From Methanofervidicoccus abyssi (GTDB lineage: Archaea; AGJL01; Methanococci; Methanococcales; Methanococcaceae), in assembly GCF_004310395.1 (NCBI RefSeq), contig NZ_BFAX01000003.1, forward strand, positions 301,333-365,332: a stretch of DNA of 64,000 bases, written 5' to 3'. Below, piece after piece: positions 1 to 64,000 of the stretch (position 1 is the first letter of the stretch; every line of letters begins with the position of its first letter). Position numbers and translations under genes: made by a program. The notes beneath the pieces were generated by a model. The model saw only the letters and a list, made by a program, of their open reading frames with translations, was not told the origin of the DNA and made no database searches.

Positions 1-511
1 TGGGCCTGGGAGTGTAATACTCCCCAGCATATTTACCCATCTCCCCAATCTCTGGCAAAAGCTCTTCATAAAGAGTAGAAATAATGTAAATATCTTCTCT
101 TGTTCTGAACTCGAGTTCATCAAGGAGCAGAGCAACTTCTCTCAGCTTATAACCATCTCTCAGGAAATTCTGAATTTCTTTACCGCTGAAAATTGTGGCG
201 ATTAACTCTTTCTCCCCATCTCCATCGAGTTTTGAAAGAAAAGGAAAAAGCTCATTGTTAATAAAGTTTATAAGTTCTTCACTTCTCCAATCCTTATGAA
301 CCCAGTCTTTCCACCGGTATGGAGAAGGTATATTCCTTTGGTATGTTTCTCCCTTCAACTTAGACTTTAACTCCCTTTCATCTTCAAGATCATCGTAAAG
401 CTTTAAGAAAAGCATCCAGGATAGTTGAATTATGTAGTTTACAGAGGCGATCTCATTCCTCAGTAAATCGCATGCCTGTTTGAACTTTGATTTTAATGTT
501 TGCCTATCCAT
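1..511 (-). CDS. hsdM: Type I restriction-modification methyltransferase subunit HsdM, N-terminal part (runs off the window)
   Basis: About 170 N-terminal residues are visible, read from the ATG at 511 down to base 1; the gene continues outside. HsdM is the N6-adenine methyltransferase subunit of a type I system and works with HsdS and HsdR. The visible part matches the HsdM_N helical domain and ends in the family hallmark GEYYTPRP that precedes the SAM-binding domain. The ATG overlaps the TAA of hsdR in a TAATG junction, so the two genes are translationally coupled, in the order hsdR-hsdM. No specificity subunit lies inside the window. No frameshift is seen. Confidence 0.9.
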   Translation of the reverse strand, partial: MDRQTLKSKFKQACDLLRNEIASVNYIIQLSWMLFLKLYDDLEDERELKSKLKGETYQRNIPSPYRWKDWVHKDWRSEELINFINNELFPFLSKLDGDGEKELIATIFSGKEIQNFLRDGYKLREVALLLDELEFRTREDIYIISTLYEELLPEIGEMGKYAGEYYTPRP

Positions 512-3033
512 TATCCAACACCTCCCGACTCATAAAGACCTCGAGAAATACTTTCAAGGGTACGAATGAGGTTGTCTATACCACCAAAAGAATCTATGAT
601 CTCTTTCAGTTTGCCAATCTTCTGGATATCAGGTGATTCTAAGGCTTCAGGTGAAATCTCCTCAATACCGCCTATCTTGTATTTTTCTATGAGGTTTAGT
701 ACAACTTTCTTTGCAGTTTCATTGAAAGAGTTTATAATTTGTTGTTTCTTGTTCAATAATGCTTGAGCTCTGTCGTCTCTACTCAAAATTGGGGCATCAA
801 AGGCAACATGAGCAATAATATCAAAGGCGTCTGCATCAGGTCTATCAAGTAATTGGGCTATTAACTCAGGATTTATACTCCTTGCCTTTAAATCTTCCAA
901 AAATCTTTTTCTTTTCTCTTTGTTTATCCAGATTTTCCTTAAATCGTCCAACGTAAGAACTTTTTTTCTAACATTTTCCCTCGCATATTCAATATATTTT
1001 GCTTTATTGAGTTTTTTACCCTCAACCTCAACATATAATTCCTCCTCAATGTAAACATTAATTCCCTTAACTACAATCTTGCCTTCCTTTGGTTTTTTCT
1101 TCTTTAACTCAACTACAACAGCAATTTTATCCTTGAAAGGTATAGGATCAACGCTTACCTCTTTTGTTTTGTAGTTCTTTGCCTCAACTTTTACCCTTAC
1201 AGGAGAATGGGGACAACCATCAATAATAAACTCCCCATTCTCATTTGTTCTTGCTGGTTTAACCATGTTAACGCCTAATTTTGCTGTTATCCTTGCATTT
1301 GAAATAGGAGTTCCATCCTCGCTATCCACAACCTTCCCTTTTATGAAGAAATCAAATGGACCTTCAGGCATATCAGGTATATATTCTTCAGGAGGCAAAT
1401 CCCATGGATCCAAAAGTCGGGTGGCGTCTACAAAATCTATTATCCTGAAAAAGAATTTGCCAGCATCCTCACTTATCCTACTTCCTCTACCTATGATTTG
1501 CTTGAACAATACCTTTGATGCAATGGGTTTCATGAAAACTATGTTTTTTACAGGTGGAATATCTACACCCGTGCTTAGTAGATCTACTGTTACGGCAATA
1601 ACAGGTACTTGAGATTCCGGATCTGCCATTTTTTCAGCTAACTCTATAGCATTTGGTTCTTCGTCAACAATCCTTACCACGAAATCATCTGCATTCATTC
1701 CAGTTGAAGCGATTTCAGAAGCTAATTCATTCTGTAAAATCTTTACAACATCCAGAGCATGTTCTTTGGTTACACAAAATACAATAGTTTTCTCTGTAGG
1801 ACCATAAATCTTCAATATCTCAGCAAGTTTCTTTGTCATAGCCTCTGTTCTATCTGGTAAAGTTATAACCTTTTCAAACTCACCTACGGAATAGAATTCC
1901 TTAACTTCCACATCTTCGGGAGCTTCAATAACAGCACCTTCGCTTGCTACATCAGTAAGAGATATCCCTCCTTCTTTATCAACGTTTATATAAATCTTGT
2001 GAATTTTGTAAGGGGATAAAAATCCATCCTCTATACCCTGTCCCAAGCTATAGGCATAGACTGGGGTACCAAAGTATGCATAGGTATCTATGTTGTCATC
2101 TCTTTTTGGTGTTGCAGTCATACCAAAATGAACAGCACTACTGAAATAATCAAGGATTTCCTTCCATCTACCATATCCAGAACGATGACACTCGTCAATA
2201 ATCACCATGTCAAAGAAATCAGGTGGATATTCCTGATAAAGCCTCTTTCCGTTTTTCTCAGAGTAGAGAGTCTGATATGTAGCAAAGTAAATATCTCTGA
2301 TTTTGGGAGCTTTTCCTTCTTTTATTACCTCTCTTGCACCACCAAACGGCTCAAAGAATTTATTGTAAGCTTGGTCCCTCAACATAACTCTATCCGCAAT
2401 GTAAAGAACTCTTCTAATTTTTCCAGTATTGTAAAGTTTCCATACTACCTGAAAGGCAACATAGGTTTTACCCGTTCCAGTTGCCATAGTAAGCAAGATG
2501 CGCTTTTTACCATTTAAGAAAGCTTCTATGATGTTCTTTACTGCTGCAATCTGATAATATCTCGGAATTTTGTTTTGGACAATCTTGTAGGGATACAATA
2601 AAGGATTTTCATCTTTGTTAAAGGGCAAAAGTCTATTAAACTTCCATAAGGAGTATCTTTTCCATAGTTCCTGTGGGGACGGAAATTTATCAATTGTTCT
2701 TTGTTTTTTGGTTATAAAATCGTATTCTTCAATTTTATGACCGTTCGTTGAATATGCGAATGGAACATTAAGCATTTCCGCATATCTTTTTGCTTGCTGA
2801 ATTCCAGCTGCGTGATGTTTTGCCTCTTCTTTTGCTTCCACAACAGCAATTGGGAAGTATCTTTCTAAAAATAGAATATAATCCGGTTTTACACCTTTCT
2901 TTCTATTGCCATATTCATCTATTATTCTGCCTTCAGTTATTTTCACTTCACGACGGATTAAATCTTCAGACCAACCTGATTCATGCAGTTTTGGATCTAT
3001 TAGTTTAATCCTTGTTTCTGTCTCGTTTAGCAT
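511..3033 (-). CDS. hsdR: Type I restriction endonuclease subunit HsdR with an inserted carboxypeptidase-regulatory-like domain
   Basis: 840-residue motor and nuclease subunit of a type I restriction system. Residues 45-85 hold the PD-(D/E)xK nuclease site (PDYILF near 50, VVEAKEE at 64-70, QQAKRYAE near 79). The SF2 translocase follows: Walker A ATGTGKT at 184-190, DECH at 280-283, and motif VI QIIGRGSR at 512-519. Residues about 563-640 read as a carboxypeptidase-regulatory-like beta-sandwich (GKVVDSEDGTPISNARI, then TNENGEF), unusual in HsdR. A helical C-terminal region follows. Start: ATG with GGTGGG upstream. The gene begins 69 bases downstream, in its own direction, of an attC-like half-site, and is coupled to hsdM. 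Confidence 0.93.
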   Translation of the reverse strand: MLNETETRIKLIDPKLHESGWSEDLIRREVKITEGRIIDEYGNRKKGVKPDYILFLERYFPIAVVEAKEEAKHHAAGIQQAKRYAEMLNVPFAYSTNGHKIEEYDFITKKQRTIDKFPSPQELWKRYSLWKFNRLLPFNKDENPLLYPYKIVQNKIPRYYQIAAVKNIIEAFLNGKKRILLTMATGTGKTYVAFQVVWKLYNTGKIRRVLYIADRVMLRDQAYNKFFEPFGGAREVIKEGKAPKIRDIYFATYQTLYSEKNGKRLYQEYPPDFFDMVIIDECHRSGYGRWKEILDYFSSAVHFGMTATPKRDDNIDTYAYFGTPVYAYSLGQGIEDGFLSPYKIHKIYINVDKEGGISLTDVASEGAVIEAPEDVEVKEFYSVGEFEKVITLPDRTEAMTKKLAEILKIYGPTEKTIVFCVTKEHALDVVKILQNELASEIASTGMNADDFVVRIVDEEPNAIELAEKMADPESQVPVIAVTVDLLSTGVDIPPVKNIVFMKPIASKVLFKQIIGRGSRISEDAGKFFFRIIDFVDATRLLDPWDLPPEEYIPDMPEGPFDFFIKGKVVDSEDGTPISNARITAKLGVNMVKPARTNENGEFIIDGCPHSPVRVKVEAKNYKTKEVSVDPIPFKDKIAVVVELKKKKPKEGKIVVKGINVYIEEELYVEVEGKKLNKAKYIEYARENVRKKVLTLDDLRKIWINKEKRKRFLEDLKARSINPELIAQLLDRPDADAFDIIAHVAFDAPILSRDDRAQALLNKKQQIINSFNETAKKVVLNLIEKYKIGGIEEISPEALESPDIQKIGKLKEIIDSFGGIDNLIRTLESISRGLYESGGVG

Positions 3034-3100
3034 GATATCCCACCCTATTCTATTAGTTTATCTTTCGCTCCCAAATTTTTAAATCCACTGAACCGAGTTT

Positions 3101-3140
3101 CGGACAACGCATTGGGGTTAAGCGAAGTCGCTTTACGATT
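3101..3140 (-). repeat. attC-like half-site A1, upstream of hsdR
   Basis: On the + strand it reads GGACAACG at 3102-3109, six bases, GGTTAAGCG, then AAG at 3125-3127. This is the same spacing (AACG, 15 bases, AAG) as the other sites in the island. The inner arm GTTAAGCG finds an immediate, one-mismatch partner CGCTTTAC at 3130-3137, so only a tight hairpin forms. A proper outer GTT arm is absent nearby, so it looks deleted. In minus sense it ends in CGTTGTCC, the same edge as the site at 9685, and lies 69 bases before the hsdR start. Confidence 0.45.
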
Positions 3141-3293
3141 TGGGTGGGGCTCTGCAAGAGTCGAACTGTTTAGTCTCTTGTTCAGCGAAGTTTCGCCAAG
3201 CACAAATTTTAAGAGTGTTATTGGGGTTTTGGAGGTTTTTGTTATTTTGGGGATTTATATTCTGCGAGGTGAAATTTGGGTATTCCTACCGTC

Positions 3294-3329
3294 TGAACGT
3301 ATTCGGACTATACGAAGTTTGCGTTAGCA
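3294..3329 (-). repeat. Short attC-like site A2
   Basis: Reads GAACG (3295-3299), six bases, GACTATACG, AAG (3315-3317), then GCGTTAGC (3321-3328). The outer arms AACG and CGTT can pair. The inner pairing reduces to TTCG and CGAA around a seven-base loop. The left arm has the exact family spacing, while the loop and inner right arm are missing. This fits internal deletion of a longer attC-like site. Confidence 0.45.
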
Positions 3330-3427
3330 AATTTAGACTGATGATAATAATTATTTTCTTGTCCATATTAACATTTATTTAAATTATATTTAAATTTAAC
3401 TAAATCTAGTGATGGCTCTCAAATTGA

Positions 3428-3503
3428 AACTAACGTTTTACGGGTATGCGAAGCCCGTAAGGATTTGGGTGAGCTATAGTGAACCGCATACTTGCTGTTA
3501 AGT
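3428..3503 (-). repeat. attC-like recombination site B, after the AAA+ ATPase gene
   Basis: A 76-base element with full attC architecture. Outer left arm ACTAACG is at 3429-3435; inner left arm GTATGCG at 3444-3450 is followed by AAG. A loop of about 34 bases follows, then the inner right arm CGCATAC (3485-3491, a perfect 7-base complement), a short spacer TTGCT and the outer right arm GTTAAGT (3497-3503, a perfect GTTRRRY). Unequal unpaired spacers flank the inner stem, as in integron attC sites. By spacer asymmetry it is oriented on the minus strand. It lies 52 bases after the stop of the minus-strand AAA+ gene, where a cassette's attC belongs. Confidence 0.65.
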
Positions 3504-3554
3504 GACCCAAAGGGCAGCAACGGAAGTTATGAAGAGTTGGGCGGAGCGGTGGTA

Positions 3555-4844
3555 TTATATCATCTCCTTAAAATACATCCTAATTTGAGGATCAATCTTA
3601 TACGTTACTGAACATAATATCAGTACTTTTGTGTTATTGTCGCTGAACTCTGTAAGATTATCCAGCAACTCTAAAATAGCTCCATGTAGATGTTCGTTTT
3701 GAGCTGTTGCAATTACATCAAAATTTTTTATATAAACTACACAGGGTTGCAAACATTTTAGCTTTCCAAAAAGCTCTCTAATGGATTTTTCCATTTCTCC
3801 AAACCATCTTGTTCTAAACCATGTAGCTCTAACCAAAATATATGGACAATGTAATCTTTGGCACACTATAAAGGCAATTGTTGATGCTATTTTGTCAGAA
3901 AGTAATAATGATTGAGTTAGCAAAATAGGCTTAAAACAAGGATTTTCGGAAAAATCCTCTGTTATTTGCCTAATTCTATTAACAATATCTCCATTTTCAA
4001 TTTCACTACTTCTATCTCTTGGCTTTTCTATGTGAAATTCCCTTAAAGCTGATGGTTTAACACGATTTTTAGCGTCCAATAAATCTTCTTGGGTTATGAA
4101 ATCTCTGCCTTCTAAAGCTGCTTGTAATAAGCTTTCATTTAATAATTGAAGCAAATCAGCCCCAGTAAAACCTATGGTTTGTTCAGCAATTTCATCTAAA
4201 TTAATATTTACATATCGTACGCTCGCGTAATTATTTAAGAGTATTTTGAGAATTTCTTTTTTCTCATCAGGACCTGGTGGGTCAAATTCTATCTCTAAAT
4301 CAAACCTTCCGGGTCTTCTGAGTGCTGGATCTAAAGCTTCTGGCCTGTTTGTTGAACCTATAACTATTACATGACCTTTTGATACTTCCTTCTCTAACCC
4401 ATCCATCAAACTTAAAAGCTGTCCCACTAACCTTCGTTCAAGTTCACCTTCTATTTCATCTCTACGCGGTGCAAGAGAATCTAACTCATCTATAAAAATT
4501 ATCGCCAAATTCTCTTTCTCTGCTCTTTCTTTAGCCAATGCGAAAATCTGCCTTAATCTTAATTCGCTTTTTCCGTAATATTGAGAAATTATCTCAGGGC
4601 CTCTTATCATAATTGGTTCTGAAAGACCTAATTTTTTAGCCAGAGTTTTCATAAGCAAAGTTTTCCCTGTTCCAGGAGGACCATAAAATAATAATCCTCT
4701 AGGTGGCTTTTTGCTAGGAAATCTGTCATCTCTAAGGGATAAAAAAAGACCTACAATTTTCTCAAGAATTTCATCTTTAATATAAACTTCTTGCTGAATT
4801 TCTTTCACTTTTTCTTTAACTACTTCTCTAAATTTATTTGACAT
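3555..4844 (-). CDS. Cdc48/p97-like AAA+ ATPase, second AAA domain degenerate
   Basis: 429 residues. The first AAA+ module is intact: Walker A GPPGTGKT at 55-62, Walker B IIFIDE at 115-120, and a second region of homology near 163-182 with the arginine fingers in RRPGRF. The second module (about 300-429) keeps the fold pattern but lacks a Walker A (LLTQSLLLSDK where a P-loop should be) and has YIKNFD in place of the acidic Walker B, so it is probably structural. It resembles Cdc48 but lacks the N-terminal adaptor domain. It is the last gene of a three-gene operon with two unrecognised proteins, and an attC-like site follows its stop. A substrate-remodelling motor of a defence or conflict module is an inference. 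Confidence 0.85.
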   Translation of the reverse strand: MSNKFREVVKEKVKEIQQEVYIKDEILEKIVGLFLSLRDDRFPSKKPPRGLLFYGPPGTGKTLLMKTLAKKLGLSEPIMIRGPEIISQYYGKSELRLRQIFALAKERAEKENLAIIFIDELDSLAPRRDEIEGELERRLVGQLLSLMDGLEKEVSKGHVIVIGSTNRPEALDPALRRPGRFDLEIEFDPPGPDEKKEILKILLNNYASVRYVNINLDEIAEQTIGFTGADLLQLLNESLLQAALEGRDFITQEDLLDAKNRVKPSALREFHIEKPRDRSSEIENGDIVNRIRQITEDFSENPCFKPILLTQSLLLSDKIASTIAFIVCQRLHCPYILVRATWFRTRWFGEMEKSIRELFGKLKCLQPCVVYIKNFDVIATAQNEHLHGAILELLDNLTEFSDNNTKVLILCSVTYKIDPQIRMYFKEMI

Positions 4845-4954
4845 TTTTATCCCTCACAAAATCGTCAATGTCTACCAAATTCCATTTAAATTTGTCTCTT
4901 GATATTAAAAGTGTAAGGACTTTGAAATCTATTTTCTTATCATTATAAAGGATT

Positions 4955-6520
4955 TTATAAGTCTTTTTTTCTCTCCTTCAGCTCTTCATAATGAATCATT
5001 GCAGAAACAGGCTTGAGAACGATCCAGATTGTGGCATTTGGTACGTCTTTGTATTTTTCTATAGTTTCATCAATCTTTTTCAAAGGCTCAAAAGTGCCGA
5101 TCAAGGTTTCTATTTCCATGTAAATTTCTTCTCCTTCTGGAGAATAGATTAAATCTGGAATAACTCTACCTTCTAATATTGGAGTTTCTACCTTTATTTC
5201 TTTCTCTAAAATTTCATTTACAAATTCACAAAGCTCTTCGAAATTATTTATTATCTTCTTCCTTCTATTTCTTAGATCATTCACTAAATAAACAAAAGTT
5301 GTAACTTTTAAAGGATATTGAAGTCTATTAGTAGCATCAGCACCTCTTTTAACGAAAATAGAGAATCTTCTATGGGTATAATTTAAATATCTTTCATACT
5401 TTCTTAAATTAGCGAAAAATTTATCCAAAGAGCTAACTCCAAGAATTTTAGAACAAAATGTTTCATATTTTACATTATCAGGCAGGCAAGTGTAAACACG
5501 GAGTCCTTCAAATTTGAGAGCATTTTTAGCTTTTTCCAAATCTTTTGGTTTTACTGCTATAACCAAAACACCAAATTGCTGTAAAAATCCGGATTCGAGA
5601 CGGCCTCTAACCATCTTTACAAATTCATCAACTGCAAGGTACATTTTTCTCGCATCCAAGAACTCAATTTTGTATTCAAAAGTGAATTGGTCTAAGGAAT
5701 GCAGATCCAATGAATCAACGATTTCTTCTATTCCTTCCTCAAAAAGTTCAGGCTCTCTAAAAGTTACTCTTGGATGTTTATCTGTGATTTCACAAAACAA
5801 CTCTTTTAAGGCATAGATTATCGGAATGTGCCACTCATGTTTATCTTCACCTATCAAAACAACAAAGGGCGAATTAAGGCTCTCACTAAAGCTCCTAGGA
5901 AATCTTTTATCACAATTAATGAATTCTTCAAAAATAGGTAGCTGAGTTCGTTCCTCGGAAGATGCAAGTATCTCTATACCACTTTCAATGTTTGTGGTTA
6001 CCAGTTCCGTATCCAAATCAGAGCTTTGTTTTAAAAGTGTTTTAGATTCTAGTTCTAAATCAAAAGAGGAAACAAAACTTTCAGTTTTTGTTTTATCCAT
6101 TTGTATGCCTTTCACAATATCTGTATTAAGAGAAACTGGGATTTGATCTGTTTTGACAGTAAGTAACTTTATGTCAGCAATCTTGAGTGCTTCTTTGGGA
6201 GTATTAACTTCAATTAAATCGGTAGCTGGAATTTGATAAGGTTTTAGAGTACGCTGGGTTAGAAAAATGTCAAATGAAGGCTAAGTGATTTGTTTCAAAG
6301 CAATTTCTTTAACTTCGGTGTTTAATGACTCAAATTTACTCGGGAGTAAAATTTGCTCAAATGATATATCATAAATGGGTAGTTCTATGTATTGTTGTCC
6401 TTTTTCCTCATTTTCAATCGATTTAGAAGTATCTTTCTGGACCTCTTTTTGATATTTTTCTGTTTCTGTAATTCTGAGTTTAGATATTTGTCGAAATCTA
6501 AGTTTTTCCTTCATTTTCAA
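4955..6520 (-). pseudogene. Unrecognised 520-codon protein interrupted by one in-frame TAG, with a possible 3' frameshift
   Basis: One continuous frame runs from the ATG at 6520 to the TAA at 4955, broken only by a TAG at 6281-6283. Upstream are 79 codons (charged, coil-like); downstream are 55 codons and then a 386-codon stretch that starts at an internal ATG at 6115. Near the end of that stretch is a possible PD-(D/E)xK-like signature: VIPDLIYSPEGEE then IYMEIE, with E in place of the usual K. The last codons cross seven A's at 4964-4970. With six, the frame would run on for about 36 codons and overlap the AAA+ start by a few bases, as normal operon genes do. The gene overlaps the preceding one by 23 bases. 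It may be decayed, read through, or mis-sequenced. Confidence 0.6.
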
Positions 6521-7754
6521 TCACTTTATCAATCCATTCTTTAGCAAGAGGATGAAATTTAAGCTCAATGCTAGAATCAAGGAATTCGATATTGATTATT
6601 CCAACACATACTATTGGAAAGATTTTTATTAAAAAATCACTGAGTAATATTTTTCTCGGAACTTCAATTTCTCTATATTTGCAATATTTTCTACTATAGT
6701 CGTTTTTTATTTTCACAATTACACTTTGTCGTATTTCTAAATAACATCCATGCATATATTCCATAATATCTAAAGCTGAAAAAATAGGCTCGTAATCTTT
6801 CCAAGGCTCAAAGGTTATATGAATCTGATTTATGGCTTCTTTAATCATGTTCTCACGTATTTCATTAATAGCTGGGTCTACCCTTTGCAGAATACTTTGC
6901 AGTTCAAGTATTTTGTAAGATAATGAATTATCTGTTAGTAGTAAAATAACCTTGCCAGGGCTTTTTGTAGGTAAGCTGACTTCTCTTAGATCAATCATAG
7001 AATAACCTTTAAGTCCTAAGAAATTGGCTAATTTTGTTACTTTGTCAACATCACACTCAAGAAACTCCATCAACACGCGCAAAGGTATTTTCCTTGAATA
7101 GAAAACAAAGGTTGTGAATGGATTCACGCCTATTGATAAATCCAAGGCTTTTTGTCTGAAATCATTTAATATCGATACTAATTTTTCTGGTTTCTCATCA
7201 GGTTGTGGAAGTAAAGTATCAGGCTCTATAACTTCGAAAGGTGAATATGGATAAGACTCTTGAATACCTATCTCTGATAATTTAATTCCTAATTCTCTAC
7301 AAAGATTCCGTATCAAATCTCTTAATTTATCTACCAAGTCTCCGATTGGTATAGAATTTATCCATGAATTTGAATTAACGCTCACCTTAATACCATCCCC
7401 CAAACTTTCGTAATGTTTTATACTTCCCTCAAAAGAAGGTGCATTTTCTGCACATATTCCAAAGTTATCATACATAAACTTTGCAAAAGATGTGTTGAAA
7501 TCTTTATTAGGCTTTACACCCCCGTAAATTGCTACTCTGATTTTATTTTTCAGTGTTTCGTCTTCAATATCTGCTAAATAAGGTTTCCCACAAATTTTCT
7601 CACTTTTAAGGAACTCATGAAGCGCATTCAATGTGTATGCTTGTTTATAGAATGGTACAAGATCATTTTTCAGGAATTCTTTCCAGGTTTTTGGTTCCCA
7701 GATTTTGTTTTCTTTTGCCCATTCTCTAAGAGATGTTTTTGTTTCCATACTCAT
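6498..7754 (-). CDS. Unrecognised 418-residue protein, first gene of the AAA+ operon
   Basis: I recognise no family. The protein is soluble, with mixed alpha/beta character, no signal peptide and no obvious membrane segment. The N-terminus is tryptophan-rich (REWAKENKIWEPKTWKEF). Its C-terminal third has alternating hydrophobic strands. Start: ATG at 7754 with GGTGAAATAAT just upstream. It opens a three-gene minus-strand operon with the interrupted protein (23-base overlap) and the AAA+ ATPase. The start lies 51 bases after an attC-like half-site in the same orientation. Codon use is ordinary for the window. Tight linkage to an AAA+ motor next to a restriction system suggests, but does not show, a role in defence. 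Confidence 0.7.
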   Translation of the reverse strand: MSMETKTSLREWAKENKIWEPKTWKEFLKNDLVPFYKQAYTLNALHEFLKSEKICGKPYLADIEDETLKNKIRVAIYGGVKPNKDFNTSFAKFMYDNFGICAENAPSFEGSIKHYESLGDGIKVSVNSNSWINSIPIGDLVDKLRDLIRNLCRELGIKLSEIGIQESYPYSPFEVIEPDTLLPQPDEKPEKLVSILNDFRQKALDLSIGVNPFTTFVFYSRKIPLRVLMEFLECDVDKVTKLANFLGLKGYSMIDLREVSLPTKSPGKVILLLTDNSLSYKILELQSILQRVDPAINEIRENMIKEAINQIHITFEPWKDYEPIFSALDIMEYMHGCYLEIRQSVIVKIKNDYSRKYCKYREIEVPRKILLSDFLIKIFPIVCVGIINIEFLDSSIELKFHPLAKEWIDKVIENEGKT

Positions 7755-7804
7755 ATTATTTCACCTTCATTTTTAAACATTAAGTTACTGCAGAGCCAGA
7801 TTTC

Positions 7805-7832
7805 ACTTAACGTTCTAGGTCTATCCGAAGTT
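7805..7832 (-). repeat. attC-like half-site C, upstream of the AAA+ operon
   Basis: Reads ACTTAAC (7805-7811, a perfect RYYYAAC), G, six bases, GTCTATCCG, AAG (7828-7830), with the family spacing. In minus sense the edge is CGTTAAGT, 51 bases before the start of the 418-residue gene. The second half is absent: no complement of the inner arm occurs rightward before the antitoxin remnant. The adjoining GGGCAGAGTGGATTTT (7854-7869) recurs almost unchanged at 9669-9684 beside site E, so this is part of the same family. Confidence 0.45.
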
Positions 7833-7867
7833 CCAAGCATAGCGAGGAATTTGGGCAGAGTGGATTT

Positions 7868-8042
7868 TTCCGTATCTCTGATAAACCACCTTCCCAGTCA
7901 AATTTAAAACCCTTTCGCCTTGATTTTTGTATTCTTGTGGTTATTCAGCAGAAACTCCATATAATCTAAAAACTTCTCTCCTCAAATCCTCTGGAAGCTC
8001 TTTCATTTTCATCTCAATCTCCATTATACCCATGAGTTTCAT
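7868..8042 (-). pseudogene. Remnant of a DUF2281 (VapB-type) antitoxin gene
   Basis: Minus-strand frames give MEIEMKMKELPEDLRREV, then after a frameshift DYMEFLLNNHKNTKIKAK, then after another GFKFDWEGGLSEI. These pieces, in order, match the core and the C-terminal FKFDWEGGLS tail of archaeal DUF2281 antitoxins. At least two frameshifts break it. The usual final residues are replaced by sequence belonging to the attC-like half-site C, as if a recombination had cut the gene end. No toxin partner (PIN/VapC) is seen nearby. The remnant starts 43 bases after attC-like site D in the same direction. Confidence 0.55.
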
Positions 8043-8084
8043 CTCATTAATACTTTATCTGTCCCTTCTTATTTAAAGAATGTC

Positions 8085-8210
8085 GCCTAACGGCCGGGGG
8101 TATCTAAAGTGCCTCTGCTCATCGTATCGCTAAATGATTGCATAGTTATAATTTTGCGATAGCAAATTTTGGCGTAGCCGAAGGCGAAGCCATGTATCCT
8201 CATGTTAGGC
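8085..8210 (-). repeat. Long attC-like recombination site D
   Basis: A 126-base element bounded by a perfect seven-base inverted repeat, GCCTAAC (8085-8091) and GTTAGGC (8204-8210), exactly the RYYYAAC/GTTRRRY consensus of integron attC outer boxes. The inner arms GGGTATCT and ATGTATCC pair at seven of eight positions if G-T pairs count. The long variable loop holds two further hairpins (TTTGC-GATA-GCAAA and a GGC/GCC stem near 8171-8191). Its size is like that of Vibrio superintegron repeats. A GC-rich tail (8215-8270) lies between it and the stop of the 107-residue gene, upstream in minus sense. Confidence 0.6.
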
Positions 8211-8364
8211 ATGGGTGATAACACCGAAGCGAGCGAAAGCGAGCGGAGAGTCGGGCGATGCGGCGTCATTTTTACGCATCCTCTTTTCACTTAAGAATTT
8301 TATCCAAATTCACAATTTGCATTTCAGAATCTCAGTCTTAAATTCTCTGCTTGCTGGATACTCT

Positions 8365-8688
8365 TCACAATTTTAACCACCAAATAAAGCAATATGCAAT
8401 AGCTACTCCAATCAAAGTCAAAAATATTTTAAGCAAGATGTGCTTGAGCGGCTCTTTTCTTAATATACCTTCAACGGCAAAAGCTACAGAGATACCAACA
8501 GCCACTGCACTAAACCTTAGCGCAAAACGTGATAAATTTAAACCAATAACGTAGGAAAGTAATAGAAAAGTTAATCCAGATACCGTTCCAGCGATCAAAG
8601 CTACTAAGATTAACCCTTTTATACCAAAATTTTTTCCATTATCTTCATTCATATACCCTATTTTCTCGTCAAACTTTATATTTTTCAT
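8365..8688 (-). CDS. Small integral membrane protein, unrecognised
   Basis: 107 residues with a short charged N-terminus and three hydrophobic segments (about residues 27-48, 54-70 and 84-104), the last ending in a WW pair. No family is recognised. The ATG at 8688 has no clear ribosome binding site. The internal ATG at 8652 is preceded by AGGGTAT and may be the true start, giving 95 residues. It lies downstream of a predicted exported protein on the same strand, separated by 107 bases that contain a strong hairpin. Both sit between attC-like sites E and D, so they may be cargo of one cassette. Confidence 0.55.
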   Translation of the reverse strand: MKNIKFDEKIGYMNEDNGKNFGIKGLILVALIAGTVSGLTFLLLSYVIGLNLSRFALRFSAVAVGISVAFAVEGILRKEPLKHILLKIFLTLIGVAIAYCFIWWLKL

Positions 8689-8738
8689 GGCTTTGTTTTC
8701 TATTTTTTAGCTTTTATTTTACCACCTTCGCACTCACG

Positions 8739-8756
8739 CTCCATGAAGTCATGGAG
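8739..8756. terminator. Perfect 8-base hairpin between two minus-strand genes
   Basis: CTCCATGA, two bases, TCATGGAG is a perfect inverted repeat in otherwise gene-free sequence. It lies 40 bases after the stop of the exported-protein gene and 51 bases before the membrane-protein gene. A transcript hairpin separating the two is possible. Archaeal termination normally uses U-tracts, and none directly follows in the minus sense, so a protein-binding or recombination role is equally open. Confidence 0.3.
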
Positions 8757-8795
8757 TCCTGCCGATTATTATTCTCATCTTTATTTTCAACGCCT

Positions 8796-9623
8796 TTACC
8801 AAGCTTCTTGGACAAACACAATATCGTAACTATCTCTATCAATGTAAACGTCAACAATATGGTCTATACCAACCTCTGGCGTAGGATCGTACCAGTGAAC
8901 AACCCAGCAGTAATGATCTTTGCCGTCTACAGGTTTGCCACCGATACTAGCAACACTTCCAAAATCTTTTATCTTCCAGTGTTTATCAACTTGGTACACC
9001 ATGCCATCAGATGCCAGATATACTCTCCTAATATCGCATGTCGCATTATGGTGTATTTCGAGGTATTTTTTAACAGATGGATGTTGTTTGGAAATTTCCA
9101 CAAGTTTTTGGGCTTCATCATCAGTGTGTCCAACAGTTTTTGGGTATATCTTTTCGATTTGAATGAGTCTCTTAATCATGCATTTTTCTGATCTTGAAAC
9201 CTCAAATTTTACCCTATCTCCTATTTTCATCTTGTTGAATATTTCTCTGCTCACAAAGTATGTCAGGACTTCTCCTTTATCGATGCCGTTGATTGGGTCT
9301 TTGGAATCTAATCTTATGGAGACGAGGTATTTGATATCGAAATACTTCTTTCTCATTTCATCTTCTATTGACTTGCTAATGAAAGCATTCTTTTCTCCCT
9401 TAAAAAACTTCTCATAATCTTTGTCTTTTACTATAATCCATGATCCATTATCAGTTGGCCGATTGAGCAAGATGGTATATGATGTATCTCCTTTCACCCT
9501 CATCACTGCTTTGTGATCAACAACACCTTCGACCATAACGGGCGACATAAATTTATAAGCTAGCAAACACGCTATGATCAGCAAGAGAACAAATATAGTA
9601 AAGAGCAATTTTTTATTTATCAT
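8796..9623 (-). CDS. Predicted exported or membrane-anchored protein, unrecognised
   Basis: 275 residues. An N-terminal hydrophobic segment (residues 6-25) after a lysine pair fits an uncleaved anchor or signal peptide, placing the rest outside the membrane. The remainder is beta-rich, with conserved-looking aromatic and histidine residues near the end (YCWVVHWYDPTPE) and two central cysteines (near 169 and 204). I do not recognise the family. Start: ATG at 9623 with GGAGGTAAT just upstream, a strong ribosome binding site. It starts 62 bases after attC-like site E in the same direction. Confidence 0.65.
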   Translation of the reverse strand: MINKKLLFTIFVLLLIIACLLAYKFMSPVMVEGVVDHKAVMRVKGDTSYTILLNRPTDNGSWIIVKDKDYEKFFKGEKNAFISKSIEDEMRKKYFDIKYLVSIRLDSKDPINGIDKGEVLTYFVSREIFNKMKIGDRVKFEVSRSEKCMIKRLIQIEKIYPKTVGHTDDEAQKLVEISKQHPSVKKYLEIHHNATCDIRRVYLASDGMVYQVDKHWKIKDFGSVASIGGKPVDGKDHYCWVVHWYDPTPEVGIDHIVDVYIDRDSYDIVFVQEAW

Positions 9624-9684
9624 AATTTATTACCTCCTTATTTCTTTTAAATAATTTCTTTCTTAGGCGGGCAGAGTGAATTTT

Positions 9685-9780
9685 GGACAACGTTTTGCGG
9701 ATAAACGAAGTTTAGCCGAAGGTTCAATTTAAGACAGGTAGTAATAGCGTCCATGAGCCCGTTTATCCGCTGTTAGTTAC
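9685..9780 (-). repeat. attC-like recombination site E, with the best stem of the family
   Basis: Left outer arm GGACAACG (9685-9692), spacer TTTT, inner arm GCGGATAAACG (9697-9707) followed by AAG. A loop of about 52 bases follows, then the inner right arm CGTTTATCCGC (9760-9770, a perfect 11-base complement), one base and the outer right arm GTTAGTT (9772-9778). Outer arm pairing is partial (AAC with GTT). The asymmetric unpaired spacer (four bases on one side, one on the other) is the attC hallmark and sets the orientation to minus. In that sense it is the first site of the array. Just beyond it, genes read on the plus strand and are decayed. Confidence 0.65.
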
Positions 9781-9793
9781 CCACGATAGTGGC

Positions 9794-10002
9794 GAGGCTT
9801 ACGAAGGAAGAAACGAGTTATTTAAACAAGTACAAAATATTGAAGAAAAATTTTATGGTAAAAGACCTTTTTATCAAACTATCAACAGAGATATTTAACG
9901 ACTTATTGACAGGGGAAATTTATATCTATCGTAGATAGTGGTCTAAGATCACAAATTCTGACTTTAAGTAAAAGAGGTAAAGTTCTGTTTAATAAAATTT
10001 AA
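9794..10002 (+). pseudogene. Remnant of a winged-helix regulator gene
   Basis: Frames on the plus strand read EAYEGRNELFKQVQNIEEKF, then KRPFYQTINRDI, a stop, then RLIDRGNLYLS, and after a shift GLRSQILTLSKRGKVLF. The order resembles a winged-helix DNA-binding domain (recognition helix followed by a beta wing). A TAA and at least one frameshift interrupt it and no start codon is left. It adjoins attC-like site E, whose right arm may have replaced its 5' end. The family cannot be fixed. Confidence 0.4.
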
Positions 10003-10031
10003 AGATAATGGTGATTTGTGAATAGTGAGAA

Positions 10032-10565
10032 ATGGAAATAGAAAATCTTTTAAAAAAGTTTGAAACAAAAGATATGAATGAATGGAATAATGTTAATGCT
10101 GATTTAGTTATCACAGACCCGCCATTTGGGATAGGATTTAGCGGGAAAAATGGAAATTATCGTAGAAACGCAGAATATATTGTTGATGGTTATGTTGAAT
10201 GGAGTGTATTGTATCTGAATATGAAAAAAAGATTTAACAGTTGTTGGAAGTTATTAAGAGAAATCTAAAACCAAATGGACAAGGTTTAATATTTTCTGGA
10301 TGGAATAACAGTTATATAATCCATAATAGAATTATAAGATTCAAAGGATTAACATTAAGAGGTAAGCTATATTGGATATATAATTTTGCTCCAGCATGTA
10401 AAAAAAGACCTGCCCATAAATGTTTACGAGATTTTCTGGGTAACAAAAGGTGATAAATGGGTTTATAATACCAGATGCACAACCCATCATTACCAAAGAG
10501 GAGAACTTAATTTAACAATCCTAATTTCAAACGAGATTATACAAGGTAAAAATCTATTAACATGA
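10032..10565 (+). pseudogene. Broken DNA methyltransferase gene (DPPF motif)
   Basis: The first frame (from the ATG at 10032) gives DLVITDPPFGIGFSGK, the catalytic DPP(Y/F) motif of N6-adenine/N4-cytosine methyltransferases. The second frame (about 10235-10440) gives EVIKRNLKPNGQGLIFSG, the usual K.gG region after the active site. A third frame continues YEIFWVTKGDKWVYNTR to the TGA at 10563. At least two frameshifts separate the parts, and the whole is shorter than a normal enzyme, so it is inactive. A helper gene of a lost restriction system is the natural reading. Confidence 0.6.
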
Positions 10566-10573
10566 TGTAAAAA

Positions 10574-10945
10574 ATGAATGAAATAGATTTTGTTAAGAAG
10601 CTGGTGTTTAAAATAGCAGAAATAGGGGATAAGAAGAAGATTGTAGATTCTTCTACTTTATTTGGGCTGAACTTAATAATTCAAATCCTACTAAGTATAA
10701 CTTATTTTTTGCCCAATCTCCAAGAGAACTTAATTTCTATTAATCAAATGTTAGATTATGAAATTCATAGATGGGGCGTTCCATTATGTGTTCTATTACT
10801 TTTAGAAAAAGATTTGGGCGAAAAAGAATCGACTCAACCTTTTGTAGAATATATAGAAAGTTTTGAATCTTCTGAAATCATGAGTAGAGAATTAAAGAAT
10901 CATGAAAGTCATTTAGCCAGCATTTATTTTTTTCATAACTACTAA
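10574..10945 (+). CDS. Unrecognised 123-residue protein, possibly a truncated restriction partner
   Basis: Starts at an ATG nine bases after the stop of the broken methylase and reads in the same direction. The protein is acidic and helical with no recognised motif (FVKKLVFKIAEIGDKKKI near the start). Its position directly after a methylase remnant suggests the N-terminal part of a cognate endonuclease, but that is inference only. It ends in an AT-rich stretch and may itself be truncated. No clear ribosome binding site is visible. Confidence 0.35.
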   Translation: MNEIDFVKKLVFKIAEIGDKKKIVDSSTLFGLNLIIQILLSITYFLPNLQENLISINQMLDYEIHRWGVPLCVLLLLEKDLGEKESTQPFVEYIESFESSEIMSRELKNHESHLASIYFFHNY

Positions 10946-11050
10946 CTACATTTATAACTTCTACACTGTATTTATCAATAATAAATGAATTATATATTAA
11001 AAAACCAAAAACTAAAAAGAAATTATTCCAGTTTTTTCATTAACTCTTTT

Positions 11051-11446
11051 TTACTTAATTTTTTCCATCTCTTTTGTCATGAAGTACCCTTTAACATCAA
11101 CATCTGCAACTTTTTCAGCTGTAACAAATGCAGCTATTTTGCCTTTGCATAAGGATTGGTGTATTCCATAGATTCTATAACCTTATCCTATAATAACTGA
11201 AGGAATACCACATTTACTTAACAGCTCCCTAGCTTTCTTAGGACCTGGTGCTGCAGGATTTGGACTGATGAATACTATAAGATCAGGTTTTATATCTTCA
11301 ATCATTTTTTTAGTAACTTCCTCTACCTGTTCTACACCCATCTTAGCTCCACTTCCTAATACTCTAACGTCTATATCTTTTCTGTCTGCTCTCTCATCCA
11401 GGATTAGATCAACCAGTGGAGAAGTTCCTATATTTCCACAATTTGA
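11051..11446 (-). pseudogene. Internally deleted F420-dependent methylene-H4MPT dehydrogenase (mtd) remnant
   Basis: Minus-strand reading gives CGNIGTSPLVDLILDERAD, then SPNPAAPGPKKARELL and IPSVIIG, the conserved N-terminal third of Mtd, a central methanogenesis enzyme. A TAA follows directly. The text then resumes, after shifts, as ESMEYTNPYAKA and IAAFVTAEKVADVDVKGYF, matching the C-terminal third. The first ten or so residues and the middle of about 120 residues are missing. A functional mtd must exist elsewhere in a hydrogenotrophic methanogen, so this looks like a decayed duplicate. Codon style matches the host. Confidence 0.7.
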
Positions 11447-11691
11447 TAATGATATAATATATAGTAAAATATATCATATCTACCCTATTACAATCTGAAT
11501 ATAGTAAAAACATTCCTAAAATAATTAGAAAACACCTTCGACATTTTCTTCTAAAACCAAAGGTGATTTTAGATATAGATAATTTTTATACCTTATCTGT
11601 ATCTGTATTTAACTTATTCATCTCTATAGATCTTTTTAAATAAATGTTACGTGTATAACTATAATACACATAAAAAACACTTAGTATTCCT

Positions 11692-12799
<1,108 letters not shown>

Positions 12800-12902
12800 T
12801 AATGAAAAGGTTTCTAAGTATATAGAAAAGTTATAATCATGCACATAACAATCATAACAAAAAAATTAAAAAGAGAGTAGGGTAGAAAATAACGGTGAGA
12901 TT

Positions 12903-13139
12903 TTACTCTTTCACCTGGTTCTGATTGAAATAATCCTCTGTTATTTTATCGGAATCTTCCTGTTATTGTTTGATATAATTACTTTTATACTCTTGACTAA
13001 ACATTAATACAAAATCTATTATATCATCCTTCTTCCATCGATAAAAACTCTAAATTAATTTCATCTCATCATCATTATTAATAACAAAAAACACCTTTCT
13101 CATTTTTTCAATTCTTTCAAGTATATCTCTATTTATCAT
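12903..13139 (-). pseudogene. Possible small gene with two in-frame stops
   Basis: From an ATG at 13139 with AGTGAT upstream, one frame runs 79 codons to a TAA at 12903, interrupted by a TAG at 13050-13052 and a TAA at 12963-12965. The text looks protein-like throughout (ILERIEKMRKVFFVINN, then SFYRWKKDDIIDFVLMF). No family is recognised. Either the first 29 codons are a real micro-gene or this is a decayed gene. It lies in an otherwise empty 390-base interval. Confidence 0.3.
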
Positions 13140-13192
13140 AATATCACTTAAGATCTAGTAACTCTAATCCTTATAACATAGGTGTTTTTATC

Positions 13193-13543
13193 TTAATCCT
13201 CATCAAAAATTATAGAATAAAGCTGAGAATTGTAGCTTTTTGCTGATTTATAAGCATCATAAATGATATATACCCAAATAATAATTGCTACTAAAAGAAG
13301 AAGAACTCCTATAAGAACTATAGTTAGGAGTGATCCTAATACCATTAAAATTACTACGAGTATGAGTAATATAACTCCTTTCCCAACTTTTTCAAGATAC
13401 ATGTGCCCTGCCCCTGGTATCATTATACTCAGGTATACTGCAAGTCCAACATTCTTTCTCTTTACCTCATAATAAATAATTTTTTGTGCTTTATCCATAT
13501 CCTTTACAAACTCTTTAATCCGAATAATTTCCATTTCATCCAT
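13193..13543 (-). CDS. TM2-domain-like small membrane protein
   Basis: 116 residues from the ATG at 13543. That start is preferred to the ATG at 13555 because GGTGAT lies between them. An N-terminal helical, charged stretch leads to two hydrophobic segments. The first carries IPGAGHMYLEKVGKG, the GxGHxY-type signature of TM2 proteins, and the second is a long valine/leucine-rich helix (about residues 60-98). It is likely in the cytoplasmic membrane; its function is unknown. It stands alone, next to a TnpB remnant. The short acidic tail is unremarkable. Confidence 0.7.
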   Translation of the reverse strand: MDEMEIIRIKEFVKDMDKAQKIIYYEVKRKNVGLAVYLSIMIPGAGHMYLEKVGKGVILLILVVILMVLGSLLTIVLIGVLLLLVAIIIWVYIIYDAYKSAKSYNSQLYSIIFDED

Positions 13544-13611
13544 CTTTATCACCATGAATTATAAGATCTTTATATACTAAATAGAACATGGAATATATAA
13601 GCAATAGGGGT

Positions 13612-13990
13612 TCAGCGGTGTAGTCTTTTATAGACATACATCCGCCTTGGTGCACATCAACCTCAACTCCCTCAGGGTTCATCGGGAGTAAGTCATCGGT
13701 CTCGCACCCTTTCAGGGTAACCCCGCTCCTTCTCAGGATTGGGAGCACTATTTTCCTCTCAACCCTCCATCGAAGGAGGAAAACCCCACATCCTTAGGTA
13801 GAGGGATTTATTGAAGCGTTTAGAGTTGTCTATTTATAACCAGACCACACTTACACTCAAGAACCTACCCCTTTCGGTGTTTCATCTTCTCATAACATCT
13901 GGGGCAATTCCTGTTTTCCTTCATCGTTTTTAACCTTTCTCCTACATACTTCCCTCTGAAGTTTCACAGATATAAAACTTCTTATCATTC
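13612..13990 (-). mobile_element. Decayed C-terminal remnant of an IS200/IS605-type TnpB
   Basis: Minus-strand frames give NCPRCYEKMKHRKG, a stop, then VLECKCGLVINRQL. This is the four-cysteine zinc knuckle and following GL..NR motif at the TnpB C-terminus. After two more stops and a shift comes GVTLKGCETDDLLPMNPEG, resembling the extreme C-termini of TnpB from hyperthermophilic archaea. No TnpA, RuvC-like N-terminal part or intact end is visible. The 3' flank is GC-richer than the surroundings. It is a dead IS fragment; a surviving guide-RNA function is unlikely but cannot be excluded. Confidence 0.6.
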
Positions 13991-14033
13991 AATATCGTAA
14001 AGTTTCAACTTCCTGGATTCCCTCTGTACTCGT

Positions 14034-14786
14034 CTATTTTAAGGGACCTCTGCCCCCGCCTCGGCCGGTTTCCATTGAGCTGTTTATAATTTCTTCAAAC
14101 TCGTCCTTGGGGAGAACCTGCGGCTCGTATGTGACTCCAATCCTCTCTAGCTGGCCAACAAAGGCCCTGAGATGATTTCTTGAGCCCGCCATGAGGTTCT
14201 CGTAGACCGTTATGATATCCACCTTGTTCGTCAGAGAAATCCACTTCTGGAGATCCTCTATGTCGGTTTCCTCTATCAACGCCCCAACTTTCAGCGCGTC
14301 AACCTTACTCTTCATGCCCATCTCTATCAACTTATCGTAGAGATTCTGGAGCTTCTCGTTCTGGAACTCACCTACTCCCTCGTTCTGCGTGGGATCGGTA
14401 AGGTTGTACTTCTGAAGGAGCAACCTAACGGCCTCGACGTGGGTGCTCTCACTTTTGGCGATGTTGCTGAATATCTGGAGCCCCCACTTCTCGTAGAGCT
14501 TCGTATAAACGTCGTGCGCCAGCTTCTCCTCTTCGACCATGTAGAATAGCCCGTCCTTCTCTTCCTGCGTTAATTGGCCGGCTAGAATCGAGTCTATGTA
14601 GGTCTTAAGTTTGCTCATTCCGATGCCGCCGTTCTCGTTGACGTTCACAGGTATCTGGTCCGAGCTACCCTGGTTCTCTGTGCTTGAAATCTGAGTGCTG
14701 GTTGTTGTCCTCGTGTTTATACATCCTGCCACAAGGACGCTGAGGAACAGCGCCCCTATAAGGAACAAACCTAACAACTTTCTCAT
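14034..14786 (-). CDS. DUF2202 ferritin-like lipoprotein
   Basis: 250 residues. The N-terminus is a lipoprotein signal: two basic residues, a hydrophobic core (5-19) and the lipobox VAGC at 19-22, followed by a Ser/Thr-rich linker. The remainder is a DUF2202 four-helix domain with ferritin-like glutamates and histidines (VEEEKLAHDVYTKLYEKW, then SESTHVEAVRLLL). It is likely anchored outside the membrane, perhaps in metal binding or redox stress. The gene is strikingly GC-rich (many C/G-ending codons) compared with neighbours, and resembles Thermococcales genes in style. Together with the adjacent hisZ fragment it suggests transfer. Confidence 0.85.
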   Translation of the reverse strand: MRKLLGLFLIGALFLSVLVAGCINTRTTTSTQISSTENQGSSDQIPVNVNENGGIGMSKLKTYIDSILAGQLTQEEKDGLFYMVEEEKLAHDVYTKLYEKWGLQIFSNIAKSESTHVEAVRLLLQKYNLTDPTQNEGVGEFQNEKLQNLYDKLIEMGMKSKVDALKVGALIEETDIEDLQKWISLTNKVDIITVYENLMAGSRNHLRAFVGQLERIGVTYEPQVLPKDEFEEIINSSMETGRGGGRGPLK

Positions 14787-14964
14787 AGTTCGTTCACCTC
14801 TACATATGCAACTTTGTTATTACATATATCTTACCTTTTATAAAACCTTTCAGTTTTAGCTTCAGCATGTTTTATGTTCAACTTTCGATTTAAAACAATC
14901 ATTGTTCGAAATTTAAGTAATCGAAAATCATTTAAGCACTCGGAAATATTGAATATACCTGACA

Positions 14965-15318
14965 AAGCCCGACGTGACGAGCCAACTACTCAAAAATTAC
15001 GATATAACCCTCGGGAAGATCTACTACATCAGCGAGGTTCTCAACGGTGGCGTTGAGGGAAAATGGCAGGCCGGTGTTGAGTTCATCGGCGGAGATTCGT
15101 TCTCATGGGTGTTGAGGTTCTAAGCGTTCTAATAACAGCCCTTGAAAGCCTCGGCATCGAGGAGTTCTATATCGACATCGGAAGCCTCGAGGTCTGGAGA
15201 CTAACCACAAAGGACATTCCCGAGTTCGGAGAAACCATCTGCCGGGCACTCGAAAGGAGGAACTTCGGCCTGATAGAAGGCCTTCCAATAAACGAAGAGA
15301 AAAAAGAAGAACTCATGT
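14965..15318 (+). pseudogene. hisZ: Frameshifted hisZ (ATP phosphoribosyltransferase regulatory subunit) fragment
   Basis: The first frame reads KPDVTSQLLKNYDITLGK and ends at GVEFIGGDSF; the reading then shifts at about 15102 to VEVLSVLITALESLGIEEF and continues through YIDIGSLEVW and ALERRNFGLIEGLP. These match, in order, the HisRS-like catalytic-fold core of HisZ. The N-terminal part and the C-terminal end are missing, and a one-base shift separates the halves. It is GC-rich and codon-biased like the adjacent DUF2202 gene and unlike the host. HisZ partners HisG in histidine synthesis, so this is a broken, acquired fragment. Confidence 0.6.
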
Positions 15319-15394
15319 ATTTTCTTTATTTGGGATTCTTAAGGTTGTCCTTTAGTATAAAATAGTTTTTTTATACTTATAATTTTCAAAATTA

Positions 15395-16162
15395 CTAAAC
15401 AATATCAGGTATCACTATCTTTATACTATCTAACTCCTTAATCCTACAGATATTTCCATAAAGAGTATTCAATACGTCTTCAGTTATCACTTCATAGGGT
15501 TTCCCATTGGCGATGATTTTTCCCCTATGTAGTACTATTACTCTATCACAAAACCATAGCATATGGTTGGGATCATGGACACTTACAACAACTGATATAC
15601 CATCCTCTGTAAGTCTTTTTAAGGTATTCCATATCTTTAACTGGTTTCTAAAATCTAACGCCGAAGTTGGTTCATCTAAGACCATTACTCCAGTTTCCTG
15701 TGCCAGTGCCCTTGCCAACAGTACCAACTGTCTCTGTCCTCCACTTAACTCTGTATAAGGTCTCTCTGCAAGATGGGAGATGCCAACAACTTCCATAGCT
15801 TCTATAGCCTTGTCCATATCTATTTTTTTCGGCCCAAATATACCTCCTAAATGGGGAGTTCTTCCCATCAGCACGATCTCCTTAACTAAGTAAGGAAATG
15901 GTGGCCTATGTTCCTGTGGCACGTAGGCTATTAACTTTGCTATATTCTCTATAGACATCTTAGTTATATCTCTCCCATCTACGTATATTTTTCCTATCTT
16001 AGGTTTTAAGAATCCTATAATACACTTAAAGAGTGTAGATTTTCCTACGCCGTTAGGTCCAAATATTCCACAGAGTTCTCCCCTTCCTACTTTAAAGGAT
16101 ATATCTTCTAAGATATACCTATCTCCACTATAGGCAAAATGAAGATTTTTAATCTCTATCAT
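15395..16162 (-). CDS. Metal-chelate-type ABC transporter ATP-binding protein
   Basis: 255 residues of the FecE/BtuD family, the cytoplasmic ATPase of an iron-complex or cobamide importer. It shows Walker A GPNGVGKST near 35-43, Q-loop AYVPQEHRPP, signature LSGGQRQLVLL, Walker B VMVLDEPTSAL, and the H-loop histidine in VVSVHDPNHML. The gene starts three bases after the permease stop, so it is part of the same operon as the permease and binding protein. Substrate is inferred from family only; siderophore iron, heme or cobalamin cannot be told apart. Confidence 0.88.
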   Translation of the reverse strand: MIEIKNLHFAYSGDRYILEDISFKVGRGELCGIFGPNGVGKSTLFKCIIGFLKPKIGKIYVDGRDITKMSIENIAKLIAYVPQEHRPPFPYLVKEIVLMGRTPHLGGIFGPKKIDMDKAIEAMEVVGISHLAERPYTELSGGQRQLVLLARALAQETGVMVLDEPTSALDFRNQLKIWNTLKRLTEDGISVVVSVHDPNHMLWFCDRVIVLHRGKIIANGKPYEVITEDVLNTLYGNICRIKELDSIKIVIPDIV

Positions 16163-16165
16163 AAA

Positions 16166-17209
16166 TTACTCTCCTCCAAAGAACTGATCCTTCCTAGATC
16201 TCAAGAGGTATATAAGGTAAGGTGTTCCGAAGATAGAGGTTACAATTCCTAACGGTATCTCTCCAGTGGTGATAGTCCTGGCAATAGTATCACATAAGAT
16301 AAGAAAGATACCTCCCATAATTGCAGAAAGAGGTAGGAGAAACCGGTGATCAGGCCCTATAATAAGACGGGCTGCATGAGGGATCATTAACCCAACCCAA
16401 CCTATGATCCCTGCAACCGAGACTGATAAAGAAGTTATAAAGGTGGCGACAGTGATCAGTATAATCTTAAGCCTCTCAGTGTTAATTCCAAGGGACCGCG
16501 CTTCTTCGTCTCCTAAAGACAGTATATTTAACTTCCAGGAATAGGCCATCAGTAGAAGTATTCCAAGAGGTATAGACAGTGTAAGGGTATAGAATTGAGA
16601 CCACCCAACATGGTATAATCCTCCCATCAACCAAAATACTATTGCCTTTAACTGGGCTTCAGTGGCTATATATTGGAATATTGATACCAAGGCGTTAAAG
16701 AGAGATCCTAAGATCACACCTGCAAGTAGTAAGGTTACCAATGGTGTTTTGCCCCTTACTTTAGCTATATAGTATGCACAGAAGACAGCTACCATCCCAA
16801 AGATAAAGGCCGAGATCTGTGCTGAATAGGGAAGTGGAAATATAATAGACAGTGCAGCTCCGAAGGCTGCTCCTGAGGAGACTCCAAGTATAAAGGGACT
16901 TACCAGTGGATTTCTAAATACTCCCTGATAAGTAGCCCCAGCAGTAGCCAAGGCCATACCTATAAGCATTCCCGTCAACACCCTTGGGACTCTTATATCC
17001 CACACGATAGTGTTGTAAATTTCATTAAAAATCTCTCCACCTAAGATATGACATCTGATAACATTGAATACCTCAAATAGAGGAATCTTATAAACCCCCA
17101 TACATATGGAAAAAATTACCGTGAAAAACAGAAGAATTCCCGCTAAAATCACTATAAAAATTTTACTACTGTAGTTAAAATCGACTTTATTCATCAATAT
17201 CACCGCCAA
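16166..17209 (-). CDS. FecCD-family ABC transporter permease
   Basis: 347 residues with about ten hydrophobic segments, typical of BtuC/FecCD permeases. Family landmarks include RVPRVLTGMLIGMALATAGA in the N-terminal half, the coupling-helix region around LGDEEARSLG, and GLMIPHAARLIIGPDH near the C-terminus. It sits in the cytoplasmic membrane and moves a metal chelate passed on by the binding protein. It lies between the binding-protein gene (24-base gap) and the ATPase gene (3-base gap). It is complete, with no missing motif. Confidence 0.9.
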   Translation of the reverse strand: MAVILMNKVDFNYSSKIFIVILAGILLFFTVIFSICMGVYKIPLFEVFNVIRCHILGGEIFNEIYNTIVWDIRVPRVLTGMLIGMALATAGATYQGVFRNPLVSPFILGVSSGAAFGAALSIIFPLPYSAQISAFIFGMVAVFCAYYIAKVRGKTPLVTLLLAGVILGSLFNALVSIFQYIATEAQLKAIVFWLMGGLYHVGWSQFYTLTLSIPLGILLLMAYSWKLNILSLGDEEARSLGINTERLKIILITVATFITSLSVSVAGIIGWVGLMIPHAARLIIGPDHRFLLPLSAIMGGIFLILCDTIARTITTGEIPLGIVTSIFGTPYLIYLLRSRKDQFFGGE

Positions 17210-17233
17210 AAAAATTTATAAAAAAATAGAAGA

Positions 17234-18382
17234 TTAATGGACTTCTCCTCTATACCTCTGTGCCTTCACCGCTTCCTTAATTTCTTCATCATTCAATCTA
17301 TATAACTCCTTATAGAGTTTGATTTCTTCTTTATCTGGATCTATATCGGTAAACCTCTCTGGATATAGTGTCTTTGCCTCCCTTAGTAGTCCTATTGGGA
17401 ACTCTACTGTAGCCCTCCATTCTGTTATCCCCAAACTTCCAACCTTTCTATCCTTTATGGCCTTAACATTCTGTACCAACTTCCAATCTATGAAGACGTT
17501 CTTTCCACTGTATATATCCTCTGGACTTATGTATCCCTGGTGCCCAAGGGCTATTATGGCATCTGGGTTTAATTTCAAAATTTCTTCTGGAGATGTTTTA
17601 ATCCACCTACCACTTTTAAGGACGTTTTTTCCATGTACTATGTCCTCTAAGAAGTAGGATTGTATTGTCTGGGCACCTAACATATAGTCAGGAGTTGCAT
17701 ATAGCAGAACCTTTGGTCTTTTATCCTCTGGAATATCCTTTGTTCTTTCTTTAATTAACTCTACATAACCATTTAGGTAGTTTATTAAATCCTTAGCCTC
17801 TTTTTCCTTATTGAAGATTTTCCCTAATATCTCTATCTCTTGCCACATAGTACTTACATTTGGAGTATCATAAGATGTTGGATGTAGGAGTATTACTACT
17901 GGGATACCCATTCCATTTAACTTGTTTATAATTTCCCGATACCTCTGTTCTCTCTCTTTGTTAGTTGAAAATGCCCTTATTATTACAACATCTGGCTTCG
18001 TTGCTGCGATAGCCTCGTAGTTTAACCCCTTCGATGTACTTCCTACGTCTGGAATATTCTCTATCCTTGGACATACAACCTTTAGGAATACATTTTTCTT
18101 CTGGGAATTATCAACACCAACCACTTTATCATCAATACCCCAGATCTTCATGATCTTTAAATATGTTCCAGTGAAGTCAAGTAAAACAACTCTATTTACA
18201 TCTTTTTTAATTTTGACTACTCTATTCCACATGTCTTTAACAGTTATGTACTCCCTATTTTCGTTAGTAGATGGGACTGTATTTTCATTACTTTTTACAT
18301 TTTCTGAGACACAGCCACTGAGTGATACAGTAACTACCAAGAGACTACATAGTAATAATACCCCAAACTTTTTTAAATCCAA
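17234..18382 (-). CDS. Metal-chelate ABC transporter substrate-binding lipoprotein
   Basis: 382 residues. The N-terminal signal has a hydrophobic core and a lipobox VSLSGC at about 19-24, so the protein is membrane-anchored outside. The mature part is a FecB/BtuF-type class III binding protein: VKDMWNRVVKIKKDVNRVV at the start, then EAIAATKPDVVIIRAF, and a second lobe with SPEEILKLNPDAIIALGH. It is the first gene of a three-gene operon. The upstream region holds AT-rich promoter-like sequence and a 12-base palindrome (AATATTAATATT) near 18419-18430 that could bind a metal regulator. Ligand unknown. Confidence 0.88.
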   Translation of the reverse strand: MDLKKFGVLLLCSLLVVTVSLSGCVSENVKSNENTVPSTNENREYITVKDMWNRVVKIKKDVNRVVLLDFTGTYLKIMKIWGIDDKVVGVDNSQKKNVFLKVVCPRIENIPDVGSTSKGLNYEAIAATKPDVVIIRAFSTNKEREQRYREIINKLNGMGIPVVILLHPTSYDTPNVSTMWQEIEILGKIFNKEKEAKDLINYLNGYVELIKERTKDIPEDKRPKVLLYATPDYMLGAQTIQSYFLEDIVHGKNVLKSGRWIKTSPEEILKLNPDAIIALGHQGYISPEDIYSGKNVFIDWKLVQNVKAIKDRKVGSLGITEWRATVEFPIGLLREAKTLYPERFTDIDPDKEEIKLYKELYRLNDEEIKEAVKAQRYRGEVH

Positions 18383-18573
18383 AATATCACCTACTGCTAA
18401 ATTTTTATGTTATTTTTAATATTAATATTGGACTTTGTAATACAATATTTCGAATATATATCTTTCTATTTAATTTATTTATATAGTATAATAATAAAAA
18501 TAAATAGCAAATAATAATTATAATATAGTGATTAATAATCTTTATAACAAAATATAACCAAGAGGTGAGCAAG

Positions 18574-18741
18574 TTGATAGTTTATAACTTAGAATGGTTG
18601 AAGGAAAGGGATTTTTTAAAAAATTGTACATTAGAAGTTAAAGATAAAAGTGTTTTAGTGTCGATGAAAAGAATTATGGAAACCTTACTTAGACTTAGAC
18701 GTAAAATATATGGCGAATTTAGATATTTGCTTGGTAGTTAA
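18574..18741 (+). CDS. Possible 55-residue protein, unrecognised
   Basis: A TTG start at 18574 follows GAGGTGAGCAAG, a strong ribosome binding site. The frame stays open for 55 codons to TAA at 18739. The product would be basic near the end (RLRRKIYGEFRYLLG). No family is recognised. It lies just ahead of a truncated ASCH gene and could be a fragment of the same decayed locus. Confidence 0.3.
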   Translation: MIVYNLEWLKERDFLKNCTLEVKDKSVLVSMKRIMETLLRLRRKIYGEFRYLLGS

Positions 18742-18756
18742 AAGATAAATAAAAAG

Positions 18757-18924
18757 ATGTTGTATGTGAGAGGCTTAATAGTGAAAGATCCTTTTGCTAC
18801 AATGATAGTTAGAGGAGAAAAAACTTGGAAAATATATAGCTTCCTTCAATCCAGCATTACCGGGGGCTATCAACAGGATGAAAAAGGAAATTCGAAAATA
18901 TTAATATTTAATAAATCTAAATAA
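18757..18924 (+). pseudogene. Truncated ASCH-domain gene
   Basis: The first 26 or so codons (LYVRGLIVKDPFATMIVRGE, then KTWKI) match the N-terminal strand-helix of ASCH proteins, PUA-like RNA-binding domains of about 110-150 residues. The sequence then loses similarity and ends at a TAA after 55 codons, so most of the domain is missing. A short surviving peptide cannot be excluded but would lack the beta barrel. Confidence 0.45.
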
Positions 18925-19130
18925 CTAAATAAAATAAAAAATAGATAAAAAGCAAATATAATCCATCTCTGAAAATTGAGCACTGGAAAAATAGATAGAT
19001 TTCCTACCAAATCTTTTTTAGGAGTTTTTTACAGTATTATATTAATAATTATGTTTATAATTATAAACGTTAGTTAGAAATACGCTACGGTAATAGCACT
19101 TTTAAGATATACAAAGATATTTATATAGTA

Positions 19131-19150
19131 ATATATAGAAATCTATATAT
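19131..19150. promoter_or_regulatory. Inverted repeat upstream of the ArsR gene, candidate operator
   Basis: ATATATAG, AAAT, CTATATAT form a perfect 8-base inverted repeat 60 bases before the ArsR start. It overlaps TATA-like sequence (TTTATATAGTAATATATAG). ArsR proteins commonly bind such repeats over their own promoters, so autoregulation is likely but inferred. The AT-rich background weakens the significance. Confidence 0.35.
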
Positions 19151-19210
19151 ATGATGTAGATGTTTTACTAAATATTATTTTTATGGGTGTTAAATGTTTA
19201 TGGTGGTAGT

Positions 19211-19507
19211 ATGGATAAATTAGATACTAACAAGTATGAAACAATGGCTGAGATTTTCAAGGCCTTTGCAGATCCCACCAGGTTGATGATATTGAAACTA
19301 CTAAGTGAAAATGAGAGTATGTGTGTATGTAAGATAATAGATGAGTTAAAAAAACCACAACCTACCATTTCACATCATCTAAATATATTAAAAAAATCTG
19401 GATTAATAAAGGCGAGGAAGGAAGGGACCTGGAACCACTACTATATTGTAAACCCAAAGGTAAAGAACATCATAGCTACTATGGATAGTATTGTAAATGG
19501 AAATTAA
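19211..19507 (+). CDS. ArsR-family metal-responsive transcription regulator
   Basis: 98 residues from the ATG at 19211, chosen over an ATG at 19187 because GGTGGTAGT precedes it. The winged-helix domain is complete: ADPTRLMILKLLSENE, recognition helix region QPTISHHLNILKKSGLI, and wing WNHYYIV. The CVC pair in ESMCVCKIIDEL sits where ArsR/SmtB proteins of the arsenic type bind metal, so thiol-metal sensing is likely. It stands alone. A candidate operator overlaps its promoter. The nearby divergent metal-chelate ABC operon is a possible target, though that is inference. Confidence 0.88.
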   Translation: MDKLDTNKYETMAEIFKAFADPTRLMILKLLSENESMCVCKIIDELKKPQPTISHHLNILKKSGLIKARKEGTWNHYYIVNPKVKNIIATMDSIVNGN

Positions 19508-19568
19508 CGTTAGTACTTTTTTCATAAAAATTTTTATCTAAATTTTAATTATTACAAGTGGTGGCAGG

Positions 19569-21494
19569 ATGGAGTTGGATTATAAAAATTTAGGTTTAAA
19601 AGTAGGTTTAGAGATTCATCAACAGCTAGACACTAAGAGAAAACTCTTCTGTAACTGTCCTACTGTGTTAAGGGACGATAAGCCACATGGAGAGATTAAG
19701 AGATTCTTAAGAGTGTCCCAAAGTGAGATGGGGGATATAGACAAGGCTGCACTTCTAGAGTGGAAGAAAAGGAAATACTATGTATATCAGTATTACAACG
19801 ACACAACCTGTTTAGTGGAGTTAGACGAGGAACCTCCTCATCTTCCTTCGCAGGAGGCTTTGGAAGTTGCACTACAGGTGGCCTTCCTGATGAATATGGA
19901 TATAGTGGATATGATACATACCATGAGGAAGATTGTTATAGACGGTTCTAACACTTCGGGGTTTCAGAGGACCATGTTCATAGGTAAGGATGGATACGTA
20001 GAGACAGAGTACGGTAAGGTTAGGATTAGCAGTTTATGTTTAGAGGAAGACGCCGCTAGGAAGATAGAGGAAGGAAAGGATTATATAAAGTATCGAGTGG
20101 ATAGATTAGGAATACCACTGTTGGAGATCTCCACAGAGCCTGACATAGATTCACCTAAGATGGGAAAGGAGACTGCAAAGAGAATAGGGATGATACTTAG
20201 AGCCACTGGAAAGGTGAAGAGAGGACTAGGTACTATAAGACAGGATATCAATATATCTGTAAGGAATGGGGCAAGGGTGGAGATAAAGGGAGTGCAGGAT
20301 CTCGATCTCATAGAGAAGGTGATTGAGAGAGAGGTAATAAGACAGATGAATCTTTTGGAGATATCTAAGATACTGAAGGAGAGGGGGGCTGAGGTAATAG
20401 ATAAAATAGTAGATATCACCGAGATATTGAAGGATACTAAATGTAAGATACTCCAGAAGGTGTTAAAGAGAGGTGGAAGGATAAAGGGAATTGTATTAAA
20501 AGGTTTTGGTGGTCTCATCGGTAGAGAAATACAGGAAGGTAGGAGGTTGGGATCGGAGTTGGCAGATAGGGCCAAGGTTATCGCGGGGGTTGGAGGTCTC
20601 TTCCATACAGATGAACTTCCCAACTACGGTATCACTGAAGAGGAGGTAGAGAGGATAAAGAAATATGTCCAGGAAGAACTTGGGATAGAGATAACCTCTA
20701 ATGACGCTATTGTCTTTATAGGGGATGAAGAAGAAAAGGTAGATAGAGCACTTGAAGCAGTTATAGAGAGGTCTAAGGAGGCTATTAAGGGAGTGCCTGA
20801 GGAGACGAGGAGAGCACTTGAGAATGGAAATACCACATATTTGAGACCATTACCAGGAGCTGCCAGGATGTATCCAGAGACAGATATACCACCTATTAGA
20901 GTAGACAGGGAACTCCTCGAGAATATAAAAAATAACCTTCCTGAGCTACCAGAGGAGAAGTTAGATAGGTTTATAAGGGAGTACAAACTCAACAGGGAGC
21001 TGGCTGAGATGCTGATAACATCTCCAAGGGTCCAACTCTTCGAGGAGTTATGTGAAAGGTTTAAAAGTAGTATAAAACCAACTCTTATTGCAACAACGTT
21101 GGAGAATACGTTGAGGGAGATTAAAAGGGATGGTTACGACATAAATAACATTACTAAGGACCACTTTATGATGTTATTTGAAGGGCTAATTGAAGGTAAG
21201 ATGTCCAAGGAAGCTATAGTAGAGGTACTTAAGGGATTTGCCCAATATCCAGATAAGAGTTTAGATGAGATATTAGAGATGAAGGGACTTAAAACCCTCT
21301 CTATGGAGGAAGCAGAGAAAATAATTGAGAGCATAGTTGATAAACATATAGATCTTGTTATGAATAGAGGTATGGGATCTATGGGGGCACTTATGGGTAG
21401 GTGTATGTCTATTCTAAGAGGTAAGATAGACGGTAAAACTGTAAGTGAAATATTGAAATCTAAAATTATGGAAAGGTTGAAGGATAATTCATAA
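19569..21494 (+). CDS. gatE: Glu-tRNA(Gln) amidotransferase subunit E
   Basis: 641 residues. With GatD it converts Glu-tRNA(Gln) to Gln-tRNA(Gln), the archaeal route that replaces GlnRS. The N-terminal GatB-like kinase-fold domain carries GLKVGLEIHQQLDT and the metal-site cysteines of LFCNCP. The middle holds the archaeal AspRS-like insertion (from about residue 275), with the catalytic core resuming at RPLPGAARMYPETDIPP. A helical and YqeY-like tail binds tRNA. Length is typical of the family. Start: ATG after GGTGGCAGG. Its substrate tRNA-Gln(UUG) is encoded in this window at 62616-62691. gatD is not in the window. Confidence 0.96.
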   Translation: MELDYKNLGLKVGLEIHQQLDTKRKLFCNCPTVLRDDKPHGEIKRFLRVSQSEMGDIDKAALLEWKKRKYYVYQYYNDTTCLVELDEEPPHLPSQEALEVALQVAFLMNMDIVDMIHTMRKIVIDGSNTSGFQRTMFIGKDGYVETEYGKVRISSLCLEEDAARKIEEGKDYIKYRVDRLGIPLLEISTEPDIDSPKMGKETAKRIGMILRATGKVKRGLGTIRQDINISVRNGARVEIKGVQDLDLIEKVIEREVIRQMNLLEISKILKERGAEVIDKIVDITEILKDTKCKILQKVLKRGGRIKGIVLKGFGGLIGREIQEGRRLGSELADRAKVIAGVGGLFHTDELPNYGITEEEVERIKKYVQEELGIEITSNDAIVFIGDEEEKVDRALEAVIERSKEAIKGVPEETRRALENGNTTYLRPLPGAARMYPETDIPPIRVDRELLENIKNNLPELPEEKLDRFIREYKLNRELAEMLITSPRVQLFEELCERFKSSIKPTLIATTLENTLREIKRDGYDINNITKDHFMMLFEGLIEGKMSKEAIVEVLKGFAQYPDKSLDEILEMKGLKTLSMEEAEKIIESIVDKHIDLVMNRGMGSMGALMGRCMSILRGKIDGKTVSEILKSKIMERLKDNS

Positions 21495-21551
21495 TTTTTA
21501 TTATTACAGTGAGTTTTTATAGAAATTATTTTTCACTCTTAAGGTGGCAAT

Positions 21552-22019
21552 ATGGACAGTAACTCTTTTATTCAAGACTCTAAAGATCTCCTTTTAAAGG
21601 GTTTGGAGAGGTATGGAATAAACTTGGAAAGTATGGTAGATACCGCTATGGAGTTGTGTATTTCAGAGAGTAAGGAAGATATAAGGGTGAAACTTGAAGA
21701 TATAATGTTAAGAAAATTAGAGGATCCTAATGTCTTGATACTGATGATATGTGCCTTAAAACTTGAAGAAGAAGGTATCAGGGGAAATTTACCTTTCAAC
21801 TACCAAGAAGATCCAAACCATATATATGTAGATGAAGTAATTGGTATGGCTATCGCCAACGAGATATCTGGGACTAAAGGGATATTTAACTTCAGATGGT
21901 ATGATGCAAAAAAACCTGGTATAATAGGAATCCTCGATAAAAAAGGCTATGTCTTTTTAGACGATGCTATAGCAGGATTTATTGCGGGATGTATGTCCAA
22001 GGTTTTTGAAATAATATAA
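21552..22019 (+). CDS. cobZ: Alpha-ribazole phosphatase CobZ (PgpA-like fold)
   Basis: 155 residues. CobZ removes the phosphate of alpha-ribazole phosphate in archaeal cobamide nucleotide-loop assembly. The C-terminal half shows the PgpA-like signature: DEVIGMAIANEISGTKGIFN, then FRWYDAKKPGIIG and VFLDDAIAGFIAG, with acidic residues that bind metal. The short N-terminal helical region is typical of archaeal members. Start: ATG with AGGTGGCAAT upstream. It lies in the same direction as gatE, 57 bases after it, and may be cotranscribed. PgpA-type lipid phosphatase activity is the main alternative. Confidence 0.82.
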   Translation: MDSNSFIQDSKDLLLKGLERYGINLESMVDTAMELCISESKEDIRVKLEDIMLRKLEDPNVLILMICALKLEEEGIRGNLPFNYQEDPNHIYVDEVIGMAIANEISGTKGIFNFRWYDAKKPGIIGILDKKGYVFLDDAIAGFIAGCMSKVFEII

Positions 22020-22092
22020 CCTTAATTATTATTTTATTTATTGGATTAAGAATTAAGACTAAATATAACAATAAAGATATCCATTACCCTCC

Positions 22093-22443
22093 CTACAGTA
22101 GTTTCAATCTCCCAGTTATTTTATCTATCTTCTCTTCTCTTTCAGGGCCAATAGCAACTGCAGTATATGTTCCAGGAGACAACTGAGTTCTTCCAGCATC
22201 CCTTATTAAACTACAGGGTAATCCTTCTATAGAAGCCTCCCTGAACACCTTCATAAGTTCCTCCTCAGAATTCACTTTAACTACCACCTTCTTTTGTCCC
22301 TCTTTCAACCACTCCTCAACAACTTTTGAACACTCCTTCTGAGCCTTTATAAACGCTTCTATGGATGCATGACATGCCTGGGCTGCTATCTTTCCTTTAC
22401 CCATATTTAAATCTGTTCTGACAACGATAACTTGCTTGTACAT
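22093..22443 (-). CDS. pth2: Peptidyl-tRNA hydrolase, archaeal type
   Basis: 116 residues of the Pth2 family, which frees tRNA from dropped-off peptidyl-tRNA in the cytoplasm. Conserved parts are [49 protein letters not shown] and [10 protein letters not shown]. The inner ATG at 22443 is preferred because GGGAGAGA precedes it; an ATG at 22455 would add four residues containing that binding site. The length then equals the usual 115-120. It is convergent with cobZ and divergent from the hydrogenase gene. Confidence 0.93.
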
Positions 22444-22531
22444 ACTCTCTCCCATTTATTATAAAAAGATTTTAATATAACTTTAAAACAATAACAATTA
22501 TCATTATTTATCATTATAAATATGTGGTATT

Positions 22532-23656
22532 ATGTACGAAGGAGAGATAGCGATAGGACCTATTCATTCTTCTATTCTCGAGCCTCATAGGTTGAGGTTG
22601 TTCATAGAGGACGAAATAGTAAAGGATGCAGAACTTACAATAGGGGTAAATTACAGAGGGGTAGAACTACTTATGGAAGGGCTACCTCCAGAGAAGGCTA
22701 CCATCCTTACAGAGAAGATATGTGGTATATGTTCCCATATCCATCTATGGTGTGCAGTTAGGGTTACTGAAATGGGGTGTAATATAGAAATCCCAGAGAG
22801 GGCTAACTATATAAGGGTGATAGTTGAGGAGTTGGAGAGACTACATTCCCATACCTTACTATTTGGCCACGTCTTCGAGGTATTGGGCCATGAGACTATG
22901 GCCATGAGGGCCTTCATGATCAGAGAGCCTGTACTTCAGACACTCTTTGAGATAAGTGGAAGTAGGATTCAGTACTCCTGTCCGATAATAGGGGGAATCA
23001 GGCCAAGGTGTAACATCCCAGACAAACGTATCCCTTCCCTAATGGAGAGGATAGAGAGATTCGAAGAGAAGATGGAGAAACTCCTAGATAGGACGTTGAG
23101 AGATCCTCTAATAGTTTCCCGTATGAAGGATATAGGTATAATGGATAGAAAAATTGCTGCAAAGTATCACGCAGTAGGACCTACAGCCAGAGGTAGTGGT
23201 ATAAGAAGTGATATGAGGAAGATGGATTACGTGCCAGAATACGATCCCTTTGAGTTTGAGGAGATTCTTTTAGATGATGGTGATGTCTTGTCTAGGATAC
23301 TTGTAAGGATGTACGAGTGTTTAGAAAGTTGTAAAATAATAAAGCAGGCATTAAAGGGCCTTTATCATCTACCTAAGAAGTTTTACAACCCTAACTACGA
23401 GATAACAGAGTTTAAACCCATAGATACCTATAACGAAGCTCAGAGGGGGCAAGTATATTACTCTTACGGTGTAAACAGTGAGGGTAGGATAATCCACACA
23501 AAGGTTAGAACTCCCACAGAAACAAATTTAGCCTGTATGGAGGCTGTACTCAAAGGATATCACGTATCTGATGCAGAGTTGATTATAACAAGTTGTGATC
23601 CCTGTTTTACCTGCACAGATAGATCTATATTTGTTATAGAGAAGAAAGAGGTTTAA
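22532..23656 (+). CDS. ehbN: Energy-converting hydrogenase large (catalytic) subunit, probably EhbN
   Basis: 374 residues of the group 4 [NiFe] hydrogenase large subunit. The Ni-Fe cysteine pairs are in [11 protein letters not shown] near 64-74 and DPCFTCTD near the C-terminus. The NuoD-like central part holds [19 protein letters not shown]. The enzyme couples H2 and ferredoxin to an ion gradient at the membrane; Ehb serves anabolic ferredoxin reduction. The stand-alone location favours EhbN over EhaO, which normally lies in a long contiguous operon. The gene overlaps the convergent marker-2 gene by four bases. No maturation-type C-terminal extension is visible. Confidence 0.85.
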
Positions 23657-24627
23657 CATCCACAGATATACTCTCTCTCAAAGTCAAACAAAACTTCTCT
23701 CTCTTCCCCATTTCCTATAACAAGTTTCTTCTCCTTAACCACCTCACCACAAACTTCGGCGGTTACATTAACGTTCTCCAGTATCTCTTTAAGAGGTTTT
23801 ACCTTCTCCTCAGGTGTTGTAAATACAAATCCACATCCAGGATACATCTTCAACCACTGGACAATTGGAATATCCTCGGGTTTCGGTATCTTTCCCACAT
23901 CCACATAACCTCCCTTTCTGGACACCTCGAGGAGCATCCCCAAGGTACCCAAGGCACCTGGATTACTTATATCTTTACAGGAGTTAGCCAATTTCTCTTT
24001 CCCAATAACTTCAAGAACCCTCAACTGATCCCTTACAAGTTTCTTTGACTTCATGGTGGTAGTGTCCCAGTTGAGATTGAATTTCTCATGGACTTTACCG
24101 TCGAGATCGTAGGCAAATACTATCTTATCTCCAACTTTTGCACTGTCACTCCTCAGAATACTGTCCTTATTTACAATACCTGTGATGGAAACATCGAGAA
24201 CGTTGCACTTTGCATCTGGATGAGTATGACCTCCTAACATGGGGATACCGAACTTCTCTACACCATCTCTTATACCCTTAAGGATCTCCCTACATATATC
24301 CCAATTTTTTACACCTATTATACTTGTCATGCCTATAGGCCTACCTCCCATGGCTGCTATATCGTTGGCATTAACAAGTACAGAACAGTACCCTGCCCAC
24401 CAGGGATCTACCTCTAACACCTTATCCCATATACCATCTGCAGCCAGTAGAATAGCATCCTCACCGTTAATAGCTACCACCGCAGCATCTTCTCCAAAAG
24501 AAGCTATGATCTTGAAGTTGTAATCTTTATCGTTAAATTTAAAACAGGATATTATCTTTTTTATGCCCTTTTTCCTAACAACTCCTTCAAAATTCCTTAT
24601 AGAGTCGATAATCTCTCTTAATCTCAT
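23653..24627 (-). CDS. Methanogenesis marker protein 2 (AIR synthase-related)
   Basis: 324 residues with the PurM/SelD/HypE-like two-domain fold. Nucleotide-site features are [22 protein letters not shown] near 50-70, [20 protein letters not shown], and the glycine-rich [10 protein letters not shown]. The family is found in methanogens and is called marker protein 2. Its substrate is unsettled, possibly cofactor maturation. The protein ends in a CGC-type cysteine tail (YICGC). Its 3' end overlaps that of the hydrogenase gene. Start: ATG after GGGGATCCT. PurM itself is a separate gene at 32798-33850, so this is not purine synthesis. Confidence 0.88.
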
Positions 24628-24852
24628 AGGATCCCCTACTAATGGTTATAAAATTTTTTTTTTCAACCACGTTATAATACAGTTCATATTTTATTTCCTC
24701 TTATAAGTACTAGTTGTTTTTAACTAACATACAACTATCAAGAATATCCATAATAAAAATAATAATATAAATAATAATAATTATTACGTAATTGTAATGA
24801 TTATTTTAACATAAAAAATAAAATAAAATTAACTATACTCGGAATATTTTTA

Positions 24853-25497
24853 TCAGTCTATTTTCTTGTATTTTTTTATCAGTTCCAACAGTTCCCTTTT
24901 AAAGTCTTTATTTCTAAAAATTTCTTCTAAAATTTCCTTTCTATCTCTTTGGGATGGAATATACTCCTTTAAAAAGGATCTTAAACTATTTTGGAGATCT
25001 ATTTCGTATCCATGATTTTCTATGTAGTTCTCCACCAATTTCCTAATATGCCTTGCTATCAGTGGGCTCTTTCCTTGGGTATATACAGCGAAGTATATCC
25101 CATCCCTGTAACAGTATGCAGGAATTATAAAGTTAACATTTCTTTCAAATGTAGAGGAGTTTATAAATTTACTAAATCTCTTAGCGATATTTACAATCTT
25201 CCTGTTGTTTTTCTCGTCCATGGCTGTTATTATAAAATCATGCTCCTTTATAACTTCCTCAATCTCTTCTTCTCTTAGATCTTCCACATTACAGGTTATA
25301 AACTCAATGTTACAGATATTTTTATAGTAACTCATAGTTTCTTCATCTACGTTTTCCTTGGTATATATAGTTATCTTCTTTGGTTCTCCAGATATTATTT
25401 TATCTAACCTTCTCCTTCCTACCTCTCCAAATCCGAAGATACACACCTTAAAGTCTTTTAATTTAATAAATATCGGTATCATCTTATCAGATAACAT
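24853..25497 (-). CDS. Precorrin-2 dehydrogenase / sirohydrochlorin-synthesising Met8-type protein
   Basis: 214 residues. It oxidises precorrin-2 to sirohydrochlorin with NAD+, feeding siroheme, cobamide and F430. The Rossmann motif VCIFGFGEVGRRRLDKI (a GxGxxG variant) is near residues 18-34. The dimerisation region YTQGKSPLIARHIRKLVE follows, and a helical tail ends the protein. The length suits archaeal single-function enzymes lacking the CysG methyltransferase domain. The ATG at 25497 or 25482 could be the start. It is divergent from gar1 across 148 bases. Confidence 0.85.
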   Translation of the reverse strand: MLSDKMIPIFIKLKDFKVCIFGFGEVGRRRLDKIISGEPKKITIYTKENVDEETMSYYKNICNIEFITCNVEDLREEEIEEVIKEHDFIITAMDEKNNRKIVNIAKRFSKFINSSTFERNVNFIIPAYCYRDGIYFAVYTQGKSPLIARHIRKLVENYIENHGYEIDLQNSLRSFLKEYIPSQRDRKEILEEIFRNKDFKRELLELIKKYKKID

Positions 25498-25645
25498 AAA
25501 TTTAAATAAGAAAAAGTAATACTTATATAAATACTTTTCGAAAAGTTTATATAGTAGTATTACAAAAGGAAGAATTAGATATGTAATATAAAATACTTAT
25601 ATCCATATTTCTAAATCTATAAGTTAATTAAATCGGAGGATTACC

Positions 25646-25915
25646 GTGAGAAGAATAAAGATACTCCATGAACTTCCCAATGGAAAAATCGTAGGTAGGG
25701 TAAATTATCAACCAAAGTTAAAATCTACTGTTTTTTTAGATCGATCTAAGAGGAAGATATTAGGAAAGGTATATGAGGTTTTTGGGCCAGTAAATAAACC
25801 TTACGTGTCTATAGTATCGAAAGACGATTCTGCAAAGAGGGTAGCACTAACCCGAGGGGAGGCTTTTATCTCAGATGAAAGGAGAGAGAGGAAACGCTTC
25901 AATAGAAGAAAATAA
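25646..25915 (+). CDS. gar1: H/ACA ribonucleoprotein subunit Gar1
   Basis: 89 residues, starting at GTG after a strong CGGAGG site. Gar1 binds Cbf5 in the archaeal H/ACA pseudouridylation complex. The beta-barrel core is recognisable as [20 protein letters not shown] and [17 protein letters not shown], the family's GxVxDVFGPV-like motif. A basic arginine-rich tail ([11 protein letters not shown]) fits RNA contact. It is followed 35 bases later by the TFB gene in the same direction, a pairing common in methanogens, and the two are probably one operon. Confidence 0.93.
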
Positions 25916-25950
25916 TTAATAAAGTTGAAAAATATCCTCGGTGCATAAAT

Positions 25951-26949
25951 ATGAAAACAGAAGTAATAGAAAAGGAGAAAGTGGTAGAAAAAGAAAAAAA
26001 TAAAGATAAGAAAGAATCAAAAAATGTTATTCTTGAAAAAGAAGAGGAATTAGTCTGTCCTATATGTAAAAGTAAGAATATAATTAAAGATTACGAGAGG
26101 GCAGAAATTGTATGTGCAGACTGTGGATGTGTCTTACAGCAGAATCTATTCGATACAGGGCCAGAATGGAGAGCCTTCGATCATGAACAGAGGGTAAAAA
26201 GAAGTAGGGTAGGGGCTCCGATAACATACACTATCCATGACAAGGGGTTATCAACAGTTATCGACTGGAGGAATAAAGACAGTTATGGGAAAGATATTTC
26301 TGCAGAGAGAAGGGCTCAACTCTACAGGTTGAGAAAGTGGCAGAGGAGAATTAGGGTATCAGATGCCTCGGAGAGAAATTTAGCCTATGCCCTCTCAGAG
26401 TTAGATAGGATAGCATCTAAGTTAGGACTTCCACGGAATGTAAGGGAAAATGCTGCAATCCTCTATAGGGGTGCTGTAGAGAAGGGACTTATTAGAGGTA
26501 GAAGTATAGAAGGTGTAGCAGCTGCTGCCCTCTACGCCGCCTGTAGAATATGTAAGGTTCCGAGGACATTAGATGAAATTGCGGAGGTCTCCCGGGTAGA
26601 TAGAAAGGAGATCGGAAGAACCTACAGGTTCCTAACAAGAGAGTTGAATATAAAGTTAGCTCCAACAAGTCCAATAGATTACGTCCCAAGGTTCGCTTCT
26701 GAACTTAATTTACCTGGAGAGGTGGAATCCAAGGCTATAGCTATACTTCAGAAGGCCAGTGAGAAAGGGCTAACAAGTGGTAGAGGCCCAACAGGTGTAG
26801 CAGCAGCTGCAATATACATCGCCAGTGTACTCCATGGAACTCGGAGAACTCAGAGGGAAGTTGCAGATGTTGCCGGAGTTACTGAAGTAACTATAAGGAA
26901 TAGATATAAGGAATTAACAGAACACTTGGATATAGATGTTACACTGTAA
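25951..26949 (+). CDS. tfb: Transcription initiation factor TFB
   Basis: 332 residues, the archaeal TFIIB. It bridges TBP-DNA and RNA polymerase. A lysine/glutamate-rich N-terminus precedes the zinc ribbon ([20 protein letters not shown], then ADCGC). The B-reader/linker region contains [19 protein letters not shown]. Two cyclin-like repeats follow (about 135-225 and 235-332), the second with a helix-turn-helix near the end ([18 protein letters not shown]) that reads the BRE. Length is normal and no intein is present. It lies downstream of gar1. Confidence 0.96.
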
Positions 26950-27078
26950 AAAATATATTGTACAATTTTATTGTTTATTTTATACTATATTATACCATAT
27001 GAATAAATATGAATAAACTCATAATAAATTCCGTTGATAGATAAAAATATTTAAAAAATAAGAAGTGAAGGTAGAAAC

Positions 27079-29361
27079 ATGGGGCTATTTGATAGAATTA
27101 AAAAGAAAAGTATTAAACCTACGCCTATCATTGTTAAAAAAAGTAAAATTTTAGATGAAATAGATGTTGAGAAGATAGGTAGTGACATTCTTCAAAATAA
27201 TAAGACTAATATATCAACAGATGTTACTAAAAGACCTATTGAAAAAGAAGACAACACCCAAATATTGAAGTCCAAAGAAGAATTTTCTGTTAAATTTGAA
27301 AAGTTTAAAATAACGTCCCCAAAAGTTATAGATACCTATACTGTGAAAATAGAAGATATGGAATTTGAGGTAGTTTTGGAAAAAGAAGAAGGGTATATAT
27401 ATTATATAATACCTGAGATTGATCAGATGTTAAATATATTATCCAAATTACCAAAAAATAGTGTTCAGGAAATAAAAACTGATATATCAGAAGGAGAGTT
27501 CAACAGTGTCGGTGAAATATATAGATACTTATCAAACTATGTAGAGAAATATGATTTAGATCTTAAAAATGCTGAAATTAGAAGTTTAGCAAAGTACTTC
27601 TACTTGATTGTTGGTAAATTGGGGTTTTTAGAGATACCTCTAAATGACGAGAGATTAGAAGAGATAATGATAAATGGAGAATACAGATACGCTTACGTGT
27701 TCCATAGAAAATACCAGATGTGTAAAACCAACATTATTTTTAATGAAGAAGAATTAAGAAGAATTATAGAAAGTATAGCATTAATTGCAGGGAGGACAAT
27801 AGATGCCAGAACTCCTATGTTGGATGCATTTTTACCTGATGGAAGTAGAGTTAATGCTACCATAAAGGAGGTTACACCAGAAGGGGATACTTTAACTATC
27901 CGTAAATTCACGAAAGATCCTTTAACAGTTGTTGATCTTATAAAATTTGGTACCTTCAACTTTGAATTTGCAGCCTTCCTATGGCAGGCTGTAGAGGGAT
28001 ACTTCGGAGCTAAACCTGCAAATACCTTAATTGCAGGAGGTACAGGTTCTGGTAAGACTACAACCCTCAACGTAATATCTATGTTCTCCATGTACACTGA
28101 TAGAATAGTCACCATCGAGGATACACCAGAACTTCAGATACCCCATGATCATGTAATAAAGATGATAACTAGACCTCCAAGACCTGGAGTTCCCGGCTAC
28201 GAAATTACCATGAATGATCTAATCAAAAACGCCTTAAGGATGAGGCCTGATAGGATATTTGTAGGAGAAGTGAGAGGTGAAGAAGCTCACTCTCTTTTAG
28301 TAGCCATGAACACTGGCCATGACGGTGCGTTAGTTGGAGAAGAGTTGATATACCTATCTGATGGGACGGTTGTGGAGATAGGAAACTTTGTAGATAGGTT
28401 CTTCGAGGAAGGATATAAAGTAATAAAGGAGGATAATGGATTTGAATGGATAGATATATCTAAGGATAACATATACATCAAGAGTTTCAACAAGAGATCC
28501 TTAAAAATCGAGGATAAGTTGATATCTCACGTATGGAGAAAAAGATATTCTGGAAAACTTCTAAAAATAAAAACTGAGAGTAACAGGGAGATAACCCTTA
28601 CTTATGATCATCCACTTTATGTACTAAGAGGTGTTATCTTCGAGGTAAATGCTTCTTCATTGGAGGTAGGGGATTATATAGCCCTTCCTAAGAGATGCAC
28701 GGAATATGAAAGATGGGAAATAGTTAACAAGAGTGCTGGAAATGGAGATACAGTAGTAGAAGATCTAAATGTTTCAGATGTTTTAAGTGGAGATATCTCT
28801 TGGGATAGAGTTGTCTCTATCGAGGAAGTCATCTACAACGGTTATATATACGATCTTACAGTGGAGGACAACCATACCTATATAGCAGGGAGTAACTGGG
28901 GAATTATAGTTTCTAACTGTTCTGGGACTATCCACGCAAACAGTGCAAGTGAGGCTATAAATAGGTTGATAAACCCACCGATGAATGTACCTAAGATCAT
29001 GTTATCTTCCTTAGATTTTATTATAAACCAGCAGAGAATTAAAAGGAATAGAAAAACTATTAGAAGGATATTGGAAGTTATAGAAATCAGTGGTTCTGGT
29101 GAAAATATATCACAAACACTTCTCTTCACTTACGATAGTGTGGAGGATACTATAAAAAGAGAAGGAATCTGTATGTGGGAAGAAGAGGTTTGTAATATTG
29201 CAGGTATAACTAGGGAGGAGTTAATAGAAGATAGACTTAACAGAATTGAAGTGTTGAAGTATGCTGTTAGAAACAATATAAGGGATATAAAAAGTGTAGG
29301 TAATTTAATAAGGAGATACCAGGAGGATCCAGAAAGATTGCTTAATAGTATAAGGCTCTAA
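27079..29361 (+). CDS. klbA: KlbA-type type II/IV secretion ATPase containing an intein
   Basis: 760 residues as encoded, 563 after splicing. The extein is a GspE/TadA-family hexameric ATPase that drives pilus assembly or secretion at the membrane. Visible motifs are LIAGGTGSGKTTTLNVI (Walker A), TIEDTPELQI (Asp box), MRPDRIFVGEVRGEEAHSLL (Walker B), and the His box MNTGHDG joined after splicing to CSGTIHANS. The intein breaks the His box, so splicing is needed for activity. An N-terminal 100-residue charged extension precedes the conserved domain. TadB/TadC-type membrane genes follow in the same direction. Confidence 0.93.
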   Translation: MGLFDRIKKKSIKPTPIIVKKSKILDEIDVEKIGSDILQNNKTNISTDVTKRPIEKEDNTQILKSKEEFSVKFEKFKITSPKVIDTYTVKIEDMEFEVVLEKEEGYIYYIIPEIDQMLNILSKLPKNSVQEIKTDISEGEFNSVGEIYRYLSNYVEKYDLDLKNAEIRSLAKYFYLIVGKLGFLEIPLNDERLEEIMINGEYRYAYVFHRKYQMCKTNIIFNEEELRRIIESIALIAGRTIDARTPMLDAFLPDGSRVNATIKEVTPEGDTLTIRKFTKDPLTVVDLIKFGTFNFEFAAFLWQAVEGYFGAKPANTLIAGGTGSGKTTTLNVISMFSMYTDRIVTIEDTPELQIPHDHVIKMITRPPRPGVPGYEITMNDLIKNALRMRPDRIFVGEVRGEEAHSLLVAMNTGHDGALVGEELIYLSDGTVVEIGNFVDRFFEEGYKVIKEDNGFEWIDISKDNIYIKSFNKRSLKIEDKLISHVWRKRYSGKLLKIKTESNREITLTYDHPLYVLRGVIFEVNASSLEVGDYIALPKRCTEYERWEIVNKSAGNGDTVVEDLNVSDVLSGDISWDRVVSIEEVIYNGYIYDLTVEDNHTYIAGSNWGIIVSNCSGTIHANSASEAINRLINPPMNVPKIMLSSLDFIINQQRIKRNRKTIRRILEVIEISGSGENISQTLLFTYDSVEDTIKREGICMWEEEVCNIAGITREELIEDRLNRIEVLKYAVRNNIRDIKSVGNLIRRYQEDPERLLNSIRL
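28327..28917 (+). other. 197-residue mini-intein with N-terminal alanine
   Basis: In-frame insertion at residues 417-613 of KlbA. It starts ALVGEELIYLSDG, with alanine where Cys or Ser is usual, has block B LTYDHPLY (TxxH-type histidine), block F YIYDLTVEDNHTYIAG, and ends VSN before the +1 Cys. The penultimate residue is Ser, not His. Alanine-1 KlbA inteins are known from Methanocaldococcus and splice by direct attack of Cys+1 on the N-terminal junction. No homing endonuclease motif is present. A 40-residue acidic stretch (about 125-160) fills that place, and may be a remnant. Confidence 0.9.
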
Positions 29362-29778
29362 CCACAATATAATATCCACAGCTCTCATTTAAGGTAATTT
29401 AAGGATATTAGGCCATATACATCAGTTCCAAATAAAAACAACAATCTATTATAAAAATAATAAATAATTATAATATAAAATAATTATAAAAATAATAAAT
29501 TAAAAACAAGAAACTTCTATCTACCTCGAATATAGATACATCTCTTCTACTCCTGAACAATTTCAAAGAAAGTCTCTTTTATACCTTTTTAACTACAACT
29601 GTTGGAATAATTTTTTTATGTTCTATTTTTTAATTACTACTTTAATGGAGCTAAGGTAATGCTTAATAATAATACTTATATAAAAAATTATAAATATTTT
29701 TCAGTTTAAACTTTAAATATTAAATTTAAGAGTTGGTTTCCTTCTCCGCCCTAAAGGGCGAGATTTCACGGTGATGTG
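29362..29778. other. 417-base AT-rich spacer within the pilus cluster
   Basis: No gene is supported. It carries TATA-like tracts, a copy of a short dispersed sequence (29625-29672) that recurs before archease, and a GC-rich hairpin (29747-29760) just before the next start. The length suggests that the downstream TadB/TadC pair has its own promoter. Confidence 0.5.
29747..29760. promoter_or_regulatory. GC hairpin just upstream of the TadB-like start
   Basis: CGCCCT, AA, AGGGCG is a perfect 6-base inverted repeat in very AT-rich sequence. It ends 18 bases before the likely ATG, beside the GGTGAT ribosome binding site. It could limit translation or mark an IS200/IS605-type end left behind. The TnpB remnant in this window shows that such elements once moved here. 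Confidence 0.35.
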
Positions 29779-30909
29779 ATGACAAATACAATTATAAAGA
29801 GGTTAAAGGAATTATTTAAAGAATTTTTAGAGACTATCAAAAAGTATCTCTCAGAGATAATTGATACTATAGATAATGTGATCTATTTTAAATTAAATAT
29901 TGGAAGGCCTCGAGGTTATATAAAAAGAAAGAAAATTTCTCTAGGCGATATCAAAAAACTAATTGATAAGTACAGAGATATTGATGAAGATATGATGAAA
30001 TTCTACGATATCCAGGAGTATATTGATTACGATAGTATTTTAGAGAGAAAAAAATTAGAGGAAATAGAGATAGACTTAGATGAACTATTGGAACGATCTT
30101 ATATGAATATTCTTAGAGATTATATTACAAATTTTTCCTACTGTGTAATCCGTAGTAAATATTTACCTTCTTTAAGAGATTTCCAATATGCAGGTATTAA
30201 AGATATAAATAAGTATTTCATGAAGGTAATAGTTATATCCATTGTTGTAGGTTTAATATTCTTTTTGAACTCCATAGATGATATATTTATAGGTTTAATA
30301 GATGGACTCTTTGCAACTATATTGGTAATAGTTGCAGGAATATACTATCCAAAGATAAAACTCATACTATTTCGAGGAGATATAAAAATCCAGATAATAG
30401 TAACACTTCTAGATATGATAGCATCACTAAACGCTGGAATGTCTTTACAGGAGTGTGTTAAAAAAATAGCAGAGAACCCTGAGTATGGTATTCCTTCTTT
30501 TGAATTTAAAGGGATTATCTACGATATCGAAAAAGGAGGCTATAGTTTTAAAGAGGCATTAGAGAGGGCAAGATTTAGAACTAAGATACCTCTAATGAAA
30601 AAGTTATATACCCAACTTATAGTGGCTATAAATAAAGGAGGTGCCCAGTTACTTTTGGAAAGTTTATACAACGACATTCTCAGAGAATCAACGGCCAAAA
30701 TAGATTCATCTAAGTTCCAAATAACAAATTTAGGTAATTTAATATTTGGTGTAGGTATAATTTTACCTTTCTCAGGGATGATGCTTTCAGCAATTCAGGG
30801 AAATACAGGTTTCAGTGGTATAATAGAAACAGTGGATTTAATTCTGACAAAGATAGCCCCTATATCAGCTGCCATCTTTGCAGTATTTATAAAGTTAAAA
30901 ATCGAGTGA
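29779..30909 (+). CDS. TadB/GspF-type pilus or secretion membrane protein
   Basis: 376 residues. A charged cytoplasmic N-terminal region of about 140 residues precedes two hydrophobic segments (about 150-190), a type II secretion F domain (SLNAGMSLQECVKKIAENP, then GGYSFKEALERARFRT) and hydrophobic C-terminal segments. It is the platform protein that the KlbA ATPase would act on. Start: the ATG at 29779 is preferred over the GTG at 29776 because GGTGAT lies just upstream. The next gene starts four bases after its stop. Confidence 0.82.
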   Translation: MTNTIIKRLKELFKEFLETIKKYLSEIIDTIDNVIYFKLNIGRPRGYIKRKKISLGDIKKLIDKYRDIDEDMMKFYDIQEYIDYDSILERKKLEEIEIDLDELLERSYMNILRDYITNFSYCVIRSKYLPSLRDFQYAGIKDINKYFMKVIVISIVVGLIFFLNSIDDIFIGLIDGLFATILVIVAGIYYPKIKLILFRGDIKIQIIVTLLDMIASLNAGMSLQECVKKIAENPEYGIPSFEFKGIIYDIEKGGYSFKEALERARFRTKIPLMKKLYTQLIVAINKGGAQLLLESLYNDILRESTAKIDSSKFQITNLGNLIFGVGIILPFSGMMLSAIQGNTGFSGIIETVDLILTKIAPISAAIFAVFIKLKIE

Positions 30910-30913
30910 AATA

Positions 30914-31801
30914 ATGGTAAGTCTTTACGACTTATACTTGTGTATAATAAGACGAAATATTATTTTGTTAAAGGAGTGTGGTATTAAGATAAGTGAAAAG
31001 AGATATCTATTAGCTATAGTACTCTCTACAATAATACCTCTTATATTAAAATACTTCTTGAATCTCACTTTAAAGAGTTTTATGATACTGCTTATTATGT
31101 ACCTCCTTACTACATTTCTACTTCCCAGAATTATCTACGATATAAAAATAGAGAGGTTTGAACGTAACTTACCTAAGGCTCTCTACGTAATGGTATTGGC
31201 GTTAGAATCTGGACGCTCTGTAGTAGATGCTATCAACGAAGTCATTGAGAGTAATATCAGAGAAGTTGACATAGTCTTTTTAAAAATAGTTAAATTAATT
31301 GTTGATAAAAAATTAAGTTTTGAAGATGCTGTACTTTTAGTTTCAGCTAGCATGGATTCGAAGATATTTAGGTTAGTTGGGAGGTTGCTTATTGAAAATA
31401 GAAAATACGGGGGAGAGTTGGCAAAAACTTTAGCCACTCTTGCAAAAACCCTTGAGGATTTACAAAACCTAAGATCACAGTTGTTAAGTGTTACTGCTAA
31501 CGGTCTTGCAGTAGGGTTAATAATACTCTGTGGAGTAGTCCCTGCAACTGCAGGTATCATTGGAAGTTATTTAAATATAACTGCAACCTTGGTACCTGGT
31601 AGAACTCCAGTAACACCGGAAGAGATTGCAAAGTGTATGGAGATCATCCAGATTGGTACAGGAATCTTTGGAATGTTATTTACTATCCCACTCTTCGGTT
31701 TAAAATTTAGTAGAATGGTAGTAGGTGGTACTATATGTATGACCTTTGGTATATTATCTTTCTACATCACATTCAATATGACAAAGTTTCTCTTCTCCTA
31801 A
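30914..31801 (+). CDS. TadC/GspF-type pilus or secretion membrane protein
   Basis: 295 residues with hydrophobic pairs at about 28-80 and at the C-terminus, around a cytoplasmic F domain (KALYVMVLALESGRSVVDAI, then NRKYGGELAKTLATLAKTLE). It is the second platform protein, read directly after the TadB-like gene. Together with KlbA they make a minimal assembly machine; no pilin or prepilin peptidase is in the window. Its 3' end overlaps the convergent HD-domain gene by 48 bases, an unusually long overlap. Confidence 0.82.
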   Translation: MVSLYDLYLCIIRRNIILLKECGIKISEKRYLLAIVLSTIIPLILKYFLNLTLKSFMILLIMYLLTTFLLPRIIYDIKIERFERNLPKALYVMVLALESGRSVVDAINEVIESNIREVDIVFLKIVKLIVDKKLSFEDAVLLVSASMDSKIFRLVGRLLIENRKYGGELAKTLATLAKTLEDLQNLRSQLLSVTANGLAVGLIILCGVVPATAGIIGSYLNITATLVPGRTPVTPEEIAKCMEIIQIGTGIFGMLFTIPLFGLKFSRMVVGGTICMTFGILSFYITFNMTKFLFS

Positions 31802-32404
31802 TAGTAGATTAATTTCATCGTTTAACTTTACAATCCTCAGTATTACAGGATGATCTATATTATCACAGGATAATTTCCTCCTGAACTTCTCCACTACAAC
31901 ATTTATATCTACCCTCCTTGTACCAATTATTAGATTGTCACAGTGTGCTACAAGTTTCTCCTCCAGTGTCGTAGGGATGTAGTCCCTTGGAGGTAATCCT
32001 AACTTAACAGCTTCCTCTTTTGGTATTCCTCCTCCAATGTGCCTCTCCACTATTAGAGCTAATTTTTCACCTAAGTTATACTCCCTTATTATCCTCCCCC
32101 CTTCAATACCATGGTTTATACCATGGGTCTTACTTCTTCCTATATCGTGAAGAAGGGCACCAAATACTGCCAAATCTAGATCTACATTATGACCTTTTCT
32201 CTTTAATTTTAAACCAACCTCATAGGTGTAAAGAGACACAGCCAAACAGTGCATCACCACATTTTTATTACATAACTTCGAGAGTAGAGAGTAGTATCTC
32301 CTAAATTTCTCATTATTTACATAGGGAAATACCTTGAGTATCTCTGGAATATACATACCCTCTCCATTAAGGATTTTGTATATTTTGTTTAACACTCTTT
32401 CCAT
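31754..32404 (-). CDS. HD-domain (HDIG) phosphohydrolase-like protein
   Basis: 216 residues of the archaeal TIGR00295-type family. The metal-binding HD residues are in HCLAVSLYTYEV, ALLHDIGRSKTHGINHG and LIVERHIGGGIPKEE. It is probably a phosphohydrolase of nucleotides or RNA ends; the substrate is unknown. The C-terminus is a short helical tail. It is convergent with the TadC-like gene, and the last 16 codons overlap it. Start: ATG after AAGGTGGCCCT. Confidence 0.85.
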   Translation of the reverse strand: MERVLNKIYKILNGEGMYIPEILKVFPYVNNEKFRRYYSLLSKLCNKNVVMHCLAVSLYTYEVGLKLKRKGHNVDLDLAVFGALLHDIGRSKTHGINHGIEGGRIIREYNLGEKLALIVERHIGGGIPKEEAVKLGLPPRDYIPTTLEEKLVAHCDNLIIGTRRVDINVVVEKFRRKLSCDNIDHPVILRIVKLNDEINLLLGEEKLCHIECDVER

Positions 32405-32797
32405 AGGGCCACCTTGTTATTAAATCTGTCTTTATACCTCTATCTCTCTGGATGTTTTATAAAACGGTAATAAAGGTTAGAAACTTTCTCGTGATATATA
32501 AAGAATATTAAAATCTTATACTTACATTAAAAATATAGTAAAAAAATAATAAAAATTAGCAAAAAAGAAACTTGTATTTAAAACCACTGGAAGATCCATG
32601 CACTCATAGATATATTTTTTTATATAATGAAAAAGAAGCAAAATCTATACTGTTTTCAGTACTCGATGTGGCCAAAGAATAAGGGCTTATTTTTACTTTT
32701 TAATTTAAGTATTAACAGTTTTAGGATCTCTTATTTTTTTAATTTCAATTATCCTTTTAATTATTTTTTAAATTTAAAAAATTCTGTTTAGGAATTA
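32405..32797. other. 393-base AT-rich interval with a dispersed repeat copy
   Basis: No gene is supported. The interval holds one copy (32641-32740) of a roughly 100-base repeat also found at 43073-43180. The rest is poly-A/T-rich. It lies downstream of purM and upstream of the HD-domain gene, both read leftward. Confidence 0.5.
32641..32740. repeat. Dispersed ~100-base repeat, copy 1
   Basis: Shared blocks with copy 2 include AGAATAAGGGCTTA, TTTTTACTTTTTAATTTA, TATTAACAGTTTT and TTAGGATCT, in the same order and orientation with small gaps. It contains no open frame. This copy lies just after the 3' end of purM; the other lies beyond the 5' end of purL. Confidence 0.65.
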
Positions 32798-33850
32798 TTA
32801 CTCTATTACTATATATTTATTTTTATACTTTACAACTACTTTATTTTTTATTACTTCATCTCCTATCTCCACCTCCTTTAAAACCTTACCTATAACATAG
32901 GCAGGAATGTTGTGATGGTTGGCGATCTCTATAACCTTTTCACTATCTTTTTTATCCACTATTACACAGAAACCTATGCCCATGTTGAAGGTTCTAAACA
33001 TCTCTTCATCTGGGACGTTTCCTACTCTCTGAATCTCATTGAATATGGGGTGAGGTTCAGGTAGGTTATCTATGAGGTAGACAACATCTTTTTTTAATCT
33101 TCTCAACTTCCTAAATCCTCCCCCTGTAATATGGGCGAGACCTTTAACCTTTACCTTTTTTATCATCTCCAACACTGGTTTTACATATATTCTCGTAGGT
33201 GTTAGTAACTCCTCTCCAACAGTTTTTCCATGAGGTAGTTCATGATGAATATCCATATTTCCAATTTCAAAGAACACCTTTCTAGCCAGGGACAGTCCAT
33301 TACTGTGTATCCCACTACTTCTAAGACCTACTATAACATCCCCTTTCTTAATATCCCTTCCAGTTATAACCTTATCCCTCCTTACAACGGCTAAAACTGT
33401 CCCTGCAATATCTATTCCCTTTACAATATCTGGAAGTGTTGCAGTTTCCCCTCCAATTAGACTTATATTCGCCTCCTTCAATCCCTCATTTAACCCCTTA
33501 CCTATCTGTCTCGCTATATTTTCATCTATATCTTCAACTGCTATATAATCAACAAGTGCAACAGGCTCCGCCCCTATGGAGATGGCATCGTTAACATTCA
33601 TAGCTATCATATCTATGGCTACAGTGTCGTATCTATTTGCCATCTTAGCAACAACCATCTTACTTCCAACCCCATCTGTACAGAGTACAAGATAGTAGTC
33701 TCCAAATTCGATAGCACCAGCATAGTGTCCTATAAGTTCTTCACAGGGTTTAAAACTATCATTCCTTTTAAAGGTAATTTGGGATATCAGTGCCCTTATA
33801 ACTCTATCCTCTTTATATATATCCACTCCAGCATCTCTGTAGGTTACCAT
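32798..33850 (-). CDS. purM: Phosphoribosylformylglycinamidine cyclo-ligase (AIR synthetase)
   Basis: 350 residues. It makes AIR from FGAM with ATP in purine synthesis, in the cytoplasm. Family landmarks are TYRDAGVDI at the start, LCTDGVGSKMVVAKM, IDMIAMNVNDAISIGAEPVA, SLIGGETATLPD and VKGLAHITGGGF. Full length is normal. The ribosome binding region precedes an ATG at 33850. It is a single gene; the PurL synthetase acting one step earlier is encoded 7 kb away on the same strand, and copies of one repeat lie beside both. Confidence 0.96.
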   Translation of the reverse strand: MVTYRDAGVDIYKEDRVIRALISQITFKRNDSFKPCEELIGHYAGAIEFGDYYLVLCTDGVGSKMVVAKMANRYDTVAIDMIAMNVNDAISIGAEPVALVDYIAVEDIDENIARQIGKGLNEGLKEANISLIGGETATLPDIVKGIDIAGTVLAVVRRDKVITGRDIKKGDVIVGLRSSGIHSNGLSLARKVFFEIGNMDIHHELPHGKTVGEELLTPTRIYVKPVLEMIKKVKVKGLAHITGGGFRKLRRLKKDVVYLIDNLPEPHPIFNEIQRVGNVPDEEMFRTFNMGIGFCVIVDKKDSEKVIEIANHHNIPAYVIGKVLKEVEIGDEVIKNKVVVKYKNKYIVIE

Positions 33851-34164
33851 ACTCTCTACTCATTTTTTTGTTTTTTGTTTTTAATAATAATTATTATAAA
33901 AATTATAAATAGATTATAGATTATAGTCACTAAATTATAAAATAATATAGAATACTTTAATTCTTAAAATCGTTAAATACTTGAAAAAAGTAATAAACGC
34001 TATATAAAAATATAGAAAATTTTAACACTCTCTCTTATTAGGAAAAAAGATAGGTTTTAAGAAGGTATTTTTTAATTTTATCTAGTTTTATAACTAATTG
34101 TTAAATTTTTTCAAGAATTTTAGTAAAAAATCTGTAAAAAAATTAATAATATTTTTGTGATAAG
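33851..34164. other. 314-base AT-rich divergent promoter region
   Basis: No gene is supported. It separates purM (leftward) and the K+ channel gene (rightward). It has long A/T tracts with several TATA-like sequences (for example CTATATAAAAATATAG near 33999), but no single promoter can be assigned. Nothing else is seen. Confidence 0.4.
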
Positions 34165-34839
34165 ATGAGACTATCCCTAAGTTCCCTCAAAGAGAGAATA
34201 TACAGTCCTAAGGTATACAACACTCTTGAGATAATAGGAATATTATGTACCTTGGAGATACTTATCTCCTTTATCCTTTCAACCTACAACCCACCTTATG
34301 AGTATATCTTCCTAAAGTTAGATTTTGCATCCATATCAATTCTTTCCTTTCAATTTTTCTATAAGTTAATAGGTAGTAAGGATAAGTTAAACTTCCTAAG
34401 GAATATCTACAATATAATCGACGCTGTAGTTATTGGGGCTTTTATCTTATACTTCCTTCAGATATACGCTACAAATGCAATTGTCAGTTTGAGGATAATC
34501 AACGCAGTTAGAATCCTGATACTTCTAAGGATTATAAAGTTTAAACATCTTAGATTGAGTCGTGAGGTAATAAACTTTATCACCATCTTAACTTACAGTT
34601 TTATAATATCTAGCTTTATATGGCTGGTGGAGAACGAGGTAAATCCAAATATAAATAACTTTGCGGATGCCTTCTACTTTACAGTAATATCTCTAACTAC
34701 AGTGGGGTATGGAGATATCACCCCTGTAACCCCCTGGGGAAAGGGAATAATTGTACTTTCCATCCTATATATAGTATCTGGACTTATAACTAAGATACAG
34801 TCTCTTTTCTATAGAGAGTTGGAGAAGGAAAAGAAGTAG
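34165..34839 (+). CDS. Voltage-sensor-type potassium channel
   Basis: 224 residues with six hydrophobic segments. An S4-like helix carries spaced arginines and lysines (RIINAVRILILLRIIKFKHL, near 110-130). The pore loop holds the K+ selectivity filter TTVGYGD. It belongs to the Kv/KvAP/MVP group, and the size fits the compact methanococcal channel MVP. It resides in the cytoplasmic membrane as a tetramer. The carbamoyltransferase gene starts eight bases after its stop, so they are likely cotranscribed though functionally unrelated. Confidence 0.9.
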   Translation: MRLSLSSLKERIYSPKVYNTLEIIGILCTLEILISFILSTYNPPYEYIFLKLDFASISILSFQFFYKLIGSKDKLNFLRNIYNIIDAVVIGAFILYFLQIYATNAIVSLRIINAVRILILLRIIKFKHLRLSREVINFITILTYSFIISSFIWLVENEVNPNINNFADAFYFTVISLTTVGYGDITPVTPWGKGIIVLSILYIVSGLITKIQSLFYRELEKEKK

Positions 34840-34847
34840 GGAGTAGT

Positions 34848-36389
34848 ATGATATTGGGCATCCACGATGGGCATAACAGCAGTGTCTCCCTAATCTCAGA
34901 TAGATGCATAGAATACGCGATAAGTGAGGAAAGATTCACTAGAAAGAAAAATCAGAGAGGCTTTCCTTCAAATGCTGTAGGTTATATACTGGGAGAAATA
35001 GGAGATAGGGATATAGATCTTATCACAGTTGGAGGGATGTTCAGGAGAGGAGGCAGGTTGAGAGCTATAAAGGAATTCCAGAAGAGATTGGACATTCCCA
35101 TACTCTACTTCCACCACCACCTATGTCACGCTGCACTCTACAAACTCTCAGACTTTAAGGAGTGTCTAGTTGTCACCATAGATGGTGGAGGAGACTCCCT
35201 CTCTGCAACAGTTTCCATAGGTAGTAAAAAAGGTTTGGAGATTATAGCTCAAAGTGATATAATAGATTCTCTTGGAGATTTCTACGCATCGATTACGGAG
35301 GTTTTAGGTTTTAAACCTATGGAGGATGAAGGTAAGGTGATGTGTCTCTCCAGTTATCCTGGGGAAGAGTTAGATATAGGTGTTATTATAGACTACGAGA
35401 GTAGGATAAAGTCATTTAAGAATTACCTTGGGGTTGTAGGTTATGAAGCTACAAAGGTATTGAGTAGAATACTTAAAAATTACAACATAGATCCTGCGAA
35501 TATGGACTTTAGAACCAAGGTGAATGTGGCAAAGTATGCCCAGAGGGTACTTGAGGATGTTGTGTTGAAGATGATAAGAGATTTCTCGGAGGAAACAGGT
35601 ATCGATAAAGTAGTCTTCAGTGGCGGTGTAGCTCAAAATGTTAAGTTGAACAGGAGGATAGGAGAGATGTACGATGTGTATATACCTCCCTTTATGGGAG
35701 ATGAAGGGCTGTCGATAGGATCATCTCTACTTATAAAAAAAGATAGAGTAGATCTAGAGGATACATACCTAGGATACAATATTTCAGATGGAAGAGTAGA
35801 AGAGTTAATAGAGAAGAGATACTTCAAGGATTACAGAGTTACATATCTAGAGGAGAGGGAGATATCTGAAATCTTGGGAAATCTTATACTGAAGAATAAG
35901 ATCCTCTGTATATGTAGGGAAAAGATGGAATTTGGCCCAAGGGCATTAGGTAATAGGAGTATTGTAGCACTACCAACTCGGGAAAACAGAGAAAAACTTA
36001 GTAGATTACTGAAGAGAGATAGTTTTATGCCATTTGCACCTACTATACTCTACGAACATGTGAAGGATTACCTAATAGATCCTAAATACAGCCCCTTTAT
36101 GACTATGGTTTTTGAGGTTAGGGAGAAAGTTAGGGAGAGAATAGAAGGTGTAGTACATGTGGATAACACAACGAGGCCCCAAACTTTAAAGAGGGGTTTC
36201 AACAAAGTATATTACGATACTATAAAATATATCTATGAGTGCATAGATCTTCCAGTGGTTTTAAATACAAGTTTCAACATCCATGGAGAACCTATAGTAT
36301 GCACTGAATTAGACGGAATAAGGACTTTTAGGATTGTAGGTGATGCACTGTTGTTGGGAAACTGGCTAATTGAGAAAAAGAGTAATTAG
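34848..36389 (+). CDS. NodU/CmcH-family carbamoyltransferase
   Basis: 513 residues. The N-terminal Kae1-like ASKHA domain has ILGIHDGHNSSVSLI, metal-binding histidines in YFHHHLCHAAL, and VVTIDGGGDSLSATVS. Later comes VFSGGVAQNVKLNRRI. The C-terminal YrdC-like domain holds REKMEFGPRALGNRSIVA. Such enzymes transfer carbamoyl from carbamoyl phosphate via carbamoyl-AMP to a hydroxyl of a small molecule. The acceptor here is unknown, and no glycan or antibiotic cluster is adjacent. Start: ATG at 34848 after GGGAGTAGT. Confidence 0.88.
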   Translation: MILGIHDGHNSSVSLISDRCIEYAISEERFTRKKNQRGFPSNAVGYILGEIGDRDIDLITVGGMFRRGGRLRAIKEFQKRLDIPILYFHHHLCHAALYKLSDFKECLVVTIDGGGDSLSATVSIGSKKGLEIIAQSDIIDSLGDFYASITEVLGFKPMEDEGKVMCLSSYPGEELDIGVIIDYESRIKSFKNYLGVVGYEATKVLSRILKNYNIDPANMDFRTKVNVAKYAQRVLEDVVLKMIRDFSEETGIDKVVFSGGVAQNVKLNRRIGEMYDVYIPPFMGDEGLSIGSSLLIKKDRVDLEDTYLGYNISDGRVEELIEKRYFKDYRVTYLEEREISEILGNLILKNKILCICREKMEFGPRALGNRSIVALPTRENREKLSRLLKRDSFMPFAPTILYEHVKDYLIDPKYSPFMTMVFEVREKVRERIEGVVHVDNTTRPQTLKRGFNKVYYDTIKYIYECIDLPVVLNTSFNIHGEPIVCTELDGIRTFRIVGDALLLGNWLIEKKSN

Positions 36390-36557
36390 TTAAATCCTAA
36401 CTTCCTTATTACTCGGATGGTTCAGGAATATAGACTGGATTTTATTTTTATATGATGTTCTTTATTTTTAATTTTAATTATTTTTATAATAAATTATTTT
36501 TTTACTCTTCGATAGTTGTTTAGTATAGATAGATTTATTCGTAATCGTTTATAGTTA

Positions 36558-36602
36558 TAATTTTTTAATTACTACTTTAAGGAAACTAAAGTTTAATAAT
36601 TC
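36558..36602. repeat. Short dispersed sequence, second copy
   Basis: TTTTTTAATTACTACTTTAA followed by GGA.ACTAA and TTAATAAT repeats the layout at 29625-29672 (TTTTTTAATTACTACTTTAA, TGGAGCTAA, TTAATAAT). It lies 70 bases before the archease gene; the other copy lies 110 bases before the TadB-like gene. It may be a promoter-associated element or a decayed repeat. Confidence 0.35.
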
Positions 36603-36669
36603 TTCCTTACCGTGATTATATATATTAGGAACAACTTAAAAACGCCATTACTATACTACTGGTGATCCC

Positions 36670-37095
36670 ATGTATAAATACTTTGGAACTATGGCAGATA
36701 TGGGGGTTATTGCTGAAGGAGAAACTCTTGAAGAGGCGTTTAGAGAGGCTGCAAGAGCACTTACCGACCTGATGGTGGATATAAACACTGTTGAGAGAAA
36801 AGTTAGAAAAAAGATCACTGTTAAATCGGAGGATCTCTACAGTCTTCTCTACGACTTCCTAACAGAGATCTTAATAATAAGGGACAGTGAAGGTATTGTA
36901 TTTTCAGATTTCGATATAAAGATAGAGAGAGATAAAGAAAATGATGGATACAGTTTGGAATGTATTGCCTATGGGGAAGAGTTGAATAGGAAAAAACATA
37001 CTCCTAAGGAAGAGGTGAAAGCAATTACATACCACAAAATGGAGATAGAAGAAAAGGATGGAAGATATACTATAAAATATATAGTAGATATCTAA
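36670..37095 (+). CDS. Archease, RtcB ligase cofactor protein
   Basis: 141 residues. Archease activates the tRNA-splicing ligase RtcB by promoting guanylylation. Conserved features are MADMGVIAEGETLEEAFREA with the metal-site aspartate, LLYDFLTEILIIRDSEG, and the C-terminal KAITYHKMEI then VDI. Full length. Start: ATG after CTGGTGATCCC. It is followed 11 bases later by queE, also a tRNA-modification gene, and the two form an operon. rtcB is not in the window. Confidence 0.92.
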   Translation: MYKYFGTMADMGVIAEGETLEEAFREAARALTDLMVDINTVERKVRKKITVKSEDLYSLLYDFLTEILIIRDSEGIVFSDFDIKIERDKENDGYSLECIAYGEELNRKKHTPKEEVKAITYHKMEIEEKDGRYTIKYIVDI

Positions 37096-37106
37096 CAGGT
37101 GATCCT

Positions 37107-37841
37107 TTGATAAGTGAGGTATTCTCCTCCATAATGGGTGAAGGTAAATACATAGGAAGGAGATACATATTTATAAGATTTAGAGGCTGCCCACTTCAAT
37201 GTATCTACTGTGATGAGAATATAAAGAATAATATGCCTTCCAGGGTTGAAAAGAGCCCAGGAAGTGGTGTATTTCAGGAATATCCACATATAGAAAGGGA
37301 CCTCATAGAGATAGTAAATCACTTAAAAACTCCAGATCTCTTCGCAGTATCCTTTACAGGTGGAGAGCCACTACTACACCACAAAATATTAAAGGAATAC
37401 TCGGAGGAACTTCGGAATTTGGGGTATAAGATTCATCTAGAGAGTAACGGAATATATCCAGAGAGGTTGTTCTTCTTCGACTATGCATCTATCGATATAA
37501 AACTACCTGAACACTTCAGAAGTTTGGATGAAGAAGAATATAGGAAGATTTACAAGTTAGAATTGAGGTCTATCAAAAAACTCTACAGTATGGGATCAGA
37601 CGTATACGCCAAGGTAGTTGTTATGGAAGATTGTGATCCAGAGGTTGTTGAAAGTGTTGCAAAAGATATCTCAGATATAGGTGATATTACCTTATGCATC
37701 CAACCTGTAACTCCGATAAATGACAATATTAAACCTATTCCCCAGAGAAAACTGTTGGAAGTTATGAAACTCTGTGGAAGGTATCTCAAAGATAACGTAA
37801 TGTGCACCCCGCAGATACACAAGTATTTAGGGATGTTATAA
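37107..37841 (+). CDS. queE: 7-carboxy-7-deazaguanine synthase (radical SAM)
   Basis: 244 residues. It contracts 6-carboxytetrahydropterin to 7-carboxy-7-deazaguanine, the precursor of archaeosine in tRNA. The radical SAM cluster motif is CPLQCIYC (CX3CX2C) near residue 28. SAM-binding FTGGEPLLHHKI and the substrate region ESNGIYPE, FASIDIKLP-like, follow. Start is TTG at 37107, supported by GGTGAT directly before it. It forms an operon with archease. The CX3CX2C spacing separates it from QueE variants with longer cluster loops. Confidence 0.88.
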   Translation: MISEVFSSIMGEGKYIGRRYIFIRFRGCPLQCIYCDENIKNNMPSRVEKSPGSGVFQEYPHIERDLIEIVNHLKTPDLFAVSFTGGEPLLHHKILKEYSEELRNLGYKIHLESNGIYPERLFFFDYASIDIKLPEHFRSLDEEEYRKIYKLELRSIKKLYSMGSDVYAKVVVMEDCDPEVVESVAKDISDIGDITLCIQPVTPINDNIKPIPQRKLLEVMKLCGRYLKDNVMCTPQIHKYLGML

Positions 37842-38100
37842 TATAGTAAATTTAGTATTATACAATTTAGTATTAACTTTATTGAATCCTCTCTCCTTCA
37901 ATGTTCGATAGGGAGTTTTTATTTTTTAAACACTTTTTAGTTATATTATAATTTATATTACGGAGAAATCTCTCCCATCAATTATTATCTCTATTTTTTA
38001 CTATCACTCCAATGGAGACTAGGATATATTAAGTAAAAAATATATTAAAAGGAGTTAAAAGGAGTATAAATACTTAAATAACTTACTTGTTAGAGATTAT

Positions 38101-38541
38101 TTAATGGGCTGTGTTTTTTATACATCTCGATATAAACCTTATTATGTCTCCATCGGATACTATTCCAACTAATTCACGGTTTTCATCTACCACAGGTAGT
38201 TGATTGATAATCTCTTCCTTACCTCCATACTCATCCATCTTTTTTATAGCGTTGATCACTGGCTCATCTGGTTTTATGGTAACTACTTCCTTAGTCATAA
38301 CATCTCCAACTGTAGTATCCAAGGTGTATCTATCCTCTATAAGGTTATGTCCAATATCTGTAGTGGTAACTATTCCAACTATCTTTCCATCCCTATCGAC
38401 TACTGGTAAACAACTTATTCTGTACTTCAGAAGTTTTTCAAAGGCCTTTACTATCCCTTCCTCTGGATAGACGTATATAACATCTGTTGCCATAATCTCC
38501 TTTACAGGAGTAGAAGTTAGATATCTTTCCAGATCTCCCAT
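38101..38541 (-). CDS. Two-CBS-domain protein
   Basis: 146 residues made of a tandem CBS pair (about 8-65 and 75-138), each with the pattern [16 protein letters not shown] / [16 protein letters not shown] followed by [18 protein letters not shown] / [18 protein letters not shown]. Such modules bind adenosyl ligands and sense energy or SAM; the regulated partner is unknown. It stands alone with no fused enzyme domain. Start: ATG at 38541 after AGGGATTACT. Confidence 0.9.
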
Positions 38542-38682
38542 AGTAATCCCTGTTAAATATATAAATGTAGTAATACCATCTTATATCACCTAACTGTTGT
38601 TTAAATATGACTGTTTAAACCCAAATAAAAAAATATTTATAAAACATTTAAAATAGTAAAATAGTTAAAAAAAAGAGTGATG

Positions 38683-38967
38683 TTACTCAACTGCCCTATT
38701 TTCACTTTTTTCTTTCTTTTCTTTTTCTACTTCTTCTATGTTAATTTCAATACCTTCTCCTGCTTTTTCTTCTGCTTTTTCTTCTTTTTCTACATCTTCT
38801 AACTTATTAGCAATTTCTATATTTCTAAAACTTATACCAAACTCGCCCCGTAACTCCATACTACCTATCTTGAATGTTGATATCTTCAAGATTTTATTTA
38901 AGGTAAACCTTACAATTAACTCCCTATCACATAGAGTATCTATAAGTTTTGATATTTCATTTTCCAT
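38683..38967 (-). CDS. Small acidic protein, unrecognised
   Basis: 94 residues from the ATG at 38967, chosen because CAGGTGATAGTG precedes it; a farther ATG at 39000 lacks such a site. The first half is mixed hydrophobic (LIVRFTLNKILKISTFKI, then MELRGEFGISF) and could be a small beta domain. The last 35 residues are an E/K-rich charged tail. No family is recognised. It is divergent from the cobyric acid synthase gene across 93 bases. Confidence 0.6.
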   Translation of the reverse strand: MENEISKLIDTLCDRELIVRFTLNKILKISTFKIGSMELRGEFGISFRNIEIANKLEDVEKEEKAEEKAGEGIEINIEEVEKEKKEKSENRAVE

Positions 38968-39060
38968 CACTATCACCTGATATTTTTTATTCAATTTCAA
39001 TATTTATTAATTTATTAACATTTATATACTTTTTTATAACTGTTAAACCCTGGTGAAAGG

Positions 39061-40575
39061 ATGGCGAAGTTCCTAATGGTAGTTGGCACTTCCTCAAATT
39101 GCGGAAAAACTGTAATGGTTGCAGGACTGTGTAGAATACTTGCAAATAGGGGCTACAAGGTAGCACCTTTTAAATCCCAGAATATGAGTTTAAACTCGAG
39201 AGTTTCCAAGGAAGAAGGGGAGATAGCAGTTGCTCAGTACATTCAAAGTTTAGCGGCTAAGACTGAGCCGTCTATCCACTTCAATCCAGTACTTTTGAAG
39301 CCTAAGGGAAACTTCGTATCCCAAGTTATCGTCCATGGAAAGCCTTATAGAGATATGGATTACAACGAGTACAGAAGAAATAAAGATCTCTTCTTAGGGA
39401 AGATAAGAGAGAGTTTAGAGTACTTAGATAGAAATTACGACTACGTAGTTATGGAGGGGGCAGGAAGTTGCTGTGAGATCAACCTCTTGGAGGATGATAT
39501 TGCAAACCTTAGGGTTTTAGAGATGGTGGGAGGAGATGCTATCTTAGTGGCAGATATTGATAGAGGAGGAGTCTTTGCATCCCTATACGGTACAGTGTCC
39601 CTTCTACCTGAGAAATGGAGGGAACTTATAAAAGGATTTGTGATAAATAAGTTCAGGGGGAATCCCGAAGTGTTGAAAAAAGGATTAGAGAAAATAGAGG
39701 AACTTACAGGGATCCCAGTTTTAGGCGTAATTCCCTACAGAGAGGATTTTGTATTTCCCGAAGAAGACAGCCAAGTTATTCAGAATATGAAAGTACTTGG
39801 TAATCCAAAAAGTCCTGTGGAGATAAATGTAATAAGATTTTCGAAGATTGCAAACTTCACAGATATAAACCCTCTTTCTAACGATACCTTTATAAGACTT
39901 ATAGACTTCCAGGACGACATTACAGGAGATATACTTATATTACCAGGTACTAGATGTTCTACCCTCGAGATGAAATTGATAAAGAAACATGGAATGGATA
40001 GGAAAATAAGGGAGTTTGTAGAGAGAGGAGGTATTGTAATCGGTATATGTGGAGGGTATCAAATCCTTGGAAAGATATTGATAGATAGTAACTTCAGTGA
40101 AGGAGATGTAGGTACCATAGAAGGTATTGGACTCTTCAACATAGAAACTATCTTTGGAAACGAGAAGGTGATAAAGAACTCCTATGGTATTTTAGAGATA
40201 GATGGGGAAAGTTTTGAAGTATCTGGCTATGAACTCCACGAAGGTATTACTGTATCTCAGGAGAAGCCTTTAATTAAAGTGGTAAAAGGTTTTGGAAATG
40301 ATGGGAAGGGATTCGACGGTGCTATAAAGATAGTAAAGGTTGGAAAAGGTAGGAACAAATCCTATATTATAGGCACCTACTTTCATGGTATATTTGAGAA
40401 TTATAAATTTAGAAACTTTATTGTAAATCTTGTAAGAAAGAGAAAGGGCTTTGAGCCCATAACTGGGGATAACTATAAAGATACCCTTGAGAATAATTTT
40501 GAAAAGATTGCAAAGGTTATTGAGGAAAATGTAGATTTAAGCAGGGTTTTGTCTATTGACAAAATTAACAAATAA
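39061..40575 (+). CDS. cbiP: Cobyric acid synthase (CbiP/CobQ)
   Basis: 504 residues. It amidates side chains b, d, e and g of adenosylcobyrinate a,c-diamide using glutamine and ATP. The N-terminal dethiobiotin-synthetase-like ATPase starts [17 protein letters not shown] (P-loop) and has [20 protein letters not shown]. The C-terminal glutaminase has the nucleophile Cys in [11 protein letters not shown] and the histidine in YFHGIFEN. Full length. Start: ATG after GGTGAAAGG. With cobZ and precorrin-2 dehydrogenase it shows that the organism builds cobamides. CfbB is excluded by size and motif order. Confidence 0.94.
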
Positions 40576-40738
40576 ATAATATACCTAGTAATATTATAAA
40601 AATAATAGTAAACAACAATAAAAATTAGAGGTGTAAGTCTATAAGATATAATATAATAATAAAAAGTGTTAATTTATTTTTTCACTGTATTTGTTCTTTA
40701 TTAGGAATATTAACAGTTTTTTATTATAATTATTATGA

Positions 40739-42946
40739 TCATTCGACATCTCCCATTATCTTAGGAAAACTCTTTTCATAAACATCTTTCATCTCTTTTA
40801 TACCTAAGTTGATGATCTCCTTATCTCTACTGTATACACTCAAAGAGCCCCCTCCAACTTTTCCAATAATATATCCATTTTTACCTAAGGCGTTAAGAAC
40901 TTCCTCCACATTCTCCCCCTTTACAACAAGTAATATCCTCCCTGAAGTCTCTGAGAATAGAAGTATATCATCCCTTAGGTTGTTTTTATTGTAATTCCCC
41001 AGATATATCTCTGCACCTATCTTGTTCATAATACAGAGTCTTGCTACACCTACACCTAAACCTCCCCTCGAACAGTCAGTTGCATAACTTATCAGCCCCT
41101 TACCTATGAGATCAATCACTGTGTCGTATATCTTTTTCTCCCTCTCCAAGTTGCACCTTGGTACGATACCTTTTTCGATCTCATGAATGTATCTGAAATA
41201 TTCACTTCCCCCCATTTCATCCTTCGTCTCGTTTGTTACTATAATAACATCTCCCTCTTCCACGTTACTGTATATAGAAGGCACCATCTCCACGTTATCT
41301 ACGATACCTACCAGGCATATAGTAGGCGTTGGATTTATAGGATACTCCTTACCATCTATTACAGTTTCGTTGTAGAGACTTACATTGCCTCCTACAATAG
41401 GGATGTTGAAAAACTCTGCACAGTTGGCTAATCCCTCTACACACTTCTTCAACTGATACATTCTTTCAGGTTTCTCTGGATTTCCAAAGTTTAAGTTGTC
41501 CAACATTGCTATAGGTTTTGCCCCTACAGTTGCAAGGTTTCTAACACCTTCGCATACTGTATATACGCTACCTACATAGGGGTTTAACTTACAGAAGTTA
41601 GGATTACAGTCTGTTGTAAGTGCCAATGCCTTTGGAGGACATTCCATAAACCTAAGTACTGCAGCATCCATTCCAGGTTTTACAACAGTTCTCAGTTGTA
41701 CTTCGTAATCATATCTCTCGTATATCCACATCTTCGAAGCGATATTTGGACTCCCAAGTAGTTTCAACAGTACCTCTCCAAGATCTTCAGGCATTTCAAC
41801 CCTATTACTATCTATATATTCCTCAAATATACAGAGTTTCTCCCTTCTCTCTATAGGTGGTGCTCCACAGAGTAGATCTAGAGGTAGATCTACGATCTTC
41901 TTACCATGTATCTTAACTATAATTCTCTTAGTATCTGTAGTCCAACCTATAACAGAGGCTGGAAGTTCGTACTTCTTAAATATCTCTATTACTTCTTCTT
42001 CCCCTCCCCTCTCAACTGCCAACAACATTCTTTCCTGAGATTCTGATACTAGTATCTCGTAAGGTGTCATTCCCTCCTCTCTTAAGATAACCTTCTCTAA
42101 GTGTATCTCTGCACCAACACCTCCACCGTAACACATCTCTGAACATGCAGAGGTAAGTCCTGCAGCCCCTAGATCCTTTATAGCTTTTACCTTTCCAGTT
42201 TTACATGCTTCCAATACACTATCTATTAAACACTTACCTACAAAGGGATCTCCGATCTGGACACTTGGCCTATCTTCCTCACTCTCACTTGTGAGGTCCT
42301 TAGAAGCGAAAGAGGCCCCACCTATTCCATCCCTTCCGGTACTCCCCACAAGTATAAGGGACAGGTTAGGATCCCTGGCCTTTCCCGTTATAACTTCCCC
42401 TTCTCTTACAATCCCTATACAGACAACATTCACAAGGTTGTTGTAGTTGTAGGATCTGTGAAACTCACACTCTCCCCCTACAGTTGGTACGCCGATCCTA
42501 TTTCCATAATCACTGATACCACTAACCACCCCTTCCACAAGCCATCTGACTTTATTTCCCATCTCTCCCTCGATATCCCCAAACCTAAGAGAGTCCAGAA
42601 GTGCAATAGGTTTTGCATTCATAGAAATAACATCTCTTACTATTCCCCCAACACCTGTGGCGGCACCGTTGTAGGGATCTATATAAGAAGGATGATTATG
42701 ACTTTCCATTGCCAGTGCTATACATAGGCCAGTTTCTCTATCAATCCTTATTACAGCAGCGTCGTCTCCAGGCCCTATGACTATGTTCTGGTCATCCTTT
42801 ATGGTTTTACCGAATAACTTAAGGATGTTTCTTGTACTTCTATAGGAACAGTGCTCACTCCAGAGGTTTTCGAACATCCCAATTTCAATATCGTTAGGTT
42901 TTCTACCTAATTTTTTCTCTATATACTTTAGATCTTCGATATCCAT
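40739..42946 (-). CDS. purL: Phosphoribosylformylglycinamidine synthase II
   Basis: 735 residues, the small-type PurL that works with PurS and PurQ to make FGAM. Features include the N-terminal [44 protein letters not shown], and [15 protein letters not shown]. The second half repeats the AIR synthetase-like fold ([11 protein letters not shown]-like nucleotide region, then [13 protein letters not shown]). The glutaminase domain is absent, as expected for archaea. Start: ATG at 42946 after AGGATGGGAAT. It is monocistronic, and a dispersed repeat copy lies about 125 bases upstream. Confidence 0.96.
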
Positions 42947-43455
42947 ATTCCCATCCTTGTAGTTTTTAACTAGTGTATATTGTTTATTATTTAAATACTT
43001 AAAAATTAGTTAGACACATAAACTTTTTAAAAATTATAATAAAATAGAATAATAGAAAAAAAGATTAACAGAATTCTATTCTGCTTTTTAGTACTGATGT
43101 AACCCAGAGAATAAGGGCTTAATTTTTACTTTTTAATTTAGGGTATTAACAGTTTTTTTAGGATCTTTCATTTTTTATTTTTATTTTTTTATTTTTATAT
43201 TACATACTACATATAAATAGTTGTTACTAATTTAGTTTTGTTTATTGTGCTGTTTTAATACAACAATTAAAATATTTTCTTGTTATCTATACCTTTTCAA
43301 TATATCCAGGAGCGAGTGAATTTCTCTCTATATAATCCTGAATTTAATAGGTTATGTATTACATATGGTGTAAAGATTTACCTACATTTTTATTATAATA
43401 TAGAATTTTTTATGATAACAATTGGAGTTACCAATACTATCTTCAGGTGAAAGCC
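42947..43455. other. About 500-base AT-rich divergent interval with repeat copy 2
   Basis: No gene is supported between purL (leftward) and the helicase gene (rightward). It contains the second copy of the dispersed repeat at 43073-43180 and a slightly GC-richer patch near 43308-43340 (CCAGGAGCGAGTGAATTTC) of unknown meaning. The rest is A/T tracts with promoter-like sequence. Confidence 0.45.
43073..43180. repeat. Dispersed ~100-base repeat, copy 2
   Basis: Same blocks and order as copy 1 at 32641-32740: a CTATxCTG start, TTAGTACT/TCAGTACT, AGAATAAGGGCTTA, TTTTTACTTTTTAATTTA, TATTAACAGTTTT, AGGATCT. It is non-coding. A partial match of the TATTAACAGTTTTTTA block also occurs at 40708-40724 after purL. 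Confidence 0.65.
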
Positions 43456-45948
43456 TTGATAATAATGAGAAAGTTGAAAAAGAAGAAACAGAAGGAAGAA
43501 GTGGAAATCTTTGATATTAAAAATAATGTTAAATATCACTGTCTTCTTAGGGAAGTAGGTAAGAGGATAGATCTATACAGATGTAGGGAAGAAAGGGATG
43601 GAAATATAAAACCTATACAACCTTCCAAGGTAGTAGATATTCTGAGGAACTGTGATAAGGTACTTCTAAGTAAGGAGGAATCGCTGAAGTTAGAGGAGTT
43701 TCTGAAAAGTAAAAATATAAAGTATGAACTTGTGGAGTTATGTCCCTACTGCTTGATCAAAGGAAGATATACCATATTAAATGAAGATAGATTTCTGTAT
43801 AACAATAGATATATATGTCTAACCTGTGCTGTTGAGGAGGTTAAAGAGGAGGTAAATATTGGGGAAAAATTCATAGAGAAGTTACTTAAGAGATTAAAGG
43901 ATGTAGGGAAGGTTTTAGATCTACTAACATCTAAGAATCCTGTAGGTAATCCTGAATTAACGAGATACGATGTTTTAACGGGGGACGAAGAAGACAGTAT
44001 TAGGAACTACAAAGTTGACGAGTTGGATATTCCAGAGGAGTTAAAGAAAATACTAAAAAAGAGAAGAATAAAGGAACTACTACCTGTGCAAACCCTTACA
44101 GTTAAGGGAGGGTTATTAAGAGGTAGGGATCTCATAGTAACTTCGGCCACGTCTTCTGGAAAGACACTTATAGGAGAGTTGGCAGGTATAAAGAATATTC
44201 TTGAAGGTAAGGGGAAGTTTTTATATCTGGTACCCTTAGTAGCCCTGGCAAATCAGAAATATTTAGAATTTAGGGAGCGTTACAAGGAGATAGGACTGAG
44301 TGTAAGTTTAAGGGTAGGTACTGGAAGGCTGTATGAGGGGAGAGGGGAGGATGTTAATACTGATTTGGACAGTGATATCATAGTTGGAACCTACGAAGGT
44401 ATAGATTACCTTATAAGATCCGGTAGGTTGAGAGGTATTGGAACTGTTGTAATAGACGAAATTCACTCTTTGAATATGGAAGAGAGAGGGGCCCGTTTAG
44501 ATGGACTTATAGGTAGGTTGAGATTTCTTAAGAGGATGGGAGAGAATATGCAGATGATATACCTCTCCGCTACTGTAGGAAATCCAAGGGAACTCTCTAA
44601 ACACCTAAGTGCCCATCTTATAATGTACAGTGGCCGTCCAGTGCCCTTGGAAAGGCATATTGTATTTGCTAAAAACGAGTATCAGAAACTTAACACAATT
44701 AGGGAGATAGTAAAGAGGGAGTTCAATGTAAGATCTAAGTACGGTTATAGGGGACAGAGTTTAATATTCACATATTCGAGAAAAAGAGCAGAATACATTT
44801 CAAGGTTTCTAAACTCTAAAGGTATAAAATCTGAATACTACCATGGAGGTATGGAATACAGGAGGAGGAGAATTGTAGAGGAAAAGTTCATAAATCAGGA
44901 GATTATGTGTGTAGTTACAACTGCAGCCCTTGCGGCAGGAGTAGATTTTCCAGCTTCAACTGTCATCTTGGAGAGTTTAGCCATGGGAGGTGATTGGCTC
45001 ACCCCTTCGGAGTTCCAGCAGATATGTGGGAGGGCAGGTAGGAAGGGGATGCACGATACAGGAAAAGTGTATATGTTGATAGAGATAGGTAAGAGGTATC
45101 ATGCCAAGATGGAGAGAAGTGAAGATGAGGTAGCATTCCAACTGTTAAGTTCTGAACCTGAGGATGTAGGTGTAATTTACGAGGAGAAAGAGGAGATGGA
45201 GCAGATACTGGCAAGTTTATGTACCATCGAGAGATATGGAAGGTATTACGATAGTATTAAAAGGTATAGAAAGAGAGAACTACTATCTAAGGTACCTTTG
45301 ATGGGGAGTAACTACAGTTTAGACTATATACTTGGCAAACTTATGAAGTACGGGATGGTAGAGGAGAAGGAAGATATAGTTGTTACTAAGTACGGCTACT
45401 TTACAGGAATATCTTTTCTATACCCCGAGGATGCTGAAGTTATAAGGAAGAATTTAGATCTTCCAATTTTAGACCTAATACCCTTAGTTAATCCATTTGA
45501 GGGAATATATATCCCAATGGGCCTTAAAAATAGGATAAGTAAGGTTATCAACGTTAATATACCTACGAAATTTATAGATGCCTTCGAGATAATAAAGGAG
45601 AATATGGATAAGATAACAGATAGAAATTTGCGAGATAGAATACTACCCTGGATAATGGAGTTCGAAGGGATGATAGAGGAGGATATTGTCAAATACTTCT
45701 CTAGGTATATAATTAATCTGAGGATAAGTGGAAAAACACCACTACAAATATCTAAGTGTATATACAATACTTTGAACCTTCAGACTTATCCGGGAGATAT
45801 ATACAACTACTTAGAGAATACTGTAAAGGTGCTTGACACCATAGAGAGAATAGGGTCCATATACAATAGAAAAGTCTCTAAGGATGCTGAATACTATAGG
45901 AAGAAAATTTCTAATCCTTATGAAGGTTATCGAGAAGTTTCTAAATGA
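43456..45948 (+). CDS. SF2 DExH helicase with N-terminal zinc site (Ski2/Hel308-like)
   Basis: About 830 residues. An N-terminal region carries a four-cysteine zinc site (CPYCLIKGRY, then YICLTC near residue 120). Helicase motifs follow: VTSATSSGKTLIGELAG (Walker A), VVIDEIHSLNMEERG (DEIH), IYLSATVGNP, VVTTAALAAGVDFPA and QICGRAGRKG. The C-terminal winged-helix/ratchet part is Ski2/Hel308-like. It probably unwinds branched or forked nucleic acid; homologues in methanococci are annotated only as putative helicases. Start: the TTG at 43456 fits GGTGA five bases upstream; the GTG at 43447 overlaps it and the ATG at 43465 is possible. Confidence 0.87.
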   Translation: MIIMRKLKKKKQKEEVEIFDIKNNVKYHCLLREVGKRIDLYRCREERDGNIKPIQPSKVVDILRNCDKVLLSKEESLKLEEFLKSKNIKYELVELCPYCLIKGRYTILNEDRFLYNNRYICLTCAVEEVKEEVNIGEKFIEKLLKRLKDVGKVLDLLTSKNPVGNPELTRYDVLTGDEEDSIRNYKVDELDIPEELKKILKKRRIKELLPVQTLTVKGGLLRGRDLIVTSATSSGKTLIGELAGIKNILEGKGKFLYLVPLVALANQKYLEFRERYKEIGLSVSLRVGTGRLYEGRGEDVNTDLDSDIIVGTYEGIDYLIRSGRLRGIGTVVIDEIHSLNMEERGARLDGLIGRLRFLKRMGENMQMIYLSATVGNPRELSKHLSAHLIMYSGRPVPLERHIVFAKNEYQKLNTIREIVKREFNVRSKYGYRGQSLIFTYSRKRAEYISRFLNSKGIKSEYYHGGMEYRRRRIVEEKFINQEIMCVVTTAALAAGVDFPASTVILESLAMGGDWLTPSEFQQICGRAGRKGMHDTGKVYMLIEIGKRYHAKMERSEDEVAFQLLSSEPEDVGVIYEEKEEMEQILASLCTIERYGRYYDSIKRYRKRELLSKVPLMGSNYSLDYILGKLMKYGMVEEKEDIVVTKYGYFTGISFLYPEDAEVIRKNLDLPILDLIPLVNPFEGIYIPMGLKNRISKVINVNIPTKFIDAFEIIKENMDKITDRNLRDRILPWIMEFEGMIEEDIVKYFSRYIINLRISGKTPLQISKCIYNTLNLQTYPGDIYNYLENTVKVLDTIERIGSIYNRKVSKDAEYYRKKISNPYEGYREVSK

Positions 45949-46205
45949 CAATAATTATAATAATTATAAATAAAAATGGCAACTAATATTATTAAGGAAT
46001 TATTGGGAATCTCGTTCTATTTCTCGTATCCATCGTAGTATTTTTTTATTTCTTTTTATTATCTTATTTTATTTTTTTATTATAATAATATTTATTTAAC
46101 CATTATTTTATTTTTAATTATTGACTATCTTAAGAGAACAGCAATAAACTTTAAATAAAACACTTCTCTTATCCCTTTAAAAAATTAAAAAATATGGAGT
46201 TAACT

Positions 46206-47660
46206 ATGGAAATCGGAATACTGGATATAAAAGGATCCCTTCCATGTTTTGAAAACTTTGGAGATCTACCTACTTTAATAGTTAATGAAGATAATATTCA
46301 TGCTATTAAAGATTTAGATATGTTGATAATACCGGGGGGTAGTCTTATAGAGAGTTTCTCCCTAAACGAAGAATTAAAAAAACATCTCTTAGAATTCGAT
46401 GGGATACTATTTGGTGTATGTAGTGGATTTCAGATACTCTCTAAGAGGGTTGATATAGGGAGGAAAAGCCAATATCCTATATTCAGGGAAGGGTTAGGCC
46501 TGTTAGATGTGGAGTTCTCTCCTTTAATATGTACAGATAGAGTGGAGTTTAAATTGATGGATAACTGTATCTTTGGAAAAGTTGGAGATAGAGGAGATGG
46601 GTTCCACTGTCATACATACGGAGATATAAAGATAGGTAAGGGGGTGAAAATACTTACAGTATCTAAGGTTAAAAAGTTGAATTATAAATACCTTGAAGAG
46701 AAACGTTATATGGTTTCGGGGGTTTATCGTAAGAATATATACGGTACTATGGTCCATGGATTTTTAGACAATAAAAATATAAAGAAGAGTTTATTGGAGA
46801 GTTTAGGGGTAGATGAAAAGGAGTATCAAAATATACTGAATAAAAATAAGAATCTAAAAGAGAAGTTGAAAAGAAAATCTGTAATATACTCCAATAGAAA
46901 AAGACACAAAGAAGAAAAAAAGGATGACAAAAAAAGAGGAATAATTCTCCTATCTACAGGTTCCCAATCTGGAAAAACTTTTTTATTAACTAGTATAGTT
47001 TCCAAGTTAGATGGGAAAACGTTCGTTGCAAAGATAGGTCCCGACGTTAGAGATATCGTCCCATCCCTCTATATCTTAAGGGAGCCTATGTTGAAGTATA
47101 GTAGTATAAAAATTGGAGACAGGGGATGGTGTGATGTTGAAGAGTTTTTAAGGTTTGTTGAGAAATCTGATTATGAGTACTATATAGTGGAAGGGGTTAT
47201 GGGTGCCTTCACAGGTGCTCTAAGGAAAAAGAACTACAGTAGTGCTGAAGTGTCAAAACTTTTAGGTTTTCCAGTGTATGTTATATCTTCCTGTAGTAAA
47301 GGAGGTATTGAAGGGGCCTTTGTAGAAGGTTTAAGTTATTACTCCCTTTTAAGGAGCATGGGGGTAGACGTAAGGGGTATAATATTAAACAGAGTTTATA
47401 ACTTCCAGATCTTTGAGAAGGTTAGGGAAATAGGGGAGAAGATTGGTATAAAGGTAATAGGTGTTAAAAAGGGAGAAGGTGGGGATGATAGAGGATTTAT
47501 ACCTGAGATAGAGATAGACTACGAGAGTTTCTGTAGAAGTGCCATGGGGTTAGACTTTGAGTTGGAGATTCCTCCAATAGATACACATAAGATAAAAGAA
47601 GAAGGCGAAAATTTTGAATACCATCTTAGAAAGTGGGCTCATAAGTTTTTAGATTTTTAG
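46206..47660 (+). CDS. Glutaminase fused to a CobB/CobQ-like ATPase, in reversed domain order
   Basis: 484 residues from the ATG at 46206, which has GGAG six bases upstream; an ATG at 46194 is possible. The N-terminal half is a class I glutamine amidotransferase: [12 protein letters not shown], nucleophile Cys in [10 protein letters not shown], and histidine in [10 protein letters not shown]. After a lysine-rich linker (about 215-240) comes a dethiobiotin-synthetase-like ATPase: [15 protein letters not shown] (P-loop) and [12 protein letters not shown]. In CobB, CobQ and CfbB the ATPase comes first, so this is a permuted amidoligase. Its substrate, perhaps a tetrapyrrole, is unknown. Confidence 0.78.
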
Positions 47661-47752
47661 ATGAACTTTTTTATCATTTTTTATTTTTTTGTCCTCCTTT
47701 GTATTACCCTGTAGTTTTACCAAAGTAGTATTTAAGATATAATAATTGTTAA

Positions 47753-49258
47753 TTAATCCAAACCGTCGTAATCTCCCAAAGGTTCCTCTTCTCTACTTCT
47801 TTCACTGTAGGATTTTTCCCATATCCATACAATATCTAAATCTTCCCCTCCATATTTACCGTTAAATTTGTTTATCTTAACCAGTGCTGGAATACGTAGG
47901 GCAGGGCCTATTATTATAGCCTCTCCCACGTTCAAGCCTGGGAGTTGTTTAAGGAGGTCCTCACTTAAATTCTCTGAGGCCTGTTGTACATGCTGTTGAT
48001 CATGAGGTTCAATTAACTTTGAGATGATAAGATTGTTACACTGTGAGAGAGTTTCGGGATCCAAGGTTTTAGGTCTCTGAGACACTAAACATAAACCCAC
48101 TCCAAATTTTCTACCCTCTCTTGCTATCCTGGATATATAAATTTTTGATCTTGTATTTCTATACTTTGGAATAACGAGATGAGCTTCCTCGAGTATTATA
48201 AATATAGGTTTTGGACAGCCTTCTCTAAGTGCCTTCTTTCTGTCCATCAGTATCTCCTTTGAGATATAAGATATAATAATATCTATGTCGTTTTCATCTA
48301 AGCCCTCTAAAGGTAGTATATTGATATAGTTTTCCTTTATCTTCTCTATAGGGTTGTAGTGTAAGGTTATTAAATGTCCCTTAAACTTCAACATATCCTT
48401 AAGTCTAAATATTGCAGTGTAAATACTATTGGCGTCTCTCTTACTCTCTTCCAAGAAGCTTTCCAATTCATCCACGATCAGATTTATATAATCTTCTGCA
48501 GATTGAAGATCACTTTCCCTGTACTTCTCCTTTACGTTATCTACAGCTTTCCTAATATAAAGCCTCTGTTTCGTAGCTGCAACATCCACTCCAGCGAGAT
48601 CTGCCAAACTGTCACTACTTATCTCATATACGTTTATCTTCGGCTTTATAATATTAACTCTCAACTTGTTATTTTCGTTGTAGGACTCTATATCTCTATA
48701 CTCTCCATGCACATCGAAAACAAGTACTGTGGCCTTCAACCTGTTTAACTCTGAAAGAAGTACTGCAACGGTGTTGGATTTTCCCATTCCCGTAATAGCC
48801 AATATTGCCAAATGTCTAGAGCATAACCTATTAACATCTAACCTTACAGGTATATCCTTAGATAGTAATTTTCCAATCTCTATATCTCCTGTGGAGAACA
48901 TCTTTTTTAAAATCTCTTCACTGGCGGAATATACCTCTGTACCTGGTTTTGGAGGTATCTTAGGTATCTTCTTCTCCTCCACATCCCCCAATATCTTTAT
49001 CTTACCTATAACCAGGTAGGAATCCTCCTTTTCCAATTTTCTCAATTTTAGTATATCCTCTACACTTAACACCTCGTCGAGAATGGGACAACTTTGCATA
49101 ACCCCTTCTATCATACCTAAAACTTCCCTTCCATTTGGATACTCGATAGACACATAACTACCTACTTCAGGTATTTTGTCTGAGTTTGATAGAAAGGTAA
49201 CCTCTGTAGTAGTAGTTTCTCCTACTATATATCCTATCACCTCTTTTTTATTTTCCAT
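47753..49258 (-). CDS. herA: HerA bipolar DNA helicase / HAS-barrel ATPase
   Basis: 501 residues. An N-terminal HAS-barrel (about 1-100) precedes the FtsK/HerA-type ATPase with AITGMGKSNTVAVLLSEL (Walker A), FVDVHGEYR-like and FIILEEAHLVIPKYR (Walker B plus catalytic E), and the arginine-bearing IAREGRKFGVGLCLVSQRP. HerA forms hexamers that pump DNA for end resection with NurA, alongside Mre11-Rad50. None of those genes is in the window. The gene ends acidic. The aroA gene lies eight bases upstream in the same direction, so they may be cotranscribed. Confidence 0.87.
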   Translation of the reverse strand: MENKKEVIGYIVGETTTTEVTFLSNSDKIPEVGSYVSIEYPNGREVLGMIEGVMQSCPILDEVLSVEDILKLRKLEKEDSYLVIGKIKILGDVEEKKIPKIPPKPGTEVYSASEEILKKMFSTGDIEIGKLLSKDIPVRLDVNRLCSRHLAILAITGMGKSNTVAVLLSELNRLKATVLVFDVHGEYRDIESYNENNKLRVNIIKPKINVYEISSDSLADLAGVDVAATKQRLYIRKAVDNVKEKYRESDLQSAEDYINLIVDELESFLEESKRDANSIYTAIFRLKDMLKFKGHLITLHYNPIEKIKENYINILPLEGLDENDIDIIISYISKEILMDRKKALREGCPKPIFIILEEAHLVIPKYRNTRSKIYISRIAREGRKFGVGLCLVSQRPKTLDPETLSQCNNLIISKLIEPHDQQHVQQASENLSEDLLKQLPGLNVGEAIIIGPALRIPALVKINKFNGKYGGEDLDIVWIWEKSYSERSREEEPLGDYDGLD

Positions 49259-49266
49259 AGTATCAC

Positions 49267-50559
49267 CTATTTAACAACTAAATTAGCCCCAAGAGATCTC
49301 ATTACAGAGATAAAATCTGGAAAAGACACCTTTACACTCTCCTCTCCCTCAATTACAGTCTTTCCCTCTGCCAAAAGTCCTGCAACTGTAAATGCCATTA
49401 CAAGCCTGTGATCTCCATAGGTGTTCAACTTCGTCCCCTTCAACTTTCCTACCCCCTCTATTACAAGGCCGTCAGGTTTTTCCCTTATTTCTCCACCCAT
49501 TTTTCTTAACTCCACTGCACAGGCATGTAACCTGTCGCATTCCTTAAACCTGACATGTTCTCCGTTGTAAATTTCAGTCCTACCTCGAGCAAAACATCCT
49601 AAGATGGCAATAGTAGGTACAAGATCTGGTATATCCTTTACATCTATCGAAATACCCTCCAGGTGATAAGGTCCCTCTACTATTATTCTGTTCTCCTTTA
49701 CTTTAATATCGGCACCCATTTCCCTTAGAATATCAACTATCCTTCTATCTCCCTGTTTAGAGTTTTTAAAAAGATTTTTTATGATAATTTTAGAGTTTAT
49801 AAGTACTCCAGCGGCAATGATATAGGAGGCGGAGGAGTAATCACCTTCAACTGTATAATTACAGGACTTATACCTCTGATTCCCATATACAAGAAACTTT
49901 CCATATTTCTCGTCATCCTTTATTATCTTTATCCCAAACCTCTCAATTACATCTATCGTTATATCTAAGTAGGGAGCAGATTTTAAAGGCGTAGTTAATA
50001 CTATCTCACTATCTTCTTGAGAGAAAGGTAGCGTCATCATGAGGGATGTGATGAATTGAGAACTTACGTCTCCCCTTATTCTTACAACATTATTCTCTAT
50101 CTTACCACCTTTGACAATTACAGGGGCAGTACCATTCATTTTAGAAGAAAAAGCTTCAATACCCAGTTGATTTAATGCATCTAACAGTGGACCCATAGGT
50201 CTTCTTCTTATGGATTCATCTCCAGTTAATATGGCGTAGCCCTTAGGTATCTGAGAGGAAATACCTGTAAGTATCCTTAAAGTTGTACCACTATTTTTAA
50301 CATCTATAACGTTATCAGGTGTCTTTGGACTGTTGTAATTCCCCTCCACAATCCATGTATCACTTTCTATATCTATCATGGCTCCCAAGGACATACAGCC
50401 ATTTACAGATGATAGACAGTCTTCACTGTTGAGGGGATTTACAATCTTCGATATTCCGTCTCCCAAGGATGCACATATTACAGCCCTGTGGGTGTAGGAC
50501 TTTGAAGGTGGTGCATTTACAGTTCCCCTCAGTTCTTCTGTTTTCTCCACTATAAGCAT
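49267..50559 (-). CDS. aroA: 3-phosphoshikimate 1-carboxyvinyltransferase (EPSP synthase)
   Basis: 430 residues. It joins PEP to shikimate 3-phosphate in aromatic amino acid synthesis. The fold repeats are recognisable by NAPPSKSYTHRAVICASL at the start, DVKNSGTTLRILTGI, LTGDESIRRRPMGPLLDAL, VEGDYSSASYIIAAG, and HVRFKECDRLHA, then TYGDHRLVMAF near the end. All substrate-binding basic residues appear present. Full length. Start: ATG after CTGGTGAAATACTA. It precedes herA closely. Confidence 0.96.
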   Translation of the reverse strand: MLIVEKTEELRGTVNAPPSKSYTHRAVICASLGDGISKIVNPLNSEDCLSSVNGCMSLGAMIDIESDTWIVEGNYNSPKTPDNVIDVKNSGTTLRILTGISSQIPKGYAILTGDESIRRRPMGPLLDALNQLGIEAFSSKMNGTAPVIVKGGKIENNVVRIRGDVSSQFITSLMMTLPFSQEDSEIVLTTPLKSAPYLDITIDVIERFGIKIIKDDEKYGKFLVYGNQRYKSCNYTVEGDYSSASYIIAAGVLINSKIIIKNLFKNSKQGDRRIVDILREMGADIKVKENRIIVEGPYHLEGISIDVKDIPDLVPTIAILGCFARGRTEIYNGEHVRFKECDRLHACAVELRKMGGEIREKPDGLVIEGVGKLKGTKLNTYGDHRLVMAFTVAGLLAEGKTVIEGEESVKVSFPDFISVMRSLGANLVVK

Positions 50560-50744
50560 TAGTATTTCACCAGTAAATTTTAATATTTTAATAAAAGATC
50601 TTTAATAGAAATTTCAAGGAGTTGAAAACATATAAGAAAAGTTATATAAAAGTTATCAATAGTTTAAGTATATAAAAGTTATTATATAGTTTAATAAGTA
50701 GGATTTAAAAAAGTAAAAATTAGAATTTTTACCTTTTCTTCAGT

Positions 50745-51049
50745 GTGTTTGGTAAAAAGTTCAATGTAATAGGGTTATGTAAAATGGGAGAAGAAGGGAT
50801 TGATTTTCCAGATTTAAATGTCCTAATTATAATGGGAAACCCTAAATCCGACGGAGCAATTATACAGAGGATAGGTAGAGTATTAAGGTATAAAGAAGAT
50901 GAAACAGTGCATATTATATCCCCTATGTAAAAAATACTTATGAAAGAGAGGTAGCCGAGAAGTATATCAAAAAGGCAAACCCTGATGAGATAATTAAAGA
51001 CGGTAAATTATTCACTCCTTTTGTAAAAACAATCCTAAAAAGTAGTTAA
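50745..51049 (+). pseudogene. C-terminal fragment of an SF2 helicase, frameshifted
   Basis: The frame gives VIGLCKMGEEGIDFPDLNVL, then IQRIGRVLRYKEDE: motifs V and VI of an SF2 helicase. At a stop near 50928 the reading must shift by one to continue YVKNTYEREVAEKYIKKANP to a TAA at 51047. The N-terminal helicase lobe is missing. The fragment sits just before an orphan gene with a clean start and may have been its partner. It probably derives from an integrated element or defence locus. Confidence 0.55.
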
Positions 51050-51072
51050 AAAATTACTGTAGAGGTAAAACA

Positions 51073-52050
51073 ATGAACCCATCAACTTCAGTAAACCATG
51101 TTAGAAAAGCATTAGAAATGATGATTGATAAATCATACGATGATTCTGAAAAAGAAAAACTTATTGATGAGTTTGGTACTTTAAATCCCTATATTGCTCT
51201 CTTAACAGTATGGGCAAGTAAATCAATTCCTGATGAAGAATTATTTAAACTTATTGAAGAATTACACATAAATCCAGAAGACTTACCAGCACGATTGAGA
51301 GATGCTTATACATTGTGGAAGTTTAAAGTGACAGTATGTAAATCAAAACCTGTAAGCAGCAAAATTGTAGAGATTAGCAAGTTAGCAAAAGATAACCAAT
51401 CCCTATTTAGTTTAGATATTACACCTGAAAAACTTCCTAAAAGAATAACCAAAAGGAGCATACCTAAACGATTACCAACAATATTAACATTGGGAACACA
51501 AGACACTTTAACACAGTTAGAGAAGCTAACAAATAAAGAGTATGAAGTTTATAAGTGGGTAGACTGGTTTCCAGAAGCAGTTAAATATCTAAAAATATTA
51601 TACAAATGTGCAGATACTGGTGATGAAGGGTTACTCGCAAAAATACCAGATGATGCTTATACAAAATTAAAAAAAATGTTTCCCAACACGATGAAAAGAT
51701 TATACAAAGAACTAGAATCACGAAAGCCACTAACAGGAAAATCTGAATCTGGTAAACCACCAATTTTTTTAGGTATAGTAATCCCCAGACCTAAAAAGAG
51801 ACGTTATACATGGAAGGGTATGGACATAGGGGTAGAGAACTTAGGGATAGACTTGGAGGTATATGGGGAGATTATTAAAAGACAATACAGGAAAAGGCTA
51901 TCTAAATATCCTCCAGATATAGTTGAGAAAGCAATTAAATATGTTAAACGTAAATTCCCGCACTTAGATGAAAATTCTGCACTATTCTGGCAAACTGTTG
52001 AATCTTGCGTAATTGACTACGTTAATTTTGGTAGGTTCTTAGATATATAA
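51073..52050 (+). CDS. Unrecognised 325-residue protein downstream of a helicase fragment
   Basis: No family is recognised. The product is basic and soluble, with a helical N-terminal half (KALEMMIDKSYDDSEKEKLI) and a lysine/arginine-rich linker near 240 (PRPKKRRYTWKGMD). A C-terminal helical region ends in ALFWQTVESCVIDYVNFGRF. Start: ATG after GAGGTAAAACA. It follows a helicase remnant by 24 bases in the same direction. The basic character suggests nucleic-acid contact; a plasmid or viral origin is an inference. Confidence 0.6.
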   Translation: MNPSTSVNHVRKALEMMIDKSYDDSEKEKLIDEFGTLNPYIALLTVWASKSIPDEELFKLIEELHINPEDLPARLRDAYTLWKFKVTVCKSKPVSSKIVEISKLAKDNQSLFSLDITPEKLPKRITKRSIPKRLPTILTLGTQDTLTQLEKLTNKEYEVYKWVDWFPEAVKYLKILYKCADTGDEGLLAKIPDDAYTKLKKMFPNTMKRLYKELESRKPLTGKSESGKPPIFLGIVIPRPKKRRYTWKGMDIGVENLGIDLEVYGEIIKRQYRKRLSKYPPDIVEKAIKYVKRKFPHLDENSALFWQTVESCVIDYVNFGRFLDI

Positions 52051-52413
52051 CCGTAATATTTATATATTGTTAATTTTACATAAACGCATAAAGAGAGAAG
52101 TGTAGAAAAATACATAAGAGAATAAGTCAGTATGAAAGTATTTGAAAGACCAACATTATATCCCAACTAACTTTTATTTTTGATATAATTGACAGCAAAT
52201 TTTTTAATATCGCTTAAATTCAGGTCTCGTTTTTCTAAATCTTCTAAAAACTGATTTAAGAAAAGTTCGTAATTTTGCACTCTATGGATCAAGTGAATCA
52301 TTTAAATATTTTCCATGCATAATTGCAATTACTATTTTTAACTGGCCCTCTATCTTTTCAGGTTATTATAATTTATTATTATTTGTTTTTATAATTCTAT
52401 TTTATCATTAAAA
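52051..52413. other. 363-base interval with one tiny open frame
   Basis: AT-rich sequence between the orphan gene and the PP2C gene. A 44-codon minus-strand frame (52167-52301) is listed separately. Nothing else is supported: no hairpin, repeat or tRNA-like pattern stands out. Confidence 0.4.
52167..52301 (-). pseudogene. Possible fragment of a small gene
   Basis: A minus-strand frame of 44 codons (MIHLIHRVQNYELFLNQFLE, then DLEKRDLNLSDIKKF) looks protein-like and helical but has no ribosome binding site. It could be the end of a lost gene. No family is recognised. Confidence 0.25.
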
Positions 52414-53175
52414 TTATATATTTTTATATACCAAAATACTTACATTATCTTCTGTTTTTTCTAATGCGACATCTAACAGTCTTTCAACAATCTCCTTTGG
52501 ATCCCTATAACTATTTACGACCTTTAAAATATCTTCTTTTTCAACGTAATCATGGAGTCCATCGGAACTTAGGAGAAGTACATCTCCTTCTTTTAGATCC
52601 CAGATATAATCATCTATCTTAAGTTCATCCAACCCTAACGCCGAAGTGATGATATTCTTCAGTGGATGGTACATAGCCCTTTCTTCTGAAATTTGGCCAC
52701 TATCTATCAAGGTTTGGACAAGAGAGTGATCCCTGGTTCTACGGATTATGTTCCCATCTCTAATCAAGTGTGCTCTACTATCACCACAGTTTACTACAAT
52801 ACATCTGTCTTCTTTTATTACTGTAGTTGTCATTGTTGTCCCCATACCTTCCCTATCCCCTATAGCATTTTCTCTTATTCTATCATGGGCTAAGTTGTAG
52901 GCTTCTTTTAGCAGTTTTATAATCTCCTCTATAGATAAATCTTCCTCGTATTCCTCAGTTATAAATTCCTCTAAGGTATCTACTGCCATCTTAGATGCAA
53001 CTTCTCCTGCATTATGTCCTCCAATACCATCTGCAACTGCCAGGAGATAGATATCTTTAATCTTTTTAACTAATATGTAGTCCTCGTTGTGTGTCCTGTT
53101 ACCTTTATGGGATATACCGTAGGCCTTATCCTCCTCGAGGATTATGTAGTCGCGATTTAACAGTTTAATATTCAT
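52414..53175 (-). CDS. PP2C-family serine/threonine protein phosphatase
   Basis: 253 residues from the ATG at 53175 (a farther ATG at 53214 would add 13). Metal-binding and catalytic motifs are present: GNRTHNEDYILV, AVADGIGGHNAGEVAS, VNCGDSRAHLIRDG, RDHSLVQTLIDSG, LLLSSDGLHDYV, and the final EDNVSILV. It is a Mn/Mg-dependent phosphatase, probably cytoplasmic, likely to counter Hanks-type or RIO kinases; no kinase is adjacent. Divergent from the SMUBP2-like helicase gene across 140 bases. Confidence 0.92.
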   Translation of the reverse strand: MNIKLLNRDYIILEEDKAYGISHKGNRTHNEDYILVKKIKDIYLLAVADGIGGHNAGEVASKMAVDTLEEFITEEYEEDLSIEEIIKLLKEAYNLAHDRIRENAIGDREGMGTTMTTTVIKEDRCIVVNCGDSRAHLIRDGNIIRRTRDHSLVQTLIDSGQISEERAMYHPLKNIITSALGLDELKIDDYIWDLKEGDVLLLSSDGLHDYVEKEDILKVVNSYRDPKEIVERLLDVALEKTEDNVSILVYKNI

Positions 53176-53315
53176 AAGTTTCAAGCCTCTTAACAGTATT
53201 CTTCCCCAGACCATTTTTATTATTTTAAATATTTATTTTTTACTGGATTTCTCGATGACTGTATTTTTAGAAAATAATTTCAAAACTAATGCTGTAATTA
53301 TAAAATGGTGAAAAA

Positions 53316-55304
53316 ATGAAAGTGGAGACATATGTTAACCATCTAAAAAATTTAGTTGAACTTGAGAGGAAGGCTGAGATAGAAGCTATGAAAGAGGAGA
53401 TGAGAAAACTAAGTGGCCAGGAGAGGGAGAAAGTAGGTAGAGCTATCTTAGGACTAAATGGAAAAGTTGTCGGTGAAGAGTTTAAATATAAACTGGTTAA
53501 ATACGGTAGGAAAAAGGAGATAAAAACTGAGATAGGTGTTGGAGATCTCGTAGTGATAAGTAGAAACAATCCTCTAAGAAGTAATCTAGTTGGTACTGTA
53601 ACCGAGAAGGGAAAACATCACATTGTAGTTGCCTTGGAGAACGTCCCTTCCTGGGCTTTGAAGAACGTCAGGATCGATCTCTACGCCAACGATGTAACCT
53701 TTAGGAGACAGATCGAGAATTTGGATAAACTCAGTGAAAGTGGAATAAAAGTGTTGAAATACGTCCTAGAACTGGAGGAACCTAAGAAAAGTAAAGAGGT
53801 TGAATTTGAACCACAGGACGAGAATTTAAATGAGAGTCAGAAAAAAGCCGTAAGTTTGTCCCTTGGGAGTGAAGATTTCTTCTTAATCCATGGGCCCTTT
53901 GGTACTGGAAAAACTAGAACTGTCACAGAGGTTATAATTCAAGAGGTAAAGAGGGGAAAGAAGGTACTTGCAACTGCAGAGAGTAATATAGCAGTTGATA
54001 ACTTAGTTGAACGTCTCTGGGGAAAAGTTAAACTGGTTCGAGTGGGACATCCTTCCAAGGTATCCAAACACTTAAAGGAATCTACGTTATACTACCAGAT
54101 TGAAGCCCATGAGAAATACAAAGAGGTTAAGAGGTTGAGGAAGAAGGCAGAGAGATTGGTAACAATTAGGGATAAATATCTGAAACCTACACCTCAGTGG
54201 CGTAGGGGTCTTTCAGATGAGGAGATTCTCAAGTTTGCAGAGAGGGGGATCGGTATAAGAGGAATATCTGTAAGAAATATAAGATCCATGGCTCAGTGGA
54301 TCACAGTTAATATGGAGATCCAGAGATTGTACGACGAGGCTAGACGTATTGAGGAGGAGATAATTAAGGAAGTGATAGATAAGGCAGAGGTTGTCCTAAG
54401 TACAAACTCCTCAGTGGCACTTGAATACTTAGAAGGGGTTAAATTTGATGTTGCAGTTATAGATGAGGCATCCCAGGCGACTATTCCAAGTGTATTAATC
54501 CCCATAGGGAGATGTGATAAATTTATCTTAGCAGGAGATCATAAACAATTACCTCCAACGATCCTAAGTGAGAAAGCACAGGAACTAAGTAAGACACTCT
54601 TTGAAAAACTTATCGAGTTATACCCTTCAAAGAGTAAGATCCTTGAGATACAGTACAGGATGAACGAGAAACTTATGGAGTTTCCAAGCAGGGAATTCTA
54701 TGGGGGAAGAATTAGAGCATATGAAGGTGTCAAAAATATATCCCTTCTAGATTTAGGTGTTAAGGAAGTATCTCTTGAAGGGTTCTGGAAATATATTTTA
54801 GATCCCAAGGAGCCATTAGTTTTTGTAGATACTTCCCAACATCCTGAGAAGTGGGAGAAACAGAGAAGAGGTTCCACCTCAAAGGAGAATCCCCTGGAGG
54901 CAGAAGTTGTTAAGAAGATCTTAGAGAGATTAATAAAGATGGATATACCACCAGAGTCTATCGGTGTTATAACACCTTATGAGGATCAGAGAGATCTGAT
55001 AGATACCTTAATAGGAAATTATGGAGTGGAGGTGAAAACTGTAGATGGATATCAGGGGAGGGAAAAAGAAGTGATAGTTCTGTCCCTTGTCCGTTCAAAT
55101 AGAGATGGGGAACTTGGATTCTTAACAGATATGAGAAGATTGAACGTCTCTCTAACAAGAGCGAAGAGAAAGTTAATAGTTATTGGAGATTGCGAAACCC
55201 TCAAAATCCATCCGACTTATAAAAGGTTTATCGAGTTTGTTGAAAGGAAGGGGACATTGGTACTTTTAAATAGTAAAAATCCTATTTCTATTAAAAATCC
55301 CTGA
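53316..55304 (+). CDS. SF1 helicase of the SMUBP2/Upf1 type
   Basis: 662 residues. The N-terminal part (1-150) has a beta-barrel-like region (GDLVVISRNNPLRSNLVGTV) typical of IGHMBP2-like proteins. SF1 motifs follow: LIHGPFGTGKTRTVTEVI (Walker A), VIDEASQATIPSVLIPIGRC (DEAS Walker B), LAGDHKQLPPT, LEIQYRMNEKLMEFPS, TVDGYQGREKEVIVLSLVRS, and RRLNVSLTRAKRKLIVIGD. It moves 5'-to-3' on RNA or DNA in relatives; the role in methanogens is unknown. Full length. Start: ATG after ATGGTGAAAAA. Confidence 0.92.
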   Translation: MKVETYVNHLKNLVELERKAEIEAMKEEMRKLSGQEREKVGRAILGLNGKVVGEEFKYKLVKYGRKKEIKTEIGVGDLVVISRNNPLRSNLVGTVTEKGKHHIVVALENVPSWALKNVRIDLYANDVTFRRQIENLDKLSESGIKVLKYVLELEEPKKSKEVEFEPQDENLNESQKKAVSLSLGSEDFFLIHGPFGTGKTRTVTEVIIQEVKRGKKVLATAESNIAVDNLVERLWGKVKLVRVGHPSKVSKHLKESTLYYQIEAHEKYKEVKRLRKKAERLVTIRDKYLKPTPQWRRGLSDEEILKFAERGIGIRGISVRNIRSMAQWITVNMEIQRLYDEARRIEEEIIKEVIDKAEVVLSTNSSVALEYLEGVKFDVAVIDEASQATIPSVLIPIGRCDKFILAGDHKQLPPTILSEKAQELSKTLFEKLIELYPSKSKILEIQYRMNEKLMEFPSREFYGGRIRAYEGVKNISLLDLGVKEVSLEGFWKYILDPKEPLVFVDTSQHPEKWEKQRRGSTSKENPLEAEVVKKILERLIKMDIPPESIGVITPYEDQRDLIDTLIGNYGVEVKTVDGYQGREKEVIVLSLVRSNRDGELGFLTDMRRLNVSLTRAKRKLIVIGDCETLKIHPTYKRFIEFVERKGTLVLLNSKNPISIKNP

Positions 55305-55829
55305 TAAAATAAAAAAATAAAAAAGATAAATCCTAAGATTATTAGTATTATAATGTAAGATAGGATTAATAACGAGATTTCCAAGATATGGTTAGAAGAT
55401 ATTAGAGAGAATTCCTTCGTTCCAATGTTCAGAAATAGAGGGGATATATTTTATGTTTTGGAATAGATAAAGAAGTTTTATTATTTTTATTTTACTAGTG
55501 TTTTTTTATCGGTTTTTAATAGGAACTGGAGTTTAAAGGCCATTTCGCCCTTGCGATAGGTGAGGATCCAGGGGTATTTATAATATCTACCACTATTGCA
55601 GCAAGTTTTGCATTTATGCTTCCAGTTGCAACACCACCAAATGCTATAGTCTTTGGTACAGGTTATGTTACGTGCCACAATGGTAAGGAGTGGCTTTATA
55701 CTGAACATGATAAGCATTTTATAGTTTTATACCCCTGTGGATATTCTATAGAATCATCTAATTAGTTTTTCCTATTTATTCTATATCATATCTTATTTTT
55801 TTAAGTAATATTATAATTATTTATAATAA
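55305..55829. other. 525-base interval with gene remnants
   Basis: Two protein-like fragments occur on the plus strand. At 55363-55467 the frame gives KIWLEDIRENSFVPMFRNRG and ends in a stop, with no family recognised. At 55556-55724 lies an anion-transporter fragment described separately. The rest is AT-rich, with no intact gene. Confidence 0.4.
55556..55724 (+). pseudogene. C-terminal fragment of a DASS/SLC13-type anion transporter
   Basis: The frame gives [20 protein letters not shown], then VFGTGYVT, the signature of Na+/dicarboxylate-sulfate transporters. After a one-base shift near 55675 it continues [15 protein letters not shown], matching the last transmembrane helix of the family. 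Only about 55 residues of a roughly 450-residue protein survive, so it is non-functional. Confidence 0.6.
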
Positions 55830-57860
55830 TTATTTATAACCATTTCTAAATTTACTTAAAAATTTTGGAATATACTCAAGGGCATTTCTCAAGCTCATGG
55901 ATATATACTCGTCCTTTAGATACTTTCTCTTTCTCATCACCTCTCCCACCCATTGGTAAAACCTCCTGTCCTGAATAACAACGATACCATAGTCCCTCTC
56001 AGTTCTAATAAGTCTTCCTATCATCTGGATAACTCTAGTAGACATTATATGAAAAGATGTCATTAAGAAGGATTGCCAGTGGGCAGTCCTGGGATCTATA
56101 CCTCTTCTTAGTAATTTATCTTTTATCAATTTCTGTTCCCTGTTAAGTAGTGGAGTAGGTACTGGGAAAGGTAAACTGTCTATTATCACCATCGTGAGGG
56201 CCTCTCCTGGAATATCTACTCCTTCCGCAAATCTACCAGTTGCCAGGAGTACCCCCCCCTCCTTCTCAAAACGTTCTTTTAGTATTTTGGCATCCTTTCC
56301 ATCCATATCTGAGTGATAGCAGAATATTTTTCCTTTTAACTCAGAGGTTCTCTCCAACAGGTAGTTGTAGGCACTCTCAAGGTCCTCAAAACTTCTGAAG
56401 AGCACCAACGTATTGGCCTTTGTAGATTTTAGAAGTTTAAATATATTTTCATTCGCCTTCTTCCTTTTTAGATCCAAATTTCCCTCGTATTTCATATTTA
56501 CTCCGTCAGTTAAAGCTATTATCTTTCTCCTATCCTTTGAGAAGGGGCTATCTAAGATCAAAGTGTCAAAAGATTCCACTCCAGTTTTACGTCCATGTAT
56601 CTCTGGATTACCAATGGTAGCAGAGCAGTGTATTACTGTGGCATTATCGTAAAGTCTTTTGAGATAGGATGAAACAAATACAGGTACACATAGTAAGGCC
56701 TTTCCACTTCTATATACTACGAAATTATCATCTATAGACTTCAAGCCCCTTATCTCCTCTAAAAACTCTGTTAGAGACATGTCTGATAACTTTTTCTGGG
56801 ATACGTAGATATACTCCAAATATACAAAAGTATTTTCGTTGTAAACCTCAAATATTAACTCTTCCGTCTTCAACTCCTTCTTCTCCTCAAAAGAGAAGAT
56901 CTTATTCTTTATATTACGGATCTGGTAGTAACCATCTATTAAGACCCCAAGTACTGCTATATTCCATTTTGATGTCCCTATTATTTCTTCTCCGTAGTAA
57001 TCTAGGATGTATTTACACTCTTCAATGTCTGCATGTTTTACTACGTAGTTACGTACTATATTCCAAAAATCCTTCTCGTAATTTTCTATAGTATTATCGT
57101 TTAATGTTGGATATCTCTCTCTAAGTCTTCCAAGGTGTTTCTTCAATATAGCAGGGGCAAAGTAATAAGCCATCTCTCTCAACCTATAAAGTGCTGTCTC
57201 TGGATCTATCTTTATTGTAGCGGAGTTTCTGATACTTTTCTCGAGTTTATGAGCCTCATCACATATGATAACCTCAGTTTTTCTATTTACATCTATCTCT
57301 TCTTTTATATAGTAAAATACACTGTTGTTCATAACTAAGATATCCCCCTCTAAACAGTCTATCTTAGATTTCTGATAATCACAGATACAGAAGGGACAGT
57401 AGTACTTTATATCTTCGCCTATCTTTACAGGTTTTTTCGCTGTACCACATAATACACACTGAGTTCTCCTATTTGGTCTATGATAACATCTTTTGTTTAA
57501 CTTGCAGAAAATTCCATCTGCCTTACTTCCTTTAACCTTACAGATAAAATTGTTCTTTCCCATTATGAAGGAGACCTTTAAATTAGGTTTTAAGGCGTTT
57601 AGTTCTTCCAATATCCTCTCCTGCTGATCTATAGTTTCTGTAAGTATGATGATCCTCTTCCCTCTCTCTGCAAAGTATATAGTAGGGATAAGATAGGAAA
57701 GGGTTTTTCCCACACCTGTTGGAGCTTCTACTATAAGATTTTTCTTATTTTTGATGGAGTTAAATATCTTCTCCATCATCTTTACCTGTTGAGGCCGTAT
57801 TTTCTCATAGGGAAATTTCATCCTATAGAAAATTCTAAAATCTTCCAATGAGTACTTCAT
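55830..57860 (-). CDS. XPD/DinG-type Fe-S helicase
   Basis: 676 residues of the Rad3-related SF2 group. Motifs: VEAPTGVGKTLSYLIPTIYF (Walker A), a cysteine-rich region with about eight Cys (FICKVKGS, FCKLNKRC, CVLCG, CPFCIC at about 105-170) that probably holds a 4Fe-4S cluster, VIICDEAHKLEKSIRN (DEAH), VIHCSATIGNP, GRFAEGVDIPGEA and QMIGRLIRTERDYG (motif VI). It unwinds DNA 5'-to-3' in relatives. The extra cysteines (more than four) may mean a second metal site. Convergent with the remnants; upstream of the divergent protease gene. No frameshift. Confidence 0.88.
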   Translation of the reverse strand: MKYSLEDFRIFYRMKFPYEKIRPQQVKMMEKIFNSIKNKKNLIVEAPTGVGKTLSYLIPTIYFAERGKRIIILTETIDQQERILEELNALKPNLKVSFIMGKNNFICKVKGSKADGIFCKLNKRCYHRPNRRTQCVLCGTAKKPVKIGEDIKYYCPFCICDYQKSKIDCLEGDILVMNNSVFYYIKEEIDVNRKTEVIICDEAHKLEKSIRNSATIKIDPETALYRLREMAYYFAPAILKKHLGRLRERYPTLNDNTIENYEKDFWNIVRNYVVKHADIEECKYILDYYGEEIIGTSKWNIAVLGVLIDGYYQIRNIKNKIFSFEEKKELKTEELIFEVYNENTFVYLEYIYVSQKKLSDMSLTEFLEEIRGLKSIDDNFVVYRSGKALLCVPVFVSSYLKRLYDNATVIHCSATIGNPEIHGRKTGVESFDTLILDSPFSKDRRKIIALTDGVNMKYEGNLDLKRKKANENIFKLLKSTKANTLVLFRSFEDLESAYNYLLERTSELKGKIFCYHSDMDGKDAKILKERFEKEGGVLLATGRFAEGVDIPGEALTMVIIDSLPFPVPTPLLNREQKLIKDKLLRRGIDPRTAHWQSFLMTSFHIMSTRVIQMIGRLIRTERDYGIVVIQDRRFYQWVGEVMRKRKYLKDEYISMSLRNALEYIPKFLSKFRNGYK

Positions 57861-58024
57861 CTAATCACCAAAAGAGAATAGTTTATTTTTTATTCCAATC
57901 TTATGACAAAAAGTAAAAATTAATAACTTTGATTGGAAAGTAGTATATGTTAGTATAATATTTTATATTGTAAAAGATAAGGTAAAAAGTACTATATTAT
58001 TTTCAGAACTTACGGTGGGAAACT

Positions 58025-59143
58025 ATGACAACATTATCTACAACTGTAATTCTAATATTTCTCATACTCTGGATAATCCTAAACCTCTATTACTACAGGA
58101 GGGAAGGTGAGAGAGGTCTAAAAACATACTATGGGATCTTTGGTATACTGAGAACTTCTTGGGGCTTAAAGATTATAGATAAAATAGGTAAGTACAGATT
58201 TTGGCAGAAGATAGGTATCTTTCTAATACCTGTGTGTGTAGTAGTTAGTATCATCACATTTTACACCTTTGTAAATTCTACAGTAGGATTATTCAGTGGT
58301 TCAATACCTAAGGAAAGTTCAAGACCAATTATACTACTATTTGGAAATGTTATCCCATGGATTCCAGGAATTATAGCACTTGTATTAGGTATCACACTTC
58401 ATGAGTTAGCCCATGGTATCGTGGCCAGATCCTTTAACTTAAAGATAAAGAGTACGGGGTTGATCCTATTTCTCGGCATCCCCCTTGGAGCCTTTGTGGA
58501 GATAGGAGAGGAGTTTAAGAACGTCAGTAGGAAGGTAAGAGGTGCTGTGGCATCTGCAGGGCCTGTAGTAAATATACTGATATATCTCCTCGTACTTCTG
58601 GTAATCCCCTGTATATCCAATATACCATCTTCTCTAACTATTACAAAGGTGTTTAAAGATCTTCCAGCCAGTGGAGTTCTCAAGGAAGGGGATATAATAT
58701 ACTCCATAAATGGAAAGAGAATCACTTCTCTCTCAGATTTTCGTGAGGTTGTGAAAGGAATAGAGCCAAAGGAGAATATAACTATTACTGTTATTAGGGA
58801 GAATCAGATTAGAACTTTTGAATTAACTACATCTTCTGAAGGAAAAATAGGGATTGTCGTTGAACCTTCAAAATCCCTGTTATTTATAATAGAAACATTA
58901 TCCTGGACAGGTGTGTTGAATTTGATATTAGGTTTTTTCAACCTCTTACCTGCCCTACCTCTTGATGGGTTTCACATCTGGAACGCCCTCCCTGAGATAG
59001 TTAGAGATCTAAAGGCTAACAGTAGAGTAACAGAGACTATCTCAAAATATATGGAATATTTAATAAACGAGAGGAATCTAACTACTATGAGCATAACTAT
59101 ATGGTTTGTAATATTTGCTTCTATACTCTACTCCCTTATGTAG
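58025..59143 (+). CDS. Site-2-type intramembrane zinc metalloprotease with PDZ domain
   Basis: 372 residues with about six hydrophobic segments. The zinc site is HELAHG (HExxH) near residues 125-130 and the distal aspartate is in LPALPLDGFHIW. A PDZ domain (about 195-275; PASGVLKEGDIIYSINGKRI) lies between, on the outer face. M50 proteases cut transmembrane anti-sigma or regulatory proteins; the archaeal substrate is unknown. The active-site motif LDGFH replaces the more usual LDGGH. Start: ATG after TACGGTGGGAAACT. The rnp3 gene follows 22 bases on. Confidence 0.9.
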   Translation: MTTLSTTVILIFLILWIILNLYYYRREGERGLKTYYGIFGILRTSWGLKIIDKIGKYRFWQKIGIFLIPVCVVVSIITFYTFVNSTVGLFSGSIPKESSRPIILLFGNVIPWIPGIIALVLGITLHELAHGIVARSFNLKIKSTGLILFLGIPLGAFVEIGEEFKNVSRKVRGAVASAGPVVNILIYLLVLLVIPCISNIPSSLTITKVFKDLPASGVLKEGDIIYSINGKRITSLSDFREVVKGIEPKENITITVIRENQIRTFELTTSSEGKIGIVVEPSKSLLFIIETLSWTGVLNLILGFFNLLPALPLDGFHIWNALPEIVRDLKANSRVTETISKYMEYLINERNLTTMSITIWFVIFASILYSLM

Positions 59144-59165
59144 AAAAGTTAAAAGGTGTATATAA

Positions 59166-59870
59166 GTGGAGAACCCTGTGGATATAAATCACATCTTTGA
59201 TGAAAAAGGTATTAAACTACTTAAGGAGTTAGGATGGCATGGTTCCATCGTAGTCCAATATCATGATAATTACGATAAAAAAATTTTTGAAGAGGTTAAG
59301 GAGTATGGAGAAAGGGAAGGTTTGAAGATATACGCAGGTGTGAAGATAAAATCCGAATCTCCTAAGGAGTTAGTAAGATATGTGAAAAAATTTAGAAGTA
59401 AGGTAGATGTAATACTTGTAGAAGGAGGTATATTAAAGATAAACAGGCAGGCTTTAGAACTCCACGATGTGGATATACTTTCTACACCTGAGTTGAACAG
59501 ACGAGATAGTGGTATAGATCATGTCCTTGCTAGGCTTGGAAGTGTACATAGAGTGGCTATCGAGTTGAATTTTAAACAGGTGTTGATTAAGAGGAATCTC
59601 TACGAGAGGGCAAGGTTGCTATGGGCATTTAGGAGAAATATACATCTGGCAAAAAAGTTTAATATGCCTGTGGTGATTTCAAGTGGGGCGGAGAACATAT
59701 ACGGTATAAAGTCCCCCTATGATTTAAGAAGTTTCTTAAATACCTTAACAGGAGATCCTGTATATTCAAAGACTATTATGGAGTTTCCCTATAAGATTGC
59801 AGAGTATAGAGTGTATTTGAAGAGAGATAACGTTATAAGATACGGGGTGGAAGTTGTTGAAGAAGAGTGA
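59166..59870 (+). CDS. rnp3: Ribonuclease P protein component 3 (Rpp30)
   Basis: 234 residues of the TIM-barrel Rpp30 family. With Pop5 it activates RNase P RNA for tRNA 5' maturation. The GTG start at 59166 has GGTG upstream. Recognisable pieces are the DILSTPELNRRDSGIDHVLA segment, VAIELNFKQVL, and PVVISSGAENIYGIKSPYDL in the last barrel strands. The start is close to the protease stop, so they may be one transcript. Other RNase P subunits are not in the window. Confidence 0.87.
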   Translation: MENPVDINHIFDEKGIKLLKELGWHGSIVVQYHDNYDKKIFEEVKEYGEREGLKIYAGVKIKSESPKELVRYVKKFRSKVDVILVEGGILKINRQALELHDVDILSTPELNRRDSGIDHVLARLGSVHRVAIELNFKQVLIKRNLYERARLLWAFRRNIHLAKKFNMPVVISSGAENIYGIKSPYDLRSFLNTLTGDPVYSKTIMEFPYKIAEYRVYLKRDNVIRYGVEVVEEE

Positions 59871-59901
59871 AAATTAATCTCTCTATATTACTTATTTATT
59901 G

Positions 59902-60090
59902 TTATAGGAAATGTGACTTTAACCCTACAAGGACTACCAGTATTACAAAGATAACAAACAGAGTGATCAACTGAATCCTCATAACTCTCTTTCTCTTTTT
60001 TATATACTCATCCTTACATCTCTCCGAGCAGAAAGTTTCATCTGGTGGGATTGATATCCCACAGTTTAAACAGTGTCTATGTTTCTCCAT
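59902..60090 (-). CDS. Small zinc-ribbon membrane protein (DUF2116 type)
   Basis: 62 residues from the ATG at 60090. The N-terminal zinc site is CLNCGISIPPDETFC followed by SERC (CX2C-X10-CX3C), as in DUF2116/FYDLN-like ribbons. A lysine/arginine stretch precedes one hydrophobic helix (about 39-57), which anchors it in the membrane with the ribbon inside. Function is unknown. The start overlaps the last 14 bases of pyrH, so the two are translationally coupled. Confidence 0.8.
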   Translation of the reverse strand: MEKHRHCLNCGISIPPDETFCSERCKDEYIKKRKRVMRIQLITLFVIFVILVVLVGLKSHFL

Positions 60091-60781
60091 GGAAATCCCT
60101 TTTATTACCTGGTACAATTAAGGTACCATTATGTTTATTATCTATAACATTCATTATCTCTTCTGGAGTACCTTTGATAACTACTGTTTTCAGCTTTGCC
60201 CTATCTATTATCTTAGAGGCTAAAGGATCTACTATAGAAGAGGATCCTGCCACTATAGAAGAAGATTTAGTAATATCTACTAACTCTTTTGTTGTTAGGA
60301 GTTTTATCTTTTTTGCATCCTTATACTTCTTTGGATCCTTATTATAAACTCCATCTACGTTAGTTGCAATAACAAGTAGATCTGCTCCTATATACTCTGC
60401 CAAGGAAGCTGCAACAGCATCTGTGGTATGAGCAGGATGAGTACCTCCCATAACAACGATCTTGTTTAAACTTAGTATCATCTCAGCTTCCTTGAAATCC
60501 TCTGGTACCTTCTTTATAGAGTAATCTCCAAGGGCGGCAATTAAGATCATACTGTTCATCCTTGTAGCCAATATTCCTATCTCATCACAGAAGGCCTCGT
60601 TTGTAAACTCCCGAGCGATAGAGATGTATCTTCTAGCAACGTGCCCTCCTCCAACTACTACACAAACGTCATGTCCCATGTCTTTTATACTTTTAAATAC
60701 CTCAGCGTATTTCCTTATGTTTTCTGCATCTCCTTCCTTGGGCATAACAACTGAACCTCCTAATGCAAAGACTACTCTCAT
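60077..60781 (-). CDS. pyrH: UMP kinase
   Basis: 234 residues of the amino-acid kinase fold. It phosphorylates UMP to UDP with ATP. Landmarks are VVFALGGSVVMPKEGDAE, VCVVVGGGHVARRYISIA, MGGTHPAHTTDAVAA, ATNVDGVYNKDPKKYKDAKK, and SSIVDPLASKIIDRA. It is the shorter archaeal form. Start: ATG at 60781 with GGTAGAAGT upstream. The small zinc-ribbon gene overlaps its 3' end; the divergent Nudix gene is 153 bases away. Confidence 0.95.
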   Translation of the reverse strand: MRVVFALGGSVVMPKEGDAENIRKYAEVFKSIKDMGHDVCVVVGGGHVARRYISIAREFTNEAFCDEIGILATRMNSMILIAALGDYSIKKVPEDFKEAEMILSLNKIVVMGGTHPAHTTDAVAASLAEYIGADLLVIATNVDGVYNKDPKKYKDAKKIKLLTTKELVDITKSSSIVAGSSSIVDPLASKIIDRAKLKTVVIKGTPEEIMNVIDNKHNGTLIVPGNKRDFHGET

Positions 60782-60934
60782 ACTTCTACCTCTCTAACTT
60801 TGTAAAATACTAAAAAATAAAAAAATAAACTATTATAAAAAAGTTTATCGTAAATTATATATAGTATAAAATTTTATTGAAATAGAACATATTTTTAAGA
60901 TAGTTTTTAAATTATTAAATTTTAGATGATAAAC

Positions 60935-61372
60935 ATGAAAAGATATAAATCTCCCTCTCTAACAGTTGACGGTATCTTAGAAGTTGGTGGCAAGATACTA
61001 TTAGTAAAGAGAAAAAATCCTCCTTTTAAAGATTTTTGGGCGTTTCCAGGAGGTTTTGTAAACTATGGAGAAAGGACAGAAGAAGCTGTGGTGAGGGAGG
61101 TTTTTGAAGAGAGTGGGATAAAAACTAAGGTTAAGGATCTTCTAGGTGTATACTCAGATCCAAATAGAGATCCTCGAGGACATACTGTGTCTGTAGTATA
61201 TGTTTTAGAGTATATAGGAGGTTCTCCCAAGGGATTAGATGATGCTAAGGAAGCCAAATTTTTCAATATAGATGAAATAGAAGATATGGACTTAGCCTTC
61301 GATCATAAGACTATTTTTAGAGATTATTTAAAATTTAGAGATAAGAGGTGGCAGTATGGTAAAGTTCTGTAA
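60935..61372 (+). CDS. Nudix hydrolase (ADP-ribose pyrophosphatase-like)
   Basis: 145 residues. The Nudix box GGFVNYGERTEEAVVREVFEE then SGI matches GX5EX7REUXEEXGU fully, near residues 39-61. The preceding LVKRKNPPFKDFWAFPGG is typical of ADP-ribose or NADH-type hydrolases. Start at 60935 is preferred, though an ATG at 60926 is possible and the binding site is weak in both cases. The stop overlaps the start of the TFS gene by 17 bases, so they are coupled. Confidence 0.92.
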   Translation: MKRYKSPSLTVDGILEVGGKILLVKRKNPPFKDFWAFPGGFVNYGERTEEAVVREVFEESGIKTKVKDLLGVYSDPNRDPRGHTVSVVYVLEYIGGSPKGLDDAKEAKFFNIDEIEDMDLAFDHKTIFRDYLKFRDKRWQYGKVL

Positions 61373-61673
61373 AAAGTGTAACAACATAATGCTTCCAAAG
61401 AATGGTAAGTGGGTATGTACTGTATGTCACTTTGAGATAGAGATGAAAAAAGAAGACGAAACCTTTGTACTTAAAGAGAGAATAGAATCCAAGAAAAAAG
61501 AGATCGCAGTAATCGAGAATGTAAATACACTACCAACTACCAAGGTGGAGTGTCCTCAGTGTGGAAACTTAGAGGCTTTCTGGTGGCTTCAACAGACGAG
61601 ATGTGCAGATGAACCTGAGACAAGATTCTACAGATGTACAAAGTGCGGTTATACGTGGAGGGAGTATGATTAG
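61356..61673 (+). CDS. tfs: Transcript cleavage factor TFS
   Basis: 105 residues. The N-terminal zinc ribbon is CKKCNNIM...CTVCHF. The C-terminal TFIIS-like ribbon is CPQCGNLEAFWWLQQTRCAD, then EPETRFYRCTKCGYTWREYD; the acidic D-E pair in the loop reaches the RNA polymerase active site and stimulates transcript cleavage in stalled complexes. Start: ATG after AGGTGGCAGT. Overlaps the Nudix gene. Single copy in the window. Confidence 0.96.
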   Translation: MVKFCKKCNNIMLPKNGKWVCTVCHFEIEMKKEDETFVLKERIESKKKEIAVIENVNTLPTTKVECPQCGNLEAFWWLQQTRCADEPETRFYRCTKCGYTWREYD

Positions 61674-61864
61674 ATAAAAAAGAGGACAGAAAAAATTATA
61701 GTTATTATAAGTTTTAGCACATAACATTATTAAATTTATAATAGGTCCCAGTTCCTATTAAAAACGATAAAGATTCTAATTTTAATTATTTTTAGGGTTT
61801 ATTATTATTTATAGTATTAAAAAAATTAAGAATCATTAAAGTATTTGTCTGTTTTTTCAGTGTT

Positions 61865-62548
61865 TTAACACTTTTGAAGATTTATACCCTCTAAAAGTAT
61901 TTGTCCTGCCTTAATCCTCTTACATTCTTTCTCAGAGAACAGTTTAAACTTCCCTGCATTACAGAAGTGCTGAACTCTTAGCCCTATTCTTCTTAAAGTA
62001 TCTTTCTCCATCTTCTCCCCAAAAAATTCCTGAAGTGTCTTAGAAACCGCTCCACAGGGAGAATCTCTGATGATCTCTATGTTCCTTATGATGTTGTTGT
62101 TATCTAAGTAAATATTTACCATAGGTTTTCCAAAGTGTCTTAAGAATTCTCGTAATTGAGGGTAGTATTCCAGTTTGCCTCTCAGATATTTCTCATCCAA
62201 ATTACACAGTAGATCTGGACATACTACATTTTTAAACCTTTCCATCTGTCTCTTGAAGCCTTCACCTTTCCATATACCTATTATTATAAAAAGGTTTTTA
62301 TCTAAATTCTCTTGAGTATTGATTTCTTCTAAGAGGGTATAAGTGAGATCTGGATTTCTTAAATAGGTTATTAAAATATCGAAATTTTTAAGTTTTTTTA
62401 GTGTTTCTTCTTCTATCCTTATATCTTCAAAGTAGCCCTTATAATCCAATACAATATATTTACAGTAAAATTTCTTTTTTATAACCTCGTAGGCTCTATG
62501 CCCATACTTCCCATCTGAAACTATGGCAATCGATATTTTATCACTCAT
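61865..62548 (-). CDS. DUF166-family protein
   Basis: 227 residues of DUF166, an archaeal family sometimes listed as an odd thymidylate synthase candidate on weak evidence. Conserved features are the N-terminal VSDGKYGHRAYEVIKKKF, YLRNPDLTYTLLEEI, the cysteine pair region VVCPDLLCNLDE, and SPCGAVSKTLQEFFGE. The second cysteine cluster near the C-terminus (FCNAGKFKLFSEKEC) hints at a metal or Fe-S site. No thymidylate synthase catalytic motif is seen. Start: ATG after TCCTGTGATGTAA. Function unassigned. Confidence 0.8.
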   Translation of the reverse strand: MSDKISIAIVSDGKYGHRAYEVIKKKFYCKYIVLDYKGYFEDIRIEEETLKKLKNFDILITYLRNPDLTYTLLEEINTQENLDKNLFIIIGIWKGEGFKRQMERFKNVVCPDLLCNLDEKYLRGKLEYYPQLREFLRHFGKPMVNIYLDNNNIIRNIEIIRDSPCGAVSKTLQEFFGEKMEKDTLRRIGLRVQHFCNAGKFKLFSEKECKRIKAGQILLEGINLQKC

Positions 62549-62615
62549 TTACATCACAGGATTTATCATATTTCCATATATTTAGGTGTTTGAATATTTA
62601 TTTTTATAAAATAAA

Positions 62616-62691
62616 TGGTAGCCCGGCGCGGATTCGAACCGCGGTCCCGGGGTCCAAAGCCCCGGATGATAGGCCACTACACCACCGGGCT
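62616..62691 (-). tRNA. tRNA-Gln (anticodon UUG)
   Basis: On the minus strand, the acceptor stem AGCCCGG pairs with CCGGGCT, and the discriminator A is followed by an encoded CCA. The anticodon stem (CGGGG/CCCCG) encloses the loop CTTTGGA, giving anticodon UUG. The T arm is GCGGTTCGAATCCGC. No intron is visible. UUG reads CAA and, by wobble, CAG; its Glu-charged form is the substrate of GatDE, whose GatE subunit is encoded at 19569-21494. Confidence 0.95.
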
Positions 62692-63216
62692 ACTTCTAAA
62701 TATTTGGCAAAACTTTCATAGTTAATTCTTCTATTTATACTTTTCTATAATTAACATATTTAAATTAATTATGAATCTTAGAGAAACCTATTTTATCTTT
62801 CAGTACTAAAGAATTATCTGGAGAAAGATAATAGAAAACTCATCCTTCTAAAAATACAACAACGATAAAGATAAATAATAAATAAAGAAAAGATTTTAAA
62901 ATAAAAAACCTTATTACTTCGAATATAAATTTTTGAAAGTATTGGGTATTACCGATTCCTTTGGGTATTCTTTATACAATGGAGAATTTTCTCATCTCAT
63001 CTCAGTACAGTTAATGGTTTTATTTCTTACTAAATATTTTTTATTTTTTATAAGGTTGGAATTTTTTTATATATCTCTTTTTAATCACTAAGTTTGTAAG
63101 TATTATGAGGTATCTATAATGCTTATCATTTTTATTACGACTCTGATGGTTTTTGTTTAAGTGTAAAATAAGAACATAATTATTAATTTTAACTCCTCAC
63201 CTCCTGAGGTGAAAAT
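62692..63216. other. 525-base AT-rich interval
   Basis: No gene is supported between tRNA-Gln and the DUF371 gene. Long A/T runs prevail. The only clear structure is the palindrome at 63197-63212 beside the DUF371 start, listed separately. The tRNA promoter must lie in the first 50 bases, where AAATATTTA is the best TATA-like candidate. Confidence 0.45.
63197..63212 (+). promoter_or_regulatory. Palindrome that hides the ribosome binding site of the DUF371 gene
   Basis: TCACCTC, CT, GAGGTGA is a perfect 7-base inverted repeat. Its right arm is the Shine-Dalgarno sequence (GAGGTGA) five bases before the ATG, and its left arm is identical to the anti-Shine-Dalgarno end of 16S rRNA. In mRNA the arms would pair with a two-base gap that the hairpin must open to a small loop, so ribosome access could be limited. 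Confidence 0.5.
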
Positions 63217-63630
63217 ATGAAATCCTTCGTTATTACTGCAAGGGGGCATCCAAATGTTAAATGTACTCATAAAACCACGTTGGAGATTACAAAAGAAAAC
63301 TATTTAACATCAACTGGAGACTGTATAATAGGAATATCTGCAGATAAATCGATGTTGGACTTTCCAGAAGATTTCAGGGAGAAGATAAGAAATGCCGATA
63401 GAATAGTTGTTGAGATCCTGGTAGATGATCTAAGGGAGGTTATCGTTGGAAGGGGACATAGAGATCTTATCCTAAGCCATCCCACTGACATAGTAATTAG
63501 AAAGAGTACTTATATCTGTCCGAGAACCTTGATGATCTCTGCGAATAAAAGCGCTAGGGATATAGACCGAGAGATAGTTAAGAAACTAAGAGAAGGCGAT
63601 AAATTAACATTTAAAATAACTGTAGGTTAG
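63217..63630 (+). CDS. DUF371-family protein
   Basis: 137 residues of the archaeal DUF371 family. Typical pieces are TARGHPNVKCTHKTTLEIT at the start, GDCIIGISADKS, the GRGHRDLILSHPTDIVIRKS motif, and CPRTLMISANKSARDIDRE. A small beta-rich fold is likely and the histidine motif suggests metal or nucleic-acid binding, but the function is not known. Start: ATG after GAGGTGAAAAT, within a palindrome that could limit translation. Confidence 0.88.
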   Translation: MKSFVITARGHPNVKCTHKTTLEITKENYLTSTGDCIIGISADKSMLDFPEDFREKIRNADRIVVEILVDDLREVIVGRGHRDLILSHPTDIVIRKSTYICPRTLMISANKSARDIDREIVKKLREGDKLTFKITVG

Positions 63631-63663
63631 TTGTAATACTATATATAAAGTTTAGGTATTTTT

Positions 63664-64000
63664 TTACTCCATGTCCTCTGGCAACTTTGCAGCAATATCG
63701 TGATGTTCAGCTAGACCTAAGGCTGCAACAGCGCCAATTATTCCTTCTTCCCTATCAAATATCTTGACAACCTCTATGTTGTTCTTCTCCGCCACACCTA
63801 TAGCCTCCTCGATAGATACCATCTTTTCCTTTGCCTTATTTGTAAATATCTTCATACTCTTGGATGGGGTTATACCGTAGTATAGAGCCATAGCAGTTTT
63901 ATCAGATAAACTTCTCTCTTTGATAAAATCCCTAATTACTTCCTTAACCTTATACTTGTACTTAGGATACACTGCAAAGGTTAGGGCAACTGAGACGCAA
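63664..64000 (-). CDS. Partial protein, C-terminal part, resembling methanogenesis marker protein 11 / DUF1743
   Basis: About 112 C-terminal residues; the frame is open to the right window edge, so the start lies outside. The visible text (CVSVALTFAVYPKYKYKVKE, then SLSDKTAMALYYGIT) and the later SIEEAIGVAEKNNIEVV and EEGIIGAVAALGLAEH resemble the C-terminal half of the DUF1743 group, which includes tRNA-Ile2 agmatinylcytidine synthetase and marker protein 11. Marker 11 is my preferred call by recollection of its NCVS-type segment. A GTG at 63972 is unlikely to be the start because similarity continues upstream. Confidence 0.5.
   Translation of the reverse strand, partial: CVSVALTFAVYPKYKYKVKEVIRDFIKERSLSDKTAMALYYGITPSKSMKIFTNKAKEKMVSIEEAIGVAEKNNIEVVKIFDREEGIIGAVAALGLAEHHDIAAKLPEDME

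Follow-up and report, generated by a model that had tools for sequence, protein, structure and literature searches.

The 64,000-nucleotide stretch of DNA analysed here (the window; C3:301333-365332 of a 1.31-Mb, five-contig host genome) very probably contains a chromosomal fragment from an unsampled member of the Thermococcaceae, which entered a methanogen and survives, with internal loss, between two convergent genes. The fragment carries a DUF2202 lipoprotein gene and a piece of hisZ. The origin of the DNA, its layout in relatives, its insertion relative to two genomes of the same genus and the patchwork of scraps around it are matters of observation; entry and joining are read back from them.

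In the literature that we found, exchange between Thermococcales and Methanococcales concerns plasmids. The closest known example is pMETVU01, which is related to pEXT9a-like Thermococcus plasmids and moved from Thermococcales to Methanococcales (PMC3543421). It resembles the present case in direction, in the two groups involved and in their shared vent habitat; however, pMETVU01 is a whole plasmid, whereas the DNA described here is a piece of chromosome that includes part of the his operon, lies inside a chromosome and has no replication or integration genes. For the pT26-2 plasmid family, one paper reports no transfer between orders (PMC6972569). We regard the case as real but not unprecedented, in that it adds a well-anchored chromosomal example to the known plasmid transfers. 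The donor neighbourhood can be recognised, the site is empty in relatives and the junctions can be read, which makes this a concrete case for studying entry and joining. It also suggests that no visible mobile-element machinery is required for such DNA to arrive.

Features of the insert and its flanks (positions are those of the window)
Feature	Positions	Strand	Evidence
Left flank, archaeal riboflavin reductase gene (TIGR01508), native	12089-12799	+	283.8 bits, cut-off 186.45
Decayed gene, left part of insert	12800-13192	.	About 13052-13138 (-) matches a 173-aa G035 gene
TM2-type membrane protein gene, intact	13193-13555	-	Pfam DUF6677 2.7e-6 (above cut-off); TM2 0.0016 (below cut-off)
Decayed transposon-like relic, TnpB-like zinc-ribbon C-terminus and 3' end sequence	13591-13913	-	DNA matches to relics
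Scrap of the host's own rRNA-maturation (Brix-type) gene	13914-14042	-	Intact copy on C5, ~40909-41048
DUF2202 lipoprotein gene, Thermococcaceae origin, open	14034-14786	-	PF09968, tree, junction
Promoter and ribosome-binding region of the DUF2202 gene, also conserved in Thermococcaceae	14787-14926	-	Alignment to L001, L101, L002
hisZ fragment, Thermococcaceae origin	14956-15313	+	77-78% DNA identity, alignment
Right flank, FhuC/BtuD-type ABC transporter ATPase gene, native	15395-16162	-	Many ABC ATPase models

Thermococcaceae origin of the DUF2202 gene and the hisZ piece

A sequence-only reading had described a GC-rich stretch with C/G-ending codons in an AT-rich window, and scans of GC and GC3 agree with it. 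The GC content of 14043-15313 is 47%, against 35% (0.350) across the 64 kb. The DUF2202 ORF and the hisZ piece reach 0.503 and 0.497, while the highest values among equal-length windows elsewhere are 0.458 and 0.483, respectively, and the GC3 of the DUF2202 gene is 0.681, with a runner-up of 0.422 (36 ORFs of at least 200 aa in the window). The edges that had been claimed are accurate to within a few bases, but the 169 bp separating the two pieces, taken as part of the GC-rich stretch, are AT-rich (GC 0.278). A further GC bump at 13601-13760 (0.50-0.55) is part of the separate transposon-like relic. An Rfam scan of 12780-15420 gave no match.

The DUF2202 gene is an ORF of 250 codons (250 aa) with a lipobox-like start, and its protein matches PF09968 with 206.5 bits (cut-off 22; E 2.8e-61) over positions 1-161 of 162. 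Five protein relatives from a scan of genome contigs, at 54-79% identity, are all titled Thermococcus, Thermococcaceae or Thermococci. The family is also found in the host's own class, with a match in 17 of 36 genomes including the host; the 16 others are at 45-57% identity (two places in G016), and no native copy was found in the host genome (G000). In a tree of 55 rows (the window copy plus 54 matches that contain no stop and cover more than 150 residues of the query; shorter or broken matches and duplicates of identical sequence were excluded), the window copy is sister to those of G093 and G036 with support 99/94, nested inside the Thermococcaceae, and the 17 methanococcal rows all fall on one side of a branch with support 99/96. 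At the DNA level, identity to Thermococcaceae loci is 72-78% over 820-868 bp, promoter included; for L001 it is 78% over 836 bp, continuing through the promoter. On this evidence the DUF2202 gene was acquired by horizontal transfer from the Thermococcaceae.

The hisZ piece corresponds to about codons 59-177 of 296 and is truncated at both ends. Against four intact Thermococcaceae genes, one base is missing near 15105 in the assembled sequence, which shifts the frame; the earlier description of an open lipoprotein gene beside a frameshifted and truncated his subunit is thus upheld by the ORFs and the alignment. The best DNA matches among those listed are in G084, G073, G039, G059 and G100, at 77-78%. 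DNA matches to 14034-15330 occur in 72 of 94 Thermococcaceae genomes; at most four candidates per genome were scored in this comparison, and counts for single genes are to be read as "at least". The piece scores 24.8 bits against TIGR00443 (cut-off 271.65), over positions 127-203 of 314 and hence not full-length, and intact Thermococcaceae hisZ genes are also under the cut-off, at 122.9 and 123.0 bits. TIGR00443 matches occur in 35 of 36 class genomes, host included. These cannot be taken as 35 genomes with hisZ, since the one match scanned is a histidyl-tRNA synthetase (421.6 bits for hisS versus 303.5 for hisZ), and for the same reason the fragment is unlikely to come from a methanococcal source. 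Judged by these scores, hisZ is apparently not a gene of the host's class.

As a side observation, TIGR00443 places a methanococcal histidyl-tRNA synthetase above its cut-off (L112 1201-2451, 303.5 bits) and Thermococcaceae hisZ below it (L101 3722-4612 and L004 1818-2708, about 123 bits), so that transfer of names by this model is misleading here.

The sequence-only reading had proposed a search for the two genes as neighbours in a Thermococcus or Palaeococcus genome. At least 3 of the 94 Thermococcaceae genomes (G073, G039 and G037) have them side by side in this way. G073 carries both on one contig (2.09 Mb), with the DUF2202 match at 886617-887558 and the hisZ match at 888395-888753, and their order and orientation agree with those of the window. 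Between them is what we take to be a phosphatase-like gene, on the strength of an active-site motif identified by eye. The order DUF2202-phosphatase-hisZ-hisG-hisD is found in G073 and in L004 (G039), and G037 (L002) has the same layout but with a two-domain DUF2202 gene. Relative to the neighbourhood in G073 and G039, the window shares both genes in the same relative orientation but is without the phosphatase-like gene and the first ~58 codons of hisZ, and its hisZ copy carries the frameshift and breaks off after codon ~177; about 0.8 kb of the Thermococcaceae layout is absent. A candidate remnant of the his promoter between the two pieces finds no support, its local alignment being not above that of shuffles. 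Because the closest DUF2202 genes (G093 and G036) and the closest hisZ genes among the matches listed (G084 and G073) lie in different genomes, no sampled genome is the donor; in G084, DUF2202 and hisZ are far apart. The neighbourhood, the protein tree and the DNA identity together bear out the description of both genes as Thermococcales-like. The proposed exchange between vent archaea stands as a transfer from Thermococcaceae to methanogen, one direction only.

In some Thermococcaceae, tandem two-domain DUF2202 genes lie beside the his operon (L002 6001-7401, L101 1469-2911).

A patchwork insert between two native genes

The Thermococcaceae DNA is smaller than the insert that contains it. The whole interval from 12.80 to 15.39 kb, 2.6 kb of host sequence, is an insert, because the same two flanking genes meet in G025 and G032, where their aligned parts are 13 bases apart and the genes, read by eye, overlap by ~11 bases at their ends. 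The left-flank gene has 85-87% DNA identity to three genomes of the same genus and matches the solved chain 2azn (2e-99). The right-flank gene has 82% DNA identity to G025 and G032. Of the ABC ATPase NCBIfam models shown for it, none is above its cut-off. The empty site is present in 2 of the 11 other genus genomes, and the remaining nine were without this junction in the search; in one of them, G028, which is complete on one contig, the left flank is followed by another gene. The polarity of the insertion rests on those two genomes out of 11.

The left part of the insert has relatives elsewhere in the host's class. A 29-aa piece of the decayed gene matches G035:C1:1426553-1426630 (E 1.2e-4, 62%), and the decayed stretch is 75.9% identical in DNA over 83 columns to the gene of G035 (in L130), which has the TM2 gene of that genome ~2.3 kb away. 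For the TM2-type gene, a protein search gave matches in 19 of 36 class genomes, host included. Its nearest relatives lie outside the genus, in other genera and in the other family of the class (G010, G034, G007 and G035, 56-72% over the best pieces); the copies of the same genus are at 44-49%, and that of G022 at 29%. On this pattern, the left part of the insert may itself have been imported, or it may be an old paralogue. The 35 bases at 12973-13007 that match another contig are AT-rich, and the match was attributed to chance.

The relic that follows is 84% identical in DNA to a relic in G028 and 79% to one in G027, and it shares 76-104 bp with multi-copy repeats of G012 and G035, about ten in each. 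It is a candidate remnant of an IS200/IS605 TnpB gene; its zinc ribbon scores 13.2 bits against PF07282 (E 0.1), under the cut-off of 26.3, and no intact element related to it was found. The repeats themselves (L118 and L120 in G035; L115 and L119 in G012) are non-coding and about 306-314 bp long, with ~10 matches per genome. Two of the G035 copies are alike over 314 bp (99%), and the repeats may be small non-autonomous elements.

Between the relic and the Thermococcaceae DNA lies the scrap of the host's own rRNA-maturation gene; this identity rules out an insertion-sequence end at the same place. The scrap agrees with the intact copy at 127 of 128 aligned bases and differs from it by an 11-base deletion and two single-base indels, i.e., by more indels than substitutions. 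The intact gene matches NCBIfam NF002092 with E 3e-49, below the cut-off. The DUF2202 stop codon falls inside the scrap, and the last codons of the lipoprotein gene were therefore made by the junction.

Fate of the lipoprotein gene

The DUF2202 protein, if made, would be a lipoprotein of the MJ0754 family anchored in the membrane, and it may bind metal. A candidate lipobox, LSVLVAGC, follows a short hydrophobic start (read by eye), and its cysteine is invariant in an alignment of five rows. A profile built from the window protein and four Thermococcaceae proteins finds the solved chains of MJ0754 with E 3e-76. The window copy has the glutamate and ExxH residues that are typical of ferritin-like proteins. 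A metal-binding role is only a guess, because the rubrerythrin model matches under its cut-off (E 0.084, 13.7 bits; cut-off 22.8) and the structure predicted from the five-row alignment is poor (mean pLDDT 41.7). The window copy matches the domain of MJ0754 (PF09968; PDB 3q4n, 3q4o, 3q4q, 3q4r) over its full length; it differs from MJ0754 in grouping with the Thermococcaceae lipoproteins and in having a C-terminus made by the junction. The DUF2202 gene of a class member, G001, is a very close match to MJ0754 of Methanocaldococcus jannaschii. In the literature searched, no paper with DUF2202 or MJ0754 was found.

Has the gene been kept for its function? We counted the changes that are seen in the window and in none of the rows aligned with it, using four relatives each for DUF2202 and hisZ; for hisZ a fifth locus, L107, was dropped, having no frame under the motif used. 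Window-only changes at codon positions 1, 2 and 3 number 13, 10 and 20 in DUF2202 (23 non-third versus 20 third) and 13, 8 and 26 in hisZ (21 versus 26). In the pooled relatives, the non-third and third counts are 8 versus 25 for DUF2202 and 4 versus 19 for hisZ, and the window differs from the relatives with Fisher p values of 0.018 and 0.034, respectively. Both window branches thus appear relaxed, with DUF2202 no more constrained than the dead hisZ fragment. This is a lean rather than proof, because the relatives' rows are non-independent and the window branch includes time spent in the donor.

It is possible, but rather doubtful, that the gene was retained as useful to the methanogen, e.g., in metal binding or stress defence, in which case it would restore a function natively encoded by 16 of the 35 other class genomes. 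Such retention would fit the intact reading frame of 250 codons, which contrasts with the broken state of hisZ, the transposon relic and the host scrap. It would also fit the survival of the promoter and ribosome-binding site and the lack of a native copy in the host. Against it, changes across the codon positions show at least as much relaxation as in dead hisZ, so that a kept function finds no support there, and the C-terminus was remade by the junction. Moreover, a native copy is present in only 1 of the 11 other genus genomes, and the function is therefore dispensable in the genus. We suggest that the DUF2202 gene is probably a passenger without strong selection.

Entry and joining of the fragment

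The piece of Thermococcaceae chromosome was very probably about 2 kb long in the donor, comprising the DUF2202 gene with its promoter, the phosphatase-like gene and the start of the his operon. It now occupies the gap between two convergent genes after an internal loss of ~0.8 kb. The DNA may have entered free or in vesicles, and it may have been joined through Ku-independent, error-prone end joining, which would also have captured the scrap of the host's rRNA-maturation gene. Natural transformation is known in Methanococcus maripaludis and is one possible route of entry (PMC10133366), vesicles are an alternative one (PMC10117752), and Ku-independent end joining has been reported for archaea (PMC12019639). 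The Ku gene was found in none of the 36 class genomes by a search that found it in Bacillus subtilis as a control. Ku-independent joining would explain both the union of unrelated pieces and the host filler; it was shown in Saccharolobus, and here it is proposed from the sequence. A more specific reading, which we offer tentatively and think doubtful as it stands, is that the gap is the scar of a repair. The chromosome would have broken between the touching convergent genes and been healed by Ku-independent end joining of Thermococcus DNA, transposon scrap and filler copied from the host's rRNA-maturation gene. If this is true, the scar would be a natural record of how free DNA from another archaeal class becomes fixed in a methanogen chromosome with the help of neither homology nor mobile elements.

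A plasmid, virus or transposon could instead have carried the DNA and later decayed, and the transposon-like relic does lie 0.13 kb from the Thermococcal edge. We consider this unlikely. Relatives of the relic occur in genomes of the host's class, its DNA matched none of the five Thermococcal loci with which it was compared, and the host scrap separates it from the Thermococcal DNA. Neither an integrase ORF nor paired flanking repeats were found in 12.7-15.5 kb, and the DUF2202 gene was found in no archaeal plasmid record, in 2 bacterial plasmid records of 72,556 and in none of 50,697 phage records.

It is very improbable that the insert arose through a chimeric assembly or through contamination by a Thermococcus in the same culture. 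The junctions are those of an assembly in 5 contigs, but the insert sits between native flanks within a contig at least 365 kb long, and the adjacent host scrap differs from its source by indels, which a chimera would not readily produce. In addition, no long match exceeds 79% identity among the matches listed from the 94 Thermococcaceae genomes. Vertical inheritance with an odd base composition could appeal to the DUF2202 genes in other genomes of the class, but it can be dismissed: the protein tree, in which methanococcal closest relatives and a vertical pattern were looked for and not found, refutes it for DUF2202, the DNA identity also points to the Thermococcaceae, the site is empty in relatives, and hisZ is apparently foreign to the class.

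Returning to the uptake of a Thermococcaceae fragment, we note that its parts may differ in age. Rough arithmetic from the codon-position counts gives 4-7% neutral change in the Thermococcal DNA, against ~1% substitutions in the host scrap. Because the scrap looks younger, the pieces may have arrived in separate events, or relaxation may have begun already in the donor.
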